From Moraxella porci DSM 25326 (GTDB taxonomy: Bacteria > Pseudomonadota > Gammaproteobacteria > Pseudomonadales > Moraxellaceae), in NCBI RefSeq assembly GCF_002014855.1, contig NZ_MUYV01000005.1:154080-218079 (forward strand): a stretch of DNA of 64,000 nucleotides, given 5' to 3'. The notes beneath the pieces are model-generated. The model did no database searches and was not told where the DNA came from. It saw only the letters and a program-made list of their open reading frames with translations. The position numbers and the translations under genes were made by a program. Position 1 is the stretch's first letter, and each line of letters begins with the position of its first letter. Shown here piece by piece: positions 1 through 64,000 of this stretch.

Positions 1-458
1 TGATTTTGCTTGGTGCGTTCAAATTGCATCCGATTGCAACTGTGCTTGCAACTGTTAGCCTAGTGCTTGCTGGTCTATATTCGCTGATCATGATTTATCA
101 AGCGCTCTTTGGCAAAAATACTACCGCTACACTGGTCAAACAAAATGGCGGTAAGCTCAAAGACCTTGGCAAGCGAGAACTGCTACTGCTCGTGACTTTG
201 GGTGTAGGTTTGGTATGGCTTGGTCTATATCCACAGCCAGTACTGGATAAATCACAAAGCTCAATGCAGTGGATCTCACAAGCTTATACCTATGATGTCA
301 AAGCGAGTGCTACTGAGCATGGTGTACGCCTGATTGATGGTAATATGGGTGACTTTATGCAAGAGCACGCCAATCATCTGCATGGTGTCGGACATGATGC
401 CAAGCATGAACACGGATACCATGGTTATCATGGTCACAACCACACACACGGAGAGTAA
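1..458 (+). CDS. nuoM: NADH-quinone oxidoreductase subunit M, C-terminal part
   Basis: This is the 3' end of nuoM; the gene enters from the left edge, so no start is visible. NuoM is one of the antiporter-like membrane subunits of respiratory complex I and takes part in proton translocation. The visible part has two hydrophobic segments and a short region (around 'LYPQPVLD') typical of NuoM C-termini. The protein then carries an unusual tail: 11 of the last 33 residues are histidine. The stop lies 2 bp before nuoN, which fits the conserved nuo operon order. Identity rests on these motifs and on the unmistakable nuoN next to it. Confidence 0.9.
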   Translation, partial: ILLGAFKLHPIATVLATVSLVLAGLYSLIMIYQALFGKNTTATLVKQNGGKLKDLGKRELLLLVTLGVGLVWLGLYPQPVLDKSQSSMQWISQAYTYDVKASATEHGVRLIDGNMGDFMQEHANHLHGVGHDAKHEHGYHGYHGHNHTHGE

Positions 459-460
459 TT

Positions 461-1939
461 ATGGATCATATGATTTTCGCATCTGTTTCGTCATTACTGC
501 CGATGGTTGTGGTGGCGCTAACAGCCTTGGTGGTGATGTTCGCCATCGCTATGAAACGCTCACATTTTTGGACGGCGACCATCAGTGTCGTCGGTCTGAA
601 CATTGCTTTACTTGCTTTATTGGCACAGGCGATGGGTCTGATGCCATCAGGCGGTACGCTGGGCGGACTGTTTATGTTTGATGGTTTTGCCAAATTTAAT
701 ATGGGCGTGATTTTGATTGCGTCATTGGCGTGCTGTACACTGTCTTATGGCTATTTTGAGACACTCAAAGACAATAAAGATGAACTGTATCTGTTGATGC
801 TGATTTCGACTTTGGGTGCGATGTTGATGACAGGTGCCGAGCATTTGGCGGCATTCTTTATGAGTCTTGAGCTGTTGTCTGTGCCAATGTATGGGATGCT
901 TGCCTATACGTTCTTGCGTGCTCGTTCGCTTGAGGCGGGTCTAAAATACCTAGTACTATCGGCAGCAGCATCAGCGACGCTACTGATGGGTATGGCGCTG
1001 ATTTTTGCTGATACAGGTACTTTGTACTTTGATGGTTTGGCTCGCGCCATGTATGCTAATGAAGTCAGTAGCCTATTTGCTGCTGGCGCAGTACTGATGG
1101 TCGTGTCTATTGCCTTTAAGCTGTCGGCAGCACCGTTTCATGCGTGGGTGTCTGATGTCTATGAGGGCGCACCATCACCCGTGGCGGCATTCTTGGCAAG
1201 TGTTAGTAAAGTTGCCATGATGGCATTGGCGCTCAGATTCTTAATCGGCAGCCATGTGGTCATCACGCCATTATCCGAGGTGATCTTAACAGTGATCATC
1301 GTGGCATCCATCGTGATTGGTAACTTACTTGCCATTCGTCAAGACAACCTTAAGCGTATGCTGGCATATTCATCGATTGCCCATATCGGCTATGCGCTGA
1401 TTGCACTGCTTGCGGTGCAAGGTGGCGGCACAGGTTTGGTGAGTCTGTACATGGCGGTGTACGCACTGACATCGATCGGTGCCTTTGGGGTGATTGCCTT
1501 GATGTCTAGCCCATATCGTGAGCGTGGTCATACATCGATCAGTGGCGAGGCGGACGAGCTGAGATTTTATCAAGGTCTGTTCTGGCGTCGCCCTGTATTG
1601 ACTGCAGTCTTGACTGTGATGCTATTGTCATTGGCAGGTATCCCATTGACCGCAGGCTTTATCACCAAATTCACCATCTTCTTTGCTGCCGTGCAGGGTA
1701 TGCGGTTTTGGGCGGCTGGGATGATTATCCTTGGCAGCGCCATCGGCTTGTACTACTATCTGCGAGTACTGGTCAATCTATACCAAAAACCAAAAACCAA
1801 CCTTGAATTTGATGCACACCAGCATTGGGGTGTCAAAGCGGGTGGTGTGATGGTGATGATTGTGACTGCTTTGGTCCTGATTTTTGGTGTCTTACCAGAG
1901 GGTATGATGCAATTGGCAGGACTTGCGGTGATTCGCTAA
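461..1939 (+). CDS. nuoN: NADH-quinone oxidoreductase subunit N
   Basis: NuoN is an antiporter-like proton-pumping subunit in the membrane arm of complex I. The 492-residue product has the usual family length and is almost entirely transmembrane helices. It contains conserved stretches such as 'MSLELLSVPMYGMLAY', 'KLSAAPFHAWVSDVYEGAP' (with the key lysine and histidine of this family) and 'KRMLAYSSIAHIGY'. The ATG follows the nuoM stop by 2 bp, and a GGAG sequence in the nuoM tail serves as ribosome binding site. It is the last gene of the nuo operon here, because an intrinsic terminator follows directly. Confidence 0.97.
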   Translation: MDHMIFASVSSLLPMVVVALTALVVMFAIAMKRSHFWTATISVVGLNIALLALLAQAMGLMPSGGTLGGLFMFDGFAKFNMGVILIASLACCTLSYGYFETLKDNKDELYLLMLISTLGAMLMTGAEHLAAFFMSLELLSVPMYGMLAYTFLRARSLEAGLKYLVLSAAASATLLMGMALIFADTGTLYFDGLARAMYANEVSSLFAAGAVLMVVSIAFKLSAAPFHAWVSDVYEGAPSPVAAFLASVSKVAMMALALRFLIGSHVVITPLSEVILTVIIVASIVIGNLLAIRQDNLKRMLAYSSIAHIGYALIALLAVQGGGTGLVSLYMAVYALTSIGAFGVIALMSSPYRERGHTSISGEADELRFYQGLFWRRPVLTAVLTVMLLSLAGIPLTAGFITKFTIFFAAVQGMRFWAAGMIILGSAIGLYYYLRVLVNLYQKPKTNLEFDAHQHWGVKAGGVMVMIVTALVLIFGVLPEGMMQLAGLAVIR

Positions 1940-1956
1940 TTACCAAGCTCTGATTC

Positions 1957-1990
1957 GAAACAAGCACCGTGATTGGTGCTTGTTTTGTTT
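1957..1990 (+). terminator. Intrinsic terminator of the nuo operon
   Basis: A 9-bp perfect stem (ACAAGCACC at 1960-1968 pairing with GGTGCTTGT at 1975-1983, 6-nt loop) is followed by a T-rich stretch. It lies 21 bp after the nuoN stop. Confidence 0.85.
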
Positions 1991-2036
1991 GGATGGCTTT
2001 GGTATATTGTATTTTTTAAATAATGAATGACAACTT

Positions 2037-2840
2037 ATGAGCGACGAAAAAGCCATCGCACTGACTGTGCTTTCAAAGACCGTTTGGTCAGATACTTTAT
2101 TTAGCTTCACCACGACACGCCCTGAGGGTTTTCGCTTTGAGGCAGGGCAGTTTGTGCGACTGGGCGTAAACCCAAGTGAGCTTAGTGCCAATCAAGGCAA
2201 AAATGTGCCTGATGAGCGGATTTTTCGAGCATATTCGGTTGCATCATCGCCGTATGATGAGGTGCTTGAATTTTTCTCGGTGGTCGTGCCAGATGGGGCG
2301 TTTACTTCACAGCTTCAGCATCTACAAGCCAATGACACGCTATGGCTCAATCCCACGCCGTTTGGCTTTTTGACTTTATCTCGCTATCAAGAACCAGCAC
2401 CCAAGACACTGTGGCTATTATCCACTGGGACAGGGCTTGCTCCGTTTCTATCTATGTTGCAGGATTTATATACTTGGGAAAATTACCAAAACATCATCTT
2501 GGTGTATAGTGCCCGCACAAGCCGTGAATTGGCTTACCAAGATAAAATCCGAGAACTTAGCGAGACTTTCGCTCTGATGAGCGAGCAGACGGTGAATTTT
2601 AAGTATATTCCCATTGTGACTCGTGAAGCGGTTGATGGCTGTTTGCAGGCTCGCATCCCGACGCTGATCGAACAAGGGGAGCTTGAACGACTGGCAGGTA
2701 TTGCGTTGGATACTGATAGTCATGTGATGCTCTGCGGCAATCCTGCAATGGTTGATGACACCAAAGAAGCACTCAAAGCCAAGGGCTTGACGATGAATCG
2801 TCGTGGTGTGGGCAATATCGCTGTTGAGAATTATTGGTAA
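2037..2840 (+). CDS. fpr: Ferredoxin--NADP(+) reductase
   Basis: This cytoplasmic FAD enzyme exchanges electrons between NADP(H) and ferredoxin or flavodoxin. The 267-residue protein has the FAD-binding 'RAYSVASSP' motif near residue 62, the nucleotide-binding 'STGTGLAPFLSML' motif near residue 129, and the aromatic C-terminus 'VENYW' typical of bacterial subclass FNRs. It begins at an ATG shortly after the nuoN terminator and seems to have its own transcription. It could supply reduced ferredoxin to reductases such as the sulfite reductase at 60952-62628; that link is inference. Confidence 0.9.
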   Translation: MSDEKAIALTVLSKTVWSDTLFSFTTTRPEGFRFEAGQFVRLGVNPSELSANQGKNVPDERIFRAYSVASSPYDEVLEFFSVVVPDGAFTSQLQHLQANDTLWLNPTPFGFLTLSRYQEPAPKTLWLLSTGTGLAPFLSMLQDLYTWENYQNIILVYSARTSRELAYQDKIRELSETFALMSEQTVNFKYIPIVTREAVDGCLQARIPTLIEQGELERLAGIALDTDSHVMLCGNPAMVDDTKEALKAKGLTMNRRGVGNIAVENYW

Positions 2841-2851
2841 ATGGATGAAAA

Positions 2852-3484
2852 ATGATGAAAAATATTAATCAAGCCACCACAGCGCTGATAGTGGTCGATG
2901 TCCAAAATGGCTTTATCACAGGCAATCTTGCGGTAAAAAATGCCGAACGCGTCGTACCGATCATTAATCAGCTTGCCAAACAATTTGAGCATGTGGTGAT
3001 GACTCAAGATTATCATCCTGCCAATCATATCTCATTTGCTTCTAATCATGCCGATAAGCAGCCATTTGACACTATCGTGCTCAAGTATGGCGAGCAAATT
3101 CTGTGGCCTGACCACTGTATTCAAGGTACGGATGATGCCAATTTTCATCCTGATTTGGACATTCCGCACGCGCAGTTGATCATCCGCAAGGGCCATCATT
3201 GGCAAGTGGATAGCTATTCGGGTTTTATGGAAGCTGATGGCACCATGACAGGGCTTGATGGCTATCTAAAACAGCGTGGTATCGATACGGTCTATGTGGT
3301 GGGGATTGCGACTGATTTTTGTGTGGCGTGGACAGCGATGGATGCCGCCAATCTTGGCTATCAGTGTACGGTGCTGATGGATGCGACTGCTGCCATTGAT
3401 CAAGATAGCTCACTACAAGCTGCCATCGATGATATGCAAGCGATGGATGTGGTGCTGGATTTTAGTAAATTTGCACAAGATTAA
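2852..3484 (+). CDS. pncA: Nicotinamidase
   Basis: PncA hydrolyses nicotinamide to nicotinate and ammonia for NAD salvage. The 210-residue protein has the isochorismatase-fold triad Asp16 ('VVDVQNG'), Lys113 ('IRKGHH') and Cys157 ('ATDFCVAW'). Metal-binding residues are Asp53, His55 and His88. Two ATG codons are adjacent (2852 and 2855); the first is used here. The gene begins 11 bp after fpr, so the two may be co-transcribed. Length and motifs match the family well. Confidence 0.93.
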   Translation: MMKNINQATTALIVVDVQNGFITGNLAVKNAERVVPIINQLAKQFEHVVMTQDYHPANHISFASNHADKQPFDTIVLKYGEQILWPDHCIQGTDDANFHPDLDIPHAQLIIRKGHHWQVDSYSGFMEADGTMTGLDGYLKQRGIDTVYVVGIATDFCVAWTAMDAANLGYQCTVLMDATAAIDQDSSLQAAIDDMQAMDVVLDFSKFAQD

Positions 3485-3677
3485 GCGCTCTTTTAGGTAC
3501 TCAGATAGAAGTCTTAATCGATATTTTATTAATTATATATTAATAAAAATATGAAAGCAAATAAAATCAAGCAAGCTGTCGGTCATTTTTGTGATGGATA
3601 GATGTTGATGGCTCTTTGATCGTCCGTACTTTAGCTTAAGCATTGGCCATCGGCTGATTAATCTTATGGCAAATGAC
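3485..3677. other. Intergenic region between convergent pncA and azlD
   Basis: This AT-rich 193-bp stretch lies between converging genes. I see no RNA gene, no convincing open frame and no strong terminator hairpin. Confidence 0.5.
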
Positions 3678-4034
3678 CTACAGCAAACCGTGAATCATCT
3701 CACCGATCAAAAACCCCACCATCCCGATAATCACACTCATGCCAGTGTTGATGCCGCGAGCGGTGGCAAGGATGGTGGCGATGATACCGCAGATGGTGGC
3801 AATCATCGGACTATGCTCAGTCGGCGCCTCAAAAAACGGCAGCATCAGCACCATCGTCATCGCAACGATGATCGCACCGCCAAGAGGCGCTAAGGGCGAA
3901 TTTTCGGCGGTAAAAAAACGAATGATGGGCGAATTATCAGGTAATAAAAACGGCAACGCACGAGACAAGGCGGTCAAAAAAGCCATCGCCACCACAGCAA
4001 TTACCAAAGTCGAAAAATTAGCTTGGCTAAACAT
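3678..4034 (-). CDS. azlD: AzlD family branched-chain amino acid transport protein
   Basis: AzlD is the small partner of AzlC; together they export branched-chain amino acids and analogues through the inner membrane. The 118-residue product has about four hydrophobic helices and the N-terminal 'TALSRALPFLL' pattern of the family. It begins 9 bp after the azlC stop, so translation is likely coupled. The substrate is inferred from the family, not from residues seen here. Confidence 0.88.
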   Translation of the reverse strand: MFSQANFSTLVIAVVAMAFLTALSRALPFLLPDNSPIIRFFTAENSPLAPLGGAIIVAMTMVLMLPFFEAPTEHSPMIATICGIIATILATARGINTGMSVIIGMVGFLIGEMIHGLL

Positions 4035-4043
4035 AGCTACCCC

Positions 4044-4736
4044 TTATCCTCTGATGCGATTGATGGCTAATTGCACAAGCACACCTGCAAAGCCCGCCAC
4101 CAGTAGCGCGATTTCTCCGTGTCCATAGCGTGTGCAGAGGATGGCAATCACCGCTGAAATGATCAGCGCCACGCGAAAGCGAGGCTCACTGATAAAAGCG
4201 TGCGTCGAGAGCGAAACGAATAACGCCACAAACGCAAAATTCATCACCGCACTCATCGTCGGATAATCAGCCAGTAGTTTGCCACCATAAATCCCTGCAA
4301 TCGTCCCGCCCCACCATGACACCCATGAGACGATGGCAAGCCCGATCAGCCATGGCTTTTGGTTGTCGATGTCTTTGAGTTTCGCCATCGCTGTGGCAAA
4401 GACCTCATCGGTAATCAGCGGCGCAATCCAAATCATGCCATCACTGGATTTGAGATGGCGTTTCATTAGTGGTACATATAACAGATGCCGAGAGTCGAGC
4501 AGGGCGCACAATCCGACCACTGCCGTCACGCTCGCACCGCTCATAATGGAGGCGAATAACAAAAACTGACTAGCGCCTGCATAAATAAACAAACTCATCG
4601 CCACAATCACCCAAGTGGGAAATCCTGCCGCCGTCGTCGCCATGCCAAAAGCGATCGCCACAGGAATATAGCCTAGCGCGATGGGTAGGGCGGCTTGACA
4701 GCCTTGGCGTAGTGCTTGTTGATTGGACTGGCTCAT
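4044..4736 (-). CDS. azlC: AzlC family amino acid exporter, large subunit
   Basis: AzlC is the main membrane subunit of an AzlCD exporter. The 230-residue protein starts with a short soluble segment ('RQGCQAALPIALGYIPVAIAFG'-like family start) followed by several hydrophobic helices. It contains the typical 'YAGASQFLL' and 'LLDSRHLLYV' motifs. It is the promoter-proximal gene of an azlC-azlD operon. A role in export of branched-chain amino acids is known for the family; the actual substrate here is not shown. Confidence 0.9.
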   Translation of the reverse strand: MSQSNQQALRQGCQAALPIALGYIPVAIAFGMATTAAGFPTWVIVAMSLFIYAGASQFLLFASIMSGASVTAVVGLCALLDSRHLLYVPLMKRHLKSSDGMIWIAPLITDEVFATAMAKLKDIDNQKPWLIGLAIVSWVSWWGGTIAGIYGGKLLADYPTMSAVMNFAFVALFVSLSTHAFISEPRFRVALIISAVIAILCTRYGHGEIALLVAGFAGVLVQLAINRIRG

Positions 4737-4868
4737 AATGATAAATCGATAAAAATCACTATTATAACCAAGTTTAATAAATTAGCAATATTTATCAAAA
4801 AGGCGATGACGGCTGTGGGGTTATTGTCATGCATTGAGCCGCATGATGATCTGATGCAAGATTTACAT

Positions 4869-5237
4869 TTAAAAAAATAAAATCAACGCCCAGACGATGG
4901 TTAAGGCTGATAATGACACAAACTGCGCAGCGCTGCCCATGTCTTTGGCGCGGCCAGATAAAGGATGATGCTCAGTGCTAACGCGATCAACCACCGCTTC
5001 GATGGCGGAATTGAACAGCTCAACAATAATACAAAACAAGCAAACAAAAATCATGAATGCGCGCTCAAGGGTGCTGACATCCAAGATAAAAGTCAATGGG
5101 ATAAGAACAAGATTAATCCAGATGATCTGGCGAAAAGCAGCTTCATGTCGATAAGCTGCAACAAATCCTGCCATCGAATAACCAAAGGCATTGATGATAC
5201 GGCGGATGCCAGTTTTGCCTTTTTGGGGTGAGTACAT
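4869..5237 (-). CDS. dgkA: Diacylglycerol kinase
   Basis: DgkA is a small trimeric inner-membrane kinase that phosphorylates diacylglycerol, recycling the lipid released when phosphoglycerol or phosphoethanolamine groups are transferred to envelope glycans. The 122-residue product has three transmembrane helices and the active-site signature 'ELFNSAIEAVVDR...KDMGSAAQ'. The ATG is preceded by a clear ribosome site (AGGAA, 6-nt spacing). It lies about 1.6 kb from the phosphoethanolamine transferase gene, whose reaction yields diacylglycerol; a functional link is plausible but inferred. Confidence 0.95.
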   Translation of the reverse strand: MYSPQKGKTGIRRIINAFGYSMAGFVAAYRHEAAFRQIIWINLVLIPLTFILDVSTLERAFMIFVCLFCIIVELFNSAIEAVVDRVSTEHHPLSGRAKDMGSAAQFVSLSALTIVWALILFF

Positions 5238-5265
5238 ATCAGTTCCTCATAAAATATAGCAAGCA

Positions 5266-5964
5266 TTAAGCAGTCTGAATACCAAAAAAATGCCCAATCA
5301 AACTGGTCGCAGCCAGAGCAACCACACCCCAGATCACCACACGAGCCATCGCAAGCATCTTATTGGCACCGCCCAGATGCGCTGAGAGCATGCCCAGTAG
5401 CGCAAGTCCTACCAATGTCGCGATCCATAAGGCTGTGATGCGCATCGGCTGAGGTGCCGCATAAACGCACAATAGCGGTAAGATCGCACCCATCACAAAT
5501 GACGCTGCCGACGCCAGTGCGGCTTGTAGGGGATTGGCAGACAGATCCTCATTTAGTCCGATCTCATCGCGTGCATGCGCTTGTAGTGCATCGTGTTTGG
5601 TCAGAGCTTCAGCGACTTTGGCAGCAAGATCGGCATCCAGACCTCTGGACTGATAAATTTGGGTCAGTTCTTTTAGCTCATTGTCAGGGTTGTGCATCAG
5701 CTCATATGCTTCTTTGGCAAGATCGGCCTTTTCGGTGTCTGCTTGCGATGACACGGAGACATATTCACCAGCTGCCATACTGATCGCACCAGCGATGAGT
5801 GATGCCACACCAGTCAAGATCAGCGTCTGCTCACTGCTGCCTGCAGCAGCAACACCCATCAGTAGGCTTGCGGTGCTGATCAGCCCGTCATTGGCGCCCA
5901 ACACTGTGGCGCGCAGCCAGTTATTACGATTGCTAAAATGAGGTTCGGGATGGGTGCTTCTCAT
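5266..5964 (-). CDS. VIT1/CCC1 family metal transporter
   Basis: The protein belongs to the VIT1/CCC1 (DUF125) family, membrane proteins that move Fe(II) or Mn(II). It has the N-terminal 'HFSNRNNWLRATVLGANDGLIS' region, the 'SMAAGEYVSVSSQADTE' motif, a hydrophilic central part and about five hydrophobic helices. The start at 5964 fits the family N-terminus and has an AGG ribosome site; a second ATG 27 bp upstream lies right next to a TATACT element that may be the promoter -10. The gene is followed by dgkA. Substrate metal is not determinable from sequence. Confidence 0.87.
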   Translation of the reverse strand: MRSTHPEPHFSNRNNWLRATVLGANDGLISTASLLMGVAAAGSSEQTLILTGVASLIAGAISMAAGEYVSVSSQADTEKADLAKEAYELMHNPDNELKELTQIYQSRGLDADLAAKVAEALTKHDALQAHARDEIGLNEDLSANPLQAALASAASFVMGAILPLLCVYAAPQPMRITALWIATLVGLALLGMLSAHLGGANKMLAMARVVIWGVVALAATSLIGHFFGIQTA

Positions 5965-6039
5965 GATGATTACCTGTGATAAGTATGACATTAGTATAAC
6001 ATAGGGTAGCGTTAAGTGTTTGAATGTTGATCAATCGGT

Positions 6040-6130
6040 TTAGGTCATACTGCCAGATCTGTGAAAAAATAACAGTGCCAAGCTTCCTGCGATCAGCCAA
6101 GCTGTGCATAAAGATGCTAAGGCATGACTG
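6040..6130 (-). pseudogene. Displaced 3' end of the PAP2 gene
   Basis: In the frame shifted by one base after the T5 tract (A5 on the plus strand, 6131-6135), translation continues for 29 to 30 residues beginning 'FSHALASLCTAWLIAG' and ending at a TAA at 6040-6042. This is just the expected end of motif 3 plus a last transmembrane helix. Its preservation suggests a recent or reversible one-base change. Confidence 0.75.
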
Positions 6131-6767
6131 AAAAATGATCGCCAATCAGCATCTTATAGCCGCCCATGACAAACCCAAGCATCGTGGTGATGAGGATAAT
6201 TTTTTTGCGATGATGACTAAATTCAGGCACAAAAGCAAAGGCATACAGTGCAAAACCGACACTGGCATGAGCAGCAGGAAAGCATTTGGCAGGTAGGCCC
6301 AAAATCATACTTTGTATCAAAGAAACATAAGGCAAATCCCCACCAAACACATCAAGACTGACAGGACAAGCGACATGAGTCACCGCCTTTGCTATTCCAA
6401 CCACCAATGGCGTACTCACAAGTGCCAAGCTTAAATACGCCAAAGAGTGTGTGGATAGATGGCGACAAGGATAAAACACGCCAAACTGCCGCTTGAGCTT
6501 TCTGACCAGATAAGCTGCGATGATATAAATCTCTAAAGCAATCAAAAGGTATTTTGGTGCAGTATAGAAAATGATAAATAAAGCCGTATTTTGCTTATCA
6601 ATCAGCCACTGCCCATCGCCTTGATATGCCAACCTAGCCAGTGACAGATCGATCATACTATGCTCAATAAACAGCGAGGTGACCACCAATAGCACCAGCA
6701 TGATCCAGATGCTGACCATCAGATTACGCGTAGTTATGGCTGTATTAGAAGATGAACGATGGAGCAT
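6117..6767 (-). CDS. PAP2 family phosphatase, frameshifted near its 3' end
   Basis: The product is a PAP2 (type 2 phosphatidic acid phosphatase) membrane protein, a family that removes phosphate from lipid phosphates or pyrophosphates at the periplasmic face. Visible motifs are 'GIAKAVTHVACP' (motif 1 region), 'FPAAHAS' (motif 2) and 'GGYKMLIGDHF' with the catalytic His of motif 3. The frame closes six residues later (216 residues). Adding one T in the run at 6131-6135 restores 'GDHFFSH' and a final membrane helix, giving 242 residues. It starts 48 bp after the mcr-like gene in the same direction, the same order as mcr-1 and pap2. Either the gene is truncated, phase-variable, or one base is missing in the assembly. 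Confidence 0.85.
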   Translation of the reverse strand: MLHRSSSNTAITTRNLMVSIWIMLVLLVVTSLFIEHSMIDLSLARLAYQGDGQWLIDKQNTALFIIFYTAPKYLLIALEIYIIAAYLVRKLKRQFGVFYPCRHLSTHSLAYLSLALVSTPLVVGIAKAVTHVACPVSLDVFGGDLPYVSLIQSMILGLPAKCFPAAHASVGFALYAFAFVPEFSHHRKKIILITTMLGFVMGGYKMLIGDHFSVMP

Positions 6768-6815
6768 GGAACACCTTGATCAACAAAATTAATAAAATGA
6801 TTAAAATTCAATGAC

Positions 6816-8438
6816 TTATTCGATAAACATCGCTTGGTTTTCCGTCGCTTTGGTCTTGACATCAAATAAACGCAGCAAAGTCGGCGTGATGGCATCATGA
6901 GTTAATGGTGCTTGATTGCTTACTGCATGGATGGCTGGGTTTGCTGTCCATAAAAATGCAGCAACATGCTTTTGAGCTTTGGGAGCAAAGGTGTTTGGCA
7001 TACCATGCAAATACACGCCATTTTCACCCAAGCTTTCACCGTGGTCGGATACATACAATAGGGTGACATCATGGCTGGCTTGATGTGTTTTTAGCCAATC
7101 GATGGTTTGTTTTAAAAAGTCATCGGTTGCCACCAAGGCATTGTCATAGGCGTTGATTACATGGCTGGTATCGCATTTGGCCAGATCGTTATCACGGCAG
7201 ACGGGCGTAAATTTTTCAAAGGCTTCATTATAGCGTTTATAATAAGCTGGCCCGTGGTTGCCCATTTGATGCAGCACGATCAGCACATCTTGATTGCTGT
7301 TTTTGGCGGTTTGTGCCACATAGTCATCCAGTCCGATCAGCATGCCAATGTCGCGGCATTCTTGATGGGCGTTGGTGCACTCATGATTAAGATCAGAGGT
7401 TTTATAATTTTGATACAAATCGGCAGGGAGCTTATCCATCACACCTTTGGAATCCGAATTATTATCACGCCACAGAACATTCACACCCAAGCGATGCAAG
7501 GTATCTAGGCTGTTCTCATGATAATTGGCGGTATCAACATTATAGTCATCTGCACCCAAATAGCTGAACATGCAAGGTACAGAATATGCGGTTGATGTCC
7601 CACAGGATATGACATTTTTAAAACTGGTCAGATGATCCATGCTGGATAACTGCACAAAAGTGTCTTTTGAATAGCCGTTTAATGACACATGATCAGCGCG
7701 AGCCGTCTCACCGACCACCATTACAATAAGCTTAGGTTTTCGTTGGGTGCTTGTAGTGGTCTGCGCAGCATCTTTGGCATGATAAGTTAGGTCTTTTGGA
7801 GCGGTAGCTTTTTTATATTCGATGCTGGCAAGCTTGCCGACGGCATAGATTGGCATGGCAGGATTGGTATAAGAACGCAGCGGTTTATGCTCTCTAAAAA
7901 AGCTGGCAAAAGCCTCGCTAAAGCTTAAAATCGGCACCAAAATCAAACCTAGGCTCAATAATAAATATCCTAATCTTTGAAATGCGTTGGTTTTAAAATT
8001 GGCAAAATGAACTGGCAGCTTTAAAATCAGTAAACTTGGTAACACGCCCAATAACAGTATGCGCACCAAAAAGCCTAAGTTAAGTAGATCTTTGGTTTCG
8101 CTGCTGTCGGTTTGTAGAGCGTTTTGTAGCATATTGGTGTCATACACCGTGCCATAAGTGTCGGTAAAATAACTGGTGATGGCGGCAACCATGATCATAA
8201 AGATCAAAACAAATTTTAGCGTATATCGATAGCTAAACAAGCCAATCACAAGTGCTAAAACACCGCATAACACCACTGTCAATGAAGCAACAAATAACAA
8301 ATGATCTGCAATGGGATAAACCAAAACCACCTGCTTAAAAAAAGTAACATTGGCACTAATGGTTAAAAATACGGCGACAATCAGCATTAGTAAATATGGG
8401 TTGATTGAGCGGTGTTTTGGGTGAAGGAAGTTAAGCAT
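6816..8438 (-). CDS. eptA (mcr-like): MCR-1-like lipid A phosphoethanolamine transferase
   Basis: This inner-membrane enzyme transfers phosphoethanolamine from phosphatidylethanolamine to lipid A, the reaction behind MCR/EptA-type polymyxin resistance. The 540-residue protein has five N-terminal membrane helices and a periplasmic alkaline-phosphatase-like domain. Metal and catalytic residues are all present: Glu244, the acceptor Thr283 in 'CGTSTAYSVPC', His395, Asp465-His466 and His478. Six cysteines (279/289, 354/361, 414/422) match the MCR-1 disulfides. Long blocks such as 'TSYFTDTYGTVYDT' equal MCR-1 as I remember it. Start at ATG 8438 gives MCR-1 length (541) and sits about 29 nt after the predicted transcription start; a TTG at 8459 is rejected. 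pap2 follows. No mobile element flanks it. Resistance phenotype is inferred. Confidence 0.94.
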   Translation of the reverse strand: MLNFLHPKHRSINPYLLMLIVAVFLTISANVTFFKQVVLVYPIADHLLFVASLTVVLCGVLALVIGLFSYRYTLKFVLIFMIMVAAITSYFTDTYGTVYDTNMLQNALQTDSSETKDLLNLGFLVRILLLGVLPSLLILKLPVHFANFKTNAFQRLGYLLLSLGLILVPILSFSEAFASFFREHKPLRSYTNPAMPIYAVGKLASIEYKKATAPKDLTYHAKDAAQTTTSTQRKPKLIVMVVGETARADHVSLNGYSKDTFVQLSSMDHLTSFKNVISCGTSTAYSVPCMFSYLGADDYNVDTANYHENSLDTLHRLGVNVLWRDNNSDSKGVMDKLPADLYQNYKTSDLNHECTNAHQECRDIGMLIGLDDYVAQTAKNSNQDVLIVLHQMGNHGPAYYKRYNEAFEKFTPVCRDNDLAKCDTSHVINAYDNALVATDDFLKQTIDWLKTHQASHDVTLLYVSDHGESLGENGVYLHGMPNTFAPKAQKHVAAFLWTANPAIHAVSNQAPLTHDAITPTLLRLFDVKTKATENQAMFIE

Positions 8439-8453
8439 AAGACACCATGGGCG

Positions 8454-8471
8454 ATCCAAAAAAAATTGGAT
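8454..8471. repeat. Inverted repeat at the mcr-like transcription start
   Basis: ATCCAA (8454-8459) and TTGGAT (8466-8471) form a perfect 6-bp inverted repeat around six A/T bases, lying on the predicted transcription start. It could be an operator or a small leader hairpin. Confidence 0.5.
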
Positions 8472-8473
8472 GC

Positions 8474-8482
8474 ATTATATCA
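8474..8482 (-). promoter_or_regulatory. Extended -10 promoter of the mcr-like gene
   Basis: On the minus strand the sequence TGATATAAT is a perfect extended -10 element. No good -35 is visible, which is common for extended -10 promoters. Predicted transcription start is near 8467, leaving a leader of about 29 nt before ATG 8438. Confidence 0.65.
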
Positions 8483-8697
8483 CAGCTGCCTTAAATAAAT
8501 GAAGCTTAAATTTATCTCAAATGCGCAATAACTTTATGCCTAAAATCAGCCATCAATCATCGCAGTCAAGGATAGTCATGATAAAGCAGGCTCGGCGTAT
8601 TTTGGGCGAGCATATCATCGGGTGTCGTCTGTCCAAGTCGGCTAGTGCATCAAACAGGGTGATGGCGATACCAATACCAAAGCATTATTGATTGTAG

Positions 8698-8703
8698 TAT
8701 AAT
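8698..8703 (+). promoter_or_regulatory. Candidate -10 box of the secreted-protein gene
   Basis: A perfect TATAAT lies 41 bp before the ATG at 8745. The matching -35 is poor, so only the -10 is called. Confidence 0.45.
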
Positions 8704-8744
8704 ACAGTCTTTAATTATGATAATTGAATTGGTGGAAGTTTGAT

Positions 8745-9638
8745 ATGTTTAAAAAATTCATGGCATGGATGCTGATTGCCTTGCCCTTATGTGCATCAGC
8801 CAATGACATTTTGCTATCAAAGGCAATATTTGATTTGGCACCTGTAGCGTGGCAGATGGAGGATGTGGCACAGGTGGATCGATCGCATTACCAAAAGCGG
8901 ATGCTCACTTGGCAAACAGGAGGCGGTCAGGTGATGGTAGATGAGCATTATTTTGCCAAAGAGCCAGTATTTACTCAGCAGGATATCATCAGCTCTGAGT
9001 TGGGTGTGAATGAATTGGGATTTTTATCAGCATTCGTCAAAGTCACCCCTCAAGCAGCCATACGCCAAGAAAAAGCCACCCAGCAAGCACTAAAATCAGA
9101 TCGAGGCAGTGCACATCTTTCTATCGTGGATGAATCTTTTACCAAAGTATATGGTACATTGAGCTTGTATGTGCCAATCGATGGTGATGAGTTTGTGCTT
9201 AGCTTGACTGATCCACTGCTATTATCCACGCATCAAAACTTACAGTTCGTGCTGTCTGAGTATGTCCCAACAGACGGCTATACGCTCAAAAGTATCACTC
9301 GCATTCCACCACCTGAATCCATACAGCATCCAGTGTATGTTGCAGATTGGGGAATCAATCAAGACGACATCAAACAGCTCGCCATCATCAATCAAGGCGA
9401 TATGTATGGCATCGGGTCGGGTGCCTATATGCTCGTAGCGACACTCAAGCCATCAGCGATCGCCAAAAAAGATGCGTTGATGTTTGATACCAGTGTGGGT
9501 TTGATGATTCATCATCCGCACAAGTCGTTTTGGCATGATTTTGCACCAAGTTATGAAGTTCAGCTTGCTTTGCCGGATAATCAAATTGCCATTGCGATGA
9601 GTTTTGAGCCTTCTATACTGACATCATTGTTTGAATAA
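8745..9638 (+). CDS. Secreted protein of unknown function
   Basis: I do not recognise this 297-residue protein. It starts with a clear signal peptide (positively charged 'MFKKF', a hydrophobic core, cleavage expected after 'CASA') and has no later membrane segment, so it should be periplasmic or exported. The mature part is rich in beta-type sequence and lacks cysteine pairs and known catalytic motifs. ATG 8745 is preferred over an upstream TTG (8724) because it begins the signal peptide and has GGAAG at proper spacing. It diverges from the mcr-like gene and converges with argS. Confidence 0.8.
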   Translation: MFKKFMAWMLIALPLCASANDILLSKAIFDLAPVAWQMEDVAQVDRSHYQKRMLTWQTGGGQVMVDEHYFAKEPVFTQQDIISSELGVNELGFLSAFVKVTPQAAIRQEKATQQALKSDRGSAHLSIVDESFTKVYGTLSLYVPIDGDEFVLSLTDPLLLSTHQNLQFVLSEYVPTDGYTLKSITRIPPPESIQHPVYVADWGINQDDIKQLAIINQGDMYGIGSGAYMLVATLKPSAIAKKDALMFDTSVGLMIHHPHKSFWHDFAPSYEVQLALPDNQIAIAMSFEPSILTSLFE

Positions 9639-9669
9639 AATTATCCCCAGTGCTAGACTGGGGGTAATT
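9639..9669. terminator. Bidirectional hairpin between the secreted protein gene and argS
   Basis: AATTATCCCCAGT (9639-9651) pairs with ACTGGGGGTAATT (9657-9669) over 13 positions with one wobble pair and a 5-nt loop. The stem is strong but T-runs are weak on both sides. It lies between converging genes. Confidence 0.65.
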
Positions 9670-9681
9670 ATCTGAATTAAT

Positions 9682-11409
9682 TTACATCTTCTCAACGGTC
9701 TTGATGCCAAGTAAATCAAGACCTTGCTTAAGCGTCTTGGCGGTGAGATTGGCAAGCAGTAGGCGGCTGGTTTTGGTTGGCTCATCGGCTGTTAGGATTG
9801 GACAGGCTTCATAAAAGCCTGAGAACGCACCTGCCAGCTCAAACAGATATTGGCAGAGCAGATGTGGCAGTCCATCTTTGGCGACGGCGAGTAGCACTTC
9901 TTCGAACTGCAATAATTTCACCGCCAAAGCGCGCTCTTTATCATCAGTGATGCTGATTTGACCTGCAAGCGTATCGCCATCCACACCCGCTTTGGCAAAA
10001 ATCGAGCGAATACGAGTATAAGCGTACTGCATATACGGAGCGGTGTTACCCTCGAACGACAGCATATTATCCCAATCAAACACATAGTCGGTATTGCGAT
10101 TTTTTGACAAATCGGCATATTTGACCGCACCGATGGCGACAGCATCGATGACTGCTTGCTTTTTGGTATCATTAAGTTCGGTGTTTTTGTCATTGATTAA
10201 GACAGTAGCACGCTCGATGGCTTCATCTAGCAGGTCGTTTAATTTGACCGTGCCGCCAGTACGAGTCTTGAACGGCTTGCCGTCTTTGCCAAGCATCATC
10301 CCAAAGGTAAAATGCTCAAGGCTGAATGACTCAGGCACAAAGCCTGCCTTGCGAGTGATGAGCCATGCCTGTGCCATGTGCTGTGCTTGACGAGCGTCGG
10401 TAAAGACCAACGCACGATCGCCCTGCAAGGTCTCATAGCGGTATTTGGCAGCGGCGATGTCGGTGGTGGTATATAGATAGCCGCCGTCTTTTTTCTGGAT
10501 GATGACGCCCATCGGCTCACCGTCTTTGTTTTTGAATTCATCCAAAAATACCACGACAGCACCATCATCTTCGACCGCAAGACCTTTGTCTTTGAGTGCT
10601 TGCACCACGACAGGCAGCATCGGATTGTATAGGCTTTCACCCATGACATCATCAGGTGTCAAAGTGACATTCATACGCTCATAAGTGGCTTGGCACTGCG
10701 TCATGGTGATATCGACAAGCTTACGCCACATACTTAAGCAGTACTCATCACCGCTTTGGAGTTTGACGACATAGTTACGAGATTTCTCGGCAAAGGCTTC
10801 ATCATTATCATAATTTAGCTTAGCTTGACGATAAAACTCTTCGATGTCAGACAAATCCATATCGGTGGCGTTTTCGTTTTGCATCTTTTCAAGATAAGCA
10901 ATCAACATACCAAACTGCGTACCCCAGTCACCAACATGATTGGCACGAATCACGGTATTGCCTAGAAACTCAAGCGTACGCACGACGCTATCACCGATGA
11001 TGGTGGAGCGTAGATGACCGACGTGCATTTCTTTGGCGACATTTGGTGATGAATAGTCCACGACCACGCGCTGATGTTGGTTGGCATTCACACCCAGTTT
11101 GGCATCGCTATTGGCGACCGTAGTGCTATTTTCTATCCATTTATTATTTAAGAAAATATTGATAAATCCCGCACCAGCGATTTCTACTTTACTGGCGATA
11201 TCGCTGATGTCTAGCACATCGATGACGCTTTGGGCGAACTCACGAGGATTTTTGCCCAGTTTTTTGGCAGCGCCCATGATGCCATTGGCTTGATAATCGC
11301 CAAACTGTGGCTTGCCAGACTGACGCACGAGCGCTTGGACATTGCTGTCTGCACCTGCACTGATCATGGCTTGTGTGATTTTGTCATTTAAAAGTTGTTG
11401 AATATTCAT
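9682..11409 (-). CDS. argS: Arginyl-tRNA synthetase
   Basis: ArgS charges tRNA-Arg with arginine. The product shows the class I signature as '[21 protein letters not shown]' (HVGH for HIGH), the N-terminal tRNA-binding domain and the C-terminal DALR anticodon-binding domain ending '[10 protein letters not shown]'. In place of a canonical KMSKS it has '[16 protein letters not shown]', which is normal for ArgS. The start at ATG 11409 ('[10 protein letters not shown]') agrees with the family; an in-frame ATG at 11427 would add six residues and has no better ribosome site. Length is about 575 residues, usual for the family. Confidence 0.97.
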
Positions 11410-11543
11410 AATTTTATGCTTATCCATAAAGAAAATTGGACGATATTGGATGATAATTGGTGAAATTTAAACCACAGTATTTTAGCAAATTTTCCACAAA
11501 AAATCTTAGGCGATTGAGCATGATTTGGGATAAATTAGCTGTA

Positions 11544-12188
11544 TTAACCAAAATACAGTCGATGAGCATAAATCGCCAGATTAAAGGCGATAAGCCACAT
11601 GACTAATGCGATCAAGGCATCCAAGATCCGCCAAGTGATGGGCTTTTTGAATAATGGAATGAGTAGGCGTGCGCCATAACCCAAGCCAAAAAACCAACTG
11701 GCAGAAGCCAGCAGCGCGCCTGCCAAAAATAGCCAGCGCCCATCTGGGCTCAGTGTACTGGCAACCCCACCGATGATGACCACAGTGTCAAGATAGACAT
11801 GCGGATTTAATAGCGTCAATGCCAGTGTGGTACCGATGGTGGCGGCTAGGGTGGTGGCTTTTGGGCTGGCGTCGATAGACAGTGCGCTATCGCCACGAAA
11901 GGCACTCATCAAAGCACGAAAGCCATATACGGTCAAAAACAGCGCGCCAACCAAAGCCAAGGCGATGGTGGCCATCACACTTTGCGCGATCAAAGATCCC
12001 ATGCCGAGTACGCCGATGCTGATGAGTATGAAATCGCACAAAAAGCAGGTGAGCACCACCCAAAACACATGGTTCTTTAGTAGGCCTTGTTTTAGTACAT
12101 AAGCATTTTGGGCGCCGATGGCTACGATCAAGCCGCCAGAGACCAAAAAGCCTTGCACAAACACTGGGTTTAATACGCTGTAGGACAT
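11544..12188 (-). CDS. LysE/ArgO family amino acid exporter
   Basis: The 214-residue membrane protein has the LysE family N-terminus 'GFLVSGGLIVAIGAQNAYVLKQG' and about six hydrophobic helices. LysE/ArgO proteins export basic amino acids such as lysine and arginine. It stands alone on the minus strand between argS and the tRNA-Ser genes. Closeness to argS may be chance. Substrate is inferred from the family. Confidence 0.9.
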   Translation of the reverse strand: MSYSVLNPVFVQGFLVSGGLIVAIGAQNAYVLKQGLLKNHVFWVVLTCFLCDFILISIGVLGMGSLIAQSVMATIALALVGALFLTVYGFRALMSAFRGDSALSIDASPKATTLAATIGTTLALTLLNPHVYLDTVVIIGGVASTLSPDGRWLFLAGALLASASWFFGLGYGARLLIPLFKKPITWRILDALIALVMWLIAFNLAIYAHRLYFG

Positions 12189-12260
12189 GATGCCACCAAA
12201 TCAAAAACAGTCTAAGCCAAATTACCGTGCGTCAGTCACAGATGCTGCACAAACAGATAT

Positions 12261-12294
12261 AAAATCGCCCAAATCCAATGCGGACTTGGGCGAT
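12261..12294 (-). terminator. Terminator of the tRNA-Ser unit
   Basis: On the minus strand ATCGCCCAAG-TCC pairs with GGA-TTTGGGCGAT around a GCATT loop, followed by TTTTAT. It lies just downstream of the second tRNA-Ser. Confidence 0.8.
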
Positions 12295-12300
12295 CAATAA

Positions 12301-12391
12301 TGGCGGAAGCTGAGAGATTCGAACTCTCGGTGGGCTATAAACCCACGCCGGTTTTCAAGACCGGTGCATTCAACCGCTCTGCCAAGCTTCC
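12301..12391 (-). tRNA. tRNA-Ser (UGA), second copy
   Basis: The 91-nt sequence folds as a class II tRNA: acceptor GGAAGCT/AGCTTCC, encoded CCA end, long variable arm, T-arm 'GTTCGAATC', and an anticodon loop CTTGAAA giving anticodon UGA. It is identical to the copy 40 bp upstream. Confidence 0.95.
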
Positions 12392-12431
12392 GTAAGCGGT
12401 ATTCATCACAAGGATGATAAAATCAGAATAA

Positions 12432-12522
12432 TGGCGGAAGCTGAGAGATTCGAACTCTCGGTGGGCTATAAACCCACGCCGGTTTTCAAGACCGGTGCAT
12501 TCAACCGCTCTGCCAAGCTTCC
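12432..12522 (-). tRNA. tRNA-Ser (UGA), first copy
   Basis: Same 91-nt sequence as the gene at 12301-12391, with anticodon UGA and encoded CCA. It is promoter-proximal in a two-gene unit with a 40-bp spacer. Confidence 0.95.
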
Positions 12523-12532
12523 AATGCGTCAT

Positions 12533-12560
12533 ATTATAGCCTAAATTTTTATAAATGCAA
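12533..12560 (-). promoter_or_regulatory. Promoter of the tRNA-Ser unit
   Basis: On the minus strand TTGCAT and TATAAT are separated by 16 bp, just upstream of the first tRNA-Ser. Confidence 0.75.
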
Positions 12561-12626
12561 GGATTTTTTTAGATGGGTGAATTTTTATGACAAATCAGCG
12601 AAAACGGTGAGCCAAGCTTGATAACA

Positions 12627-13382
12627 TCATAAAAATAACTTTGGCTTGCGTCTTGGCGTGCTGATCTCTTCGATGCTGATCTCATCACTACTGCGGCAAT
12701 TTGGCTGCGGTGCGATGATGTCGCGCGCCAAAGCTGCAATCTCATACAGTGTGCGACGGCTGTGAATGAGGTTATTGCTTGGCTGTGTCCAACTGGGGCG
12801 GATGTGCAGCCTAGCAGGCGCAGCGATGGTATCAATGCCAGAACGCGCAAACTGACGACGGGCGCGCGCCATGTGATAGCGATCAGTCACCAGATAAGCG
12901 GTGGTCGGCAACTCATGATGGGCAAGTAGCTTGGCGGTGAATGCGGCATTTTCACAAGTATTCATGCTGGCATTTTCGTTGATGATGACAGCGCGTGAGC
13001 GATTAAGATGTAAATTCAGATAATCGCGTAGCCACGGAGACTCAGCACCACTGGTGATGATATTTAACGGTGAATCACGGTGCAGGGCGATGGCTTTATC
13101 GGCGCGGCTTTGGCTGTAGTGATTTAAAACAATGTCGCCTTGTTGATCGCGCGTCAGTCCACCGCCTAAGATCACGATGCTACTGGCAGGCTGATCGATG
13201 CTGGGCAGTGTCAGCTTAGAATAGGCAGACAACAAAGCCACACCAGCATCGGCAAATAAGGGGGTGAACACGCTTACAGTGACCACGCCTGCCAACAATG
13301 CAACACCGATCAATAGCCTAATGGCGCTTCGTAGCATGCGACTGATGACAGATGGCTTAGATGCGTCAGTGATGGCTGCCAT
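12627..13382 (-). CDS. YdcF/ElyC-like DUF218 envelope protein
   Basis: The protein has an N-terminal membrane segment and a DUF218 domain with 'IVILGGGLTRDQQGD', 'SGAESPWLRDYL', 'NENASMNTCENAAFTAKLL' and 'LVTDRYHMARARRQF'. Relatives (YdcF, SanA, ElyC) act in envelope or peptidoglycan-precursor homeostasis, but biochemistry is poorly known. The start at ATG 13382 overlaps the end of murB by 17 nt, which implies translational coupling; an upstream ATG at 13424 would overlap further and is less likely. Pairing with murB supports a cell-wall role (inference). Confidence 0.83.
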   Translation of the reverse strand: MAAITDASKPSVISRMLRSAIRLLIGVALLAGVVTVSVFTPLFADAGVALLSAYSKLTLPSIDQPASSIVILGGGLTRDQQGDIVLNHYSQSRADKAIALHRDSPLNIITSGAESPWLRDYLNLHLNRSRAVIINENASMNTCENAAFTAKLLAHHELPTTAYLVTDRYHMARARRQFARSGIDTIAAPARLHIRPSWTQPSNNLIHSRRTLYEIAALARDIIAPQPNCRSSDEISIEEISTPRRKPKLFL

Positions 13383-14409
13383 CGCGATCAATCCATACAG
13401 GTTCGCGCACCAAGCGAATGCCAAATTTGGCCGCTACAGCATCGATGATGTGCTTGGCTGTAGCGGCGATGTCATTTTGGGTGGCGATCAGTGGGGCGTG
13501 ATTGGTTAAGACCAAAGCCTGTTTGGTGTGTGTCAAGATCGGTGCGATGCCACCGCCTTTAAGTCCAGCTTGTTCGATGAGCCAACCTGCAGGGACTTTG
13601 ACCATGCCATCAGCCATCGGATAGTGCGGCATGGTGGGATATTGCTCGAGCAAGCTTTGGTATTGATCGGCAGAAATGATGGGATTTTGGAAAAATGATC
13701 CGCAATTTGGCAGCTGCTTTGGGTCGGGTAATTTGCTGTTGCGAATATCGATCACTGCATGATATACATCCATCGGTGTGATGCTTGATCGGCCATCTTG
13801 TGCGGCTAGGTCGGTGGCGTGGTTGTGCAGATCACCATAGTTGCTCATCGTCTTGGTGCTGTCTTTGTGCAGCTTTAGGGTGATGGCGGTGATCAAATAG
13901 CGATCAGGATCATCTTTAAAGATGCTGTGACGATAAGCAAACTGGCACTGATCTTTGGTCAAGGTCTCAAAACGAGCGGTCTGCCATTCATATACGCGCA
14001 CCGATACCAGTGCATCTTCTAGCTGCACACCATAAGCCCCGATATTTTGGACGGGAGCAGCGCCTGCCAAGCCTGGGATCAAGGCCAAGTTTTCCAGTCC
14101 ATACCAACCTTGAGCAGTGCAATAACTGACCAGATCGTGCCAGTTTTCACCTGCCATCACCTCTAGCGTGACACTGTCAGCATCTTCGGCGATGACTTTT
14201 TTGCCCATCATACGCGGCATCACCACCGTCGCCTCGATGTGATGGGGCAAAAGCACATTGCTGCCGCCAGACAACACCATCCAAGGCGCTGCCAGTTGTA
14301 ATGATGGCAATACCGATTCATCATCGATGATGATGGCGGTAGCGGCTGTGGCACTGAGCGCCATGGTATTCAAGGCGGACAGGTCGTAATTGTGATGGGT
14401 GTGAATCAT
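13366..14409 (-). CDS. murB: UDP-N-acetylenolpyruvoylglucosamine reductase
   Basis: MurB is the FAD enzyme that reduces UDP-GlcNAc-enolpyruvate to UDP-MurNAc with NADPH in the cytoplasm. The 347-residue product is type I (E. coli-like) with the FAD motif 'WMVLSGGSNVLLP', 'GLENLALIPGLAGAAPVQNIGAYG', 'FAYRHSIFK' and the catalytic-serine region 'LPNCGSFFQNPI'. The ATG at 14409 has no strong ribosome site. The 3' end overlaps the YdcF-like gene. Confidence 0.96.
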   Translation of the reverse strand: MIHTHHNYDLSALNTMALSATAATAIIIDDESVLPSLQLAAPWMVLSGGSNVLLPHHIEATVVMPRMMGKKVIAEDADSVTLEVMAGENWHDLVSYCTAQGWYGLENLALIPGLAGAAPVQNIGAYGVQLEDALVSVRVYEWQTARFETLTKDQCQFAYRHSIFKDDPDRYLITAITLKLHKDSTKTMSNYGDLHNHATDLAAQDGRSSITPMDVYHAVIDIRNSKLPDPKQLPNCGSFFQNPIISADQYQSLLEQYPTMPHYPMADGMVKVPAGWLIEQAGLKGGGIAPILTHTKQALVLTNHAPLIATQNDIAATAKHIIDAVAAKFGIRLVREPVWIDRDGSHH

Positions 14410-14511
14410 TGGCGACTTAGATTAGTTGAAAATGAGTGCATTATAGCGACTACAAGCTTGGCAAGTCAATCGATAAAGCCATCATTGGGACAGCGGCTTA
14501 TCAGATTTATT

Positions 14512-14913
14512 TTACCACTGCTGTTTGAATTTATTCAGTGCTCGGCGTTGTTTCTTGTCGGGCTTGGTGTCGGGGCGAGCAAGGTTCAAAAGCTTGCGCT
14601 GCTCGGCAAAAAACTCTCGCTGCACCACGCTCTCATCAGTCTCATCATACAGTGTGGCTGCGATGGTGGCATTCCCACGGTTTTCGGATAATGCCTTTAT
14701 CACCACGGTTTTTTCTTCAAGGCGGGTGGCATGACCTTGCCGGATGGTGAGCGTATCGCCGACTTGCAGCTCTTTGCTGACCTTGATTTTGGCACCGTTC
14801 ATATGTACTTTGCCAGACTCGATGGCTTCTTTGGCTAGGCTACGAGTGCGGAAAAACCGTGCCGCCCATAGCCATTTATCGGCGCGTACTTTGGTGAGTT
14901 CAGATGGGTTCAT
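14512..14913 (-). CDS. hslR: S4-domain RNA-binding protein, Hsp15 family
   Basis: Hsp15 binds stalled 50S subunits that carry a nascent peptidyl-tRNA and helps recycle them. The 133-residue protein has an N-terminal S4 domain ('RADKWLWAARFFRTRSLA', 'IESGKVHMNGAKIK') and a basic C-terminal tail ('KPDKKQRRALNKFKQQW') as in the family. It stands alone on the minus strand, upstream of murB in the direction of transcription but separated by about 100 bp. Confidence 0.9.
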   Translation of the reverse strand: MNPSELTKVRADKWLWAARFFRTRSLAKEAIESGKVHMNGAKIKVSKELQVGDTLTIRQGHATRLEEKTVVIKALSENRGNATIAATLYDETDESVVQREFFAEQRKLLNLARPDTKPDKKQRRALNKFKQQW

Positions 14914-15041
14914 AAAATTTTAACCACTGTAAATTCTTCAAAAATTAGCCACATTTTATCATCCGCCATTTGTGGGCTATCGCCAAATGACCAATGGGGC
15001 AGGGTGTGGATGCTTGTGATGTCCATTGTCGCTTGATTGTC

Positions 15042-15566
15042 TTATAACGAGATCCAATAGCGCCTGATGATTTGATCGCCAGATTCTATGGTGTTTTCTA
15101 GCTCGCCGCCATGACTTTCGATGACCTTGGCAGAGCCTGTATTGCGATCATTACAAGTGAGCAAGGCACGATCAACGCCTTTGTCCTTTAAAATTTGTAA
15201 GGCATGAGTCAGTGCTTGTTTTGCGATGCCCTGACCTTGAAAATCTGGATGCGTGCTATAGCCAATATGGCCACCTATTTTTGATAACAATTCAGTTAGC
15301 TCATAACGAATATTGACGATGCCCACCACGGTATTTTCTAGATAGATTAGCCATGTCTCATCACCGACCTTGTCATAACCAAAAGTATTAGTGCCAGCAG
15401 GAGCATAAACATAGTTAAGCCATTCATTAAAAGTGCTGTCATCAAAGCGTGCCAATTCTGCACCGCCATGAATGCCAGTTTCATCATAATAAGATAAATA
15501 GGCGTTGGCAAAGGCTAGGGTGCTTTGTTTGTCATCCAGTGTGGGTTTTTTAAAGGTGAGAGTCAT
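15042..15566 (-). CDS. GNAT family N-acetyltransferase
   Basis: The protein has the GNAT fold signature: acetyl-CoA-binding 'IGYSTHPDFQGQGIAKQAL' (Q-x-x-G-x-G/A) and 'ALLTCNDRNTGSAKVIESHGGELEN', typical of small-molecule or ribosomal-protein acetyltransferases. The ATG at 15566 has GGAA upstream; an in-frame TTG four codons earlier is rejected. About 174 residues, normal for the family. The acceptor substrate cannot be read from sequence. It begins 35 bp after the stop of the membrane protein at 15601-16137, in the same direction. Confidence 0.88.
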   Translation of the reverse strand: MTLTFKKPTLDDKQSTLAFANAYLSYYDETGIHGGAELARFDDSTFNEWLNYVYAPAGTNTFGYDKVGDETWLIYLENTVVGIVNIRYELTELLSKIGGHIGYSTHPDFQGQGIAKQALTHALQILKDKGVDRALLTCNDRNTGSAKVIESHGGELENTIESGDQIIRRYWISL

Positions 15567-15600
15567 TAGCGTTTCCAATTTTAATGACAGGTGCGGATGT

Positions 15601-16137
15601 TCATTCTTTGCTCATATGATTGTCGTTTGCCTGTTTGATTTTTTCTTGCAGGCGATTGATATAATCGGTGGTAGCTTGGTTTTTTATCCGAAAGATTTGT
15701 GATTCTTGATTATAATTGCACGCATCTTCCCAAGTTACAAAAAAGATTTTATCACCAAATTTATTGGGCTGTTTAAAATAAAATTCAACGATATAATTTC
15801 GATTATCTATTAAATATCGGAATTTATATTCAACTTTTTTGATATCACAAAAGCGAATTTCTTCATAGTCATTATCAATAATGATGATAAAGCCGTCAGG
15901 CGTTTCCCAAACTTCATCAGCATGATGATTGTTTATTTTAAAATGCCAATGTAAATTACCAATGATGGCAATGATAACAACAATAATAAAACCAATATCG
16001 CCATTATACCAACCAATCGCCAAGAAAATACAAGAAATAATTGGTATTAGGTAGATGGATAAGGATTTTGATAACGCAGTGGAGTCAACGGCGATATTTT
16101 TGGCACCACGCTGCCTTAACAGTTGGCGGTCTAGCAT
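15601..16137 (-). CDS. Small membrane protein of unknown function
   Basis: I do not recognise this 178-residue protein. Residues about 25-65 form two hydrophobic helices separated by a short 'GWYNGDIG' loop; the remainder is soluble, aromatic-rich and beta-type ('WETPDGFIIIIDNDYEEIRF'), resembling the layout of small PH-like or YcxB-like proteins, but this is only an impression. It is noticeably more AT-rich than its neighbours. It lies between ilvA and the acetyltransferase gene in the same direction. Confidence 0.7.
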   Translation of the reverse strand: MLDRQLLRQRGAKNIAVDSTALSKSLSIYLIPIISCIFLAIGWYNGDIGFIIVVIIAIIGNLHWHFKINNHHADEVWETPDGFIIIIDNDYEEIRFCDIKKVEYKFRYLIDNRNYIVEFYFKQPNKFGDKIFFVTWEDACNYNQESQIFRIKNQATTDYINRLQEKIKQANDNHMSKE

Positions 16138-16179
16138 AAGTGTTTGACCGCCAATTTATCTGTGATGATAGTCATCATG

Positions 16180-17721
16180 TCACTTCAAAAACAGTTGATA
16201 GCCCACATTATCCGTTAGACTGTCACATTCATAGCCGATTTCGGTGAGTGCATCTAGGATTTGGCGGCTGCTGCCTTTGGAGGCTTGCAAGCCCACCATG
16301 ATACGACCTTCAGCGGCACCATGATTGCGATAATGGAATAAAGTGATGTTAAAATCTTGACCCAGTTTTTCAAGGAAATTCAGCAGCGCTCCTGGGCGTT
16401 CTGGGAAAATCACACGGAATAACTGCTCATCATCCAAGCGTGCATGACCGCCGATCAGATAGCGGATATGGGTTTTTGAGGCTTCATCATCGGTGAGGTC
16501 ATGGGCGATATAGCCGCCTTGTGTTAGGGCGTCACTGATGATGGCACGCTCTTTTTGACCTTCTTTGAGTCCGATACCGACAAAGACATGGGCGCTATTT
16601 GGGTTGGTGGCATCCATGCGGTAGTTAAATTCGGTGATGTTGCGACCTTGTAGCACACGACAAAAGTCCAAAAACGCCCCTGTTTTTTCGGGTAATTGCA
16701 CCGCAAAAATCGCTTCTTTTTGTTCACCAATCTCGGTACGCTCGGCGATATAGCGTAGGCGGTCAAAGTTCATGTTCGCGCCTGAGACGATGGCGACGCA
16801 GTTTTTGTTTGTGATGCCGTGCGTGCTTAGGTATTTTTTCATGCCAGCGATGGATAATGCCCCTGCGGTCTCGACGATGGCTCGGTTTTCTTCAAAGACA
16901 TCTTTGATGGCAGCGCAGATTTCATCATTGGTACAAGTCACCACTTCAGACTCAATGACAGTGCCTGCGCCGTCCGATTTCATCATCTGGGCGACTTCAA
17001 AAGGCTTCTCGCCAATCTGTGCAACTGCCACACCATCGGCAAACAGTGAGACCTGTGGCAAGCGTACTCGCTCGCCTGCAGCTAGGGCGGCTTTTAGGCA
17101 AGCGGCACCTTCAGGCTCAACGGCGACTACTTTGATGTGTGGTGCGACATCGCCAAGATAAGCGGCAATACCTGCCATCAGACCGCCACCGCCGACCGCA
17201 ACAAATACATAATCAATCTCACGCCACTGCTGGGTCAGCTCAAGCCCAATTGTACCTTGACCTGCGATGACCAGCTCGTCATCATAAGGGGCGATATAGG
17301 TCAGTCCGTCGGTTTGGGATTTGTTGATGGCAAAGCGGTTGGCTTCATCAAAGCTATCACCATGCAGATGTACTGTACCGCCCAATGCCTTGACCGCTTG
17401 CACCTTGATATCAGGGGTGGTGGTCGGCATGACGATGAGATTATTGAGATTTAGACGGCTGGCGGAATAAGCGACGCCTTGGGCATGGTTGCCAGCGGAT
17501 GCACAGATGACGCCTTTGGCTTTTTCAGCATCGGATAGTTGGCTGATTTTGTTGTATGCACCACGCAATTTAAAGCTAAACACAGGCTGTAAATCTTCAC
17601 GCTTGATGCGAATGTCGTTATTAAAGCGTTTGGATAATTTCACCGCTGACTCAAGTGGTGTACGCACAGCAGCATCATAGACGGTGGCTTGTAGGATGGC
17701 ACGAACATAAGGGGTTAGCAT
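16180..17721 (-). CDS. ilvA: Threonine dehydratase, biosynthetic
   Basis: IlvA deaminates threonine to 2-oxobutanoate, the first step of isoleucine synthesis. The 513-residue protein has the PLP lysine (Lys51 in 'FSFKLRGAYNK'), the glycine-rich phosphate loop 'VGGGGLMAG' and two C-terminal ACT-like regulatory domains ('FAVQLPEKTGAF' and 'FRVIFPERPGALLNF'), the arrangement of the isoleucine-inhibited biosynthetic form. It begins only 33 bp after vapC, with AAGGAAA as ribosome site, so the vapBC promoter or one inside vapC probably contributes to its expression. Confidence 0.96.
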   Translation of the reverse strand: MLTPYVRAILQATVYDAAVRTPLESAVKLSKRFNNDIRIKREDLQPVFSFKLRGAYNKISQLSDAEKAKGVICASAGNHAQGVAYSASRLNLNNLIVMPTTTPDIKVQAVKALGGTVHLHGDSFDEANRFAINKSQTDGLTYIAPYDDELVIAGQGTIGLELTQQWREIDYVFVAVGGGGLMAGIAAYLGDVAPHIKVVAVEPEGAACLKAALAAGERVRLPQVSLFADGVAVAQIGEKPFEVAQMMKSDGAGTVIESEVVTCTNDEICAAIKDVFEENRAIVETAGALSIAGMKKYLSTHGITNKNCVAIVSGANMNFDRLRYIAERTEIGEQKEAIFAVQLPEKTGAFLDFCRVLQGRNITEFNYRMDATNPNSAHVFVGIGLKEGQKERAIISDALTQGGYIAHDLTDDEASKTHIRYLIGGHARLDDEQLFRVIFPERPGALLNFLEKLGQDFNITLFHYRNHGAAEGRIMVGLQASKGSSRQILDALTEIGYECDSLTDNVGYQLFLK

Positions 17722-17754
17722 GGGGTTTCCTTTAATAATAGTAAGCTATTGATA

Positions 17755-18132
17755 TTATTGATGAATTTGTTTTTGATATTTGTTCATCAGACCTTGGTCT
17801 AAGCTTAACAATTCTAAATGATGCGTGATTGCCGTTGCCAAAACTATGGCATCAGGCAATTTGATTTTGTGATGGCTACGCAGGGCGATCACAGCATCTT
17901 CAACAGCTCTATCAAGCGGTATGGTGATGACGCTATTTAATAGATGTTCAAGATTTTGTCGATCTTGGTCTGATAATTGACCAAAGCCCAAGACCTCCAT
18001 GCGGTTAATTGGGCTGATGGCACAGCTACCTAAGTCAATATGATTTTTCTCAATAATATCAACGACGGTTGGATGACCATTATACAGCTCAATGATAAAG
18101 CAAGTGTCCAATAAATAATTAATCCCACTCAT
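17755..18132 (-). CDS. vapC: VapC-type PIN-domain toxin
   Basis: This is a PIN-domain ribonuclease of the VapC toxin family. The 125-residue form has the acidic residues Asp9 ('LLDTCF'), Glu46 ('NRMEVLG'), Asp94 ('KLPDAIVLATA') and Asp112 ('LLSLDQG'). The start ATG at 18132 lies inside the end of the antitoxin gene (14-nt overlap), the classic arrangement that couples toxin and antitoxin synthesis. An upstream start would extend into the antitoxin with no family match. RNA target unknown. Confidence 0.9.
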   Translation of the reverse strand: MSGINYLLDTCFIIELYNGHPTVVDIIEKNHIDLGSCAISPINRMEVLGFGQLSDQDRQNLEHLLNSVITIPLDRAVEDAVIALRSHHKIKLPDAIVLATAITHHLELLSLDQGLMNKYQKQIHQ

Positions 18133-18355
18133 CACGCAATGCCTGTTGAATTGCCAAGCCATCGCCCAGCTGGTTGCGGTTTGGTAGAGTTTTGATAAAA
18201 TCGGTTAGCAGTTCGCCCTGTTTTGGTGTGGCAAACGATTGCAGGGCTTTTTCGTAAGCACTGATGGTGATAAAATCTTGAATGCTTTGACCGTTTTTAT
18301 GGGCAACTTGTTCAATGATTTGCAGCATTTGTGGCGGTAGGTCTAGTACAATCAT
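18119..18355 (-). CDS. vapB: VapB-like antitoxin
   Basis: The 78-residue protein precedes and overlaps vapC, as expected for the cognate antitoxin that binds toxin and autoregulates the operon. The N-terminal part resembles a ribbon-helix-helix or short helical DNA-binding region ('MIVLDLPPQMLQIIEQVA', 'SIQDFITISAYEKA'); the acidic, aromatic C-terminus ('ALRDEWD') fits a toxin-binding tail. AGGAAAA lies upstream of the ATG. Family assignment rests mainly on position. Confidence 0.83.
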   Translation of the reverse strand: MIVLDLPPQMLQIIEQVAHKNGQSIQDFITISAYEKALQSFATPKQGELLTDFIKTLPNRNQLGDGLAIQQALRDEWD

Positions 18356-18389
18356 TGGATTTTCCTAAATTTGACACCGTTTTTTAATT

Positions 18390-18429
18390 AAAAAAATTGG
18401 ATATGATGATCAGCTATCATATCCAATTT
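18390..18429 (-). terminator. Terminator of yebC
   Basis: On the minus strand a long stem (ATTGGATATGAT with ATCATATCCAAT, 8-nt loop) is followed by seven T. It lies just downstream of yebC. Confidence 0.85.
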
Positions 18430-18451
18430 GCTTTATAAATTCAATGACAAA

Positions 18452-19201
18452 TCAAGCATCCAACTGTGCCATCACATCATCGCTAAAATTGACATTGGTA
18501 TAAACTTCTTGGACATCGTCCAAATCTTCTAGCATATCAATCATCTTCAGCACTTTTTGGGCGTCATCGATGTTATCAATATCAGCAGTAGTGCTTGGCG
18601 ACATGGTGACTTCCATATTGTCAGGCTTTAGCTCTGCTGCCAATAGGGCATCGACCACCGCACCAAAAGCAGCTGGACTTGTGATGACCAGTAGGCTCTC
18701 ACCATCATTCTCAATATCATCAGCGCCTGCTTCTAGGGCGACTTCCATCACGCTGTCTTCTAGGCTAAGATCATTAAATACGATCTCGCCACGCTTGCTA
18801 AATAGATAAGCGACCGAGCCTGATGTGCCTAGGTTGCCACCGTGCTTGCTAAAGGCATGACGCACTTCACCAACTGTGCGGTTGACATTGTCTGTCATGG
18901 TCTCAACGATGACCGCCACACCACCGACGCCATAGCCTTCATAGGTGATTTCTTGGACGTTATCGCCTTCACCACCGCCTTGACCGCGTTCAATGGCGCG
19001 CTTGATGACATCTTTGGTCATGTTGGCAGCATTGGCTTTTTCGAGTACCGCACGCAGGCGTGGGTTGTTGTTTGGGTCTGGATCACCGCCTTTGGATGCT
19101 GAGACGATTTCACGGATGATTTTGGTAAAAATCTTGCCTTTTGCGGCATCTTGCTTGGCTTTACGATGTTTGATGTTCGCCCATTTACTATGACCTGCCA
19201 T
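18452..19201 (-). CDS. yebC: YebC/PmpR family transcriptional/translation factor
   Basis: YebC-family proteins are cytoplasmic; they were first described as DNA-binding regulators and more recently linked to translation of difficult sequences. The 249-residue product begins with the signature '[19 protein letters not shown]' and has '[21 protein letters not shown]', '[19 protein letters not shown]' and '[16 protein letters not shown]'. The ATG at 19201 has AAGGTG upstream; earlier in-frame starts do not fit the family. Confidence 0.95.
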
Positions 19202-19308
19202 AATGCACCTTTGTATAGAATAATCCAATAATGGATAAAAATTAAACAAAATTAATAAAAAATAACTGGGTATTATACGCAATTTTCGGTGGATTTTCTA
19301 CTGCTTCG

Positions 19309-20460
19309 CTACTTTGATGCCTGTTTTTCTGCATTTTTGGGCTGAGTATCGACTTTGGCAATGACCGACATCCCTGGTCTAAGCTGATCGAGATTGGGCT
19401 GATCGGGCATGATATCGATGCGTACAGAGATGCGTTGGACGACTTTGGTGAAGTTGCCTGTGGCATTGTCGGTCTTGATGACGCTAAATTCAGAGCCTGT
19501 GGCAGGCGAGATGCTGTTCACGATACCTGTGAAAGTCGCACCGTCCAAAGCATCTACGCTAAAAGTCGCCGGCTGACCGATGTGAATGTGCTTAAGCTGT
19601 GTTTCTTTAAAATTAGCAATCACCCAAGTGTCTTTTGGAATGATATACATAAGCTGTGTGCCGGTGCTGACATATTGTCCATTACGCACGCCAACTTGCC
19701 CAAGCTGTCCTGAGATCGGCGCCACCACTTCGCTGTACTGACGATAGGTTTTGGCTTGGGTGGCGGATGCGGCGGCACTCTTTACTTGTGCTTCAAGTCC
19801 TGTGCGAGTAACTTCTGCGGTCTTTAGGGCTTGTATTGCGGCATCAGCAGATGCTTTGGCTTGATTAATCGCAGCTTCACTAGAGCGGACACTGGCACGA
19901 GCATTATCGATTTCAGCTTGTGAGACAGCACCGATATCGACGAGCTTTAACAAACGATCAAGCTGGGTATGGGCTAGCTCATATTGGGTTTGTGCTTGTT
20001 TAATCTGTGCATTGGCGACTTTGATGTCAGCTTTGCGTTGCTCAATGACTTGCTGCTGATTATTCAGATTGGTTTGGGCTTGGGTGATGCCTGATTCAGC
20101 CTGTATGACTTGCTGGTCGTAATTGGCAGTGTTGATACGCATCAATACTTGACCTGCCTTGACGGTGTCAAAATCCTTAACCAATACTTCATCAACATAG
20201 CCATTGATTTGCGATGATAAAATGGTGGAATTTCCTCGTATATAAGCATTGTCTGTTTGCTCACTGTTTGAGACAAAAGGTGGGATTTTCCATACCCATA
20301 AAATGATCGCCACACCAAGCAAAAACACCAAAGACATGATAAAGATTGTCGATTTTTTGGCGGCGATGAGTTTGGACGTCTCAGCAGTGGGTTTTTGGAT
20401 GACATCTTCCTTGTTCGTGACATCAATATTGCTGTCGGTATTTTGCTGATCTTGGCTCAT
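19309..20460 (-). CDS. EmrA-like membrane fusion protein (HlyD family)
   Basis: This periplasmic adaptor links an inner-membrane MFS pump to an outer-membrane channel. The 383-residue protein has one N-terminal membrane helix (residues about 40-60), the EmrA 'TDNAYIRGNSTILSSQINGYV' region, a long coiled-coil hairpin and the distal lipoyl half ('VVAPISGQLGQVGVRNGQYV'). ATG 20460 is preceded by GGAG. It begins 20 bp after the MFS gene, so both form one operon. Drug or fatty-acid efflux is the known family role; the substrate here is unknown. Confidence 0.9.
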   Translation of the reverse strand: MSQDQQNTDSNIDVTNKEDVIQKPTAETSKLIAAKKSTIFIMSLVFLLGVAIILWVWKIPPFVSNSEQTDNAYIRGNSTILSSQINGYVDEVLVKDFDTVKAGQVLMRINTANYDQQVIQAESGITQAQTNLNNQQQVIEQRKADIKVANAQIKQAQTQYELAHTQLDRLLKLVDIGAVSQAEIDNARASVRSSEAAINQAKASADAAIQALKTAEVTRTGLEAQVKSAAASATQAKTYRQYSEVVAPISGQLGQVGVRNGQYVSTGTQLMYIIPKDTWVIANFKETQLKHIHIGQPATFSVDALDGATFTGIVNSISPATGSEFSVIKTDNATGNFTKVVQRISVRIDIMPDQPNLDQLRPGMSVIAKVDTQPKNAEKQASK

Positions 20461-20480
20461 GTATTTCTCCAAATTTATTG

Positions 20481-22130
20481 TTATTTTTGACCGATGGGTA
20501 AGGGATTTTTCTTTAAATATCGTTTGACAATGAACATCTGAACGATGCCCCAAATAATGCCTACCAATGCCAAATAAAAATTGAAGCGAATCACATCTCT
20601 AAAGGCAAGAACTGTCGCTTCACGGTTAATGACTTGATTGAGAGTTAAGGTGGCTTGCTGGCTTGTCTGAGTGCTGTCGGTGAGTACAGGGCGATAGCTT
20701 GCTTGATACTGGGCAAGTCTGAGTGTGGACTGAGGATCAGTCGATGGTATATCATTAAGTATGGCTTGACGATGTACCTGAAATTGTTGCTGCTGATATG
20801 TTGAATAAAATGACGAGCCAAGCAAACCACCGAAGTTTTGACTGGCGGTGAATAAGATGATCAACATGGCAATGTGGTTAGGGCTTTTTAGCATCGCTTT
20901 GACAAAGCCGACCAATAGCATCGGACCGATAAACATACCGCCAGCACAGCCGATGAGGAACTGACTGATATAAAAATTCTGTGGCCGCACATCGCTGGTC
21001 AAATTGGTATCAAAATAACTGGCAATCGCGATCAATACACCTGCACCAAGCAGCTGTATGAATACAGTCTTTGGCGAAAAGGTCATTGCACTGACCATAC
21101 CACCAACAAAAGTACCAGCGACGATGATGGCATATAAGCCGACAAACTGATCGCTGCTCATGCCCATATTACGCAGAAAATTCACCGTCGCCCAAGACTG
21201 CTCCGCCATCAAAAATCTCAACAAAATCGAAGCCATCAAAAATCGCAACAAACCAATCGTCGTCAGCCAGCGGGTATCCACCAAAGGCAGGCGACGATGA
21301 TGCTCAATAAAAAATGCCAACATCAGCGCACCAAAGCCGAAGATTAGCCAGTAGGCGAGCGTTGGGTCATTTTGCCACCAGACGATCGGACCTTGTACCA
21401 GTACACCTGCCAAAGCACCAAAACCTGCAGTCAGTAAGACGAATGCTGCGATGTCGCCTTGATTGAACACTCGTATGCGTACGCCACGGGGTAGCTTGAG
21501 CATCATCACCATTGCAAAGCAGCACAGCGTCAAGCCAAATTCAAAGCTATACAACCGACCCCAGTTATCCGCTGATAGCAGATACGGCGAGATGACCCAA
21601 GCCAATGGCACACCCAGTTGTCCTGCCGCCATCGCAAAGTACAGCGAATGCAGTTTATACTGTTTTTTGACGCCTTGCATGATATAAAACAGCCCAAGTG
21701 TCGAGAGCGTACCACCAGCAAACCCACTCAAGCCACGCACCAACAGCGCCAATTCATAGCTATGGGTGAGTAGATGTAGCCCTGTTACCACCAAAAACGC
21801 AAACAGTGATACTTCAGTGAACCAGCGGATACCTTGTTGTTGCCGTGCTTTATAGGCAAGAATACTTGAGCTCATACTGCCGATGACATAAACAGCGGGA
21901 AACCAAGCGGCTTGCGTCGTCGTCAGACCGTATTCGCCTTGTAGATAGGGTAAATTGGCAGTGGTAAAGCCATTACCCATACCGCCTGCGATGGTCACGA
22001 ACATCCCGATGATAAAATACAAGATGGCGATCGGACGGGCATGAGTGATGCTGGCGGGCGACCCGGGCAGGGCAGGCCGCTCATCCGCTGTCCAATTAGG
22101 TGGTTTTTCGATATATTCTGGTGTTTGCAT
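20481..22130 (-). CDS. EmrB-like MFS multidrug transporter (DHA2, 14 TMS)
   Basis: The 549-residue protein has the length and about 14 hydrophobic segments of the DHA2 family (EmrB/FarB/HsrA type). N-terminal 'MGNGFTTANLPYLQGEYGLTTTQAAW' matches motifs of that family, and a periplasmic loop precedes the last helix. It forms a two-gene efflux operon with the adaptor downstream. A LysR-type regulator gene lies 116 bp upstream in the same direction and could control it, although its likely operators were found at doxX and the pirin gene. Confidence 0.88.
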   Translation of the reverse strand: MQTPEYIEKPPNWTADERPALPGSPASITHARPIAILYFIIGMFVTIAGGMGNGFTTANLPYLQGEYGLTTTQAAWFPAVYVIGSMSSSILAYKARQQQGIRWFTEVSLFAFLVVTGLHLLTHSYELALLVRGLSGFAGGTLSTLGLFYIMQGVKKQYKLHSLYFAMAAGQLGVPLAWVISPYLLSADNWGRLYSFEFGLTLCCFAMVMMLKLPRGVRIRVFNQGDIAAFVLLTAGFGALAGVLVQGPIVWWQNDPTLAYWLIFGFGALMLAFFIEHHRRLPLVDTRWLTTIGLLRFLMASILLRFLMAEQSWATVNFLRNMGMSSDQFVGLYAIIVAGTFVGGMVSAMTFSPKTVFIQLLGAGVLIAIASYFDTNLTSDVRPQNFYISQFLIGCAGGMFIGPMLLVGFVKAMLKSPNHIAMLIILFTASQNFGGLLGSSFYSTYQQQQFQVHRQAILNDIPSTDPQSTLRLAQYQASYRPVLTDSTQTSQQATLTLNQVINREATVLAFRDVIRFNFYLALVGIIWGIVQMFIVKRYLKKNPLPIGQK

Positions 22131-22246
22131 TGGTTGTTATTGTTATTTTTGAGTATCGCCAAACTATACGACTGCTATCATAGCCGGTCAAGCGAATTTG
22201 ATGACTTGGGCGTATAACTTTAATTTTCCAAAGTAAGAAAAGAGAT

Positions 22247-23116
22247 TTAATTAAACAAATCAACATACCAATCAATAAAACTGCGCACCGCTGGAATGCC
22301 GCCGCGGTTTTTATAGTACAGCATAGAAATTGTTTTGCTGCCCATTTCCCAATCTGTCAGCACGCGCACCAACTGTGGGTGATGCCGAGAACTTTCAAAG
22401 GTCATCTTGCCGATGCCAAGCCCTTGTGCGATCAAAGGATCGACAGCGGTAAAGTCATTACAGCCGATAAATGGATGGGGATTAATTTTGATGAGCTGAT
22501 CATCTTTTTGAAACTGCCAAGGTAAGCTTAGTGTCTGTGCGATGATACGGTGATCGTATAGGTCGTTTGGGTTGGTTGGCACGCCATAGGTGTCAAGATA
22601 GCTTTGGGTGGCAAAAATGCCAAATTGCATATCCAGCCATCGTTTGGCGACAACATTGTCATTTTCAATTGAGCCGACGCGGATGGCGATGTCGATGCCA
22701 TCTTGGATCATATTGACTTTTTGTTGGCTAAGATTGATGTCGATCATCACATCAGGATACTCAGTCAGATAGTCATTGAGATAGGGAATGACATAGCGGT
22801 GCGCGACATCGACAGGTGCAGAGATGCGCAGTAGGCCGCTGGGTTTGTTCAGACCGTTTTGGATGCTTTGGATGGCGGCATCGGCTTGTTCGAGCATATT
22901 TTGGGCATGAGCAAAAAAATGCTCACCAAGTTCATTGAGGCTCACGCCTTTTTTGCCGCGATTGATCAGCTGTGTACCAAGCGAATTTTCAAGCTGTGTG
23001 AGTCTGCGACTGAGCCTAGAAGCTGGCACACCAGTCAAATCAGAGGCGGCACTCAGACTGCCTGCTTGGACGACAGAAACAAATAGACGGATATCATCAA
23101 GGCTAATCTGACTCAT
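22247..23116 (-). CDS. LysR family transcriptional regulator
   Basis: The 289-residue protein has an N-terminal winged HTH ('LDDIRLFVSVVQAGSLSAASDLTGVPASRLSRRL'-type, residues about 5-60) and a LysR substrate-binding domain. The 'PASRLSRRLTQLE' variant is usual for regulators of quinone- or electrophile-responsive genes such as pirin and doxX. The divergent region to doxX contains an inverted repeat at 23203-23224 whose near-copy precedes the pirin gene, so this protein is the best candidate to bind both. Regulation of the adjacent MFS pump is possible too. Confidence 0.92.
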   Translation of the reverse strand: MSQISLDDIRLFVSVVQAGSLSAASDLTGVPASRLSRRLTQLENSLGTQLINRGKKGVSLNELGEHFFAHAQNMLEQADAAIQSIQNGLNKPSGLLRISAPVDVAHRYVIPYLNDYLTEYPDVMIDINLSQQKVNMIQDGIDIAIRVGSIENDNVVAKRWLDMQFGIFATQSYLDTYGVPTNPNDLYDHRIIAQTLSLPWQFQKDDQLIKINPHPFIGCNDFTAVDPLIAQGLGIGKMTFESSRHHPQLVRVLTDWEMGSKTISMLYYKNRGGIPAVRSFIDWYVDLFN

Positions 23117-23202
23117 GGCGAGGACTTCTTTTGATTAAATTTAGTAAAAACTGTCATAAACTATGATATATGATAACAACAGTATGTTTAATGTTGATAC
23201 TC

Positions 23203-23224
23203 ATCTTTCTATATTTGCAAAGAT
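23203..23224. promoter_or_regulatory. Candidate LysR operator upstream of doxX
   Basis: ATCTTT-N10-AAAGAT forms a perfect 6-bp inverted repeat. The first 15 bases are identical to 24915-24929 upstream of the pirin gene. In both places the repeat starts exactly 40 bp before the -35 box, the usual position of LysR activation sites. Confidence 0.7.
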
Positions 23225-23242
23225 GACTTGTCAAAGTGTACC

Positions 23243-23270
23243 TTGTTCAATCACCAAAATCAATTAAAAT
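23243..23270 (+). promoter_or_regulatory. Candidate doxX promoter
   Basis: TTGTTC and TAAAAT are separated by 16 bp. The -35 resembles that of the pirin promoter and lies at the same distance from the shared inverted repeat. Confidence 0.5.
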
Positions 23271-23369
23271 AAAGCCAAAACTGATCGCTAAGTCACAACC
23301 AGTCACATTAAGTAAAGTACTTAGCAATCTTTATCTATCATCAAGTCGTTCAATTATTCAGAGGTCATC

Positions 23370-23789
23370 ATGAACAAGTCAGTACAACACAGCGAACATC
23401 CAATGAAAGATTTGGTGTTGTTATTCACTCGGGTGATTGTCGGATATATGTTCTTGGTGCACGGCACGGTGAAATTGTTCGCTTTTCCACAGTCGATGAC
23501 CAATGGTAAGCCTGCTGTTGAGTGGATGACTTTGATGGGGCTTGGTGGTATGCTTGAGATTATCGGCGGAGTCTTGCTGATTTTGGGCTTATATACCCGC
23601 ATCAATACCTTTATCATGGCAGGTATGATGGCGGTGGCGTATTTTTATTTTCATTCGGGCTTTGATTTGATTTTTAATCCGATTGTCAATAAAGGCGAGG
23701 CGGCAGCTCTTTACTGTATGGTATTTTTAATTTATTGGGTGGTGGGTGCTGGTAAATATTCGCTAGATGCCAAACTGTTTAACTCATAA
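23370..23789 (+). CDS. DoxX family membrane protein
   Basis: DoxX-family proteins are small four-helix membrane proteins, often induced by quinones or thiol stress and linked to redox homeostasis. The 139-residue product has 'RVIVGYMFLVHGTVKLF', 'GLGGMLEIIGGVLLILGLYTR' and four hydrophobic segments. The ATG is at 23370 with a long leader after the predicted promoter. It is divergent from the LysR gene. Function is known only at family level. Confidence 0.9.
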   Translation: MNKSVQHSEHPMKDLVLLFTRVIVGYMFLVHGTVKLFAFPQSMTNGKPAVEWMTLMGLGGMLEIIGGVLLILGLYTRINTFIMAGMMAVAYFYFHSGFDLIFNPIVNKGEAAALYCMVFLIYWVVGAGKYSLDAKLFNS

Positions 23790-23796
23790 ACATAAT

Positions 23797-23821
23797 CAGC
23801 AGTAACTGCTGGCGATTTTTT
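23797..23821 (+). terminator. Terminator after doxX
   Basis: CAGCA pairs with TGCTG across a 5-nt loop, followed after GCGA by six T. The stem is short, so efficiency is uncertain. Confidence 0.6.
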
Positions 23822-23958
23822 GACTCATCATTCTACAGTAAATCGGTCAATGAGCGGCCCGATGGCTTGCATGATAACCAAAACTTTTGCATAATGAGTT
23901 CAGTGATTACTCATCAAAATTCACACAGTAGCACACAACAACTTAAAAGGAGACTAAC

Positions 23959-24849
23959 ATGACAATCAAACAAGTAACAGTACTCGGTGCTGGCGTACTC
24001 GGTGCGCAGATCGCTTTTCAGGCGGCGTATGCCGGTTTTGAAGTGGTCAGCTATGACATCAATGATGACGCACTTGCCGCTGCTGCCAAGCGATTTGAGA
24101 GCTTGCAAGGCGTGTACCAAAAAGAAGTCGGCGCAACTGCCGATCAGCTGTCCCAGACGATGGATCGCCTAAGCCAAAGCAGTGATCTGGATAGTGCAGT
24201 CAGTGCTGCCGATTTGATCATCGAAGCGGTGCCTGAAAACTTAGATCTAAAAAAACAAATCTGGGCGCAGGTGGGGGCAGCGGCACCTGATCATACCATC
24301 TTTTTGACCAATACATCGACACTACTACCGAGCAGCTTTGCAGAGAGCACCGGTGCGCCTGAGCGGTTTTTGGCGCTGCATTTTGCCAATAATATCTGGG
24401 TGCAAAATATCGTCGAAGTCATGGGTACTGCCCAAACTGATACCAAATATGTCACAATGACAGAACAATTCGCCAAAGATATGGGCATGGATCCTGTGGT
24501 GCTACAAAAAGAGCAGCCACGCTATATCATGAACAGCCTTTTGGTGCCGCTGCTGGATGCTGCCAGCCAATTGTATGCCAATGAAGTGGCAGATCCCAAA
24601 CAAATCGATAAAGTCTGGAAAAAAGCGACTCATGCACCCAAAGGACCATTTGAGATCATGGACATCGTTGGTCTGCGCACCGTCTATGCCATCCACTCTG
24701 CCAATGCTGAGCGCACAGGCAATGAGCTTGAGAAACAATTTATCCAAAAGCTCAAAGCCGACTATCTTGATCAGGGCAGAACAGGTAAAGAGTCTGGCAA
24801 AGGTTTTTATAACTATGATGATGCTGGCAATACCATCATTGATGAATAA
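23959..24849 (+). CDS. 3-hydroxyacyl-CoA dehydrogenase family protein
   Basis: The 296-residue protein has an N-terminal Rossmann motif 'VTVLGAGVLGAQIAFQAAYAG' and a C-terminal helical domain, as in 3-hydroxyacyl/3-hydroxybutyryl-CoA dehydrogenases. The catalytic histidine sits in 'ALHFANNIWVQNIVEVMG'; the common HFFNP form is replaced by HFAN, which marks a distinct subgroup whose substrate is less sure. AAAAGGAGA precedes the ATG. It stands between doxX and the pirin gene with terminators on both sides, so it is probably monocistronic. Confidence 0.87.
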   Translation: MTIKQVTVLGAGVLGAQIAFQAAYAGFEVVSYDINDDALAAAAKRFESLQGVYQKEVGATADQLSQTMDRLSQSSDLDSAVSAADLIIEAVPENLDLKKQIWAQVGAAAPDHTIFLTNTSTLLPSSFAESTGAPERFLALHFANNIWVQNIVEVMGTAQTDTKYVTMTEQFAKDMGMDPVVLQKEQPRYIMNSLLVPLLDAASQLYANEVADPKQIDKVWKKATHAPKGPFEIMDIVGLRTVYAIHSANAERTGNELEKQFIQKLKADYLDQGRTGKESGKGFYNYDDAGNTIIDE

Positions 24850-24862
24850 AATGGATCAATCG

Positions 24863-24890
24863 CCACCGCCATGTTGCGGTGGTTTTTTTT
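24863..24890 (+). terminator. Intrinsic terminator after the hydroxyacyl-CoA dehydrogenase gene
   Basis: CCACCGC pairs with GCGGTGG around a 6-nt loop and is followed by eight T. Confidence 0.92.
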
Positions 24891-24914
24891 GATGATGATA
24901 AAGATGATAAAATT

Positions 24915-24936
24915 ATCTTTCTATATTTGAAAAATC
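24915..24936. promoter_or_regulatory. Candidate LysR operator upstream of the pirin gene
   Basis: ATCTTT-N10-AAAAAT differs from the doxX repeat by one base in the right arm and shares its first 15 bases. It lies 40 bp before the -35 box, exactly as at doxX. Confidence 0.7.
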
Positions 24937-24954
24937 ATTTGATGCAGCTGTGAC

Positions 24955-24983
24955 TTGTTGCTTTGCTGACATTGATGGATAAT
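24955..24983 (+). promoter_or_regulatory. Candidate promoter of the pirin gene
   Basis: TTGTTG (24955-24960) and GATAAT (24978-24983) are separated by 17 bp. The start codon is 31 bp downstream of the -10. Confidence 0.6.
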
Positions 24984-25014
24984 ACACTCATCAACACAAT
25001 ACAGCGAGTAACTT

Positions 25015-25749
25015 ATGAAAACCATCTATCATGCCGCAGACAGTCGTGGCGTCGCCAATCATGGCTGGCTAAACAGTCATCACACCTTTAGCTTTGGTGG
25101 CTATTATAACCCTGAGCGTACCAATTTTGGCGTACTGCGTGTGATTAATGATGACACGGTCGCAGGCGGGCAGGGCTTTGGTACACATCCGCATAATGAC
25201 ATGGAAATCATCTCCATTCCACTAGAAGGCGATTTGGCACACCGTGATAGCATGGGTAATGGCGGGGTGATTCGTCAAGGAGATATTCAGGTGATGAGTG
25301 CAGGTACAGGCATTCGCCACAGTGAGATGAACGCCAATGCTGACCGTGCGGTGAAGTTCTTACAAATCTGGGTCTTAACTCGCAAAAATGGCGTAGAGCC
25401 CCGTTATCAACAAATTCGTATCAGCGATCATGCTACGCCCAATGATTTTCATCAAATCCTATCGCCAACTGCTGACGATGCAGGCGTGTGGATTCATCAA
25501 GATGCGTGGTTTAGCCTAGCCCACTTTAGCGATGGCACGGCTAAGCGTTATGACATCAAGCGTGATGGTAATGGCGTGTATGTCTTTGTCATCAAAGGCG
25601 GTGCCAAGATTGGTGATACTGTGCTGGGTGAGCGAGACGGCTTGGGCGTGTGGGATACCGATGGCTTCGACGTCACTGCCATTGGTGATAGTCAAATCCT
25701 ACTGATGGATGTGCCGATGGATATCAATACCGCCACCAATCAACCCTAA
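25015..25749 (+). CDS. Pirin family protein (YhhW-like)
   Basis: Pirins are bicupin metal proteins; the YhhW subgroup has quercetinase-like activity. The 244-residue protein has the metal-binding residues His58, His60 ('THPHNDME'), His102 and Glu104 ('IRHSEMN'), the normal set. The family is often controlled by neighbouring LysR regulators together with doxX, and this gene carries the same inverted repeat as doxX. It likely answers quinone or electrophile stress (inference). Confidence 0.93.
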   Translation: MKTIYHAADSRGVANHGWLNSHHTFSFGGYYNPERTNFGVLRVINDDTVAGGQGFGTHPHNDMEIISIPLEGDLAHRDSMGNGGVIRQGDIQVMSAGTGIRHSEMNANADRAVKFLQIWVLTRKNGVEPRYQQIRISDHATPNDFHQILSPTADDAGVWIHQDAWFSLAHFSDGTAKRYDIKRDGNGVYVFVIKGGAKIGDTVLGERDGLGVWDTDGFDVTAIGDSQILLMDVPMDINTATNQP

Positions 25750-25857
25750 GGTACTTGCGCATCTTGGTAAGTGTATCATTGCAAAGTTATCAAGATGCAC
25801 TGATATAAAGCAAAGCCATCCATGTATCTGTACTCTAAGAGCCATCGCGTCCCTATC

Positions 25858-27021
25858 CTAATAGTCTGTTGGGGCAGCTGATTTGGTATAAATGAATGCT
25901 GCCACCGCACCCATCACAATCAATGCGCCCACATAGCCAATCATTGGCAAGCCAAATCCTGCAATCACAAGACCACCAACCATCGCACCGCCACCAATAC
26001 CGATATTGAAAATACCCGAAAAAATCGACATGGCGACATCGGTGGCTTTTGGTGCAAGTTTTAGCACGCGAATCTGTAATGCCAGTGCCAAAGCGGTCAG
26101 CGATACACCCCAAATAAACACCAAAACTGTCCAAATACCCTGTATGTCAGCCATCGGCATCAAGCCAACAAGTCCAATAAGCATACCGCCAAATGCTATG
26201 GCAATAAAGCGATCGCCCAGTTTTTCGTAATATCGACCGAACAAAATGCTTGCTACAATCCCAGCTGCACCAAACAGTAGCAAAGTCATCGTCGCAAAAT
26301 CAGCGCCAAAATCTGTGATGCCAAGCACAAATGGCTCAATATAGCTATAAGCAGTAAAATGCGCTGTGACAGTCAGCACAATCATTGCATAGACGGATAA
26401 TAAGGGCTTGTTTTTGATGACGCTTGGTAGGCTAGATAGATTCCCTGAATTCTTGGCAGGCAGGCGCGGCAATAGATAGGCGAGCAGCAGCATGATCACA
26501 AGGCCAATCACACCAATCATCCCAAAACTGGTTCGCCAATCAAATACTTGACCCAGTACACGACCCAGTGGCAATCCCAGCACGGTTGCCAATGCGCTGC
26601 CTGTGGATAGTAGCCCTAAGGCTTGAGTTCCTTTACCAATGGGTGCCAGACGCACGACAAGGCTTGCGGTGATTGACCAAAACACTGCATGGGTAATCGC
26701 CACGATCGCACGGCTCACAAGCAGTATGGTAAAGCTGGTGGCAAGGTATGAGACGATATGACCGATGGCAAATAAGCCAAAAAGAATCAACAGTAGCTTT
26801 TTGCGTTCGATGGTAGCGGTCGCAAGCATCATTGGCAAAGATAGCACAGCGACAATCCATGCATACACAGTCATCATGATACCTGTTTGGCTGGCAGTCA
26901 TACCAAAGCTGGTACCGATATTCGTCAGTAGGGCGATGGGGATAAACTCAGTGGTATTAAAAATAAATGCGGATAACGCAAGAATAATGACAGGTAAAAA
27001 GCTTTGATTGGTGTTGGTCAT
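25858..27021 (-). CDS. SotB-like MFS sugar/drug efflux transporter
   Basis: The 387-residue protein has 12 hydrophobic segments and the DHA1-12 family pattern 'STEFIPIALLTNIGTSFGMT'-like N-terminus ('FNTTEFIPIALL'), as in SotB and YdhP, which export sugars or drugs. Motif A-like region 'ATIERKKLLLILFG' follows helix 2. It begins 105 bp after rimO and is separated from it by a terminator. Substrate is not determinable. Confidence 0.87.
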   Translation of the reverse strand: MTNTNQSFLPVIILALSAFIFNTTEFIPIALLTNIGTSFGMTASQTGIMMTVYAWIVAVLSLPMMLATATIERKKLLLILFGLFAIGHIVSYLATSFTILLVSRAIVAITHAVFWSITASLVVRLAPIGKGTQALGLLSTGSALATVLGLPLGRVLGQVFDWRTSFGMIGVIGLVIMLLLAYLLPRLPAKNSGNLSSLPSVIKNKPLLSVYAMIVLTVTAHFTAYSYIEPFVLGITDFGADFATMTLLLFGAAGIVASILFGRYYEKLGDRFIAIAFGGMLIGLVGLMPMADIQGIWTVLVFIWGVSLTALALALQIRVLKLAPKATDVAMSIFSGIFNIGIGGGAMVGGLVIAGFGLPMIGYVGALIVMGAVAAFIYTKSAAPTDY

Positions 27022-27056
27022 GGTTAGTTATTATTATTTGTTTATCATGATATGAG

Positions 27057-27083
27057 ATAAAAAAGCCATTCAGCGAATGGCTT
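27057..27083 (-). terminator. Terminator of rimO
   Basis: On the minus strand AAGCCATTC pairs with GAATGGCTT around a 3-nt loop and is followed by TTTTT. Confidence 0.88.
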
Positions 27084-27126
27084 GGGGTAGATTTTGGGGG
27101 TGGTTATAAAGTCATTTAAAAGCGAA

Positions 27127-28629
27127 TCAAGAACCAAAGCTTGCAAACAAATCATAGTCGCTGGCTTCATCAATCGTCACCGTCAGTATATCGCCAGCTT
27201 TGACTGTCGCATCGATATTATCCACATACACATGACCGTCAATCTCAGGGGCATCAGCATAACTACGACAGATGGCGATATTTTCTTCGGTATCAATCTC
27301 ATCGACGAGCACGACTAGGCGTTTACCCACTTTTTCGGCAAGCTTATCAGAGCTGATTTGTTGTTGAAGTGCCATCAGTTGCTCATAGCGTTCTTGTTTG
27401 ATGTGCTCAGGTACAGGGTTTGGCAAGTCATTTGCCACCGCACCTTCGACTTCTGAATAAGTAAAGCAGCCGACACGATCAAGGCGAGCTTGTTTTAGCC
27501 AGTCAAGTAGGTATTCAAAATCTTCTTGGGTTTCGCCAGGGAAGCCCACTACAAAAGTCGAGCGAATGACGATATCAGGGCAAATCGCGCGCCATGCACG
27601 GATACGCTCAAGGGTGTCTTCGCTCATCGCAGGGCGTTTCATGGCTTTTAGCACACTTGGGCTGGCGTGTTGGAATGGAATGTCAAGGTAGGGCAACAGT
27701 CCGCCTGTACCACCTGATTTTGCCATGCTATCAGCCATGAGTTGTACAACTTGATCGACATGGGGATAAGGATAGACATAGTGCAGGCGTACCCAGATGC
27801 CTAGCTTTGCCATCTGCTCGCACAGATCAAAAAACTTCGTCTTAATCGGCTGACCATCCCAAAATACCGTCTTGTACTTGGTATCGACACCGTAGGCTGA
27901 GGTATCTTGGGAGATAATGAGTAGCTCTTTGACACCGCTATTTTTGAGTGCGACGGCTTCTTTCATTACGCCATCAATGGTACGACTGACCAAATCACCA
28001 CGCAATGATGGGATGATACAAAATGTACAGCGATGATTACAGCCTTCTGAGATTTTTAGATAAGCATAATGCTTGGGTGTCAGCTTGATGCCTGCATCGT
28101 TGATAAGATCGATTTTTGGATCATAAGTCTTTGATTTGGCAGGCTTTGGTACATGATGAGTGACGGCTGATACCACCTCATCATAGGCGTGTGCACCAGT
28201 GACTGCCAGCACCGATGGGTGCATGGTGCGGATTTTGTCGGCATCTTTGCCCAGGCAGCCAGTGACGATGACTTTGCCGTTTTTGTTGATGGCTTCACCG
28301 ATGGCATCGAGCGACTCTTGGACGGCCGACTCAATAAAACCACAGGTATTGACCACGACCAAATCCGCACCGTCATAATCTTTGGCGACCTGATAGCCTT
28401 CACGAGTCAGCTCGGTGATGATGCGTTCGCTATCGACGAGTGCCTTTGGACAGCCTAAGGACACAAAGCCAACTTTGGGTGCACTACCTGAGGCTTGTGC
28501 GATGGCGGCAGCGGATTCATCAATGCTGCGGTTTTGGTTGTGATTGGCTTTATGGTGATAGGCAGGTGTGTTGGGATTTGGCGTTTGGGCTGGGTTTTTT
28601 GGATCAAATACGGTTGGCGTGCTGGTCAT
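27127..28629 (-). CDS. rimO: Ribosomal protein S12 methylthiotransferase
   Basis: RimO is a radical-SAM enzyme that adds a methylthio group to an aspartate of ribosomal protein S12. The N-terminal MTTase domain has cysteines in '[12 protein letters not shown]' (Cys60) and 'NTCGFI'; the radical-SAM cluster is 'CNHRCTFC'; the TRAM domain is C-terminal. At 500 residues it is longer than usual because of about 50 extra N-terminal residues that are rich in Asn, Pro and His and look disordered. An internal start is not obvious, so the first ATG is kept. Confidence 0.94.
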
Positions 28630-28755
28630 AGTTGGCTCTTGGCTGACAGATTTTGAATAAAAAATTGGGGGTATTTTAGCATAAATTGATTTAAATGGTG
28701 TGCTACAATTGTATGATAAAATTGTTTGTCTATAAAACAGAATGGATTTTAGTTG

Positions 28756-29142
28756 ATGAAATCAATTGATTTAACGAAATTAATTGCCCAAACCTATTTG
28801 GATAATTGTGGTGGTATGGACTTAAGCTATTTGTGGGATGTGGCTTTGGGTTATTATGGCTGGATGGATCAGCTAGAAACTCCGTTGAATGCAGATTATA
28901 ATCCAGAGCGATATTTCTTTGAAGCTTTAGAGTATTTACTAGATAACAAACTTTGCAAATTGCGTTCAAATTCACAGTCCTTGCCAAATGAACAGATGGA
29001 TAAATTGACACCGAAAGAACAATTAAGCTTGGTAAAAGAAATTTGGATTGGAAAAGATGAAATGGACAAATTGGATCGAGAAAATGACTATATGGGTTGG
29101 TGTTTTTGGTTCATTGTCCGTACTATTTGGCTCATAAAATGA
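28756..29142 (+). CDS. Hypothetical protein
   Basis: I do not recognise this 128-residue protein with certainty. It is acidic, rich in Asp, Glu, Leu, Tyr and Trp, has no signal peptide and ends '[11 protein letters not shown]'. Its general look (short, acidic, aromatic, AT-rich, alone) resembles DUF596-type or immunity-like proteins of polymorphic toxin loci, but no toxin gene is nearby. The ATG at 28756 follows a weak ribosome site. It lies between rimO and two tRNA genes. Confidence 0.6.
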
Positions 29143-29257
29143 CAGATGAAAAAGGTAAGGTTTTTTGGTGGGTGATTTAGTTTAAAAAAGTTGGTTTGGT
29201 TAAGTTTGAAAGCGTACGATGATTTGATATGCTAAAGTTGCAATAAACTCGACTCAA

Positions 29258-29289
29258 GAAAAAATCCCCAAGCCAGGGGAGACTTGGGG
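29258..29289 (-). terminator. Terminator of the tRNA-Val/tRNA-Asp unit
   Basis: On the minus strand CCCCAAG pairs with CTTGGGG around a 10-nt loop, followed by A and six T. Confidence 0.88.
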
Positions 29290-29324
29290 AGAAAGTGAAA
29301 AGCTTATAAAAGCTACACTAAAAG

Positions 29325-29401
29325 TGGCGCAGCGGACGGGGCTCGAACCCGCGACCCCCGGCGTGACAGGCCGGTATTCTAACCAACTGAACTACCGCTG
29401 C
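29325..29401 (-). tRNA. tRNA-Asp (GUC)
   Basis: The 77-nt cloverleaf has acceptor GCAGCGG/CCGCTGC, encoded CCA, and anticodon loop CTGTCAC (anticodon GUC). It lies 4 bp downstream of tRNA-Val in the same transcript. Confidence 0.96.
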
Positions 29402-29405
29402 AAAG

Positions 29406-29481
29406 TGGTGGGTGGTAACGGGATCGAACCGCTGACCCTCTGCTTGTAAGGCAGATGCTCTACCAACTGAGCTAACCACCC
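29406..29481 (-). tRNA. tRNA-Val (UAC)
   Basis: The 76-nt cloverleaf has acceptor GGGTGGT/ACCACCC, encoded CCA, D-arm TAGCTCAGTTGGTAGAGCA and anticodon loop CTTACAA (anticodon UAC). Confidence 0.97.
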
Positions 29482-29590
29482 TAAAATGTCTTTTCCAATT
29501 TGGAAAATTGATACTGTGTCAAGGTATCACATTTTAAGTCTGAACCAAACACGCTACAGTGTGTTGCTATGTTCGTTCGTTGTGGTGCGT

Positions 29591-29618
29591 ATTATATAGA
29601 AATTTACACAGGTGTCAA
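29591..29618 (-). promoter_or_regulatory. Promoter of the tRNA-Val/tRNA-Asp unit
   Basis: On the minus strand TTGACA and TATAAT, both perfect consensus, are 16 bp apart. About 100 nt of leader separates it from tRNA-Val. Confidence 0.85.
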
Positions 29619-29697
29619 ATACTTTTTATCAAAAATTTGATAAATTTGTGATAAAGTTTATAACCTATTGAAAATTAACAACTTATTATTATAAAAT

Positions 29698-30186
29698 TTA
29701 GAGCGATTTTGCTAAGGCTGACTCGATATCTGCTGTCAAATTTTCAGGCTTGGTCATTGGGGCATAGCGGTCGATGACTTTGCCATCACGACCGATGAGA
29801 AATTTAGTGAAATTCCACTTGATGCCATCGGTCAAAAGTCCGCCTTGCTGGGACTTTAGCCATGTAAAAATCGGGTGAGCGTGCTCGCCATTGACATCGA
29901 TTTTTTGCATCATCAAAAATTCGACGCCATAATTTCTTTGGCAAAACTCACCGATGGCAGCACCGTCATTGGGTTCTTGTTTGCCAAATTGATTGCATGG
30001 AAAGCCAATCACCACAAGCCCTTGATCGTGATACTGTTCATGTAGAGCTTGCAGTCCTGCAAACTGTGGGGTAAATCCGCATTCGCTTGCAGTATTGACG
30101 ATGAGTAGTGCTTTGCCAGTAAAATCAGCAAAATCAATCGTGTTGCCCAGTAAATCTTGGGTGGTGAAATCATAAATGATGCTCAT
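29698..30186 (-). CDS. Glutathione peroxidase family protein
   Basis: The 162-residue protein is a GPx/BtuE-type thiol peroxidase that reduces hydroperoxides. It has the peroxidatic Cys36 in 'NTASECGFTPQF', then 'VIGFPCNQFGKQEP' and 'IKWNFTKFLI', which hold the Gln and Trp/Asn of the active site. Cys in place of selenocysteine is normal for bacteria. It is cytoplasmic (no signal peptide) and may be co-transcribed after the DUF2254 gene (35 bp gap). Confidence 0.93.
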   Translation of the reverse strand: MSIIYDFTTQDLLGNTIDFADFTGKALLIVNTASECGFTPQFAGLQALHEQYHDQGLVVIGFPCNQFGKQEPNDGAAIGEFCQRNYGVEFLMMQKIDVNGEHAHPIFTWLKSQQGGLLTDGIKWNFTKFLIGRDGKVIDRYAPMTKPENLTADIESALAKSL

Positions 30187-30221
30187 AATGTGTCCTTATT
30201 TCAGTGGTTGAATTTTATGGC

Positions 30222-31511
30222 TTATGGATGCTTCGGCATGGGCAGATGACCAAAATACGATCGCCATGCCTGATCTAATTGATGCAGCGCAGCATCATAA
30301 TCGGTGTGATGATGCGCCAATAAATAAATGCGCTCAGCCATCAAGACAGCGGCATCTTGTAGGGCGGTCTCAGGCGCAGTACGATGTACGATGTGCAAGC
30401 ACCGCAGCATATGAACGATGAATTCGGTGTGTGCAATGCCATCGCGAGCGATTGGATAATATGGCTCAATAAACCGCGATACGCAAAACGGCTCAATGCT
30501 CAAATAAGCATAATCCAGCGCCTCATCGTCTTTTGCGGGTCGTACATCGGCGAGCAGATGCGTGATCACGCTGACGGTCTGAAATGCAGTGGTCGGGTCA
30601 TTGACAGCAGCAGACAGCGCGCGCTCAGCGATCTCGGCCAAGAGCTGAATGCCGTATAAGGGCGCAGACTGGTGCGAGGGCGCTGAGCTGATGACAGCAA
30701 ATTCATTAAGCGTATCATCAAGATTTGCCCAAGCCTTGGCATCGAGTGTGCAGTTATCCTGTGCATATACTTCAAATAGCACAGTATCTCTGGCAGCCAG
30801 TTCATTTAAATTTAAGGTGATGTGAATGCGGCAGTGGTGTTCTTGGCACCATTCATCGAGTAAGCCAAACTCAATGTGTGTCAGATAGCCCGTGCGTCGG
30901 CAGTAGATGAGGGTTTTTGGTGCAATCAATGGCTTGGCGCCTATGATGCCATGCTGTGGGTATTGGCGATAAGTGGCAAGCTGTGCCATGACTGCGCTTT
31001 CAATCTTCTCGACAGTATCGACCAAAGAGCCGAGGTTTGACAGTGTCTGTACCCAACGGATCAGGGTGAAGATCAGATACATCAGTACAATCAAAGTGCC
31101 GATGAACATCACCAAGCGGCCGCCAGTGCCATAAAGCTGTAATTCTAGTGAAATTTTGGCGATCACCGCATAGATAAAGGCGGTGATAAAACTGGTGATG
31201 GCAAGTCTTGTACTGGCATCAGACATTACCAAGACACGCGCACGAGGGCTGATGCTTGATGAGGTCGCCACTAATGCTGAGACCATGATTGACAGCGAAA
31301 ATGTGCTCACTGCCAGCATACTGCCTGAGATGATGTCTAATAGATCTGATAGTGTTGATGCACTGATCTCGATCAACCAGCGCTCAGGGATGAAATAATG
31401 GGTGATGCTGGCCAATACCGAAAATCCGATGGCAAATAAGGCGCCAAGCGTCGGCTGCACCCATAGATTTTGAGCTGGATTACTTAGCCACAGTTTGAAT
31501 TTTAACCACAT
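30222..31511 (-). CDS. DUF2254 family membrane protein
   Basis: The 429-residue protein matches the DUF2254 family: an N-terminal membrane part with four helices ('LLDIISGSMLAVSTFSLSIMVSALVATSSSISPRA') and a soluble C-terminal half with 'ALSAAVNDPTTAFQTV'. The function of the family is not established. It starts at ATG 31511 and leads a probable two-gene unit with the peroxidase. Confidence 0.88.
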   Translation of the reverse strand: MWLKFKLWLSNPAQNLWVQPTLGALFAIGFSVLASITHYFIPERWLIEISASTLSDLLDIISGSMLAVSTFSLSIMVSALVATSSSISPRARVLVMSDASTRLAITSFITAFIYAVIAKISLELQLYGTGGRLVMFIGTLIVLMYLIFTLIRWVQTLSNLGSLVDTVEKIESAVMAQLATYRQYPQHGIIGAKPLIAPKTLIYCRRTGYLTHIEFGLLDEWCQEHHCRIHITLNLNELAARDTVLFEVYAQDNCTLDAKAWANLDDTLNEFAVISSAPSHQSAPLYGIQLLAEIAERALSAAVNDPTTAFQTVSVITHLLADVRPAKDDEALDYAYLSIEPFCVSRFIEPYYPIARDGIAHTEFIVHMLRCLHIVHRTAPETALQDAAVLMAERIYLLAHHHTDYDAALHQLDQAWRSYFGHLPMPKHP

Positions 31512-31657
31512 AGAGGATCACCTTATCCCTATCTTGTGCATACTATAGCATATTTATGAGCTTCAATGGCCATCACTTATGCATGATGCTTGTATTGATT
31601 GACATCCTAAAATACGGATGGCAAATACCAATCTTGGTCTGCTGATAATTGATGACA

Positions 31658-31693
31658 AAAAAGGGACAGAAGATCACCCTCTGCCCCTTTAAA
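31658..31693 (-). terminator. Terminator of pckG
   Basis: On the minus strand AAAGGGGCAGA pairs with TCTGTCCCTTT (one wobble) across a 9-nt loop and is followed by TTT. Confidence 0.85.
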
Positions 31694-31709
31694 TGGCTTA
31701 AGCGGTCGC

Positions 31710-33542
31710 TTAGGCGGCTGTCACATCTGCCATCAGCTTGGCATTGTGAGCTTTTAGTGCCTCTGGCATGCGCTCACCCAGCTTTTCAAATAGTTCGGCA
31801 TGGCTCTCTAACTCTTTGATCCACAGATCTTTGTCTTGACTGGTGACCAGATCAAACTGCGCTTTACTAAAGTCAGACTCATCCCAGTTGATGTCATCAT
31901 AAGTTGGGACTAAGCCAATCGGTGTCTTAACGGCATTGGCAGTACCTTCACAGCGCTCGATGATCCACTGCAGGACACGCATGTTTTGACCAAAGCCTGG
32001 CCAGACGAAGTCGCCATTCTCATCACGGCGGAACCAGTTGACTTTGAACATTTTTGGTAGGCTGTTGCCAGCAGCTTCGGCTTTGGCACCGACGCTTTCA
32101 CCCATTTGTAGCCAGTGGTTGAAATAGTCAGCCATGTTGTAGCCTGCAAATGGTAGCATCGCAAATGGATCACGACGGACGATACCTTGCGCGCCAGTGG
32201 CTGCGGCGGTGGTTTCAGAACCCATGGTGGCGGCCTTGTACACACCATCGACCCAGTCAAATGCTTCTGAGACCAGTGGCACGGTATTGGCACGACGGCC
32301 ACCGAAGATGAATGCAGAAATCGGCACACCTTCTGGATTCTCCCATTGAGGATCGATCGATGGGCATTGGGCTGCCGATACGGTGAAACGAGCATTGGCA
32401 TGCGCAGCGCGCTCTTCGCCAGTATGAGGCTCGCGCTTCCAGTTGGTTAGGTTTGCAGGGGCTTCTTTGGTTTTGCCTTCCCACCAGACTTCACCGTCAT
32501 CCGTGACCGCGACATTGGTGTAGATGACATCGGTGCTAAGCGTACTCATGCAGTTTGAGTTGGTTTTGGTGTTGGTACCTGGTGCGACACCAAAAAAGCC
32601 TGCTTCAGGGTTGATGGCGTATAGTTTGCCGTCTTTTGATGGCTTGATCCAAGCGATGTCATCACCGACAGTCTCGACTTTCCAGCCTTCATAGCCTGCT
32701 GGTGGGATAAGCATGGCGAAATTGGTCTTGCCACACGCTGATGGGAAGGCAGCAGCGATGTAGTGTTTTTTGCCTTGTGGATTGGTCACGCCTAAAATAA
32801 GCATGTGTTCAGCCAGCCAGCCTTGCTCGCGACCCATGGCTGATGCGATGCGCAGTGCTAGGCATTTTTTGCCAAGTAGAGCATTGCCGCCGTAGCCTGA
32901 GCCATATGACCAGATCTCACGCGTCTCAGGGAAATGCACGATGTATTTGTCATCATTGCAAGGCCAAGCGACATCTTTTTCGCCGTCAGCCAAAGGCTTA
33001 CCAACGGTGTGTACGCATGGCACAAATTCACCATCAGTACCCAGCACATCGTACACAGCCTTACCCATGCGCGCCATCTTGCGCATGCTGACCACTACAT
33101 ACGGTGAGTCAGTAATCTCAATGCCGATATGCGCAATATGGCTGCCCAATGGACCCATGCTAAATGGCACCACATACATGGTACGACCAGCCATGCAGCC
33201 ATCGAACAGGCTATCAAGCTTAGTGCGCATCTCATCTGGAGCAACCCAGTTATTGGTAGCGCCAGCGTCGGCTTCATTCTCTGAGCAGATAAAAGTACGA
33301 TCTTCAACACGAGCAACATCCGATGGATCAGAAAAAGCCAAATAGGAATTTGGATGCTTTTCTTCGTTCAATTTGATCATCGTGCCATTGTCGATCATCA
33401 AGTCGATCAAGCGCTGATTTTCTTCTTCTGAGCCGTCGCACCATTTGATGGCAGCTGGCTTGGTTAATGCGGCAATCTTGGCAACCCAATCAATTAGGGC
33501 TTGGTGGCGGACAAATTCTGGTGCAGTAATCGTTGCAGTCAT
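31710..33542 (-). CDS. pckG: Phosphoenolpyruvate carboxykinase (GTP)
   Basis: PckG converts oxaloacetate to phosphoenolpyruvate with GTP for gluconeogenesis. The 610-residue cytosolic protein has the P-loop-like '[16 protein letters not shown]' motif with the reactive cysteine, 'VGDDIAWIK', 'NCMSTL' and '[18 protein letters not shown]', all typical of the GTP family. The ATP-type enzyme would look different. A candidate promoter lies at 33666-33694 and leaves a leader of about 115 nt. Confidence 0.97.
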
Positions 33543-34013
33543 GATGAAGTCTCATTTGATAAGAAAATGCAGATTTGCAGGCTGTCACATTATTGACATC
33601 AAAAATTGATATCATTAAAACTCAAAAAAGTGTAACAAATTGATGCAAATCTTTTGAAAGCCAATATTATGCCATAAAATCTGTTCGATGATAAGTATCC
33701 TAATGTAAATAAATACTGGTATTTTTTTATTAAATGATAAAGCAAACCTGCGATTGCTCGTCTTGTGACTGTTTTTATTGTAAAAATTGATACCTGTTTT
33801 GCCGATCTGTGTTAGCCAAAAATGCTTTTTTTTGGGTACTCTTATTATTTGATTTTAAAATAAGACAGTAGATGAAGCCTATCAACAGTCAGTGGCTGAT
33901 TTATTGTAATAAGGCTTAATCTGTCGCGGTATTGGCATTTAGCACTAAAAATTCAGCGAAAATCCTACAAAAATGCTACAATCTGCGCAAATATCTCAGC
34001 ATTAGGAAATCTC
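33543..34013. other. Divergent intergenic region pckG / radA
   Basis: This 471-bp, very AT-rich region has no supportable gene. On the minus strand TTATCA-N17-CATAAT (33666-33694) is a plausible pckG promoter. On the plus strand TACAAT at 33977-33982 is a possible radA -10 without a good -35. No riboswitch-like fold was recognised. Confidence 0.45.
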
Positions 34014-35432
34014 ATGGCAAAGGCCAAATCAAGCTATGTCTGCCAAAACTGCGGTGCGATGTATGGCAAATGGGCAGGGCAATGTACCGACTGCGGTGAG
34101 TGGAATACACTGATCGAAGCGCCTAACACTGCCTTACCACATCACACCAAAAAATCAAGCAGTGCAGTAGCCGCTCCCCGTAAGACTGCCAACTATGCAG
34201 GGGCAACCAGTGGCGTGATGACGCTGGACAATGTCGGCGTGACGCTTGAGACTCGGATGCCGACAGGGATTGGCGAGTTTGACCGTGTGCTGGGCGGTGG
34301 GCTTGTGGCAGGGTCGGTGGTGCTGATTGGCGGTGATCCAGGGATTGGCAAATCGACGATTCTATTGCAAACCGCCATTAATATGGCATCAAGTGACAGC
34401 CTGTCAGGCTCTGCGCTTTATATCACTGGTGAAGAGAGTCTGTCGCAGGTGGCGATGCGTGCCAAGCGATTGGGCTTGCCGACTGATCGCTTGCGCGTGC
34501 TGGCTGAGACCAATGTCGATACCATCTGCATGGCATTGACCGCAGAGCAGCCAGCGATTGCGGTGATTGACTCGATTCAGACACTATTTACTGAGATGAT
34601 ACAGTCCGCACCTGGGGGTGTGGCACAGATTCGTGAGTCGGCGGCGATTTTGACTCGCTATGCCAAGCAGACGGGCACAGCGCTGTTTTTGGTGGGTCAT
34701 GTGACCAAAGAAGGGGCGCTGGCTGGTCCACGAGTGCTTGAGCATATGGTGGATACGGTACTGTATTTTGAAGGGGAGTCGGATAGTCGCTTTCGGATGA
34801 TTCGTGCGGTGAAAAATCGCTTTGGGGCGGTTAATGAACTGGGTATTTTTGGCATGACAGATACCGGGCTAAAAGAAGTTGCCAATCCATCGGCGATTTT
34901 TTTGAGTCGCTACGATAAGCCGATTGCAGGGTCGGTGGTGATGGTCAGTCGTGAAGGCACGCGTCCGCTATTGGTTGAAGTGCAGGCATTGGTAGATAGC
35001 TCGCAAGCACAGCCGCGGCGCATGGCACTGGGTCTTGATTATCAAAGATTGTCTATGCTCTTGGCGGTCATGCACCGTCATGGCGGCATTCACACCAGCG
35101 GCATGGATGTCTATGTCAATGTCGTCGGTGGGGTCAAGGTGATGGAGACAGGCTCGGATTTGGCGGTATTGCTCGCTTGTGCATCAAGTATCCGTGAAAA
35201 AGCCTTGCCCAATCGTTTGTGTGTATTTGGCGAAGTGGGCTTATCAGGGGAGATTCGCCCTGTGCCAAACGGTCAAGAGCGACTAAAAGAAGCGATGAAG
35301 CACGGTTTTACTCATGCCATCGTGCCACGCGCCAATGCACCGCAGGCGGGCAATCGTCAGTTTGCTGGCATCACCATCATTGCAGTGGATCGATTGGATG
35401 ATGCGATTTATCAGGCGTTTGAGATACAGTGA
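34014..35432 (+). CDS. radA: DNA repair protein RadA
   Basis: RadA is a RecA-like, DnaB-type branch-migration ATPase in recombination. The 472-residue protein has an N-terminal C4 zinc finger (Cys10, 13, 24, 27), Walker A 'GGDPGIGKST' at residues 106-115, the RadA-specific 'KNRFG' motif and a C-terminal Lon-like domain ('GLSGEIRPVPNGQERLKEA'). Length and motifs are standard. It begins at ATG 34014 after AGGAAA. Confidence 0.97.
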   Translation: MAKAKSSYVCQNCGAMYGKWAGQCTDCGEWNTLIEAPNTALPHHTKKSSSAVAAPRKTANYAGATSGVMTLDNVGVTLETRMPTGIGEFDRVLGGGLVAGSVVLIGGDPGIGKSTILLQTAINMASSDSLSGSALYITGEESLSQVAMRAKRLGLPTDRLRVLAETNVDTICMALTAEQPAIAVIDSIQTLFTEMIQSAPGGVAQIRESAAILTRYAKQTGTALFLVGHVTKEGALAGPRVLEHMVDTVLYFEGESDSRFRMIRAVKNRFGAVNELGIFGMTDTGLKEVANPSAIFLSRYDKPIAGSVVMVSREGTRPLLVEVQALVDSSQAQPRRMALGLDYQRLSMLLAVMHRHGGIHTSGMDVYVNVVGGVKVMETGSDLAVLLACASSIREKALPNRLCVFGEVGLSGEIRPVPNGQERLKEAMKHGFTHAIVPRANAPQAGNRQFAGITIIAVDRLDDAIYQAFEIQ

Positions 35433-35537
35433 TGGTTGGTGTGGTAAATCTATCCGCGCAGCACCGATCATTGATAAAACCCGCCTTTTTTGAAAGATAT
35501 TAGCCAAAGTGTCATCACATAAAGTGTTAAATCAAAT

Positions 35538-35562
35538 AAAGCACGGATGATAACCGTGCTTT
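35538..35562 (+). terminator. Hairpin downstream of radA
   Basis: AAAGCACGG pairs with CCGTGCTTT around a 7-nt loop. The following sequence is AT-rich but lacks a long T-run, so termination may be partial. Confidence 0.65.
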
Positions 35563-35686
35563 ATCATATATGGCTCATCAGGATCATTCATCAACACATG
35601 GCATTATCCCGATTGATATGCAATACTTATCTTGTCATAACCAAAGTCTAAAGCCAAGATGATGGCTCTGTGATGTAAGATGTTCC

Positions 35687-36406
35687 TCACAATCCCAAAA
35701 AATCCACCACAAAATCACTGCCAGGGGTTGCAAACAATTCAGCGGGGCTGCCGATTTGCTCAACTTTACCATGGTTCATGACCACGATCTTATCAGAGAT
35801 GGCTTGGGCTTCTTCTTGATCATGGGTGACCATGATGCTGGTGATACCGATCTCGCGCTGAATGTCTTTGAGCGAAGTGCGCAGCTCTTTGCGGACTTTG
35901 GCATCAAGTGCGCCAAATGGCTCATCGAGCAGCAAAAGCTTGGGATTGGTGGCCAAGGCGCGCGCCAGTGCGATACGCTGACGCTGACCACCTGACAGTT
36001 CGTGTGGATAGCGTTTTTTGGTGTGTGGCAGCTGCACCAACTCAAGCAGTTCATCGACACGGCGCTCGATTTGCTCAGTACTTGGGCGTTCGTTTTTTGG
36101 GAGTAGTGTCAAGCCAAAGGCGATGTTTTGGCCGACGGTTTGATGGCGAAACAGGGCGTATTGCTGAAACACAAAGCCGATTCCGCGGCGCTGAACAGGG
36201 ATGTCAGTGACATCCGTGCCATCAAAAAATATCCGTCCGCTGTCAGCATTTTCTAGGCCGGCGATGATGCGCAGCAGCGTTGTCTTGCCGCAGCCAGAGG
36301 GGCCAAGCAAAGTGGTCAGCTCACCTGTCGGCACCTCGATGTTGATGTCATCGAGTGCCACAAAGTTGCCAAAGCGCTTATGAATGTTTTGAATTTTGAT
36401 ACTCAT
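35687..36406 (-). CDS. cysA: Sulfate/thiosulfate ABC transporter ATPase, short form
   Basis: CysA powers sulfate import. The 239-residue protein has Walker A '[15 protein letters not shown]', signature '[15 protein letters not shown]' and Walker B '[13 protein letters not shown]'. It stops at 'DFVVDFLGL', just where typical CysA proteins (about 350 residues) continue into a C-terminal TOBE regulatory domain. The downstream 250 bp contains no such domain in any frame, so it was lost rather than merely frameshifted. It is the last gene of cysT-cysW-cysA. Confidence 0.9.
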
Positions 36407-36448
36407 CGGTCTGCCTTTATTAAGATATAATTAAAAATATAAACTAAA

Positions 36449-37294
36449 TTAGTGGCGAGTATTTCGACTCATGATGCCCTGAACCAACAGCGTCACCAGT
36501 GCCAAGAGCGCCAGTAAGCTTGATAGCGCAAATGCCAAAGTAAAGGCGTATTCGTTATAAGCGATCTCGATCATCAGCGGCATGGTATTGGTCTCACCAC
36601 TAATATGCCCTGAGACGACACTCACTGCCCCAAACTCACCCATCGCACGGGCATTGGTCAAGATGATGCCATACAGTAGCGCCCATTTGATATTTGGCAA
36701 AGTCACTTTCCAAAACATCTGCCAGCCATTCGCGCCAAGCGTTAGCGCTGCTTCTTCTTCGCTATCGCCTTGTGCTTGCATCAGAGGAATCAGTTCGCGC
36801 GCGATGAATGGAAAGGTGACAAATAAAGTGGCCAGCACGATACCCGTGGTCGCAAAAATCACCTGAATCCCCATGCTCTCAAGCCAACCACCCAATAAAG
36901 TATTGGCGCCAAATACCAGCACGAACATCAAACCTGCCACCACTGGCGAAACTGCAAAGGGCAGATCTAAGAGGGTGGTGATAATAAATTTACCACGGAA
37001 TTTGTGGCGAGTGATCAGATAAGCCAGTGCCACGCCGATGAGCGTATTGACCGGCAAAACCATGGCGGTGGTAATTAAGGTAAGCTTAATCGCGGATAGA
37101 GCATCAGGTTCAAGCAATGCAGCTTGATAAGCCTGCCAACCATCTTTGAGCGCCTCATAAAACACCGATACCAAAGGCACCACCAACATCACCATCATAA
37201 AGGCGATGGCAATGAAAATCAGCAGCCATTTGACCCATGGGTTGTCTTTTGTTGCTGGGTTTTTTTGGTAGGCGTAATGCGTTGAAACTGCCAT
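36449..37294 (-). CDS. cysW: Sulfate ABC transporter permease CysW
   Basis: The 281-residue permease has six membrane helices and the coupling-loop motif 'EEEAALTLGANGWQMFWKVTLPNIKWALLYG'-type ('EAALTLGANGWQMF'), with 'NARAMGEFGAVSVVSG' as in CysW. It forms the membrane channel with CysT. It lies between cysT (60-bp gap) and cysA (42-bp gap) in one operon. Confidence 0.95.
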   Translation of the reverse strand: MAVSTHYAYQKNPATKDNPWVKWLLIFIAIAFMMVMLVVPLVSVFYEALKDGWQAYQAALLEPDALSAIKLTLITTAMVLPVNTLIGVALAYLITRHKFRGKFIITTLLDLPFAVSPVVAGLMFVLVFGANTLLGGWLESMGIQVIFATTGIVLATLFVTFPFIARELIPLMQAQGDSEEEAALTLGANGWQMFWKVTLPNIKWALLYGIILTNARAMGEFGAVSVVSGHISGETNTMPLMIEIAYNEYAFTLAFALSSLLALLALVTLLVQGIMSRNTRH

Positions 37295-37354
37295 AATAAA
37301 CCAAACCTTAATCCACTGAATTTAAACAATAATTAAAAATCTCAAAGCACCACT

Positions 37355-38233
37355 TTAATTGGTCTTCGCACCCAAGCGAGCCGACAGACGCCACTGTGCG
37401 TAGTTGATGGCAAATAGCACAATCAATGACAACAGCAGCATGAATAATGCCACGCAAGCTGCACCGGCGACATCGAATTGTTCAAGCTTTGAGACGATGA
37501 TCAGCGGCAGAATCTCAGATTGCATTGGAATATTGCCCGCAATAAAAATCACCGAGCCATATTCACCAGTGGCACGAGCGAACATCATCCCAGCACCGAT
37601 CAGCATTGCAGGGGCGATCTCAGGCAAAATCACTCGGCGAAAGGTGGTCAAGCGAGATGCGCCCATCACTGCCGCTGCTTCTTCAAATTCGACTGACAGC
37701 TCAGCCAATACAGGCTGTACGGCACGCACGATGAAAGGAAAGCTGACCACAACAAGCGCAAGCCAGATGCCAATCGGCGTGAAGGCAATCTTAATCGGCT
37801 CACCTGTCAAGGCGATGCCAATTTTACTAAACCATTGACCAAAAAAACCATTGGGCGCGTACAAAGTGGCCAGTGCAATGCCTGTCACCGCGGTCGGCAG
37901 CGCAAAGGGCAAATCCACCAATGCATTGATGAATGACTTTCCCCAAAATTCATAGCGCACCAACACCCAAGCGATCAGCGTACCAAATACCAAATTGGTC
38001 AAAGTCGCCAAAGCCGCCATCGATAAGGACAGCTTAATGGCTGCAAAGACCTGAGGCTCTTTGATGGTGCGTATGATGTCTGCAAAATCCATCTGCAATG
38101 TGGTGATAATCATCATCGCAAATGGCAAAATCACCAGTAACGATAATGCAAAAATACTCACACCCATGCTCAGCCCAAAAAATGGCATGACTCGGCGAGC
38201 GCGATTTTTGAGGGGTGTTTGGGGTTGTGACAT
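37355..38233 (-). CDS. cysT: Sulfate ABC transporter permease CysT
   Basis: CysT (CysU) is the second channel subunit. The 292-residue protein has six hydrophobic segments, 'EFEEAAAVMGASRLTTFRRVILPEI' as the ATPase-contact loop and 'ARATGEYGSVIFIAGN'. ATG 38233 is chosen because AGGA lies 6 nt upstream; ATG 38239 has its ribosome site too close. It leads the operon and has a CysB-like sequence upstream (38326-38341). No sulfate-binding protein gene accompanies the operon. Confidence 0.94.
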   Translation of the reverse strand: MSQPQTPLKNRARRVMPFFGLSMGVSIFALSLLVILPFAMMIITTLQMDFADIIRTIKEPQVFAAIKLSLSMAALATLTNLVFGTLIAWVLVRYEFWGKSFINALVDLPFALPTAVTGIALATLYAPNGFFGQWFSKIGIALTGEPIKIAFTPIGIWLALVVVSFPFIVRAVQPVLAELSVEFEEAAAVMGASRLTTFRRVILPEIAPAMLIGAGMMFARATGEYGSVIFIAGNIPMQSEILPLIIVSKLEQFDVAGAACVALFMLLLSLIVLFAINYAQWRLSARLGAKTN

Positions 38234-38325
38234 GAGCATTCCTACAGTTAATCATCAAGATAAAGATGGCTGTACTTTACGGGATGACTATCAAAACCGC
38301 CAGCGCAAAAATTGAATTTTTATTT

Positions 38326-38341
38326 TCTAAAATGGAATTTA
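38326..38341. promoter_or_regulatory. Candidate CysB site upstream of cysT
   Basis: The sequence TTCnAAAATGGAATnT occurs here and at 62734-62749 upstream of cysI. Both lie about 95-120 bp before the start codon. The TTC...GAA dyad suits a LysR-type factor such as CysB. Confidence 0.5.
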
Positions 38342-38470
38342 TGCCAACGCTGTGATGGCATCATGGCATAAAATTCATCAACACAGCGTTAATAGCTTTA
38401 AAATTATCAACAAACATGCGATAATGAGAATTGTACAGCTGTTCGCTAGCCATCCTTTATAGGTATCCTA

Positions 38471-38872
38471 ATGATAAAATTACTACAAAAATCGGGTTTG
38501 ATAATTGTCTTATCGTTACCGTTTATGGCTTATGCCAATACCGCTGCATCACCCACAGCGCACGAAGAGGCTGCTGTTGATTTTTGTTCTTTTGCTACCG
38601 AGGGCGTGATGCGTATTGCAGCGGCTCGTCAAGTTGGGATCGATCAAGCCAAGCTGGTCGGTGAGCTGAACCAAAGCATGGGCGCGATGAGATCGCAGAT
38701 GGCTGCTGCGACTGCCGACACACTGGATCAATATTGGAAAGATGCCACCGAGCGTCTATATCAAGAACCCATTTACGGCAGCGAGCCTGACAAACAGGCT
38801 TTTGTGATGGCAGTTGGTGAATCTTCTTTTAATCATTGTCTTGAGCAAACACTTGCAGCGCCCACATCTTAA
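38471..38872 (+). CDS. Secreted protein of unknown function
   Basis: I do not recognise this 133-residue protein. It has a signal peptide (cleavage expected after 'MAYA'), and the mature part is alpha-helical with two cysteines ('AVDFCSFATEGV' and 'SSFNHCLEQT') that may form a disulfide. It is likely periplasmic. AGG lies upstream of the ATG, and GATAAT at 38420-38425 may be its -10. It stands alone between cysT and the helicase gene. Confidence 0.75.
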   Translation: MIKLLQKSGLIIVLSLPFMAYANTAASPTAHEEAAVDFCSFATEGVMRIAAARQVGIDQAKLVGELNQSMGAMRSQMAAATADTLDQYWKDATERLYQEPIYGSEPDKQAFVMAVGESSFNHCLEQTLAAPTS

Positions 38873-38952
38873 TTTTTAATTTATTAAGTATTCAATTATT
38901 TATTGTATTTATGATGATCACCATAGATACAGACCAATGCAGATAACGCGAT

Positions 38953-40164
38953 ATGACCGACAGTACTTTTACTCATTTTGAAGATTTGCCTTTGTCGCCA
39001 TCGACGCTAAAGGCAATCAAGGCACTTAATTTCGCCAAATTAACGCCAATTCAGGCACAGATTTTGCCGCACACCTTGGCAAATCAAGATGCCATCGGGC
39101 AGGCACAGACAGGCACGGGCAAGACGGCGACTTTTTTGATTACTATCATTGAAGCACTGCTAAATAAGCCATTCGCCAAAGACGAAAAACGCTACTTGGG
39201 TGAGCCGCGCGCTTTGGTGCTGGCACCGACTCGGGAGCTTGCTCAGCAGATTTTGGCCGATTGTCGTGAGTTGACTCGATTTAGTGAGCTGTACAATCTG
39301 TGCATCACGGGTGGTGCCGATTTTGATAAGCAGGCTGAACAAATCAATAAACGACCGCTGGATATTCTCATCGGTACACCAGGGCGCATCATTGATTGGG
39401 TGAATAAGGGCGTGCTGTTCTTGGATCGTGTGGAGGTCTTTGTGCTTGATGAAGCCGATCGTATGCTGGACATGGGTTTTATCCCTGATATTAAGCGTAT
39501 CGTGCGTCATATGCCTGCTAACACCGACCGCCAAAGCTTGCTATTTTCGGCGACTTTCAACCAAGATGTGATGAATTTGGCGTATCGCTGGCTGTATCAT
39601 CCTGCTTTTGTTGAGATTGCACCCGAATCCAAGACCAATACCGCCATTGAGCAGAAATTTTATCTATTGACTGAGCGTGAGAAGATGACTGCTTTGCGTC
39701 AGATTTTGTCAGACAAAGCGGTCAAAAAAGTCATCGTCTTTGCCAATCGAAAGGATCAAGTCAAGCGACTGTATGACAACCTACGCCGCCATCATGAGGT
39801 GACGATGCTGTCAGGTGATGTTGCTCAGCAAAAACGAGAGCGATATTTGCAGCGTTTCAAAGAAGGCGAGGTGAATATTTTGGTGGCGACTGATGTGGCA
39901 GGGCGTGGCATTCATGTTGATGATGTCACTCATGTGATTAATTTTACCTTGCCTGATATGCCGGATGACTATGTGCATCGCATCGGGCGTACGGGCCGAG
40001 CGGGTCATACTGGGGTGTCGATCAGCTTTGTCAGTGAAAATGATGCCTTTAATCTACCTGCACTAGAGTCGCATATTGACCAAAAATTTAAACTCAGCCA
40101 GTTTGATTTTGAGGAAGCAACCGAAGCATCAGATGGTAATACGGCAGATTTGGGCGACGCATGA
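38953..40164 (+). CDS. rhlB: DEAD-box RNA helicase, RhlB-like
   Basis: The 403-residue protein has all DEAD-box motifs: Q motif 'LTPIQAQ', I 'AQTGTGKT', Ia 'PTRELAQQI', II 'DEAD', III 'SAT' and VI 'HRIGRTGRAG'. The N-terminus 'FTHFEDLPLSPSTLKAIKALNF' and the short C-terminal tail resemble RhlB, which unwinds RNA for the degradosome. RhlE-like identity cannot be fully excluded. Its TGA overlaps the hemW ATG by 4 nt, which indicates coupled translation. Confidence 0.9.
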   Translation: MTDSTFTHFEDLPLSPSTLKAIKALNFAKLTPIQAQILPHTLANQDAIGQAQTGTGKTATFLITIIEALLNKPFAKDEKRYLGEPRALVLAPTRELAQQILADCRELTRFSELYNLCITGGADFDKQAEQINKRPLDILIGTPGRIIDWVNKGVLFLDRVEVFVLDEADRMLDMGFIPDIKRIVRHMPANTDRQSLLFSATFNQDVMNLAYRWLYHPAFVEIAPESKTNTAIEQKFYLLTEREKMTALRQILSDKAVKKVIVFANRKDQVKRLYDNLRRHHEVTMLSGDVAQQKRERYLQRFKEGEVNILVATDVAGRGIHVDDVTHVINFTLPDMPDDYVHRIGRTGRAGHTGVSISFVSENDAFNLPALESHIDQKFKLSQFDFEEATEASDGNTADLGDA

Positions 40165-41339
40165 TCCCTGATTTGAGCTTGGTGCCATCACGCATTCCAT
40201 TGTCATTGTACATTCATATACCCTGGTGTATCAAAAAATGCCCTTATTGCGACTTTAATTCGCACGCATTGCCCAGTGATACACCGTTTGCTGATTATGT
40301 CGATGCATTATTGGCGGATGCGTCATCACAGGTGCGATTTTTGGCAAATCGTGAAATTGCGACGGTATTTATCGGCGGTGGTACGCCTTCATTATTGCCC
40401 ATCGATGAGATGGCGCGGCTATTTGCAGGACTTAAGCAAATCCTACCTTTTGCCAAAGACTGTGAAATCACGCTAGAAGCCAATCCGGGTACGCTTGAGC
40501 ACGCACCGTTTGAGTCATATTTGGATATCGGTATCAATCGCCTATCGATCGGTGTACAGAGCTTTGATGGTACGGCTTTATCAGTGCTTGGGCGTATCCA
40601 TAATCCTGATCAGGCTATCAACGCCATCATTAAAGCAAGGCAAGCAGGCTTTGAGCGAATCAATGCTGATTTGATGTATGGCTTGCCCAATCAAACACCA
40701 AGCCTTGCCGTGCAAGATATCACTACCGCCATCGATGCTGGTGCGACGCACATTTCATGGTATCAGCTGACAATTGAGCCTAATACCGCTTTTCATCGGA
40801 CGCCGCCTGATCTGCCTGATGAAGAGACGATGGAGGCCATCGAGACGGCAGGGCGAGATGTATTGACACAGCACGGATTTGATCATTATGAAGTCAGTGC
40901 ATGGGCAGGCAGAGTCGATAGCCCGTGTCGGCATAATATGAATTATTGGCAGTTTGGCGATTATCTAGCGATTGGTGCGGGCGCGCATGGCAAAGTTACC
41001 GTCGCAGATCAGGTGGACTTGGCAGAGGGGATTTATCGTTTTCAAAAATCACGCCTGCCAAAAGATTATCTAAATTATCAAGGTGCGCCAAAAATGGTGA
41101 ACTTTGAGATCATTGCTCAAGAAAATCTACCGTTTGAATTTATGATGAACGCCTTACGCTTACGCCGTGGGACGACGACGCAAGTTTTTGAAGAGCGAAC
41201 TGGCTTATTTGTCAGTACCATTGATAATGAAATGATGCCGCTACAACATCAAGGATTGATGGTATTTGATCCTTTGCTGATTGCGCCGACAGAGTTGGGA
41301 TTTCGTTATGTCAATCATCTGGTGAGTCAGTTTTTGTGA
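40161..41339 (+). CDS. hemW: Radical SAM protein HemW
   Basis: HemW binds heme and is thought to deliver it to respiratory proteins; it was earlier misnamed an oxygen-independent coproporphyrinogen oxidase. The 392-residue protein has the cluster 'WCIKKCPYCDFNSHA' (Cys23, 27, 30), 'IFIGGGTPSLL'-type motif ('TVFIGGGTPSLL') and 'NRLSIGVQSF'. It lacks the extra cysteine of true HemN. It overlaps the helicase gene by 4 nt. Confidence 0.94.
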   Translation: MIPDLSLVPSRIPLSLYIHIPWCIKKCPYCDFNSHALPSDTPFADYVDALLADASSQVRFLANREIATVFIGGGTPSLLPIDEMARLFAGLKQILPFAKDCEITLEANPGTLEHAPFESYLDIGINRLSIGVQSFDGTALSVLGRIHNPDQAINAIIKARQAGFERINADLMYGLPNQTPSLAVQDITTAIDAGATHISWYQLTIEPNTAFHRTPPDLPDEETMEAIETAGRDVLTQHGFDHYEVSAWAGRVDSPCRHNMNYWQFGDYLAIGAGAHGKVTVADQVDLAEGIYRFQKSRLPKDYLNYQGAPKMVNFEIIAQENLPFEFMMNALRLRRGTTTQVFEERTGLFVSTIDNEMMPLQHQGLMVFDPLLIAPTELGFRYVNHLVSQFL

Positions 41340-41375
41340 TGATGCATATGTGTGATCGATGGTTTTAAGCATAAT

Positions 41376-41408
41376 AAAAAACTCGCCATCATCAGGGCGA
41401 GTTTTTTG
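41376..41408. terminator. Bidirectional terminator between hemW and the entericidin gene
   Basis: AAAAACTCGCC and GGCGAGTTTTTT form a stem with A- and T-runs on each side, so it can work for both converging genes. Confidence 0.9.
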
Positions 41409-41420
41409 TTGCTAAACTGC

Positions 41421-41561
41421 TTACAGCTTGTTTTCAACTTTTTGAGCGGTGTTGCTGACTGCATCGCCAGTTTTTGAAACATCTTTACCGAATCCTTTGA
41501 CGGTGTTACAACCAGTCAAAACGAACACAGCTGCCAATGATGCGATGATTACTTTTTTCAT
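41421..41561 (-). CDS. Entericidin-like small lipoprotein
   Basis: The 46-residue product has a signal sequence and lipobox 'VLTGC' (lipid-modified Cys18), then a short helical tail 'GFGKDVSKTGDAVSNTAQK' typical of EcnA/EcnB entericidins. In E. coli these lipopeptides form an antidote/toxin pair; here only one is present. The ATG at 41561 has AAGGAC upstream; an earlier in-frame start is rejected because it does not give a signal peptide. Confidence 0.88.
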   Translation of the reverse strand: MKKVIIASLAAVFVLTGCNTVKGFGKDVSKTGDAVSNTAQKVENKL

Positions 41562-41782
41562 AATACTGTCCTTGATGTAAAACATGAATGAATTGTGGTG
41601 CAATGTTTGATGACCACATGGTTATCTTAGCGAAATTTTTGATGGAATGCCAGTACTGGATGTATTTTGACAATTATTTTTACATTTTGATAAATTTTGG
41701 CAATATCTGACAGCTTTTACTGGCGATTTGGCGCATTTGGCAGTACAATAAAGCACATTATTACGAATATTGATCTACACTT

Positions 41783-42325
41783 ATGACAGACGCACTCATT
41801 CACATCGTGCTTTTTTCACCAAAAATTCCCAATAATACCGGCAATATCATTCGCCTGTGCGCCAATACAGGGGCGCAGCTGCATCTGATTAAGCCATTGG
41901 GCTTTGAACTGGATGATACTAAGCTTAAACGAGCAGGGCTTGATTATCATGAATACGCCAACCTACAGGTGCATGACGATTGGGCGAGTGCCAAGGCGGT
42001 GCTGATGGCTAGCGGCGTCAGCCGATTTGTGGCGATGACGACCAAGTTTAGCCGACCATTTTATGACTATGATTTTGGGCTTGATGGTCAGAGTGATGCG
42101 CGTGGTGTGGCGGTGGTATTTGGATCTGAGACCGATGGCTTGCCTGATGATGTGCGCGCTGATATCGGTGCGGATAACTGGCTAAGGCTGCCGATGCTGC
42201 CACAATCTCGCAGCCTAAATCTGGCCAATAGCGTCTCGATTTGTCTGTATGAAGTGTGGCGACAGCTTGGTTTTGTCGGTGATGTTGGGCAAAGTATAGG
42301 CTATCATAAACCAACTTCCAGATAA
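41783..42325 (+). CDS. trmL: tRNA (cytidine/uridine(34)-2'-O)-methyltransferase
   Basis: TrmL methylates the ribose at the wobble base of leucine tRNAs. The 180-residue SPOUT protein has 'SPKIPNNTGNIIRLCANTGA', 'FGSETDGLP' and 'LPMLPQSRSLNLANSVSI', which form the knot and SAM pocket. It is short and lacks extra domains, as TrmL does. It is followed 29 bp later by the CHMI-like gene. Confidence 0.94.
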   Translation: MTDALIHIVLFSPKIPNNTGNIIRLCANTGAQLHLIKPLGFELDDTKLKRAGLDYHEYANLQVHDDWASAKAVLMASGVSRFVAMTTKFSRPFYDYDFGLDGQSDARGVAVVFGSETDGLPDDVRADIGADNWLRLPMLPQSRSLNLANSVSICLYEVWRQLGFVGDVGQSIGYHKPTSR

Positions 42326-42354
42326 TATAAGTAATTGATTAAAAAGGAATTATC

Positions 42355-42696
42355 ATGCCACAAGTCACCATGGAGCTGTCCGATAGCATCCAAGTGGATG
42401 AGTCATTATTACTGAATGCGGTCAATCAGGCATTGGATGCCAGCGGTGTGTTTCGCTTGCAAGACATCAAATCACGGCTGTATCGGCCAGAGCATGTATT
42501 GATTGGTGATGGCGGCTGCGGGCAAGGCTTTGTGTATGCCAAAGTCGCCATCTTGCCAGGGCGTAGTGATGCCATCAAAGCGCAGCTTGGAGCAAGTGTG
42601 CTTGGCGCACTAAAATTTGTGCTTGATGAAGATAACCTTGGCGTACAGTATGGCGTAGAAGTCATTGATTTATCAGAACATTATTTTAAATTATAA
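42355..42696 (+). CDS. 5-carboxymethyl-2-hydroxymuconate Delta-isomerase family protein
   Basis: The 113-residue protein matches the CHMI family (tautomerase superfamily), with Pro2 after the initiator Met as the expected catalytic proline, plus 'SRLYRPEHVLIGDG' and 'FVYAKVAILPGRS'. In homoprotocatechuate degradation this enzyme isomerises a ring-cleavage product, but no other genes of that pathway are here, so the real substrate is uncertain. AAAAAGGAAT precedes the ATG. Confidence 0.85.
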   Translation: MPQVTMELSDSIQVDESLLLNAVNQALDASGVFRLQDIKSRLYRPEHVLIGDGGCGQGFVYAKVAILPGRSDAIKAQLGASVLGALKFVLDEDNLGVQYGVEVIDLSEHYFKL

Positions 42697-42815
42697 GTAA
42701 TTTTTGATGAGTGTCATCACATCGACGGACGCCAGTGCAGCGCTGCTAAAACTTCCCCTAAGCAATAAAACTGTGCTACAATAGGCTCATTTAAAATCAT
42801 AAAAAAGAGAGCAAC

Positions 42816-43253
42816 ATGTTTCAATTACATCCAACCCTTGCTAAGGATACTTTTTTGGTGGGGGATTTTCCATTATCCACGGTGCGCCTGATGAATGACT
42901 GTCAGTTCCCGTGGCTGATCTTGGTGCCGCGCGTCTCTGGCATTAAAGAGATCTATGAGCTTAGCCAAGCCGATCAAGTGCAGTTTTTGCGCGAATCAAG
43001 CTGGGTATCTAGCCAAATGGCAAAAATTTTTGGCGCTGACAAAATGAATGTCGCTGCCCTTGGCAATCAAGTGCCGCAGCTGCACTTTCATCACATCGTC
43101 CGCTATCAAAACGATGTGGCTTGGCCAAATCCTGTCTGGGGGCGCCCTGCCATTCCTTATACTGGCGAGGTCTTAACTCACATGCAACAAACTTTGATGA
43201 TGGCATTGCGCGGTCATCACGAGATGCCTTTTGATTGGAAGATGGATGTATAA
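42816..43253 (+). CDS. HIT domain protein
   Basis: The 145-residue protein has the histidine triad as 'QLHFHHIVRYQND' and the upstream 'FPWLILVPRVSG' of the HIT family, nucleotide hydrolases or transferases that act on AMP conjugates. Its length fits the single-domain proteobacterial subgroup. GAGAG lies upstream of the ATG. An intrinsic terminator follows. Confidence 0.9.
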   Translation: MFQLHPTLAKDTFLVGDFPLSTVRLMNDCQFPWLILVPRVSGIKEIYELSQADQVQFLRESSWVSSQMAKIFGADKMNVAALGNQVPQLHFHHIVRYQNDVAWPNPVWGRPAIPYTGEVLTHMQQTLMMALRGHHEMPFDWKMDV

Positions 43254-43283
43254 TTTATAAGTAGTTATTTTATTTAACATATA

Positions 43284-43310
43284 AACCCTGTCTGTGTGGC
43301 AGGGTTTTGT
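43284..43310 (+). terminator. Terminator after the HIT gene
   Basis: AACCCTG pairs with CAGGGTT across a 9-nt loop, followed by TTGTTG. Confidence 0.82.
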
Positions 43311-43470
43311 TGTTTTATATACAGATTTGGTCAAGTTGAATGCGATCTTGAAAGCTGACTTTCAAATCATCCTCGAAGTATGCATCGGATTGGCATGGTG
43401 TTCAGCCATCATCTGGGGTATAATGACAGCTTAACTTGCAATGCAAGATGACAGAGCGATCGGGGGAGAG

Positions 43471-44115
43471 ATGGCCGCGCCAAAATTATATCTACTGACC
43501 AATGATGATGAGATTAATACCTTGCTTGAAAAGCTCGAGCGAGTGTTTGATACGGGCGCGGTGTCTTTATTGCAAGTGCGCCGCAAATCAACGCTAAAGC
43601 TGTATGATCTGGCGACGGTGTATCGTGAAGCTGAGCTGATCGTAAGCCTTGCTAATGACTATGACATCGATGTGGTGATGAATGATGATCTGGAGCTGGC
43701 CTCGCATTTTGGCACAGGGCTGCACTTGGGTCAGCGCGATGGCAGTGTACGAGTTGCGCGCGAGATTTTGGGGGATGATGTGGTGATCGGGCGCACTTGT
43801 CACACTGACATCGCTTTATTTAAACAAGCGCGCAAAGAGGGGGCGACTTATGGGGCGATGGGTACAGCCTTTGCATCGATCACCAAGCCTCGCGCCAGCA
43901 TCATCCCTCGCGAGACGCTTACCAAAGCCAGTGAGTTTGATTTTCCGCTGTGCATCATCGGCGGCATTGCTTTGGATAATGTGCTACAGCTGCGCGATGA
44001 GCTGCAAGGCGCACGCGTCGAGTACATCGCCGTGACAGCCGATATCATGGGACATTCGGTCGATACGATCGCTGATAAATGCCGTGCTTGGCAACAAAAA
44101 CTAAATAATTGGTAG
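43471..44115 (+). CDS. thiE: Thiamine phosphate synthase
   Basis: ThiE joins the pyrimidine and thiazole moieties to make thiamine phosphate. The protein has 'LYLLTNDD', 'SLLQVRRKS', 'VVMNDDLELASHFGTGLHLGQRD', 'IGRTCHT' and 'GATYGAMGTAF', typical of the TIM-barrel enzyme; Ser in 'IGRSCH' is replaced by Thr. ATG 43471 has GGGGGAGAG right upstream and is preferred to ATG 43441. No TPP riboswitch was found in the leader. mfd follows 15 bp later. Confidence 0.9.
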   Translation: MAAPKLYLLTNDDEINTLLEKLERVFDTGAVSLLQVRRKSTLKLYDLATVYREAELIVSLANDYDIDVVMNDDLELASHFGTGLHLGQRDGSVRVAREILGDDVVIGRTCHTDIALFKQARKEGATYGAMGTAFASITKPRASIIPRETLTKASEFDFPLCIIGGIALDNVLQLRDELQGARVEYIAVTADIMGHSVDTIADKCRAWQQKLNNW

Positions 44116-44130
44116 TATGTGGTAAGTATC

Positions 44131-47100
44131 ATGACACAAGATTTTGCGCCAGATTTGGGCGAGCTGCCGACGCAGGCGAATTATAAAAAAACGGTGAGCT
44201 GCTTAGGTGGTGCGGATTTGAGCTTTTGGCTGTCGCAGATTGCCCATCATGAAAATCGCTTGATCGTCATGGTGGCCAATACCCAAAATGAGCTCAATCA
44301 ACTGGACACTGAACTGGCTTTTTTTGGGGTGAATGCTAAGGTTTTTCCCGATTGGGAGATCTTAGCTTATGATCAGCTATCTGTCCATCAAGACATCATC
44401 TCCGAGCGCATCGCACTGCTGACAAACATGCCAAAGTCAGGTGTGTTACTGGTTAGCGTACAGACATTGATGCAGCGCATCGCACCGCCATCTTGGTTAA
44501 TCGGCCAGCATTTTGATTTAAAAGTCGGGGATAAATTTGATATCGGGCAAGAACGCGAGCGATTGACTCAAGCGGGTTACACTTACACTGACACGGTGTT
44601 TGAGCCCGGCGAATTTGCGGTTCGTGGCAGCATTATCGACATATTTGCCATCGGGCAGAGCCTGCCGTTTCGTCTGGACTTATTTGATGATGAAATTGAG
44701 ACCATCAAATTTTTCGACCCTGAAACGCAGCGCACCCATACTGATTTAAGTTTAGAAAAATTAAAAAAAGATGCAGAATCTTCTTTGAATCTACATCAGC
44801 CACATAAGCTGCCTACACACGCCAAAATCGATCAATTTTCATTATTACCAGCCAAAGAATTTGCCCTAGAAGATGGCCGCGACCTGTTTCGCCAGAATTT
44901 CGCCAGTTTGTTTCCTGCTGCCAGTGCGCGTAAGATCGACCTGTATAATGATGTGATGGCAGGCATTGCGCCACAGGGTATTGAGTATTACGCACCGCTG
45001 TTTTTTGAGCTTGAGCAGTGGATGGCGATGGGCAGCCTGTTTTCTTATTTGCCAAAAGATGCGCTGATCATCAGCCATCACGACATGGCGATGCATCACC
45101 AAGAGCATTGGATGCAGATTCAGACGCGCCATCATTCACGCGCGCATGATGCACAGCTGCCGATTTTGCCGCCTGATTATTTATTTTTTCAAAATAATGA
45201 ATTTCATCAAGCATTAAAGAATTATCCGCGCATTATCATCGAGCGTACCGATGATCCTAGTCTGCAATCGATGCCGATGCTTGAGCCGCCATCGTTGCCA
45301 ATCAATCATCAAGCCCCCGAACCCTTGGCAGCACTCCTTGAATTTATCAAATCATCGACAATACCAGTGCTGCTGGTGGCCGAAAGCGCTGGTCGCCGTG
45401 AGATCATTCTTGAGCTATTAAAGGGTAAAATCACCACCGAACTGGTGTCGGATTTCGGGGAGTTTTTGGCCAAAAAACACCAATTTGATGGCTCAAAAAT
45501 CGCCATCAGCGTCGCTGGGATTGAGCGCGGATTGTGGCTTGATACGCCTGATGGCTTTGTGGTAATCAGCGAGACGCAGATCTTTGGTCGTCAAGTACTC
45601 CAGACGCGCCGACGCCGTCAATCAAGCATCTCACAGGCGTTTTTGGTCAAATCAGTCACCGAGCTTGCCGAAGGGTCGCTTGTGGTGCATTTAGAACATG
45701 GTATTGGCCGTTATCAAGGCTTGATTGCACTGGATTTGGGCGAGGGTGAGCAAGAATTTATTCACCTAAAATACGCCGATGATGCCAGCATCTATGTGCC
45801 GATCACCAATCTGGCACTGATCGGCCGTTACAGTGGTACTGATTCTGAAGCAGTAGCGCTGTCAAAGATCGGCTCAGGCAAATGGGAGAAATCCAAACAA
45901 AAGGCGCTCGAGCAGATTCACGATGTTGCAGCAGAACTGCTCAATGTACAAGCGCGGCGCAATGCCAAATCTGGCATCAGCTTTGAGATTGATATGGCGC
46001 AATATGAACTGTTCGCCAGTCAGTTCGCTTTTGAAGAGACCATCGATCAGGCAGCCGCGATCGAAGCGGTGATGCATGATATGAAGCAGTCCAAGCCGAT
46101 GGATCGCCTGATCTGTGGCGATGTTGGATTTGGCAAAACCGAAGTGGCGATGCGCGCGGCATTCATCGCGGTGCAGGCAGGCTATCAGGTCGCGGTGCTG
46201 GTGCCGACGACACTACTGGCAGGTCAGCATGAGGACAGTTTTTTGACGCGCTTTGCTGATTGGCCGATCCGTGTTGAGGGTTTGTCACGCTTTGGCAGCA
46301 AAAAGCATCATGATAAAGTCATCGAATCGCTGGCTGATGGCACGGTTGATATCGTCATCGGCACCCATAAGCTATTGCAAGATGAGGTGAAATTCAAACG
46401 CTTGGGTCTGATGATCATCGATGAAGAGCATCGATTTGGCGTACGCCATAAAGAGCGCATCAAAGCCATGCAAACAGACATTGACAGCCTATCGATGACA
46501 GCCACGCCCATACCACGAACGCTGAATATGGCGCTGTCGGGGATGCAGGATATTTCGATCATCGCCACACCGCCTGCGCGCCGATTGGCGATCAAGACTT
46601 TTTTATTACCAAAATCCGATGAAGTCATCAAAGAGGCGATTTTACGGGAGATTTTGCGCGGCGGTCAGGTGTATTATTTGCACAATGATGTCGCGAGCAT
46701 CGAGGCGGCGGCTGACAGCTTGCGTGAGCTGATCTCTGAGGCTCGGGTGGCTGTGGCGCACGGGCAAATGCACGAGCGCGAGCTTGCGGCTGTGATGAAT
46801 GATTTTTATCATAAAAAATTCAATGTCTTGGTCGCCAGTACCATCATCGAAACGGGCATCGATGTGCCAAATGCCAATACCATCATTATCCACCGCGCTG
46901 ATAAATTTGGTATCGCGCAGTTGCATCAGCTGCGTGGACGCGTGGGACGAAGCCATCATCAGGCTTATTGTTATTTGATGGTACCATCCTTAAAAGGTCT
47001 GTCCTCCGACGCCAAAAAACGCCTCAATGCCATCACACGCGCCAATACACTGGGCGCAGGCTTTATGTTGGCATCTGAGGATTTGGAGATTCGTGGTGCA

Positions 47101-47700
47101 GGCGAGATTTTGGGTAAAGAACAATCAGGCAATATGCAGACCATCGGCTTTGGGCTATACATGGACATGCTTGAGCGTGCCACGCGTGCGATCAAACAGG
47201 GCAAAACCCCAAGTCTTGCCACGCCGCTGGATTTGGTGAGTGACATTAACATACACGCATCGGCGCTGATTCCAGATGAGTATATGGGTGATGTGCATGA
47301 GAGATTGGTTTTTTATAAAAGAATCAGTGGCTTAGATGAGGTAGATGAACTCATCGACATTCGCACTGAGATGATTGATCGGTTTGGCGCACTGCCAGAT
47401 CAAACCCAAAACCTTTTTGCTGTACATCGCATTCGCATACGCGCCAAAAAACTTGGGATTACCAAAATTGATGCAGCTGAGCATACCATCACCATTGAGT
47501 TTCGCCCCGATACGCCGGTCGATGCTCTGGCGATCATCAAGCTGATTCAATCAGGCGGCGATTATCGAATGCAAGGCGCCACAGGTATCCGCTTTAATGC
47601 CAAAACTGCGATGCAGACCCAAGAACGCATTGATAAGGTCAATGAACTGCTGCTGTATTTTGAGGCGGCGATTACAGATGATAAAGGCGGTACGGACTAA
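44131..47700 (+). CDS. mfd: Transcription-repair coupling factor
   Basis: Mfd removes RNA polymerase stalled at lesions and recruits UvrA. The protein of about 1190 residues has the UvrB-homology part ('GEFAVRGSIIDIFAIGQ'), the RNA-polymerase-interacting domain ('LVVHLEHGIGRYQGL'), helicase motifs 'ICGDVGFGKTEVA', 'IIDEEHRFGVRHKE', 'SMTATPIPRTL', 'RGRVGRSHHQAYCYL', and the C-terminal UvrB-blocking domain. ATG 44131 is used; GTG 44119 is possible. Length is slightly above the usual 1150. Confidence 0.97.
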   Translation: MTQDFAPDLGELPTQANYKKTVSCLGGADLSFWLSQIAHHENRLIVMVANTQNELNQLDTELAFFGVNAKVFPDWEILAYDQLSVHQDIISERIALLTNMPKSGVLLVSVQTLMQRIAPPSWLIGQHFDLKVGDKFDIGQERERLTQAGYTYTDTVFEPGEFAVRGSIIDIFAIGQSLPFRLDLFDDEIETIKFFDPETQRTHTDLSLEKLKKDAESSLNLHQPHKLPTHAKIDQFSLLPAKEFALEDGRDLFRQNFASLFPAASARKIDLYNDVMAGIAPQGIEYYAPLFFELEQWMAMGSLFSYLPKDALIISHHDMAMHHQEHWMQIQTRHHSRAHDAQLPILPPDYLFFQNNEFHQALKNYPRIIIERTDDPSLQSMPMLEPPSLPINHQAPEPLAALLEFIKSSTIPVLLVAESAGRREIILELLKGKITTELVSDFGEFLAKKHQFDGSKIAISVAGIERGLWLDTPDGFVVISETQIFGRQVLQTRRRRQSSISQAFLVKSVTELAEGSLVVHLEHGIGRYQGLIALDLGEGEQEFIHLKYADDASIYVPITNLALIGRYSGTDSEAVALSKIGSGKWEKSKQKALEQIHDVAAELLNVQARRNAKSGISFEIDMAQYELFASQFAFEETIDQAAAIEAVMHDMKQSKPMDRLICGDVGFGKTEVAMRAAFIAVQAGYQVAVLVPTTLLAGQHEDSFLTRFADWPIRVEGLSRFGSKKHHDKVIESLADGTVDIVIGTHKLLQDEVKFKRLGLMIIDEEHRFGVRHKERIKAMQTDIDSLSMTATPIPRTLNMALSGMQDISIIATPPARRLAIKTFLLPKSDEVIKEAILREILRGGQVYYLHNDVASIEAAADSLRELISEARVAVAHGQMHERELAAVMNDFYHKKFNVLVASTIIETGIDVPNANTIIIHRADKFGIAQLHQLRGRVGRSHHQAYCYLMVPSLKGLSSDAKKRLNAITRANTLGAGFMLASEDLEIRGAGEILGKEQSGNMQTIGFGLYMDMLERATRAIKQGKTPSLATPLDLVSDINIHASALIPDEYMGDVHERLVFYKRISGLDEVDELIDIRTEMIDRFGALPDQTQNLFAVHRIRIRAKKLGITKIDAAEHTITIEFRPDTPVDALAIIKLIQSGGDYRMQGATGIRFNAKTAMQTQERIDKVNELLLYFEAAITDDKGGTD

Positions 47701-47724
47701 CAGGCGGCTGCCAATCTTGAGCGA

Positions 47725-47973
47725 TTAAAACCAATCTTCCAATAAAAAAATGCCCGTTCTGACCTCTGCTGTATTGGGTGGGGCGGGTCGATTTTTTTGG
47801 GGTAGCGTTGGTTTATTGGTAGCGACCGACTGTTTGGCAGACAGGCTGCTTGGGGGCTGTGCGCCATCGATGAGCTTGACGGGTAGGGGGCTTTTGGCCA
47901 GCTGAATATGTTGACAACCAGTCAAGCACAGCACCAAAAACACCCATAGCCAGTGCATAAAGGCAGTGCGCAT
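47725..47973 (-). CDS. Small proline-rich lipoprotein in the pal position
   Basis: The 82-residue product has a signal sequence with lipobox 'CLTGC' (Cys20) and a short, Pro/Ser/Lys-rich, probably disordered tail ending 'FLLEDWF'. It begins 3 bp after the tolB stop, where most gammaproteobacteria have pal. It has no OmpA-like peptidoglycan-binding domain and there is no room for one before mfd ends at 47700. No clear ribosome site is seen, so it may depend on translation of tolB. Function unknown. Confidence 0.75.
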   Translation of the reverse strand: MRTAFMHWLWVFLVLCLTGCQHIQLAKSPLPVKLIDGAQPPSSLSAKQSVATNKPTLPQKNRPAPPNTAEVRTGIFLLEDWF

Positions 47974-47976
47974 CGA

Positions 47977-49281
47977 TCAATTTGACCAGATCGGATCGCG
48001 GACAGTACCTGAGCTTAAGATCGTGCGCGATGCATTGCTGGTCAGGCTGCGTACCACCAAGCGGCTTTGATTGCCTTGGCTTGCGGCATAGACGATGCTG
48101 TTGCCCGAAGGGGAGAAGCTGGCTGAGACCTCTGTTCCAGGCACAGCAAAGCTTTGCTGTACGCGACCTTGAGGGCTTGCGATCACAATGCGACCTGAGG
48201 TGACATAGACCAATTTTGAGCCATCTAAGCTTAGGCGAGGGTTTGAGGCGCGAGCGGCGATCTGCTGGCTGCGGCCGCTATTAAAATCATAGCGTTGTAG
48301 GCTTTGGCTGCGCGTGCCATGATCGGCAGTATAGATAAAGCCTGAGCCATCAGGCAGATAATTTGGAGAGTTCTCAGCGCCACTTAGATTGGTGATGCGC
48401 TCCAGACGATTGGCGTTTAGATGTAGCCGATAGATGTTTGGGTTATTATTTTCATGACTGCCTGAAAATAACAGACTTGTGCCATCAGGCGAAAAGCTTG
48501 GCGCCAAATTATGTCCCCAAAACGGGGTCACAAGCTGTGGCTGACCGCCAGACACCGAAATCACGCGTATGACTGGCAGTCCTTGATTGGCTTGGGTGCT
48601 ATAAGCAATCTGTGTACCATCTTTTGAAAATACAGGCGTCATGATCGAGCCTGAGACGGTGTCTAGCGTGCGAATGGTTTGGCCGCTGACATCCATGATT
48701 TTTAGGCTGGAAGTCTTGTTGGTGGGTGAGCCGCTTTCTTCGACATAAGCGATCACGCCAGTCAGATCCGAGGTGTTGCCAGTGATGGCTTGGAAGATCT
48801 GATCACTGACTTTGTGGGCGGCGGCGCGTTTGGCAGTGGGTGTGTTGTCACTGATCTGAGTTTGTTGGCTGCTGACAGTGCCAGTTTGGGTATTGATGAT
48901 TTGATAATTAATGGCGACTTTATTGCCTGTGATTGAATGCACTTGTCCTAATACCACATGCTGATAGCCAGCATTGCGCCATTGGGTGAGGCTGCTTGTG
49001 ATCTGTGCGCTGCTTTGGGTAAGCATCGGCAGATTTTGGCTGTTGGCACCCAGACCTGCACCATCTAACAGCGAGCTGATGGTGCCTGATAGTGCAGCAT
49101 CACCAGCAAATGGCATAATCGCGACAGGTTTTTGGCTGGCAGCGACTTGTTTGGTGATCACCAATACTTCATCATCGCTCGCAGTCTGATTGGCGTGGGC
49201 TGTGATGGCAGCTGTGCTGAGTGCGATGATCAGTGATTGGGTGAATACTTGGCTAAATGTTGAGGGCTTGATGGTTTTCAT
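47977..49281 (-). CDS. tolB: Tol-Pal system protein TolB
   Basis: TolB is the periplasmic beta-propeller of the Tol system for outer-membrane constriction. The 434-residue protein has a signal peptide (cleavage after 'ITAHA'), an N-terminal alpha/beta domain and WD40-like repeats such as 'TPVFSKDGTQIAYST', 'APSFSPDGTSLLFSG' and 'SASFSPSGNSIVYAA'. It follows tolA by 57 bp. Its normal partner Pal is not encoded next to it. Confidence 0.95.
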   Translation of the reverse strand: MKTIKPSTFSQVFTQSLIIALSTAAITAHANQTASDDEVLVITKQVAASQKPVAIMPFAGDAALSGTISSLLDGAGLGANSQNLPMLTQSSAQITSSLTQWRNAGYQHVVLGQVHSITGNKVAINYQIINTQTGTVSSQQTQISDNTPTAKRAAAHKVSDQIFQAITGNTSDLTGVIAYVEESGSPTNKTSSLKIMDVSGQTIRTLDTVSGSIMTPVFSKDGTQIAYSTQANQGLPVIRVISVSGGQPQLVTPFWGHNLAPSFSPDGTSLLFSGSHENNNPNIYRLHLNANRLERITNLSGAENSPNYLPDGSGFIYTADHGTRSQSLQRYDFNSGRSQQIAARASNPRLSLDGSKLVYVTSGRIVIASPQGRVQQSFAVPGTEVSASFSPSGNSIVYAASQGNQSRLVVRSLTSNASRTILSSGTVRDPIWSN

Positions 49282-49338
49282 AACATGCTCTTATTAAAAT
49301 AGGGTGAATTTTGATGCATGGCTTGCTCGGCTGTATTC

Positions 49339-50121
49339 TTAAAACTCATCAGCAGAGTCACTGCTGCTGGGTGCGCTGATCAGCTGTTCGGTGGTAAACT
49401 GCATTTTGATGCTGTTTCTTATGCCTGCCAATTCTGTAAAGGGGGCAGCTGCATGCACCGACGCGGTCACTGATTCGCGCAAATCGGGATGACCACCGCC
49501 AAAGCTGATGCCAGTGACATTGCCTTGATCATCAAGATTGACCTGAAAACTGATGGTCTGATTTGGCTGATTGGGATAGCGTTTCCAGATGCTCTCGATG
49601 CGGCTTCTGACTGAGGCCAATGCGCTGTTAATCTCAGCACGCGATGGCTGTCTGCTTGGCTCAGCGCCGCCAGCAGCAGCGCTCTCGGCCTCGGCAAATA
49701 CGCCATCAATGCTGTTTGAGGGCTCGCTGATGGTGTCATTGGACAGCATCGGATCAAAGCTTGGCTCAAACAACGATGGCTGGCTATTTGCGATCTGTGT
49801 TGATGAGTGTCGCACGCGCGGCTGATCATAAGTGCGCTGGCTTTGGGCTTGGATCAGTGCTTGATCAACAGGTGTGATGGCTGTCGTGCTTTGCTTGGCA
49901 TCGTGATGGGCTTTTAGCGCTTGACTGGCTGCGGCAAATTGCTCTTGGCTGGCCAATGTCGTCTGAATACCAGTATCAGTCTGTGGTGGCGAGATGATCG
50001 GTGCGCCGATGGCTACCAAGATGATCGCATGACCAAGTACGCTGGCCAAAATCGGCAGCGTCCAGACCGAACGATCGGCTGTCTGATCGGGCGTTTTGGC
50101 ATGAGAAGGGGGATTTGGCAT
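49339..50121 (-). CDS. tolA: Cell envelope protein TolA, short form
   Basis: TolA spans the periplasm and couples TolQR energy to the outer membrane. The 260-residue protein has one N-terminal helix ('LPILASVLGHAIILVAIG') and a C-terminal TolA/TonB-like domain ('VRSRIESIWKRYPNQPNQTISFQVNLDDQG'). The middle region is only about 120 residues and not the long Ala/Lys coiled coil of E. coli TolA (421 residues). ATG 50121 follows AGGTGAG. Position after tolQR supports the name. Confidence 0.85.
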   Translation of the reverse strand: MPNPPSHAKTPDQTADRSVWTLPILASVLGHAIILVAIGAPIISPPQTDTGIQTTLASQEQFAAASQALKAHHDAKQSTTAITPVDQALIQAQSQRTYDQPRVRHSSTQIANSQPSLFEPSFDPMLSNDTISEPSNSIDGVFAEAESAAAGGAEPSRQPSRAEINSALASVRSRIESIWKRYPNQPNQTISFQVNLDDQGNVTGISFGGGHPDLRESVTASVHAAAPFTELAGIRNSIKMQFTTEQLISAPSSSDSADEF

Positions 50122-50146
50122 ACTCACCTACTTAATTGGCCTGATC

Positions 50147-50578
50147 TTAGTTGGCAGATTCGCTCAATAAGCTGACTTGATTGATGCCAGCATTTTGGAT
50201 CAATGCCATGATGCGCATGATCTGGCTGTACGGATTGTTGGCATCGGCATTGACCATCACTTGCAGGCGATCATTCTCGCTGTGCATTTGTCGGAGTAGA
50301 GCATCCAAGCCTTGATCGTCGATCGGAGCATCGATGGCGTTTTTGTGGCTGACAAACAGCTGACCATCAGCATTTAGGCTGACGATGACAGGCAGATCTT
50401 CACTTTGGGTGATGGGTTTTGTGTCTTCTTTGGGTAGCGATACCTCGACGCCTGTGCTGAGCATCGGCGCAGTGACCATAAAAATCACCAACAATACCAA
50501 CATCACATCGATGTATGGCACGACATTCATCTCTGCAGTAAGCGGCTTGGTGCGTCGGGCGAAACGATTAGATGCCAT
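50147..50578 (-). CDS. tolR: Tol-Pal system protein TolR
   Basis: TolR is an ExbD-like inner-membrane stator subunit. The 143-residue protein has the single N-terminal helix with the conserved aspartate in 'VVPYIDVMLVLLVIFMVTAPM' and a periplasmic domain. ATG 50578 overlaps the end of tolQ by 11 nt, so translation is coupled. Starts further upstream would lie inside tolQ and add no family sequence. Confidence 0.94.
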   Translation of the reverse strand: MASNRFARRTKPLTAEMNVVPYIDVMLVLLVIFMVTAPMLSTGVEVSLPKEDTKPITQSEDLPVIVSLNADGQLFVSHKNAIDAPIDDQGLDALLRQMHSENDRLQVMVNADANNPYSQIMRIMALIQNAGINQVSLLSESAN

Positions 50579-51281
50579 AAGGATGCTCTTGTTCGGCGCT
50601 AAGTTGTGCTGACTGTACTGGGTGTGATGGCTTGGCAAATTTTTCGACCAAAGCGCTCATCAAGCTTTCGCCAAACAAGCTTCGATTCTCATACACACCA
50701 TTGGCTTTGGCAGTAAAATAATTAAACGCCATCGTCGCAGGGATCGCAGCAAACAGACCCAATGCTGTCGCAATCAGCGCCTCGGCGATACTCGGTGCGA
50801 CTGTGGCTAGACTCACCGAATCCGCCTGACCTAATCCGATGAACGCATTCATAATCCCCCAAACTGTGCCAAATAAGCCAATATAAGGTGATACTGAACC
50901 GATGGTTGCCAGTGTTGATAAACCTTTTTCTAATTTTACCTGCTCAGCACCCATCGCGGTGCGCAGACGACGCTCGATGATGTCAAGCTTTTTATCATTA
51001 GCCAAAGCCGCGTCTGTATGTGCCAAACCTTCATAAAAAATCGCCTCAAGGCCAGTGCGCTCGGTTTCTTGTTGCACCACAGACAGCTGCTTATCGATGT
51101 CATCACTCCAAAACCAAGCCTGAAATCTGTCATCAAAGCGCGATGCACCACCGATCTTGGTGGTTAGATGAAAAATAAGAATCCAGCTTAGGATGGAGAG
51201 CGCCAACAGCAGTGCCATCACGAGCTTGACCACCAAGCTGGCTTCTAAGATGAGGGAGATAAGACTGATCGATTCGTTCAT
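50568..51281 (-). CDS. tolQ: Tol-Pal system protein TolQ
   Basis: TolQ is the MotA/ExbB-like proton-channel subunit. The 237-residue protein has three membrane helices, with 'TIGSVSPYIGLFGTVWGIMNAF' and 'APSIAEALIATALGLFAAIPA' as family signatures. It starts the tolQ-R-A-B cluster at ATG 51281. The gene upstream is a thioesterase of a different type from the usual ybgC. Confidence 0.96.
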   Translation of the reverse strand: MNESISLISLILEASLVVKLVMALLLALSILSWILIFHLTTKIGGASRFDDRFQAWFWSDDIDKQLSVVQQETERTGLEAIFYEGLAHTDAALANDKKLDIIERRLRTAMGAEQVKLEKGLSTLATIGSVSPYIGLFGTVWGIMNAFIGLGQADSVSLATVAPSIAEALIATALGLFAAIPATMAFNYFTAKANGVYENRSLFGESLMSALVEKFAKPSHPVQSAQLSAEQEHPYGI

Positions 51282-51369
51282 GGTTAATTGACAGTTTGAT
51301 TAAGAAATTGCCATCATTATACCACAAGTGAATTGATTTGCTAGATTTGAAATGCACAGAACATCGCCA

Positions 51370-51852
51370 CTACCAGTCATGCGATTGTAGCTCGATGCGC
51401 AGTTTTTTGCGCGCTTTGGCCATCTCAAAGCGCTTTTTGGAGATCTCATCATGCAGCGCCAAAGGTGCGACTGCCACAGGTTTGCGCTGATCATCGACCG
51501 CCACCATGCTAAAATAGCAGCTGTTGGTGTGGCGTGTGGTGCGAGTCTGAATGTTTTCGGCCTCGACACGAATGCCGACTTCCATCGAGGTGGTGCCGAC
51601 ATGGTTGATGCGCGCAAAGAAAGTCACCAGCTCACCAACATAAATCGGCTCTTTGAAGATCACTTGATCCACCGACAAAGTCACCACATAGCCGCCAGCA
51701 TAGCGACTGGCGCAGGCATAAGCGACTTGATCGAGTAGCTTTAGGATGGTGCCGCCATGCACATTGCCAGAAAAATTGGCCATATCAGGCGTCATCAATA
51801 GCGTCATCGTCAAATCGGTCGGCGCAATGTTAGGGGTGAGATTTTGTGTCAT
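51370..51852 (-). CDS. YciA-like acyl-CoA thioesterase
   Basis: The 160-residue hotdog-fold protein has 'NVHGGTILKLLDQVAYACASRYAG' and 'DQVIFKEPIYVGELV', the pattern of YciA/BACH acyl-CoA thioesterases. Active-site Asp lies in the 'LLDQVAY' segment. ATG 51852 follows AAGGAAG; earlier starts give no family match. It occupies the place of ybgC upstream of tolQ but belongs to another hotdog subgroup. Acyl-chain preference is unknown. Confidence 0.88.
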   Translation of the reverse strand: MTQNLTPNIAPTDLTMTLLMTPDMANFSGNVHGGTILKLLDQVAYACASRYAGGYVVTLSVDQVIFKEPIYVGELVTFFARINHVGTTSMEVGIRVEAENIQTRTTRHTNSCYFSMVAVDDQRKPVAVAPLALHDEISKKRFEMAKARKKLRIELQSHDW

Positions 51853-52108
51853 ACAACTTCCTTGTGGTGCTCGCTCATCTTTTAGGGCTTGGATTTGATG
51901 AATAAATGTGTTAATCGATATGACAATCAACATCAATGGCTGTTCTTGCCATATCACTCAATACTCAGTGCAGTAAGCGAATGCTGCTGATCGGCATGAT
52001 GATTTGGCTTTTAGTATAAAAACTGTCCGCGATGCTGTACAGTGGACATTTTGTACTGATCGGTCAGTGGTGGAGGATGTGATTCAGTGATGGGATCTTA
52101 TAGGCAAT
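51853..52108. other. Intergenic region between tusE and the thioesterase gene
   Basis: This 256-bp region holds promoter sequence for the thioesterase gene at most. I see no additional gene. Confidence 0.4.
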
Positions 52109-52432
52109 TTAAAGGCAATTTGGTGGTTTTGGCAGTCCGGCAATGCGATTGACATGACGAGCCACCAGACCTGTGTTAAACAATGCTTGTAGTTTTTGAT
52201 TATTAATATCAAGCTCAGGCAAGGTGTTCATCAGATGCTTAATCAATGGGCGAGTGGCAGGACTGTGATGATAAGTCTCAAAAAACGCACGAACTTGGGC
52301 TAAGATTTGATAGTGTTCATCGCTAAGCGATACATCAAGCGTATCTGCCAATGTCTGAGCGACGGCTGGTGTCCAGTCCAAATGATTGACCAAATGTCCA
52401 TCATCATCAAGTAATAATGCTTGTTCTGTCAT
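52109..52432 (-). CDS. tusE: TusE/DsrC-like sulfurtransferase
   Basis: TusE accepts sulfur from TusBCD and passes it to MnmA for 2-thiouridine at the tRNA wobble position. The 107-residue protein has the DsrC-family C-terminal arm 'AGLPKPPNCL' with the conserved penultimate Cys106. It is the last gene of a tusD-tusC-tusE group. Confidence 0.92.
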   Translation of the reverse strand: MTEQALLLDDDGHLVNHLDWTPAVAQTLADTLDVSLSDEHYQILAQVRAFFETYHHSPATRPLIKHLMNTLPELDINNQKLQALFNTGLVARHVNRIAGLPKPPNCL

Positions 52433-52462
52433 TGTATTATATATCTTAACTGAGTGTTTATC

Positions 52463-52768
52463 TTAAAAAGTCAGCACGGCATCATAGTCATCAAGCGCGG
52501 GCTGACCGATTGTCAATACCGCTTGAATGGCAGGACTTAGTTTGGTTGGTTCATCAGAAAATTCGTGATAAGCTTTTGGCAAATCATACAGCTCAAGCGA
52601 TTGTACCATGCCATAGATGCGAGTAGATTCATCCATCAATACTGTTAAGCTATCCTTTCCAAATGATAACTGTACAGCATGGTCAAAAGTCGCCAAAGTG
52701 AACGCCAATGCAATGGCTTCATAGCTGATTAGCTCACTATCTGTGTTAATTTTTATTAAAAATTTCAT
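52463..52768 (-). CDS. tusC: TusC/DsrF-like sulfur relay protein
   Basis: The 101-residue protein begins 'MKFLIKINTDSELISYEAIALAFTLATFDHAVQLSFG'-like (here split: 'SYEAIALAFTLATFDH'), the fold of the DsrE/F family, and sits between tusD and tusE. It is somewhat short for TusC (about 119 residues). ATG 52768 with TAGGGG upstream begins right after the tusD stop. A TusB identity is less likely because of its order and N-terminal pattern. Confidence comes mostly from context. Confidence 0.78.
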   Translation of the reverse strand: MKFLIKINTDSELISYEAIALAFTLATFDHAVQLSFGKDSLTVLMDESTRIYGMVQSLELYDLPKAYHEFSDEPTKLSPAIQAVLTIGQPALDDYDAVLTF

Positions 52769-52775
52769 AAAACCC

Positions 52776-53165
52776 CTAATACTGCACCACTTGTACGCCA
52801 TCATCAATCAAGAGTGCCAACTCAGACAGTCCCACAAGGCGAAACGGCGTGCGTAGATTGTCACCATCCAATCCATGGCGTTTGGCATTTTCACCATCGG
52901 TGATGCCCCGAGCGAGCGCCGTGCTGACACACACTGGTAAATCCAGCTGATATTGCTCTGATAAAGTCGCCCAGCCATCGCTAATACTTAGCACATCGGC
53001 AGTCTGCCACATCAGGCGATTGGCGGTATAAGCGCCATCACCATAAAAAAATACCGACACCATCTCACCTTGTGACAATCGTGCTTTGGCATCTGCCAAG
53101 GCAAGCTTGGCTTGGTGGGTGTGTGGCGATGCACTGACTAATATTAGAATTTTTGATATGGACAT
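52776..53165 (-). CDS. tusD: TusD/DsrE-like sulfurtransferase
   Basis: TusD is the sulfur-carrying subunit of the TusBCD complex. The 129-residue protein has the active cysteine Cys79 in 'LDLPVCVSTALARGI', as well as 'SVFFYGDGAY' of the DsrE fold. It is first in the tusD-tusC-tusE operon and diverges from glnE. Confidence 0.92.
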   Translation of the reverse strand: MSISKILILVSASPHTHQAKLALADAKARLSQGEMVSVFFYGDGAYTANRLMWQTADVLSISDGWATLSEQYQLDLPVCVSTALARGITDGENAKRHGLDGDNLRTPFRLVGLSELALLIDDGVQVVQY

Positions 53166-53297
53166 AAGATAATATGATATAATAGAATTGTGATCAGGTT
53201 TTATCAGAAATAATCAAAGCTTTGACTTATTATAACGCAAAATTTGGTGTAAAATAAGTTGAATTTGGATTTTGTGCTACAAGGGTGTAGCTTTGAG

Positions 53298-56120
53298 ATG
53301 GTCGTCATGAGTTCATTTGATTTTATCCCTAATAAAGAGCAGCTGGATATTTTGGCGCTTGCCAGTCCGTTTGCATTGCAGATTTATCAAAAACACACAC
53401 AGCGTGCTGAAGCATTTTTGGGTGAGTTTGGCTTTGGCACACCGATGACTCGAGCTGATTTTGATGGGTTAGTACGACGATTTGTCGGACTTGGCACGAC
53501 CAATTACCTAGATAGTATCAATGAAGAGATGGTGATGCAGGGGCTTCGTGAACTGCGTCGTTTTTTGATGCTCAAATGGATTTGGCAAGATGCGCTGGCT
53601 GTGATTACACTTGAAGATTTAACCCGTGAGCTGTCTGATTTTGCCGATAGTTGTATCAGTTTTTCAAAAGATTTTGTTTATTATAAATTAACCAATCGCT
53701 ATGGCGATCCGATCATCCGTCGTAAGACTAAGCAGCTCAAAGATGAGCTTGCCATCATTGCCATGGGTAAACTTGGTGCACGAGAGTTGAATTTATCCAG
53801 TGACATTGATTTGATTTTTGTGCATATTGATAATGGCGATACCGATGGTAAAAAGTGTATCGACAGCCATAAATTCATGCGTGATTTGGGTCGTGGGGTG
53901 ATCAAGCTGCTTGATGAGAATACCGAACATGGTTTTGTGTTCCGTGTTGATATGCGTCTGCGTCCGTGGGGTGATGGCTCGCCTTTGGTGCTGCATTTAC
54001 AAGCATTAGAAAAATATTTTAATCAGCATGGGCGAACTTGGGAGCGGTTTGCTTGGCTAAAAGCTCGTGTGGTCAATGACATCAGTGATGAGTTTGCCAC
54101 ACAATTACGCCAAATTACTAAAAACTTTGTTCATCGTTATTATATTGACTACAGTGCCTTTAGCGCACTTCGTGAAATGAAAGCGATGATTATCAATCAG
54201 CAAACCCAGCGTCAGGATCTTGACAATGTCAAACTTGGCGTGGGCGGTATTCGTGATATTGAGTTTATTGTACAAGCGTTTGCACTGATTTATGGTGGGC
54301 ATCATGTGCGGATTGCTGAGCATCCTGCGTGTCTTGAGTGTATGCAGGTGCTGACTGAGCTTGGTTATATCGATGCCGAAGAAAGCAAGCAGTTATCATC
54401 GGCGTATCGTTTTTTGCGTCGGCTTGAGCATGCCATCCAAGCACGCCATGACCATCAGACCCAAAGGCTGCCAAGTGATGCTGATGAGCTTTTGGCGATT
54501 GCTCAGACGCTTGGTTTTGAGTCGGTGTCGTCGTTCCGCTCTGTACTTGATGCACATCGCCAAAATGTCAGCCGACCGTTTGGGCGTATGGTGACCGACC
54601 GCCAATCGCCCAAGCAAGAAAGCCTAAACGCTGAGCAAATCGGTGAATCACTGCATGAGACTTTGGGCGATGATGCGATGGCGCAGCTTGATGAGTTTAT
54701 GAACTCAAGACTGGTTGGCTCGCTTGATGATGTCTCAAAAGAGCGACTGACCCAAGCTTATCCGATTATTTTGCACGCATTATTGACCCATGCGCAGATG
54801 GATGGTGTGCAGTCTGCGATGATGGCACTGCCACGACTGATTGCATTGCTTGAAGCGATTTGTCGCCGCTCGATTTATCTGATAATGCTGACCGAAAATC
54901 CTGATGCCACCGTGCGACTGATCCCGATGCTATCAGCCAGTCCTTGGATTGCCAAAGAGCTGGCGCATTATCCTGTACTGCTCGATACTTTCTTACAAAA
55001 ACGCTATCTGCATCTGCCGGATAAGAGTGAGCTGACCGATATTTTACGCCAAAGCCTGCTTCGTGTTGAGCCTTTTGATGATGAAGGGTATTTGTCAGCC
55101 ATTCGCCTATTTAAAAAGACACAAGTATTGGCAGTGGCAACCGCTGATGTGCTAGGGCTTCGCCATATCATGAAGGTGTCAGATAGCCTGACATTTATCG
55201 CTGAAGTGGTGCTTGAGTCGGCACTGTATCGAGCCTTTGATGAGCTGACGGCAAAACATGGTTTTCCATTACTTCAAAATGGCGAGCGTGCCGATGTCGA
55301 TGACTGTGGCTTTGCCATCGTCGGCTATGGCAAGCTTGGCGGGCTTGAGATGAGTTATGCGTCTGATTTGGACTTGGTATTTTTGCACCGCATTGATGAA
55401 AAGGACGAAACTGATGGCGAGAAGCCGATCAGTGGCATGAAATTTGCCGCGCGTCTGGTGCAAAAACTGATGACTTATCTGGCCACCCAGACTCGCGATG
55501 GCCGTGCTTATGAGATTGACACGCGCTTGCGTCCGTCGGGTAATGCTGGCGTTGCGGTGATCTCGACCCATGCCTTTGAGATGTATCAAAACGAAAAGGC
55601 TTGGGCATGGGAGCATCAGGCTTTGGTGCGCGCGCGTGGCATCGTTGGTGATGATCAGGTGTTGGCAGAATTTGATCAGATTCGCAAAAAAATCCTGACC
55701 CAGCAGCGAAATCCAGAACAAGTGCGCAGCGATGTGATTGAGATGCGCCAAAAAATGCAAACCCATTTGGGTACTAAGACCAGCAGCCGTGATGGCGATC
55801 ATGAGCAGTTTCATCTTAAGCAAGATTTTGGCGGTTTGGTGGATATTGAATTTTTGGCACAATATATGGTGCTAAGTCAGTCGCATGAGTATCCGACATT
55901 GGCGATTTGGCCAGACAATGTGCGTATTTTTGAGGAAGTCGAAAAAACAGGTATCTGGGAGAGTTATCGCTGTCAGAAGCTGACAGAAGCCTATCTGCGA
56001 CTGCGCAAAAAGACCCATGAGCTGGCCTTATCTGAACAAACGACCATCGTCGATGATGATGAATGGCATGAGCTGCGTGACTTTGTACGCCAAGTTTGGC
56101 AAGATGTGCTGCTTGGCTAA
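53298..56120 (+). CDS. glnE: Bifunctional glutamine synthetase adenylyltransferase/adenylyl-removing enzyme
   Basis: GlnE adds or removes AMP on glutamine synthetase according to nitrogen status. The protein of about 940 residues contains two nucleotidyltransferase domains, with 'GKLGARELNLSSDIDLIFVH' (deadenylylation half) and 'YGKLGGLEMSYASDLDLVFLH' (adenylylation half), and 'DTRLRPSGNAGVAV'. The start is uncertain: ATG 53298 is used, ATG 53307 is about as good, and TTG 53259 is less likely. It precedes ilvE, a common order in Pseudomonadales. Confidence 0.95.
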   Translation: MVVMSSFDFIPNKEQLDILALASPFALQIYQKHTQRAEAFLGEFGFGTPMTRADFDGLVRRFVGLGTTNYLDSINEEMVMQGLRELRRFLMLKWIWQDALAVITLEDLTRELSDFADSCISFSKDFVYYKLTNRYGDPIIRRKTKQLKDELAIIAMGKLGARELNLSSDIDLIFVHIDNGDTDGKKCIDSHKFMRDLGRGVIKLLDENTEHGFVFRVDMRLRPWGDGSPLVLHLQALEKYFNQHGRTWERFAWLKARVVNDISDEFATQLRQITKNFVHRYYIDYSAFSALREMKAMIINQQTQRQDLDNVKLGVGGIRDIEFIVQAFALIYGGHHVRIAEHPACLECMQVLTELGYIDAEESKQLSSAYRFLRRLEHAIQARHDHQTQRLPSDADELLAIAQTLGFESVSSFRSVLDAHRQNVSRPFGRMVTDRQSPKQESLNAEQIGESLHETLGDDAMAQLDEFMNSRLVGSLDDVSKERLTQAYPIILHALLTHAQMDGVQSAMMALPRLIALLEAICRRSIYLIMLTENPDATVRLIPMLSASPWIAKELAHYPVLLDTFLQKRYLHLPDKSELTDILRQSLLRVEPFDDEGYLSAIRLFKKTQVLAVATADVLGLRHIMKVSDSLTFIAEVVLESALYRAFDELTAKHGFPLLQNGERADVDDCGFAIVGYGKLGGLEMSYASDLDLVFLHRIDEKDETDGEKPISGMKFAARLVQKLMTYLATQTRDGRAYEIDTRLRPSGNAGVAVISTHAFEMYQNEKAWAWEHQALVRARGIVGDDQVLAEFDQIRKKILTQQRNPEQVRSDVIEMRQKMQTHLGTKTSSRDGDHEQFHLKQDFGGLVDIEFLAQYMVLSQSHEYPTLAIWPDNVRIFEEVEKTGIWESYRCQKLTEAYLRLRKKTHELALSEQTTIVDDDEWHELRDFVRQVWQDVLLG

Positions 56121-56227
56121 TTGGTTTATCATAAAAAAGTGATCAGGCCATCCTAAAAGCATTTTATTATTTTATCGCATCTGCTATAATCGCTTGAAAT
56201 TTAACAAACTCAATTATGGAGTAACTT

Positions 56228-57160
56228 ATGAGCATGGCAACCCAAGAAGGCAAAATGTGGCTCGATGGCGCATTGGTCGAACAGCCAGATGCCAAGGTGC
56301 ATGTACTGACCCACAGCTTGCACTATGGCTTGGCGGTATTTGAAGGCGTCCGCGCTTACCAAACGCCAGATGGTCGCACGGCGATTTTTCGCCTACAAGA
56401 GCATACTGAGCGCTTACTAAATTCAGCCAAAATCTTTCAGCTAAACTGCACTTACAGCTTTGATGAGCTGTGCCAAGCCCAAAAAGATGTCGTGCGTCTG
56501 AATAACTTGGCTGCTGCCTACATCCGCCCATTGATCTGGGTTGGTTCTGAAAAACTGGGCATCGCCGCCAAAGACAACACCATCCACGCAGCTGTCGCGG
56601 CATGGCATTGGGGTGCGTATCTGGGCGAAGATGGTATCAAAAACGGTATCCGTGTCAAAACTTCAAGCTACACGCACCATCATCCAAATGTCACCATGTG
56701 TAAAGCCAAAGCGGCCAGCAACTATCCTGTTTCTATCCTAGCCAACCAAGAAGTGACCCGTAATGGCTATGATGAAGCGATCTTGATGGATCCACAAGGT
56801 TATGTGTGTCAAGGCTCTGGCGAAAACCTATTTTTGGTAAAAAATGGCGAGCTACACACGCCTGATTTGGCAGGTGGTGCGCTGGACGGCATCACGCGTC
56901 GCACGATCATCCAGTTTGCCCAAGATCTTGGCATCAAGGTCGTTGAGCGTCGCATCACTCGTGATGAGTTCTATTTGGCAGATGAAATTTTTATGACTGG
57001 TACGGCGGCAGAAGTGACGCCAATCCGTGAATATGATGATCGCACCATCGGTAACGGCGGTCGTGGCCCAATCACCGAAAAACTACAAACGCTATATTTC
57101 GATGTGGTGCAAGGTCGCAATGAGCAGTACAAGCACTGGCTGACCTTTGTGGATGAATAA
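56228..57160 (+). CDS. ilvE: Branched-chain amino acid aminotransferase
   Basis: IlvE is the PLP aminotransferase for leucine, isoleucine and valine. The 310-residue protein has class IV features: 'HSLHYGLAVFEGVRAY', 'TMCKAKAASNYPVSILA' with the PLP lysine, 'EAILMDPQGYVCQGSGENLFLV' and 'GTAAEVTPIREYD'. GGAGTAA precedes the ATG. It works in the same pathway as ilvA in this window. A terminator follows. Confidence 0.96.
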   Translation: MSMATQEGKMWLDGALVEQPDAKVHVLTHSLHYGLAVFEGVRAYQTPDGRTAIFRLQEHTERLLNSAKIFQLNCTYSFDELCQAQKDVVRLNNLAAAYIRPLIWVGSEKLGIAAKDNTIHAAVAAWHWGAYLGEDGIKNGIRVKTSSYTHHHPNVTMCKAKAASNYPVSILANQEVTRNGYDEAILMDPQGYVCQGSGENLFLVKNGELHTPDLAGGALDGITRRTIIQFAQDLGIKVVERRITRDEFYLADEIFMTGTAAEVTPIREYDDRTIGNGGRGPITEKLQTLYFDVVQGRNEQYKHWLTFVDE

Positions 57161-57185
57161 TCTGCAAAATCATTTGGCTTATAAG

Positions 57186-57216
57186 CGCTCAAATCCATGT
57201 AGGTTTGGGCGTTTTT
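57186..57216 (+). terminator. Terminator after ilvE
   Basis: CGCTCAAATCC pairs with GGTTTGGGCG (one bulge, one wobble) around a short loop and is followed by six T. Confidence 0.8.
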
Positions 57217-57253
57217 TATGAGAATTTGTTATAATAAATCAAAAGGAGTGATG

Positions 57254-57445
57254 ATGAGCGAAACTCAAGTATTTAATGAAGTATTATTGCCCAAGCCTGA
57301 CTATCCTGAAGACTGGGAGTGCTGTGGTAGCGAGTGCGGGGATTATTGTGTGTATGAGATATACAGCCGTGAAAAGCAGGCGTATGATGAACAGCAAAAG
57401 CGCCATCAGGCATTTTTGGCTGCATTAACAGCAGCTGATGAATAA
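57254..57445 (+). CDS. Oxidoreductase-like domain small protein
   Basis: The 63-residue protein has four cysteines (23, 24, 28, 32) in 'WECCGSECGDYCVYEIY', the signature of the oxidoreductase-like domain (Pfam Oxidored-like) found in short cytoplasmic proteins of unknown role. AAGGAG lies just upstream; ATG 57254 is preferred to the adjacent ATG 57251 by spacing. It is probably a metal or disulfide-stabilised protein, by inference only. Confidence 0.82.
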   Translation: MSETQVFNEVLLPKPDYPEDWECCGSECGDYCVYEIYSREKQAYDEQQKRHQAFLAALTAADE

Positions 57446-57532
57446 TGCAGCGCTGTTAAACACCCACAAATCCTAATCAAAGCATCAGCCATAGCACTCA
57501 GGCGATGGCGATAGAGCTTAACAAGCGGACAT

Positions 57533-57562
57533 AAAAAAACCTTGCAATCAGAGCAAGGTTTT
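57533..57562 (-). terminator. Terminator of tRNA-Leu
   Basis: On the minus strand AACCTTGC pairs with GCAAGGTT around a 7-nt loop, followed by T5. Confidence 0.88.
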
Positions 57563-57566
57563 AATA

Positions 57567-57651
57567 TGGTGGGGTCGGAGAGACTCGAACTCTCACACCT
57601 CGCGGCGCTGGAACCTAAATCCAGTGCGTCTACCAATTCCGCCACGACCCC
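57567..57651 (-). tRNA. tRNA-Leu (UAG)
   Basis: The 85-nt class II tRNA has acceptor GGGGTCG/CGACCCC, encoded CCA, a variable arm and anticodon loop TTTAGGT (anticodon UAG), much like E. coli leuW. Confidence 0.96.
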
Positions 57652-57684
57652 AAAAGGGATAAGCATTGCTGCTTTGTGGGCGCT

Positions 57685-57712
57685 ATTATAGCAAATTTTT
57701 ATGATTTGACAA
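57685..57712 (-). promoter_or_regulatory. Promoter of tRNA-Leu
   Basis: On the minus strand TTGTCA and TATAAT are separated by 16 bp, 34 bp upstream of the tRNA. Confidence 0.8.
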
Positions 57713-57899
57713 GACTTTTTTTGAAAAATTTTGATTTATTTTTATTCGCTGGTGTATTTAAACAAATTGGCTTAAAAATGCTGGATTGGTGTTTAATAAA
57801 AATCTTAATCTAAGGCCTAAGCAGATTTAATCGAATCATAAACGCTGTTGTAAATTTGTTAATTGCCATTAAAAATTTATCCATATCATTATCATAGCG
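57713..57899. other. AT-rich gap between the tRNA-Leu and DUF475 promoters
   Basis: No gene or RNA element was recognised in this very AT-rich stretch. With the flanking promoters the non-coding interval spans about 350 bp. Confidence 0.4.
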
Positions 57900-57928
57900 T
57901 TGAATGTCGCGGCTTTTACGGATATAAT
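57900..57928 (+). promoter_or_regulatory. Promoter of the DUF475 gene
   Basis: TTGAAT (57900-57905) and a perfect TATAAT (57923-57928) are 17 bp apart. Transcription should start near 57935, giving a leader of about 70 nt. Confidence 0.75.
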
Positions 57929-57948
57929 GACATCATCAATTGATAACG

Positions 57949-57985
57949 GCGTCCATCGGAGAGTAGTTCGATGGCGCGTTTTTTT
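57949..57985 (+). promoter_or_regulatory. Hairpin with T-run in the DUF475 leader
   Basis: CCATCG (57953-57958) pairs with CGATGG (57969-57974), extended by GCG/CGC, and is followed by seven T. This is a terminator-like structure between promoter and start codon. The loop contains GAGAGTAGTT, and an in-frame ATG (57971) lies in the 3' arm with GGAG at suitable distance. It could be an attenuator or control translation. Confidence 0.6.
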
Positions 57986-58003
57986 ATTATTCATAAGGTG
58001 ATT

Positions 58004-59077
58004 ATGAGACATTTTTTATTTGACATTATTTTCACTGTGATCTGCTTTGTGATAGCAGCATGGTGGGGCTACAGTCATGGTGGCGTTTCAGGCATGTTGA
58101 TGGCGCTTGGCATCACCGCGATTTTGGCGATTATGGAGGTGTCATTATCCTTTGATAATGCGGTGGTGAACGCCTCTATTTTAAAGGGTTGGAATGATTT
58201 TTGGAAAAAGATTTTCTTAACTGTCGGTATTTTGATCGCGGTCTTTGGTATGCGTTTGGTATTTCCGATCGTCATCGTGGCAGTGACCGCCAATCTGGGC
58301 ATGATGCAAGTCATCGACTTGGCACTCAATGATCCGACTAGATATGCCGAACATCTGAACGCGCATCATGCGGAGATTTCGGCATTTGGCGGCATGTTCT
58401 TGTTGTTGGTATTTTTAAAATTCATGTTTGGCGATAAAGATGTGCATTGGTTCCGTTGGCTAGAGTCGCGGTTGGTGCGCTTTAGCAAAGTCGATGCGAT
58501 GAGTGTGTTTGTGGCATTGGTCGTCTTGATGGTTTCAATGACTTGGGTGGATGAAGCTAAGCAGGGCGTCGTACTGACCGCAGGCCTGTGGGGTATTTTG
58601 GTCTATTTGGGCGTGAGCGTGCTGTCGGCATTGCTTGAGGGTGAGAGCGATCCTGACGAGGTGGTTTATGACGCCAAAGGCAATGTGATCGTCAATACCG
58701 CAGGCGTATCACCGACGATCCTAAAAGGTGGGGTGGCAGGTTTCTTGTACCTAGAGGTGCTGGATGCGTCATTCAGTTTTGATGGTGTGATCGGTGCTTT
58801 TGCCATCACCAATGATGTGATCATCATCATGATTGGTCTTGCGATCGGTGCGATGTTTGTGCGTTCGATGACCATTTATTTGGTGGATAAAGGCACATTA
58901 AGCGAGTTCGTGTATTTGGAGCATGGTGCGCATTATGCCATCGGTGCTTTGGCGGTGATCATGCTGCTATCGACCAAATTCCATGTGCCTGAGATCATTA
59001 CAGGCTTGATCGGTGTGGCTTTCATTGCGTTGTCATTGTATAATTCGGTGCAATATAATAAAAGAAACGCTGCTTGA
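58004..59077 (+). CDS. DUF475 (TerC-like) membrane protein
   Basis: The 357-residue protein belongs to the DUF475 family of the TerC/LysE-like superfamily, with about nine hydrophobic helices and acidic membrane motifs 'MEVSLSFDNAVVNA' and 'EVLDASFSFDGVIGAFAI'. TerC relatives (Alx, YkoY) handle manganese or metal stress, so a metal-export role is plausible but inferred. ATG 58004 has AAGGTG upstream; ATG 57971 would add 11 residues. The structured leader suggests regulation. Confidence 0.88.
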   Translation: MRHFLFDIIFTVICFVIAAWWGYSHGGVSGMLMALGITAILAIMEVSLSFDNAVVNASILKGWNDFWKKIFLTVGILIAVFGMRLVFPIVIVAVTANLGMMQVIDLALNDPTRYAEHLNAHHAEISAFGGMFLLLVFLKFMFGDKDVHWFRWLESRLVRFSKVDAMSVFVALVVLMVSMTWVDEAKQGVVLTAGLWGILVYLGVSVLSALLEGESDPDEVVYDAKGNVIVNTAGVSPTILKGGVAGFLYLEVLDASFSFDGVIGAFAITNDVIIIMIGLAIGAMFVRSMTIYLVDKGTLSEFVYLEHGAHYAIGALAVIMLLSTKFHVPEIITGLIGVAFIALSLYNSVQYNKRNAA

Positions 59078-59095
59078 TTTGAGTGCTTATCCACT

Positions 59096-59126
59096 AAAAA
59101 TGCCAGTTACATACTGGCATTTTTTA
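59096..59126. terminator. Bidirectional terminator between the DUF475 gene and cysG
   Basis: TGCCAGT pairs with ACTGGCA around a 5-nt loop with A5 before and T6 after. Confidence 0.9.
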
Positions 59127-59161
59127 TTGGTCAATGGATGGATGCTTAAAGTGTTTGTGTT

Positions 59162-60514
59162 TTAGTCGCCACAATACAGATCCACCACTTTACCGACGAT
59201 AATGATGGCAGGGGCGCTGACACCTGATTCGGCTTGCTTGGCGACGATATTACTGAGTGTACCTGTCAAGACCGCTTGGTTTGGCAGACTGGCATTTGAC
59301 ACGATGGCGATCGGCAAATCACTTGGTAAGCCTGATCCGATCAGGCTATCGACAATCTTGGGCAGTGCGTGTAGCCCCATATAAAACACCAAAGTTTCAT
59401 CAGGCTGATAGGCGCTTTTTAGGCCATCAAACGCTTCATGCGTCTTATAACATCCTGTCAAGAATCGCACCGAAGTCGCCACACCACGATGTGTCAGCGG
59501 AATGCCTGCACAGCTACCTGCCGCCAGTGCCGCCGTGATACCACTGACGACTTGATAAGGTATGCCTGAGGCTTGGCACGCCAGCATCTCTTCACCACCA
59601 CGCCCAAAGACAAACGGATCACCACCTTTTAGGCGTAGCACTCGATGGCCCGCCTTGGCGAATTGCACCAATAACGCATTGATTTCATCTTGGGTTTTGG
59701 CGTGGTCGGTGCGTTTTTTGCCGACAAAGATTTTTTGGCTATCACGGCGACACAGATCGATGATTTCAGGTGATACCAATGCATCGTACAACACGACATC
59801 AGCCTGCTGCATCAGCCTTAGTGCCTTGAAAGTCAATAAATCAGGATCGCCTGCACCAGCACCGACGATATAGACTTCGCCACCTTGTTTGCCTTGGTCA
59901 ATAAAGCTTTGGAGTTCATCGTCCAATGGGGCAATCTGACGATCCGCCAAGGCTCGCTCGAACACCGATTCCCAAAAATAGCGTCGCTCGGTGATGGTCG
60001 GCAAGGCATCTTTGACCTTGGCACGAAATTCACCGGCTTTGGCAGCAAGCTTACCGATACTGCTTGGCAAGCTGCTTTCAATCTTGGCTCGAATCAGTCG
60101 TGCCAATACAGGCGCTTTGCCATTACTAGACACACCAATCACCACAGGATCGCGATCGACAATGGCAGGAAAAATAAAATCACAAAGCTTGGGCGTATCA
60201 ACAATATTGACAGCAATGCCACGAGCCTGACAATCACCATGCAGTGCGACATTCACCGCATGATCATCGGTGGCACCAATGACGATGGCAGGCTGATAAG
60301 TGTCTAGATCGCTTGGCTCATAGATTTTTTGATGATAAGTGACCGCATTTTGATTTAGAAATTGAATAAACTCTTCATCAAACTGCTTGGCAATCACCAC
60401 CATGCGAGCCTGTGCCTTTGCCATCAATACCGCTTTACGGTGGGCGACATCACCACCACCGACGATCAGCACGGTTTTGTTATGTAGATTAAAAAATAAC
60501 GGCAAAGTATTCAT
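59162..60514 (-). CDS. cysG: Siroheme synthase CysG
   Basis: CysG makes siroheme, the cofactor of the sulfite reductase encoded upstream in the operon. The 450-residue trifunctional protein has the N-terminal precorrin-2 dehydrogenase/ferrochelatase ('VLIVGGGDVAHRKAVLM') and the C-terminal uroporphyrinogen-III methyltransferase ('VYIVGAGAGDPDLLTFKALR', 'RLKGGDPFVFGRGGEE', 'VVSGITAALAAGS'). Length is standard. It ends a cysI-DUF934-cysG operon. Confidence 0.96.
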   Translation of the reverse strand: MNTLPLFFNLHNKTVLIVGGGDVAHRKAVLMAKAQARMVVIAKQFDEEFIQFLNQNAVTYHQKIYEPSDLDTYQPAIVIGATDDHAVNVALHGDCQARGIAVNIVDTPKLCDFIFPAIVDRDPVVIGVSSNGKAPVLARLIRAKIESSLPSSIGKLAAKAGEFRAKVKDALPTITERRYFWESVFERALADRQIAPLDDELQSFIDQGKQGGEVYIVGAGAGDPDLLTFKALRLMQQADVVLYDALVSPEIIDLCRRDSQKIFVGKKRTDHAKTQDEINALLVQFAKAGHRVLRLKGGDPFVFGRGGEEMLACQASGIPYQVVSGITAALAAGSCAGIPLTHRGVATSVRFLTGCYKTHEAFDGLKSAYQPDETLVFYMGLHALPKIVDSLIGSGLPSDLPIAIVSNASLPNQAVLTGTLSNIVAKQAESGVSAPAIIIVGKVVDLYCGD

Positions 60515-60535
60515 GGCAGCTCGCTTTTTTGTGGA

Positions 60536-60925
60536 TTAGCTAAACAATGGCAAACGATTGACTGACTCGCCATTATAGCCTGTTGCAAGGTCGGTCAAGG
60601 TTTTGCTTAAGGTTGCGACTTGATCATCAGCCACGACAAAAGCATCAGCACCTGATTTGACGAAGTAATTGGCTTGATCCAAGGCAAACTCGCCTGCCAC
60701 AATGATTTCACCAGTGTAGCCCTTATGACGAGCATGGCGAATTAGGCTAAACACACGGCCGTCTTTAAAGTCCGCCAAATAAAACAGTAGTGATTTTGGC
60801 AGTGCTGCCACATTCGCTTCGATCTCGTCAGGTGTGGTATCAGCATTCAAAGCTTGCGATACCACTGCTTCGTCAAGGGTGATGCTTTCGGTACGAGCAT
60901 CTTTATATACTTTAGTTAGACTCAT
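60536..60925 (-). CDS. DUF934 protein of the sulfite reductase operon
   Basis: The 129-residue protein matches DUF934, a family almost always encoded next to CysI-type sulfite reductases and of unproven function. Conserved features are 'DTTPDEIEANVAALPKSLLFYLADFKDGRVFSLIRHAR' in part ('FKDGRVFSLIRHAR') and 'FALDQANYFVKSGADAF'. It begins 26 bp after cysI and ends 21 bp before cysG. Confidence 0.9.
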   Translation of the reverse strand: MSLTKVYKDARTESITLDEAVVSQALNADTTPDEIEANVAALPKSLLFYLADFKDGRVFSLIRHARHKGYTGEIIVAGEFALDQANYFVKSGADAFVVADDQVATLSKTLTDLATGYNGESVNRLPLFS

Positions 60926-60951
60926 GATGATTCCTTATGCTTTATGATTGA

Positions 60952-62628
60952 TTAGCTATAAACGGCGGCTTTGAACGGTGCGATACCCAATCGCTCAACC
61001 GCTTGAGCGAAGGTCTCGATATGCTCATCGCTTTCGATACGCTCGTTTTTATAGACATCAACGATGGTAGCAATCGTCTGCGCCACTTCATCAGCAGCGA
61101 CCGCACGGCCTAGGATTTGACCAAGCTTAGCATTTTCGCCTGAATTGCCACCTAGGCTGATTTGATACCAATGCTCGCCTTTTTTATCGACGCCAAGAAT
61201 ACCAATATCACCTACATGATGGTGCGCACAAGCATTCATACAGCCTGACATATTTAGGCGAATATCACCCAAATCATACAGATAATCCAAGTCATTAAAC
61301 TGCTTTTCGATCGATTCGGCGATATTATGCGTCGTGGCATTTGCCAAAGCACAATAATCAAAACCTGGGCAGACGATCATGTCTGTCAGCGTGCCGATAT
61401 TGGCTCGAGCCAACTTCAAATCAACCAGTTTTTGCCATAGTGCATATAGGTCGGTGATTTTGACATCACCAAGCACAAGGTTTTGGTGATGCGTTGCACG
61501 GATTTCACCTAGGCTATATTCATCTGCCAAATCCGCCAAAACAAACATTTGCTGATCAGTGATATCACCGGCTGGTACATAAGCATCGCCCACCACACCC
61601 GCTTTTAGTGAAATTACCGCAGCACGGTAGCCGTTCACTTTATGGGCGACAGTGTTATGCTCATACCAGTTTTTAAAGTTGATATCGCCAAAAAATTCAT
61701 CCAGCTTAGATTGTGCCTCCAGCGGATCGATTTGTTCATAATTTGGCGCGGTAAAATAGCTTTGCGCCTTCTCAAAATGTGCATCACTCAAGGTCAAATC
61801 ACCATCTTTGAGCGATTGCCATTCCTCATCGACTTTTTGGGCAAAGACCTCTTTACCAAGGCTTTCGACTAGGATTTTGATACGCGCTTTATATTTATTA
61901 TCACGGCGACCTTCTAGATTATACACACGCAAAATCGCATCCAGATACGACAACAGATGACGGCGTGGCAAAAATTCATTAATCACCTTACCAATGATTG
62001 GCGTACGGCCAAGACCGCCACCAACCAGCACTTCAAAGCCAATCTCACCATCACGCTCAACCAAATGCAGACCGATATCATGCACCTGAGTGGCTGCACG
62101 GTCAGCCTTAGTGCCAATCACAGCAATCTTAAATTTGCGTGGCAAAAAGGCAAATTCAGGATGAAAAGTACTCCACTGACGGATAATCTCGCAGTATGGG
62201 CGTGGGTCAGCAATCTCATCGGCGTGAATGCCTGAATACGGGTCGGTCGTCGTGTTACGGATACAGTTGCCTGATGTCTGAATGGCGTGCATCTGATTGG
62301 CAGCCAGCTTAGCAAGGATATCAGGCACTTCTTCTAGCTTCACCCAGTTTAGCTGTAGATTGGTACGAGTGGTAAAATGCCCATAGCCACGGTCATAATC
62401 ACGGGCAATCTCAGCAAGTGTACGCAGCTGATTACTTGACATCAGACCATAAGGAATGGCAATGCGTAGCATCGGCGCATGACGCTGTACATACAGACCG
62501 TTTTGGAGACGAAGTGGCAAAAATTGCTCTTCTGGCAACTCACCTGCCAAAAAACGCTGGGTTTGGTCACGGAACTGAGCGACACGCTCATCCACCAGTT
62601 TTTGGTCAGCATAGCTGTATTGATACAT
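60952..62628 (-). CDS. cysI: Sulfite reductase hemoprotein
   Basis: The enzyme reduces sulfite to sulfide with siroheme and a 4Fe-4S cluster. The 558-residue protein has two ferredoxin-like half domains ('APMLRIAIPYGLMSSNQLRTLAEIA' and repeats) and the cluster cysteines in 'CPGFDYCALAN' and 'SGCMNACAHHHVGDIGI'. No cysJ flavoprotein is nearby, so electrons may come from ferredoxin, consistent with fpr at 2037 (inference). A CysB-like sequence is 109-118 bp upstream. Confidence 0.94.
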   Translation of the reverse strand: MYQYSYADQKLVDERVAQFRDQTQRFLAGELPEEQFLPLRLQNGLYVQRHAPMLRIAIPYGLMSSNQLRTLAEIARDYDRGYGHFTTRTNLQLNWVKLEEVPDILAKLAANQMHAIQTSGNCIRNTTTDPYSGIHADEIADPRPYCEIIRQWSTFHPEFAFLPRKFKIAVIGTKADRAATQVHDIGLHLVERDGEIGFEVLVGGGLGRTPIIGKVINEFLPRRHLLSYLDAILRVYNLEGRRDNKYKARIKILVESLGKEVFAQKVDEEWQSLKDGDLTLSDAHFEKAQSYFTAPNYEQIDPLEAQSKLDEFFGDINFKNWYEHNTVAHKVNGYRAAVISLKAGVVGDAYVPAGDITDQQMFVLADLADEYSLGEIRATHHQNLVLGDVKITDLYALWQKLVDLKLARANIGTLTDMIVCPGFDYCALANATTHNIAESIEKQFNDLDYLYDLGDIRLNMSGCMNACAHHHVGDIGILGVDKKGEHWYQISLGGNSGENAKLGQILGRAVAADEVAQTIATIVDVYKNERIESDEHIETFAQAVERLGIAPFKAAVYS

Positions 62629-62733
62629 GATAATTTTCCTTTGGCGTATGGCTAAATGAATTGAAACAACAGGATGTTTTTGGATTAAGAATTATATTGC
62701 ATCATGTTAAGCGTTGAGCATAAAAAATTAAAA

Positions 62734-62749
62734 TTCAAAAATGGAATAT
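62734..62749. promoter_or_regulatory. Candidate CysB site upstream of cysI
   Basis: TTCnAAAATGGAATnT, the same 16-base pattern as at 38326-38341 ahead of cysT. Spacing to the start codon is similar in both places. Confidence 0.5.
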
Positions 62750-62781
62750 CGGTAGATGGTTTGGGGATATTGTAAATGAAA

Positions 62782-62815
62782 AAAACCCATGATTTGAAAT
62801 AAACCATGGGTTTTA
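62782..62815 (-). terminator. Terminator of the small-gene group
   Basis: On the minus strand AAACCCATG pairs with CATGGGTTT across a 13-nt loop and is followed by T-rich sequence. It lies just after the stop at 62827. Confidence 0.82.
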
Positions 62816-62826
62816 TCGTAAGGCAA

Positions 62827-63030
62827 TTAAGAATTCATCATCTTTCTTAATTCAGCTTCTAAGCCTCTGCTTTTTACTTCATGCAAATAAGCCGTTCTTG
62901 CCAAACCGGATTTAAACCTTGCCGCTCTCAGCAATTCCTGATCTGACATACAGCTTGCCTGATATCGATGATCCTCAAGTTCACCCAACTTTTTTTGCCC
63001 TGCTTCTGCAAGTTTACTAAAAAAACTCAT
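62827..63030 (-). CDS. Small hypothetical protein
   Basis: I do not recognise this 67-residue protein. It starts 'MSFFSKLAEAGQKKLGELED' and ends 'GLEAELRKMMNS', looks alpha-helical and soluble, and has one cysteine. CAGGAG lies 6 nt before the ATG at 63030, which strongly supports this start over one inside the neighbour. It begins 13 bp after the next small gene and is likely co-transcribed with it. Confidence 0.72.
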   Translation of the reverse strand: MSFFSKLAEAGQKKLGELEDHRYQASCMSDQELLRAARFKSGLARTAYLHEVKSRGLEAELRKMMNS

Positions 63031-63043
63031 AAAAAACTCCTGA

Positions 63044-63193
63044 TTATTTTCGTGGAATGCCAGCATCTGAGCGTTTTGCTCGCCACTGACCATCTTGGTT
63101 TCTAGAACGGTTTTGACCTGCTGTTGGACCTGTTTTTACCACAGGACCACCTGTTTCTCTTGGTGATTTTGATGGATCTTTCTTTTCAGACAT
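63044..63193 (-). CDS. Small basic disordered protein
   Basis: The 49-residue protein is rich in Lys, Arg, Ser, Pro and Gly ('RETGGPVVKTGPTAGQNRSR'), probably disordered and nucleic-acid binding by charge. GAGG lies upstream of the ATG at 63193. I do not recognise a family. It lies between two other tiny genes on the same strand. Confidence 0.68.
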   Translation of the reverse strand: MSEKKDPSKSPRETGGPVVKTGPTAGQNRSRNQDGQWRAKRSDAGIPRK

Positions 63194-63302
63194 ACTAACC
63201 TCATCTTTGCTTTGATTTATTACTATCAATTTTATTGGCTTGGTACTATATCTATTACCTTAACTATGTCCATTAAGCCAAATCATTAAAACAATCGATT
63301 AA

Positions 63303-63485
63303 CTATTTACCTTCTTTTCTTAATCGATCAGCAGTTTCAGAGTGCATTTTGGCTTTGCCATAATGCTTTTTTGCCACAGCATAGTTATAACCTTCCTCAC
63401 CGCTTTTTGCTCTCGCCCACGCTTTTTTGGCTTTGCCCTCATGAAAAGCAGCCAATTTATCATAAACTTCAGGTGATTTTGCCAT
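63303..63485 (-). CDS. Small basic helical protein
   Basis: The 60-residue protein is Lys/Ala-rich ('FHEGKAKKAWARAKSGEEGY', 'YGKAKMHSETADRLRKEGK') and predicted helical. AAGGAG lies 6 nt before the ATG. No family is recognised. It is divergent from the XRE regulator, and the 103-bp space between them contains the palindrome ATTATAAATAAT at 63521-63532, a possible operator. Confidence 0.72.
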   Translation of the reverse strand: MAKSPEVYDKLAAFHEGKAKKAWARAKSGEEGYNYAVAKKHYGKAKMHSETADRLRKEGK

Positions 63486-63588
63486 AATTAACTCCTTTGC
63501 AATAAATCCGCTGTTGTTAAATTATAAATAATCAGATATATTACACAAATCCAATATCGACATTAGCTACCGTAAAAGTGGAATGGTT

Positions 63589-63981
63589 ATGCAAACTCAT
63601 GATAAAATTCGGCAATTAAGAGAATTAAAGAAAATTACACAAGAAGAATTTGCTGAAAAATTGTCAATGTCGCCCAGTGGTTACTCAAAAATAGAGCGTG
63701 GCGAGTCCAAATTAAATCTTGATAAATTACAAAAGATTGCAGATTTGCTTGCGGTCAGCATTGTTGATTTACTACCTACCGAAAGCAATATCATTCATAA
63801 CTTAAATGGTGCTGTAAACTTTCAAGGCACTTACCATCAATACACTGGCAATAATCAAGAGGAAGTGACACGACTATTATTAATTATCGATCATCAAAAA
63901 GAACTTCTTCTACAAAAAGACAAAGAATTAGAAGCAAAAGATGAATTAATCAAGCTGTACAAAGCTCAACAAAATCATTAA
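63589..63981 (+). CDS. XRE family HTH regulator with coiled-coil tail
   Basis: The 130-residue protein has a Cro/CI-type helix-turn-helix at residues about 7-60 ('ITQEEFAEKLSMSPSGYSKIERGE', here residues 16-39) and a C-terminal Glu/Lys-rich coiled coil (about 100-130). ATG 63589 is preferred; ATG 63583 would add two residues. It diverges from three small genes and may control them and itself. Phage-type or plasmid-type regulators look similar, but no phage gene is visible before the window ends. Confidence 0.87.
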   Translation: MQTHDKIRQLRELKKITQEEFAEKLSMSPSGYSKIERGESKLNLDKLQKIADLLAVSIVDLLPTESNIIHNLNGAVNFQGTYHQYTGNNQEEVTRLLLIIDHQKELLLQKDKELEAKDELIKLYKAQQNH

Positions 63982-64000
63982 TTATAAAGACAATAAAAAA

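What the first reader, a model, noticed from the sequence alone, without database searches (positions are those of the whole stretch)
6040..8482. Native mcr-like / pap2 locus without mobile elements
A phosphoethanolamine transferase with all MCR-1 catalytic residues and six matching cysteines is followed directly by a PAP2 gene, the same order as the mobile mcr-1-pap2 cassette. The neighbours (dgkA, VIT transporter, argS) are ordinary chromosomal genes, and no ISApl1-like end is seen. This looks like an intrinsic relative of the source locus. Membership of the MCR-1 lineage is judged from remembered sequence, not a calculated identity.
Basis: partly seen in the sequence, partly recalled or inferred. 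Interest (0 to 1): 0.72.

Follow-up and report, generated by a model that had tools for sequence, protein, structure and literature searches.

The report
Moraxella MCR-like gene, interrupted PAP2 partner
A Moraxella-type chromosome stretch carries a relative of the colistin-resistance enzyme MCR-1 with its usual PAP2 partner gene, but it belongs to a separate branch, sits in a different place from the known mcr-1 locus, and its partner gene looks broken, so it is a new cousin of a known family and not the source of mcr-1.

Summary
The observation largely holds: window 6816-8438 (-) encodes a 540-aa phosphoethanolamine-lipid A transferase. Of 24 MCR-1 positions compared, 23 are the same, including all six cysteines. 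A PAP2 gene follows after 48 bases, then VIT and dgkA; argS lies on the other side; no ISApl1 piece was found. Corrections: (1) The protein is 63% identical to MCR-1.1 and forms its own clade with four metagenomic proteins, outside the MCR-1/2/6 clade. Grouping it with MCR-1 alone is rejected (AU p 0.0002); a sister position to the whole clade is not (p 0.23). (2) The gene order is not diagnostic: pap2 follows eptA in 20 of 114 loci, Campylobacterota included. (3) The site differs. Two genomes with close argS (95%, 92%) carry mcr beyond azlD on the opposite strand; here the pair lies between argS and VIT, beside a 25-codon remnant of a flavin reductase gene that is whole next to argS in those two. 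Best reading: separate chromosomal acquisition that replaced that block. The PAP2 frame closes early, unlike 29 of 29 relatives aligned. New member of a known kind.

The parts
6816..8438 (-). eptA/mcr-like phosphoethanolamine-lipid A transferase, 540 aa (ORF open from a TTG at 8459)
6117..6767 (-). pap2, PAP2-family (lipid A phosphatase-like) gene whose reading frame closes early (216 aa)
6040..6135 (-). stretch with weak homology to the missing PAP2 C-terminus, in another frame
8556..8630 (+). 25-codon remnant of the 3' end of a RutF/HpaC-like flavin reductase gene
   Evidence: 41.6 bits; best of 200 shuffles 20.4
8724..9638 (+). unidentified 304-aa ORF; no Pfam or NCBIfam match, no match in 22 genus genomes or in plasmids
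9682..11427 (-). argS, flank
5266..5991 (-). VIT-family transporter gene, flank
4869..5237 (-). dgkA, diacylglycerol kinase, flank, same strand as the pair
4044..4736 (-). azlC, flank; 93% (G001) and 91% (G016) protein identity
3678..4034 (-). azlD, flank (named from its place beside azlC and recall); in G001 and G016 mcr lies beyond this gene

Best explanation
This is a chromosomal accessory gene pair of a Moraxella species. The transferase takes phosphoethanolamine from phosphatidylethanolamine onto an active-site threonine and passes it to a lipid A phosphate, which lowers the surface charge and would raise polymyxin tolerance (inferred from conserved residues and relatives). The PAP2 partner would normally trim lipid A phosphate and so prepare the acceptor (inferred); here its frame is interrupted at the last conserved motif, so it is probably inactive if the break is real. 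dgkA, two genes below pap2, could recycle the diacylglycerol left over (inferred). The pair is a sister or cousin line of MCR-1/2/6 and was acquired at this site separately, replacing a flavin reductase - metE - DUF1852 block of which 25 codons remain.
For: Family and domain hits; 23 of 24 MCR-1 positions kept; solved full-length MCR-1 aligns over residues 16-546. Own clade 100/100 beside the MCR-1/2/6 clade 100/100. Gene order: window argS-X304-eptA-pap2-VIT-dgkA-azlC-azlD; G001 and G016 argS-flavin reductase-metE-DUF1852-azlC-azlD then mcr on the opposite strand (pap2 in G016 only); G024 argS-VIT and G006 argS-dgkA, no close eptA in either. Flavin reductase remnant next to eptA; among 18 argS loci fetched only G001 and G016 have that gene there. 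Close eptA in 2 of 22 and pap2 in 1 of 22 genus genomes.
Against: The window is mosaic against G001: other stretches are as diverged in DNA as eptA at 70% (ydcF-murB 68%, VIT 69%, tolB region 67%), so low eptA identity alone does not prove foreign origin. GC of eptA (42.5%) is the lowest of 24 genes chosen, but its third-position GC is only third lowest. No element or clear target repeat marks the edges. A sister relation to MCR-1/2/6 is not rejected, and in the best tree the window clade groups with MCR-1/2/6 plus P0007 and P0020, without support (38/88). The order of events rests on one short remnant and few genomes. No activity was or could be measured.
Confidence: 0.72

Rival explanations
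1. One reading: an intrinsic, vertically inherited relative of the mcr-1 source locus, displaced by local rearrangement.
For: Both loci lie near azlCD and argS; a sister relation of the two protein clades is not rejected, and the best tree puts them on one side of an unsupported branch; other window stretches are as diverged from G001 in DNA.
Against: Other side of azlCD and other orientation, so more than one rearrangement is needed; no homologue of this closeness in 20 of 22 genus genomes; flavin reductase remnant at the edge; grouping with MCR-1 alone rejected.
Confidence: 0.17
2. An ordinary housekeeping lipooligosaccharide phosphoethanolamine transferase with little effect on polymyxins.
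For: The wider group is common in the family (86 of 348 genomes at E <= 1e-120), and in 94 of 114 loci no pap2 was found next to it (some loci are cut short or duplicated).
Against: 23 of 24 MCR-1 positions kept, all six cysteines; the M. osloensis enzyme ICR-Mo gives polymyxin resistance in E. coli (PMC5983563, abstract and passages); that the 62.7% identical protein of L046 is of that kind is my inference.
Confidence: 0.25
3. The PAP2 break is a sequencing or assembly error and the pair is intact.
For: A 97% identical relative of full length exists (P0121); the break looks like a single frame change; 29 of 29 relatives aligned are not broken there.
Against: Nothing here shows an error; some pap2 beside mcr-2 are reported truncated (PMC10285318, passages) and none was found in G001, so losing it is not unusual.
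Confidence: 0.4
4. A mobilised mcr cassette recently landed here from a plasmid.
For: Pair of the same order as the mcr-1-pap2 unit.
Against: No ISApl1 piece; of 2432 plasmid records with a match the best-ranked is 63.7% identical and none is in a band above 80%.
Confidence: 0.02

Closest known systems
Unnamed metagenomic proteins P0001-P0004 (EptA) with P0121-P0125 (PAP2)
   Different: Their PAP2 runs on where the window's stops; genomic site unknown
MCR-1 / MCR-2 / MCR-6 of Moraxella and plasmids
   Same: Catalytic residues, six cysteines, pap2 downstream in mcr-1
   Different: 63% identity, separate clade, other chromosomal site; no ISApl1 here
Moraxella osloensis-type enzymes, ICR-Mo (L046/L088, L087, L089; that these are of the ICR-Mo kind is inferred)
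   Same: L046 protein 62.7% identical; pap2 match downstream in all four loci
   Different: Other clade; genomes outside the genus set of G001; their PAP2 was not checked for intactness
EptA of Psychrobacter
   Same: Same protein family, about 50% identity
   Different: No adjacent pap2 found in the Psychrobacter loci

Membership tests
Phosphoethanolamine-lipid A transferase | NF028537 score above cut-off; EptA_B_N plus Sulfatase domains | tested here: met
   693.5 against 500 bits; both Pfam domains
Phosphoethanolamine-lipid A transferase | Metal-binding and nucleophile residues and disulfide cysteines of MCR-1 | tested here: met
   23 of 24 positions identical, all six cysteines; roles recalled
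Phosphoethanolamine-lipid A transferase | Adds phosphoethanolamine to lipid A; polymyxin resistance | not testable with these tools
   needs an assay
MCR-1/2/6 family | NCBIfam MCR-1, MCR-2 or MCR-6 cut-off | tested here: not met
   783 against 1100; 776.4 against 1200; 796.3 against 1235
MCR-1/2/6 family | About 80% protein identity (threshold as in PMC10285318, passages) | tested here: not met
   63.1% MCR-1.1, 62.6% MCR-2-like, 63.1% MSG47-C17 protein
MCR-1/2/6 family | Falls inside the clade | tested here: not met
   separate clades 100/100; grouping with MCR-1 alone rejected p 0.0002, sister position to the whole clade not rejected p 0.228; other nestings were not tested
Native Moraxella mcr-1 source locus | recombinase gene (ssr) - mcr - pap2, next to azlD | tested here: not met
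   mcr beyond azlD in G001 and G016; between argS and VIT here; ssr from PMC10228737, and that the 794-aa ORF of G016 is ssr is inferred
Mobile mcr cassette (Tn6330) | ISApl1 at the ends | tested here: not met
   only chance-level matches
PAP2_near_MCR1 (NF028536) | score 475 | tested here: not met
   164.5 bits; the full-length relatives P0121-P0124 188-205
PAP2 family lipid A phosphatase (NF028538) | score 275 | tested here: not met
   225.7 bits; the full-length relatives P0121-P0124 251-266, near but under

The most novel reading that the evidence does not exclude
The argS-azlCD neighbourhood of these Moraxella is a chromosomal landing zone where different mcr-type eptA-pap2 units were taken up more than once by replacement, so mcr-type genes were already moving between Moraxella chromosomes before ISApl1 captured mcr-1; the window keeps the scar of one such event.
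Probability: 0.3. Interest if true: 0.5.

Novelty: new member of a known kind. Interest (0 to 1): 0.32.

Why it matters
[quoted passage not shown] If the replacement reading is right, Moraxella chromosomes exchanged such genes without insertion sequences.

Tried and rejected
ISApl1 remnants: BLAST at word size 7 and the transposase, chance level only. Flanking repeats: 18 direct families and 9 inverted pairs, none that I judged to be element ends. Promoter and terminator scan: 11 promoter-like sites against 9.9 in shuffles, 2 terminator-like against 3.3, so not used. Viral contigs: no relative. X304: no match in plasmids or in 22 genus genomes. GC as evidence of foreign origin: weak, dropped. 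Structure prediction was not run, because a solved full-length MCR-1 aligns over nearly the whole protein. The third protein search was not used.

Full report
What is there. The window's ORF at 6816-8459 on the minus strand is a phosphoethanolamine-lipid A transferase: 693.5 bits against NF028537 (cut-off 500), Pfam EptA_B_N and Sulfatase. The closest relative, P0001, is 540 aa and aligns from the window's internal ATG, which puts the likely start at 8438. Against the MCR-1.1 of an E. coli plasmid (L001), 339 of 537 aligned residues are the same (63.1%); against the MCR-1-like protein of G016 337 of 535, the MCR-2-like protein of G001 336 of 537, the protein of Moraxella sp. MSG47-C17 (P0011; I recall it as MCR-6.1) 339 of 537 and the M. 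catarrhalis protein (P0045) 322 of 536. Of 24 MCR-1 positions that I chose from recall, 23 are identical, including the six cysteines; Q114 is S. The best solved structure is full-length MCR-1, 9nww, aligned over residues 16-546.

The partner gene. A PAP2 ORF (6117-6767) follows after 48 bases on the same strand. It is 43% identical to the PAP2 of G016 and fails both NCBIfam PAP2 models: 164.5 of 475 and 225.7 of 275. The full-length relatives P0121-P0124 stay under both too, so the branch is distinct from PAP2_near_MCR1. The window's frame closes early: in an alignment with 29 database relatives (P0121-P0149, of 57 found) and the G016 protein, all 30 run on beyond the GDHF motif and the window alone stops. 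Weak homology to the missing end appears in another frame (E 0.016). P0121, 97% identical, is of full length (242 aa). Whether the break is real or an assembly error cannot be told here.

Not inside the MCR-1/2/6 clade. From 120 listed EptA relatives (7998 found) I took P0001-P0064 and eight Psychrobacter proteins, with the window, three mcr proteins and six loci, into a quick tree of 82 rows; 43 of those rows went into a careful tree. The window sits with P0001-P0004 (99, then 100/100), and MCR-1/2/6 form another clade (100, then 100/100). In the careful tree P0007 and P0020 are nearest to MCR-1/2/6 (91/92, not starred). Holding the window clade with MCR-1 alone is rejected (p 0.0002). Holding the window clade and the MCR clade together is not rejected (p 0.228). 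In the best tree the window clade, the MCR clade and P0007/P0020 are already on one side of a branch, without good support (38/88). So it is outside the clade but may be its near sister. The window clade has a three-residue insertion not seen in the other 13 proteins of alignment A1, and a one-residue gap in the second cysteine loop that P0006 has too. NCBIfam MCR-6, MCR-1 and MCR-2 models give 796, 783 and 776 bits against cut-offs of 1235, 1100 and 1200. A published delineation uses 80% identity (PMC10285318, passages). Among 2432 plasmid records with a match none is in a band above 80%.

Gene order is not diagnostic. Of 114 loci with an eptA match (L001-L114), 20 have a pap2 match within 600 bases downstream on the same strand: three mcr-1 copies (two plasmids, one Actinobacillus chromosome), G016, L046/L088, L087 and L089 (M. 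osloensis-type, inferred), M. atlantae L068/L090, 'Dichelobacter' L074, and nine MAG loci, eight of them Campylobacterota by title (Sulfuricurvum, Sulfurovum, Sulfurimonas, Sulfurospirillum, Helicobacteraceae). Some loci are the same genome twice, some are cut at contig ends, and the list is dominated by Psychrobacter, where no adjacent pap2 was found. The pair is therefore wider than mcr-1.

The site. No whole genome of the window's source is held. Of 348 family genomes, the closest by argS are G001 (95%, the genome behind L003, an uncultured Moraxella MAG) and G016 (92%), then G006 and G024 (82, 81%). G016's contig is 2,336,058 bases, the chromosome length given for Moraxella sp. FZFQ2102 with mcr-1.35 (PMC10228737, passages); the identification rests on that length and the mcr-1-like gene. 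Taking argS as forward, the orders are: window argS, X304(-), eptA, pap2, VIT, dgkA, azlC, azlD, then pncA-fnr-nuoN(-); G001 and G016 argS, flavin reductase(-), metE(-), DUF1852(-), azlC, azlD, then [pap2(-) in G016; a short ORF in G001], mcr(-); G024 argS, VIT, three small ORFs, azlC, azlD, fnr(-), nuoN(-); G006 argS, dgkA, pncA(-), fnr(-), nuoN(-). The flavin reductase is RutF/HpaC-like, under those models' cut-offs; the methionine synthase is above its cut-off; the names DUF1852, azlD, pncA, fnr and nuoN are recalled. The paper says that mcr in Moraxella lies between a site-specific recombinase gene and pap2, which fits G016 if its 794-aa ORF is that gene. The window pair is thus on the other side of azlCD and in the other orientation.

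The scar. Between eptA and X304 the window keeps 25 codons of the 3' end of the flavin reductase gene (8556-8630; 73% identity over 26 columns, E 1e-6; 41.6 bits against 20.4 for the best of 200 shuffles). Of 18 argS loci fetched (14-20 kb each) only G001 and G016 show that gene, although 16 of 22 genus genomes have it somewhere at E <= 1e-30. The simplest order of events is that the ancestor shared with G001 and G016 had argS-flavin reductase, and that eptA-pap2 later replaced most of that block in the window's line. No remnant of metE or DUF1852 was found in 3000-12500 at E <= 0.1. In the genus, a close eptA is in 2 of 22 genomes (two more at about 35%) and pap2 in 1 of 22: accessory, not intrinsic to the genus.

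Against this reading. Window DNA is mosaic against G001: argS 89%, azlCD 86%, nuoN-fnr-pncA 85%, but mfd 76%, ydcF-murB 68%, VIT 69%, tolB region 67% and eptA 70% (covering 39,401 of 64,000 bases). So low identity by itself does not mark eptA as foreign; the position and the scar do, and they rest on few genomes. GC of eptA is 42.5%, lowest of 24 genes that I chose, with third-position GC third lowest.

How it would work. Inferred, not shown: phosphoethanolamine goes from phosphatidylethanolamine to the threonine equivalent to MCR-1 T285 and then to a lipid A phosphate, as proposed for ICR-Mo (PMC5983563, abstract and passages). PAP2 has been proposed to turn bis-phosphate lipid A into the form that the transferase accepts (PMC7559476, passages). 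dgkA, two genes below pap2 on the same strand, could recycle the diacylglycerol; but VIT lies next to argS in G024 and dgkA in G006, both without a close eptA, so the link may be accidental. With PAP2 interrupted, the transferase would act alone, if the break is real.

Literature seen. PMC10228737 (passages; section 18), PMC5821093 (passages: mcr-1 mobilisation from a Moraxella close to MSG13-C03), PMC7559476, PMC10285318 and PMC5983563 (passages). Four text searches; in their listings I saw no report of this branch or site, but the listings were partial, most subscription papers are not held, and PMC5890717 was not held.

Noticed in passing
window 8724-9638: 304-aa ORF with a signal-peptide-like start (by eye), no Pfam or NCBIfam family, no match in 22 genus genomes or in plasmids; it lies between argS and the flavin reductase remnant.
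   Followed up: partly
window 12304-12391 and 12435-12522: Two tRNA genes with equal scores side by side; two copies also match at the corresponding place in the G006 and G024 loci (96 of 96 bases each in G006).
   Followed up: no
L133 (G001) 8563-8868: Where G016 has pap2 next to azlD, the MCR-2-like genome has a short channel-like ORF, and no pap2 was found in that genome.
   Followed up: partly
L046 / G215: A contig named Streptomyces cinereus JCM 3040 carries a Moraxella-type eptA-pap2, and a genome with a contig of that length is in the family set of G001, so the record name looks wrong; L074 named Dichelobacter nodosus also has a Moraxella-like protein.
   Followed up: partly
L004 8001-10390: Actinobacillus sp. 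GY-402 carries an mcr-1-like gene with pap2 on a chromosome record.
   Followed up: no
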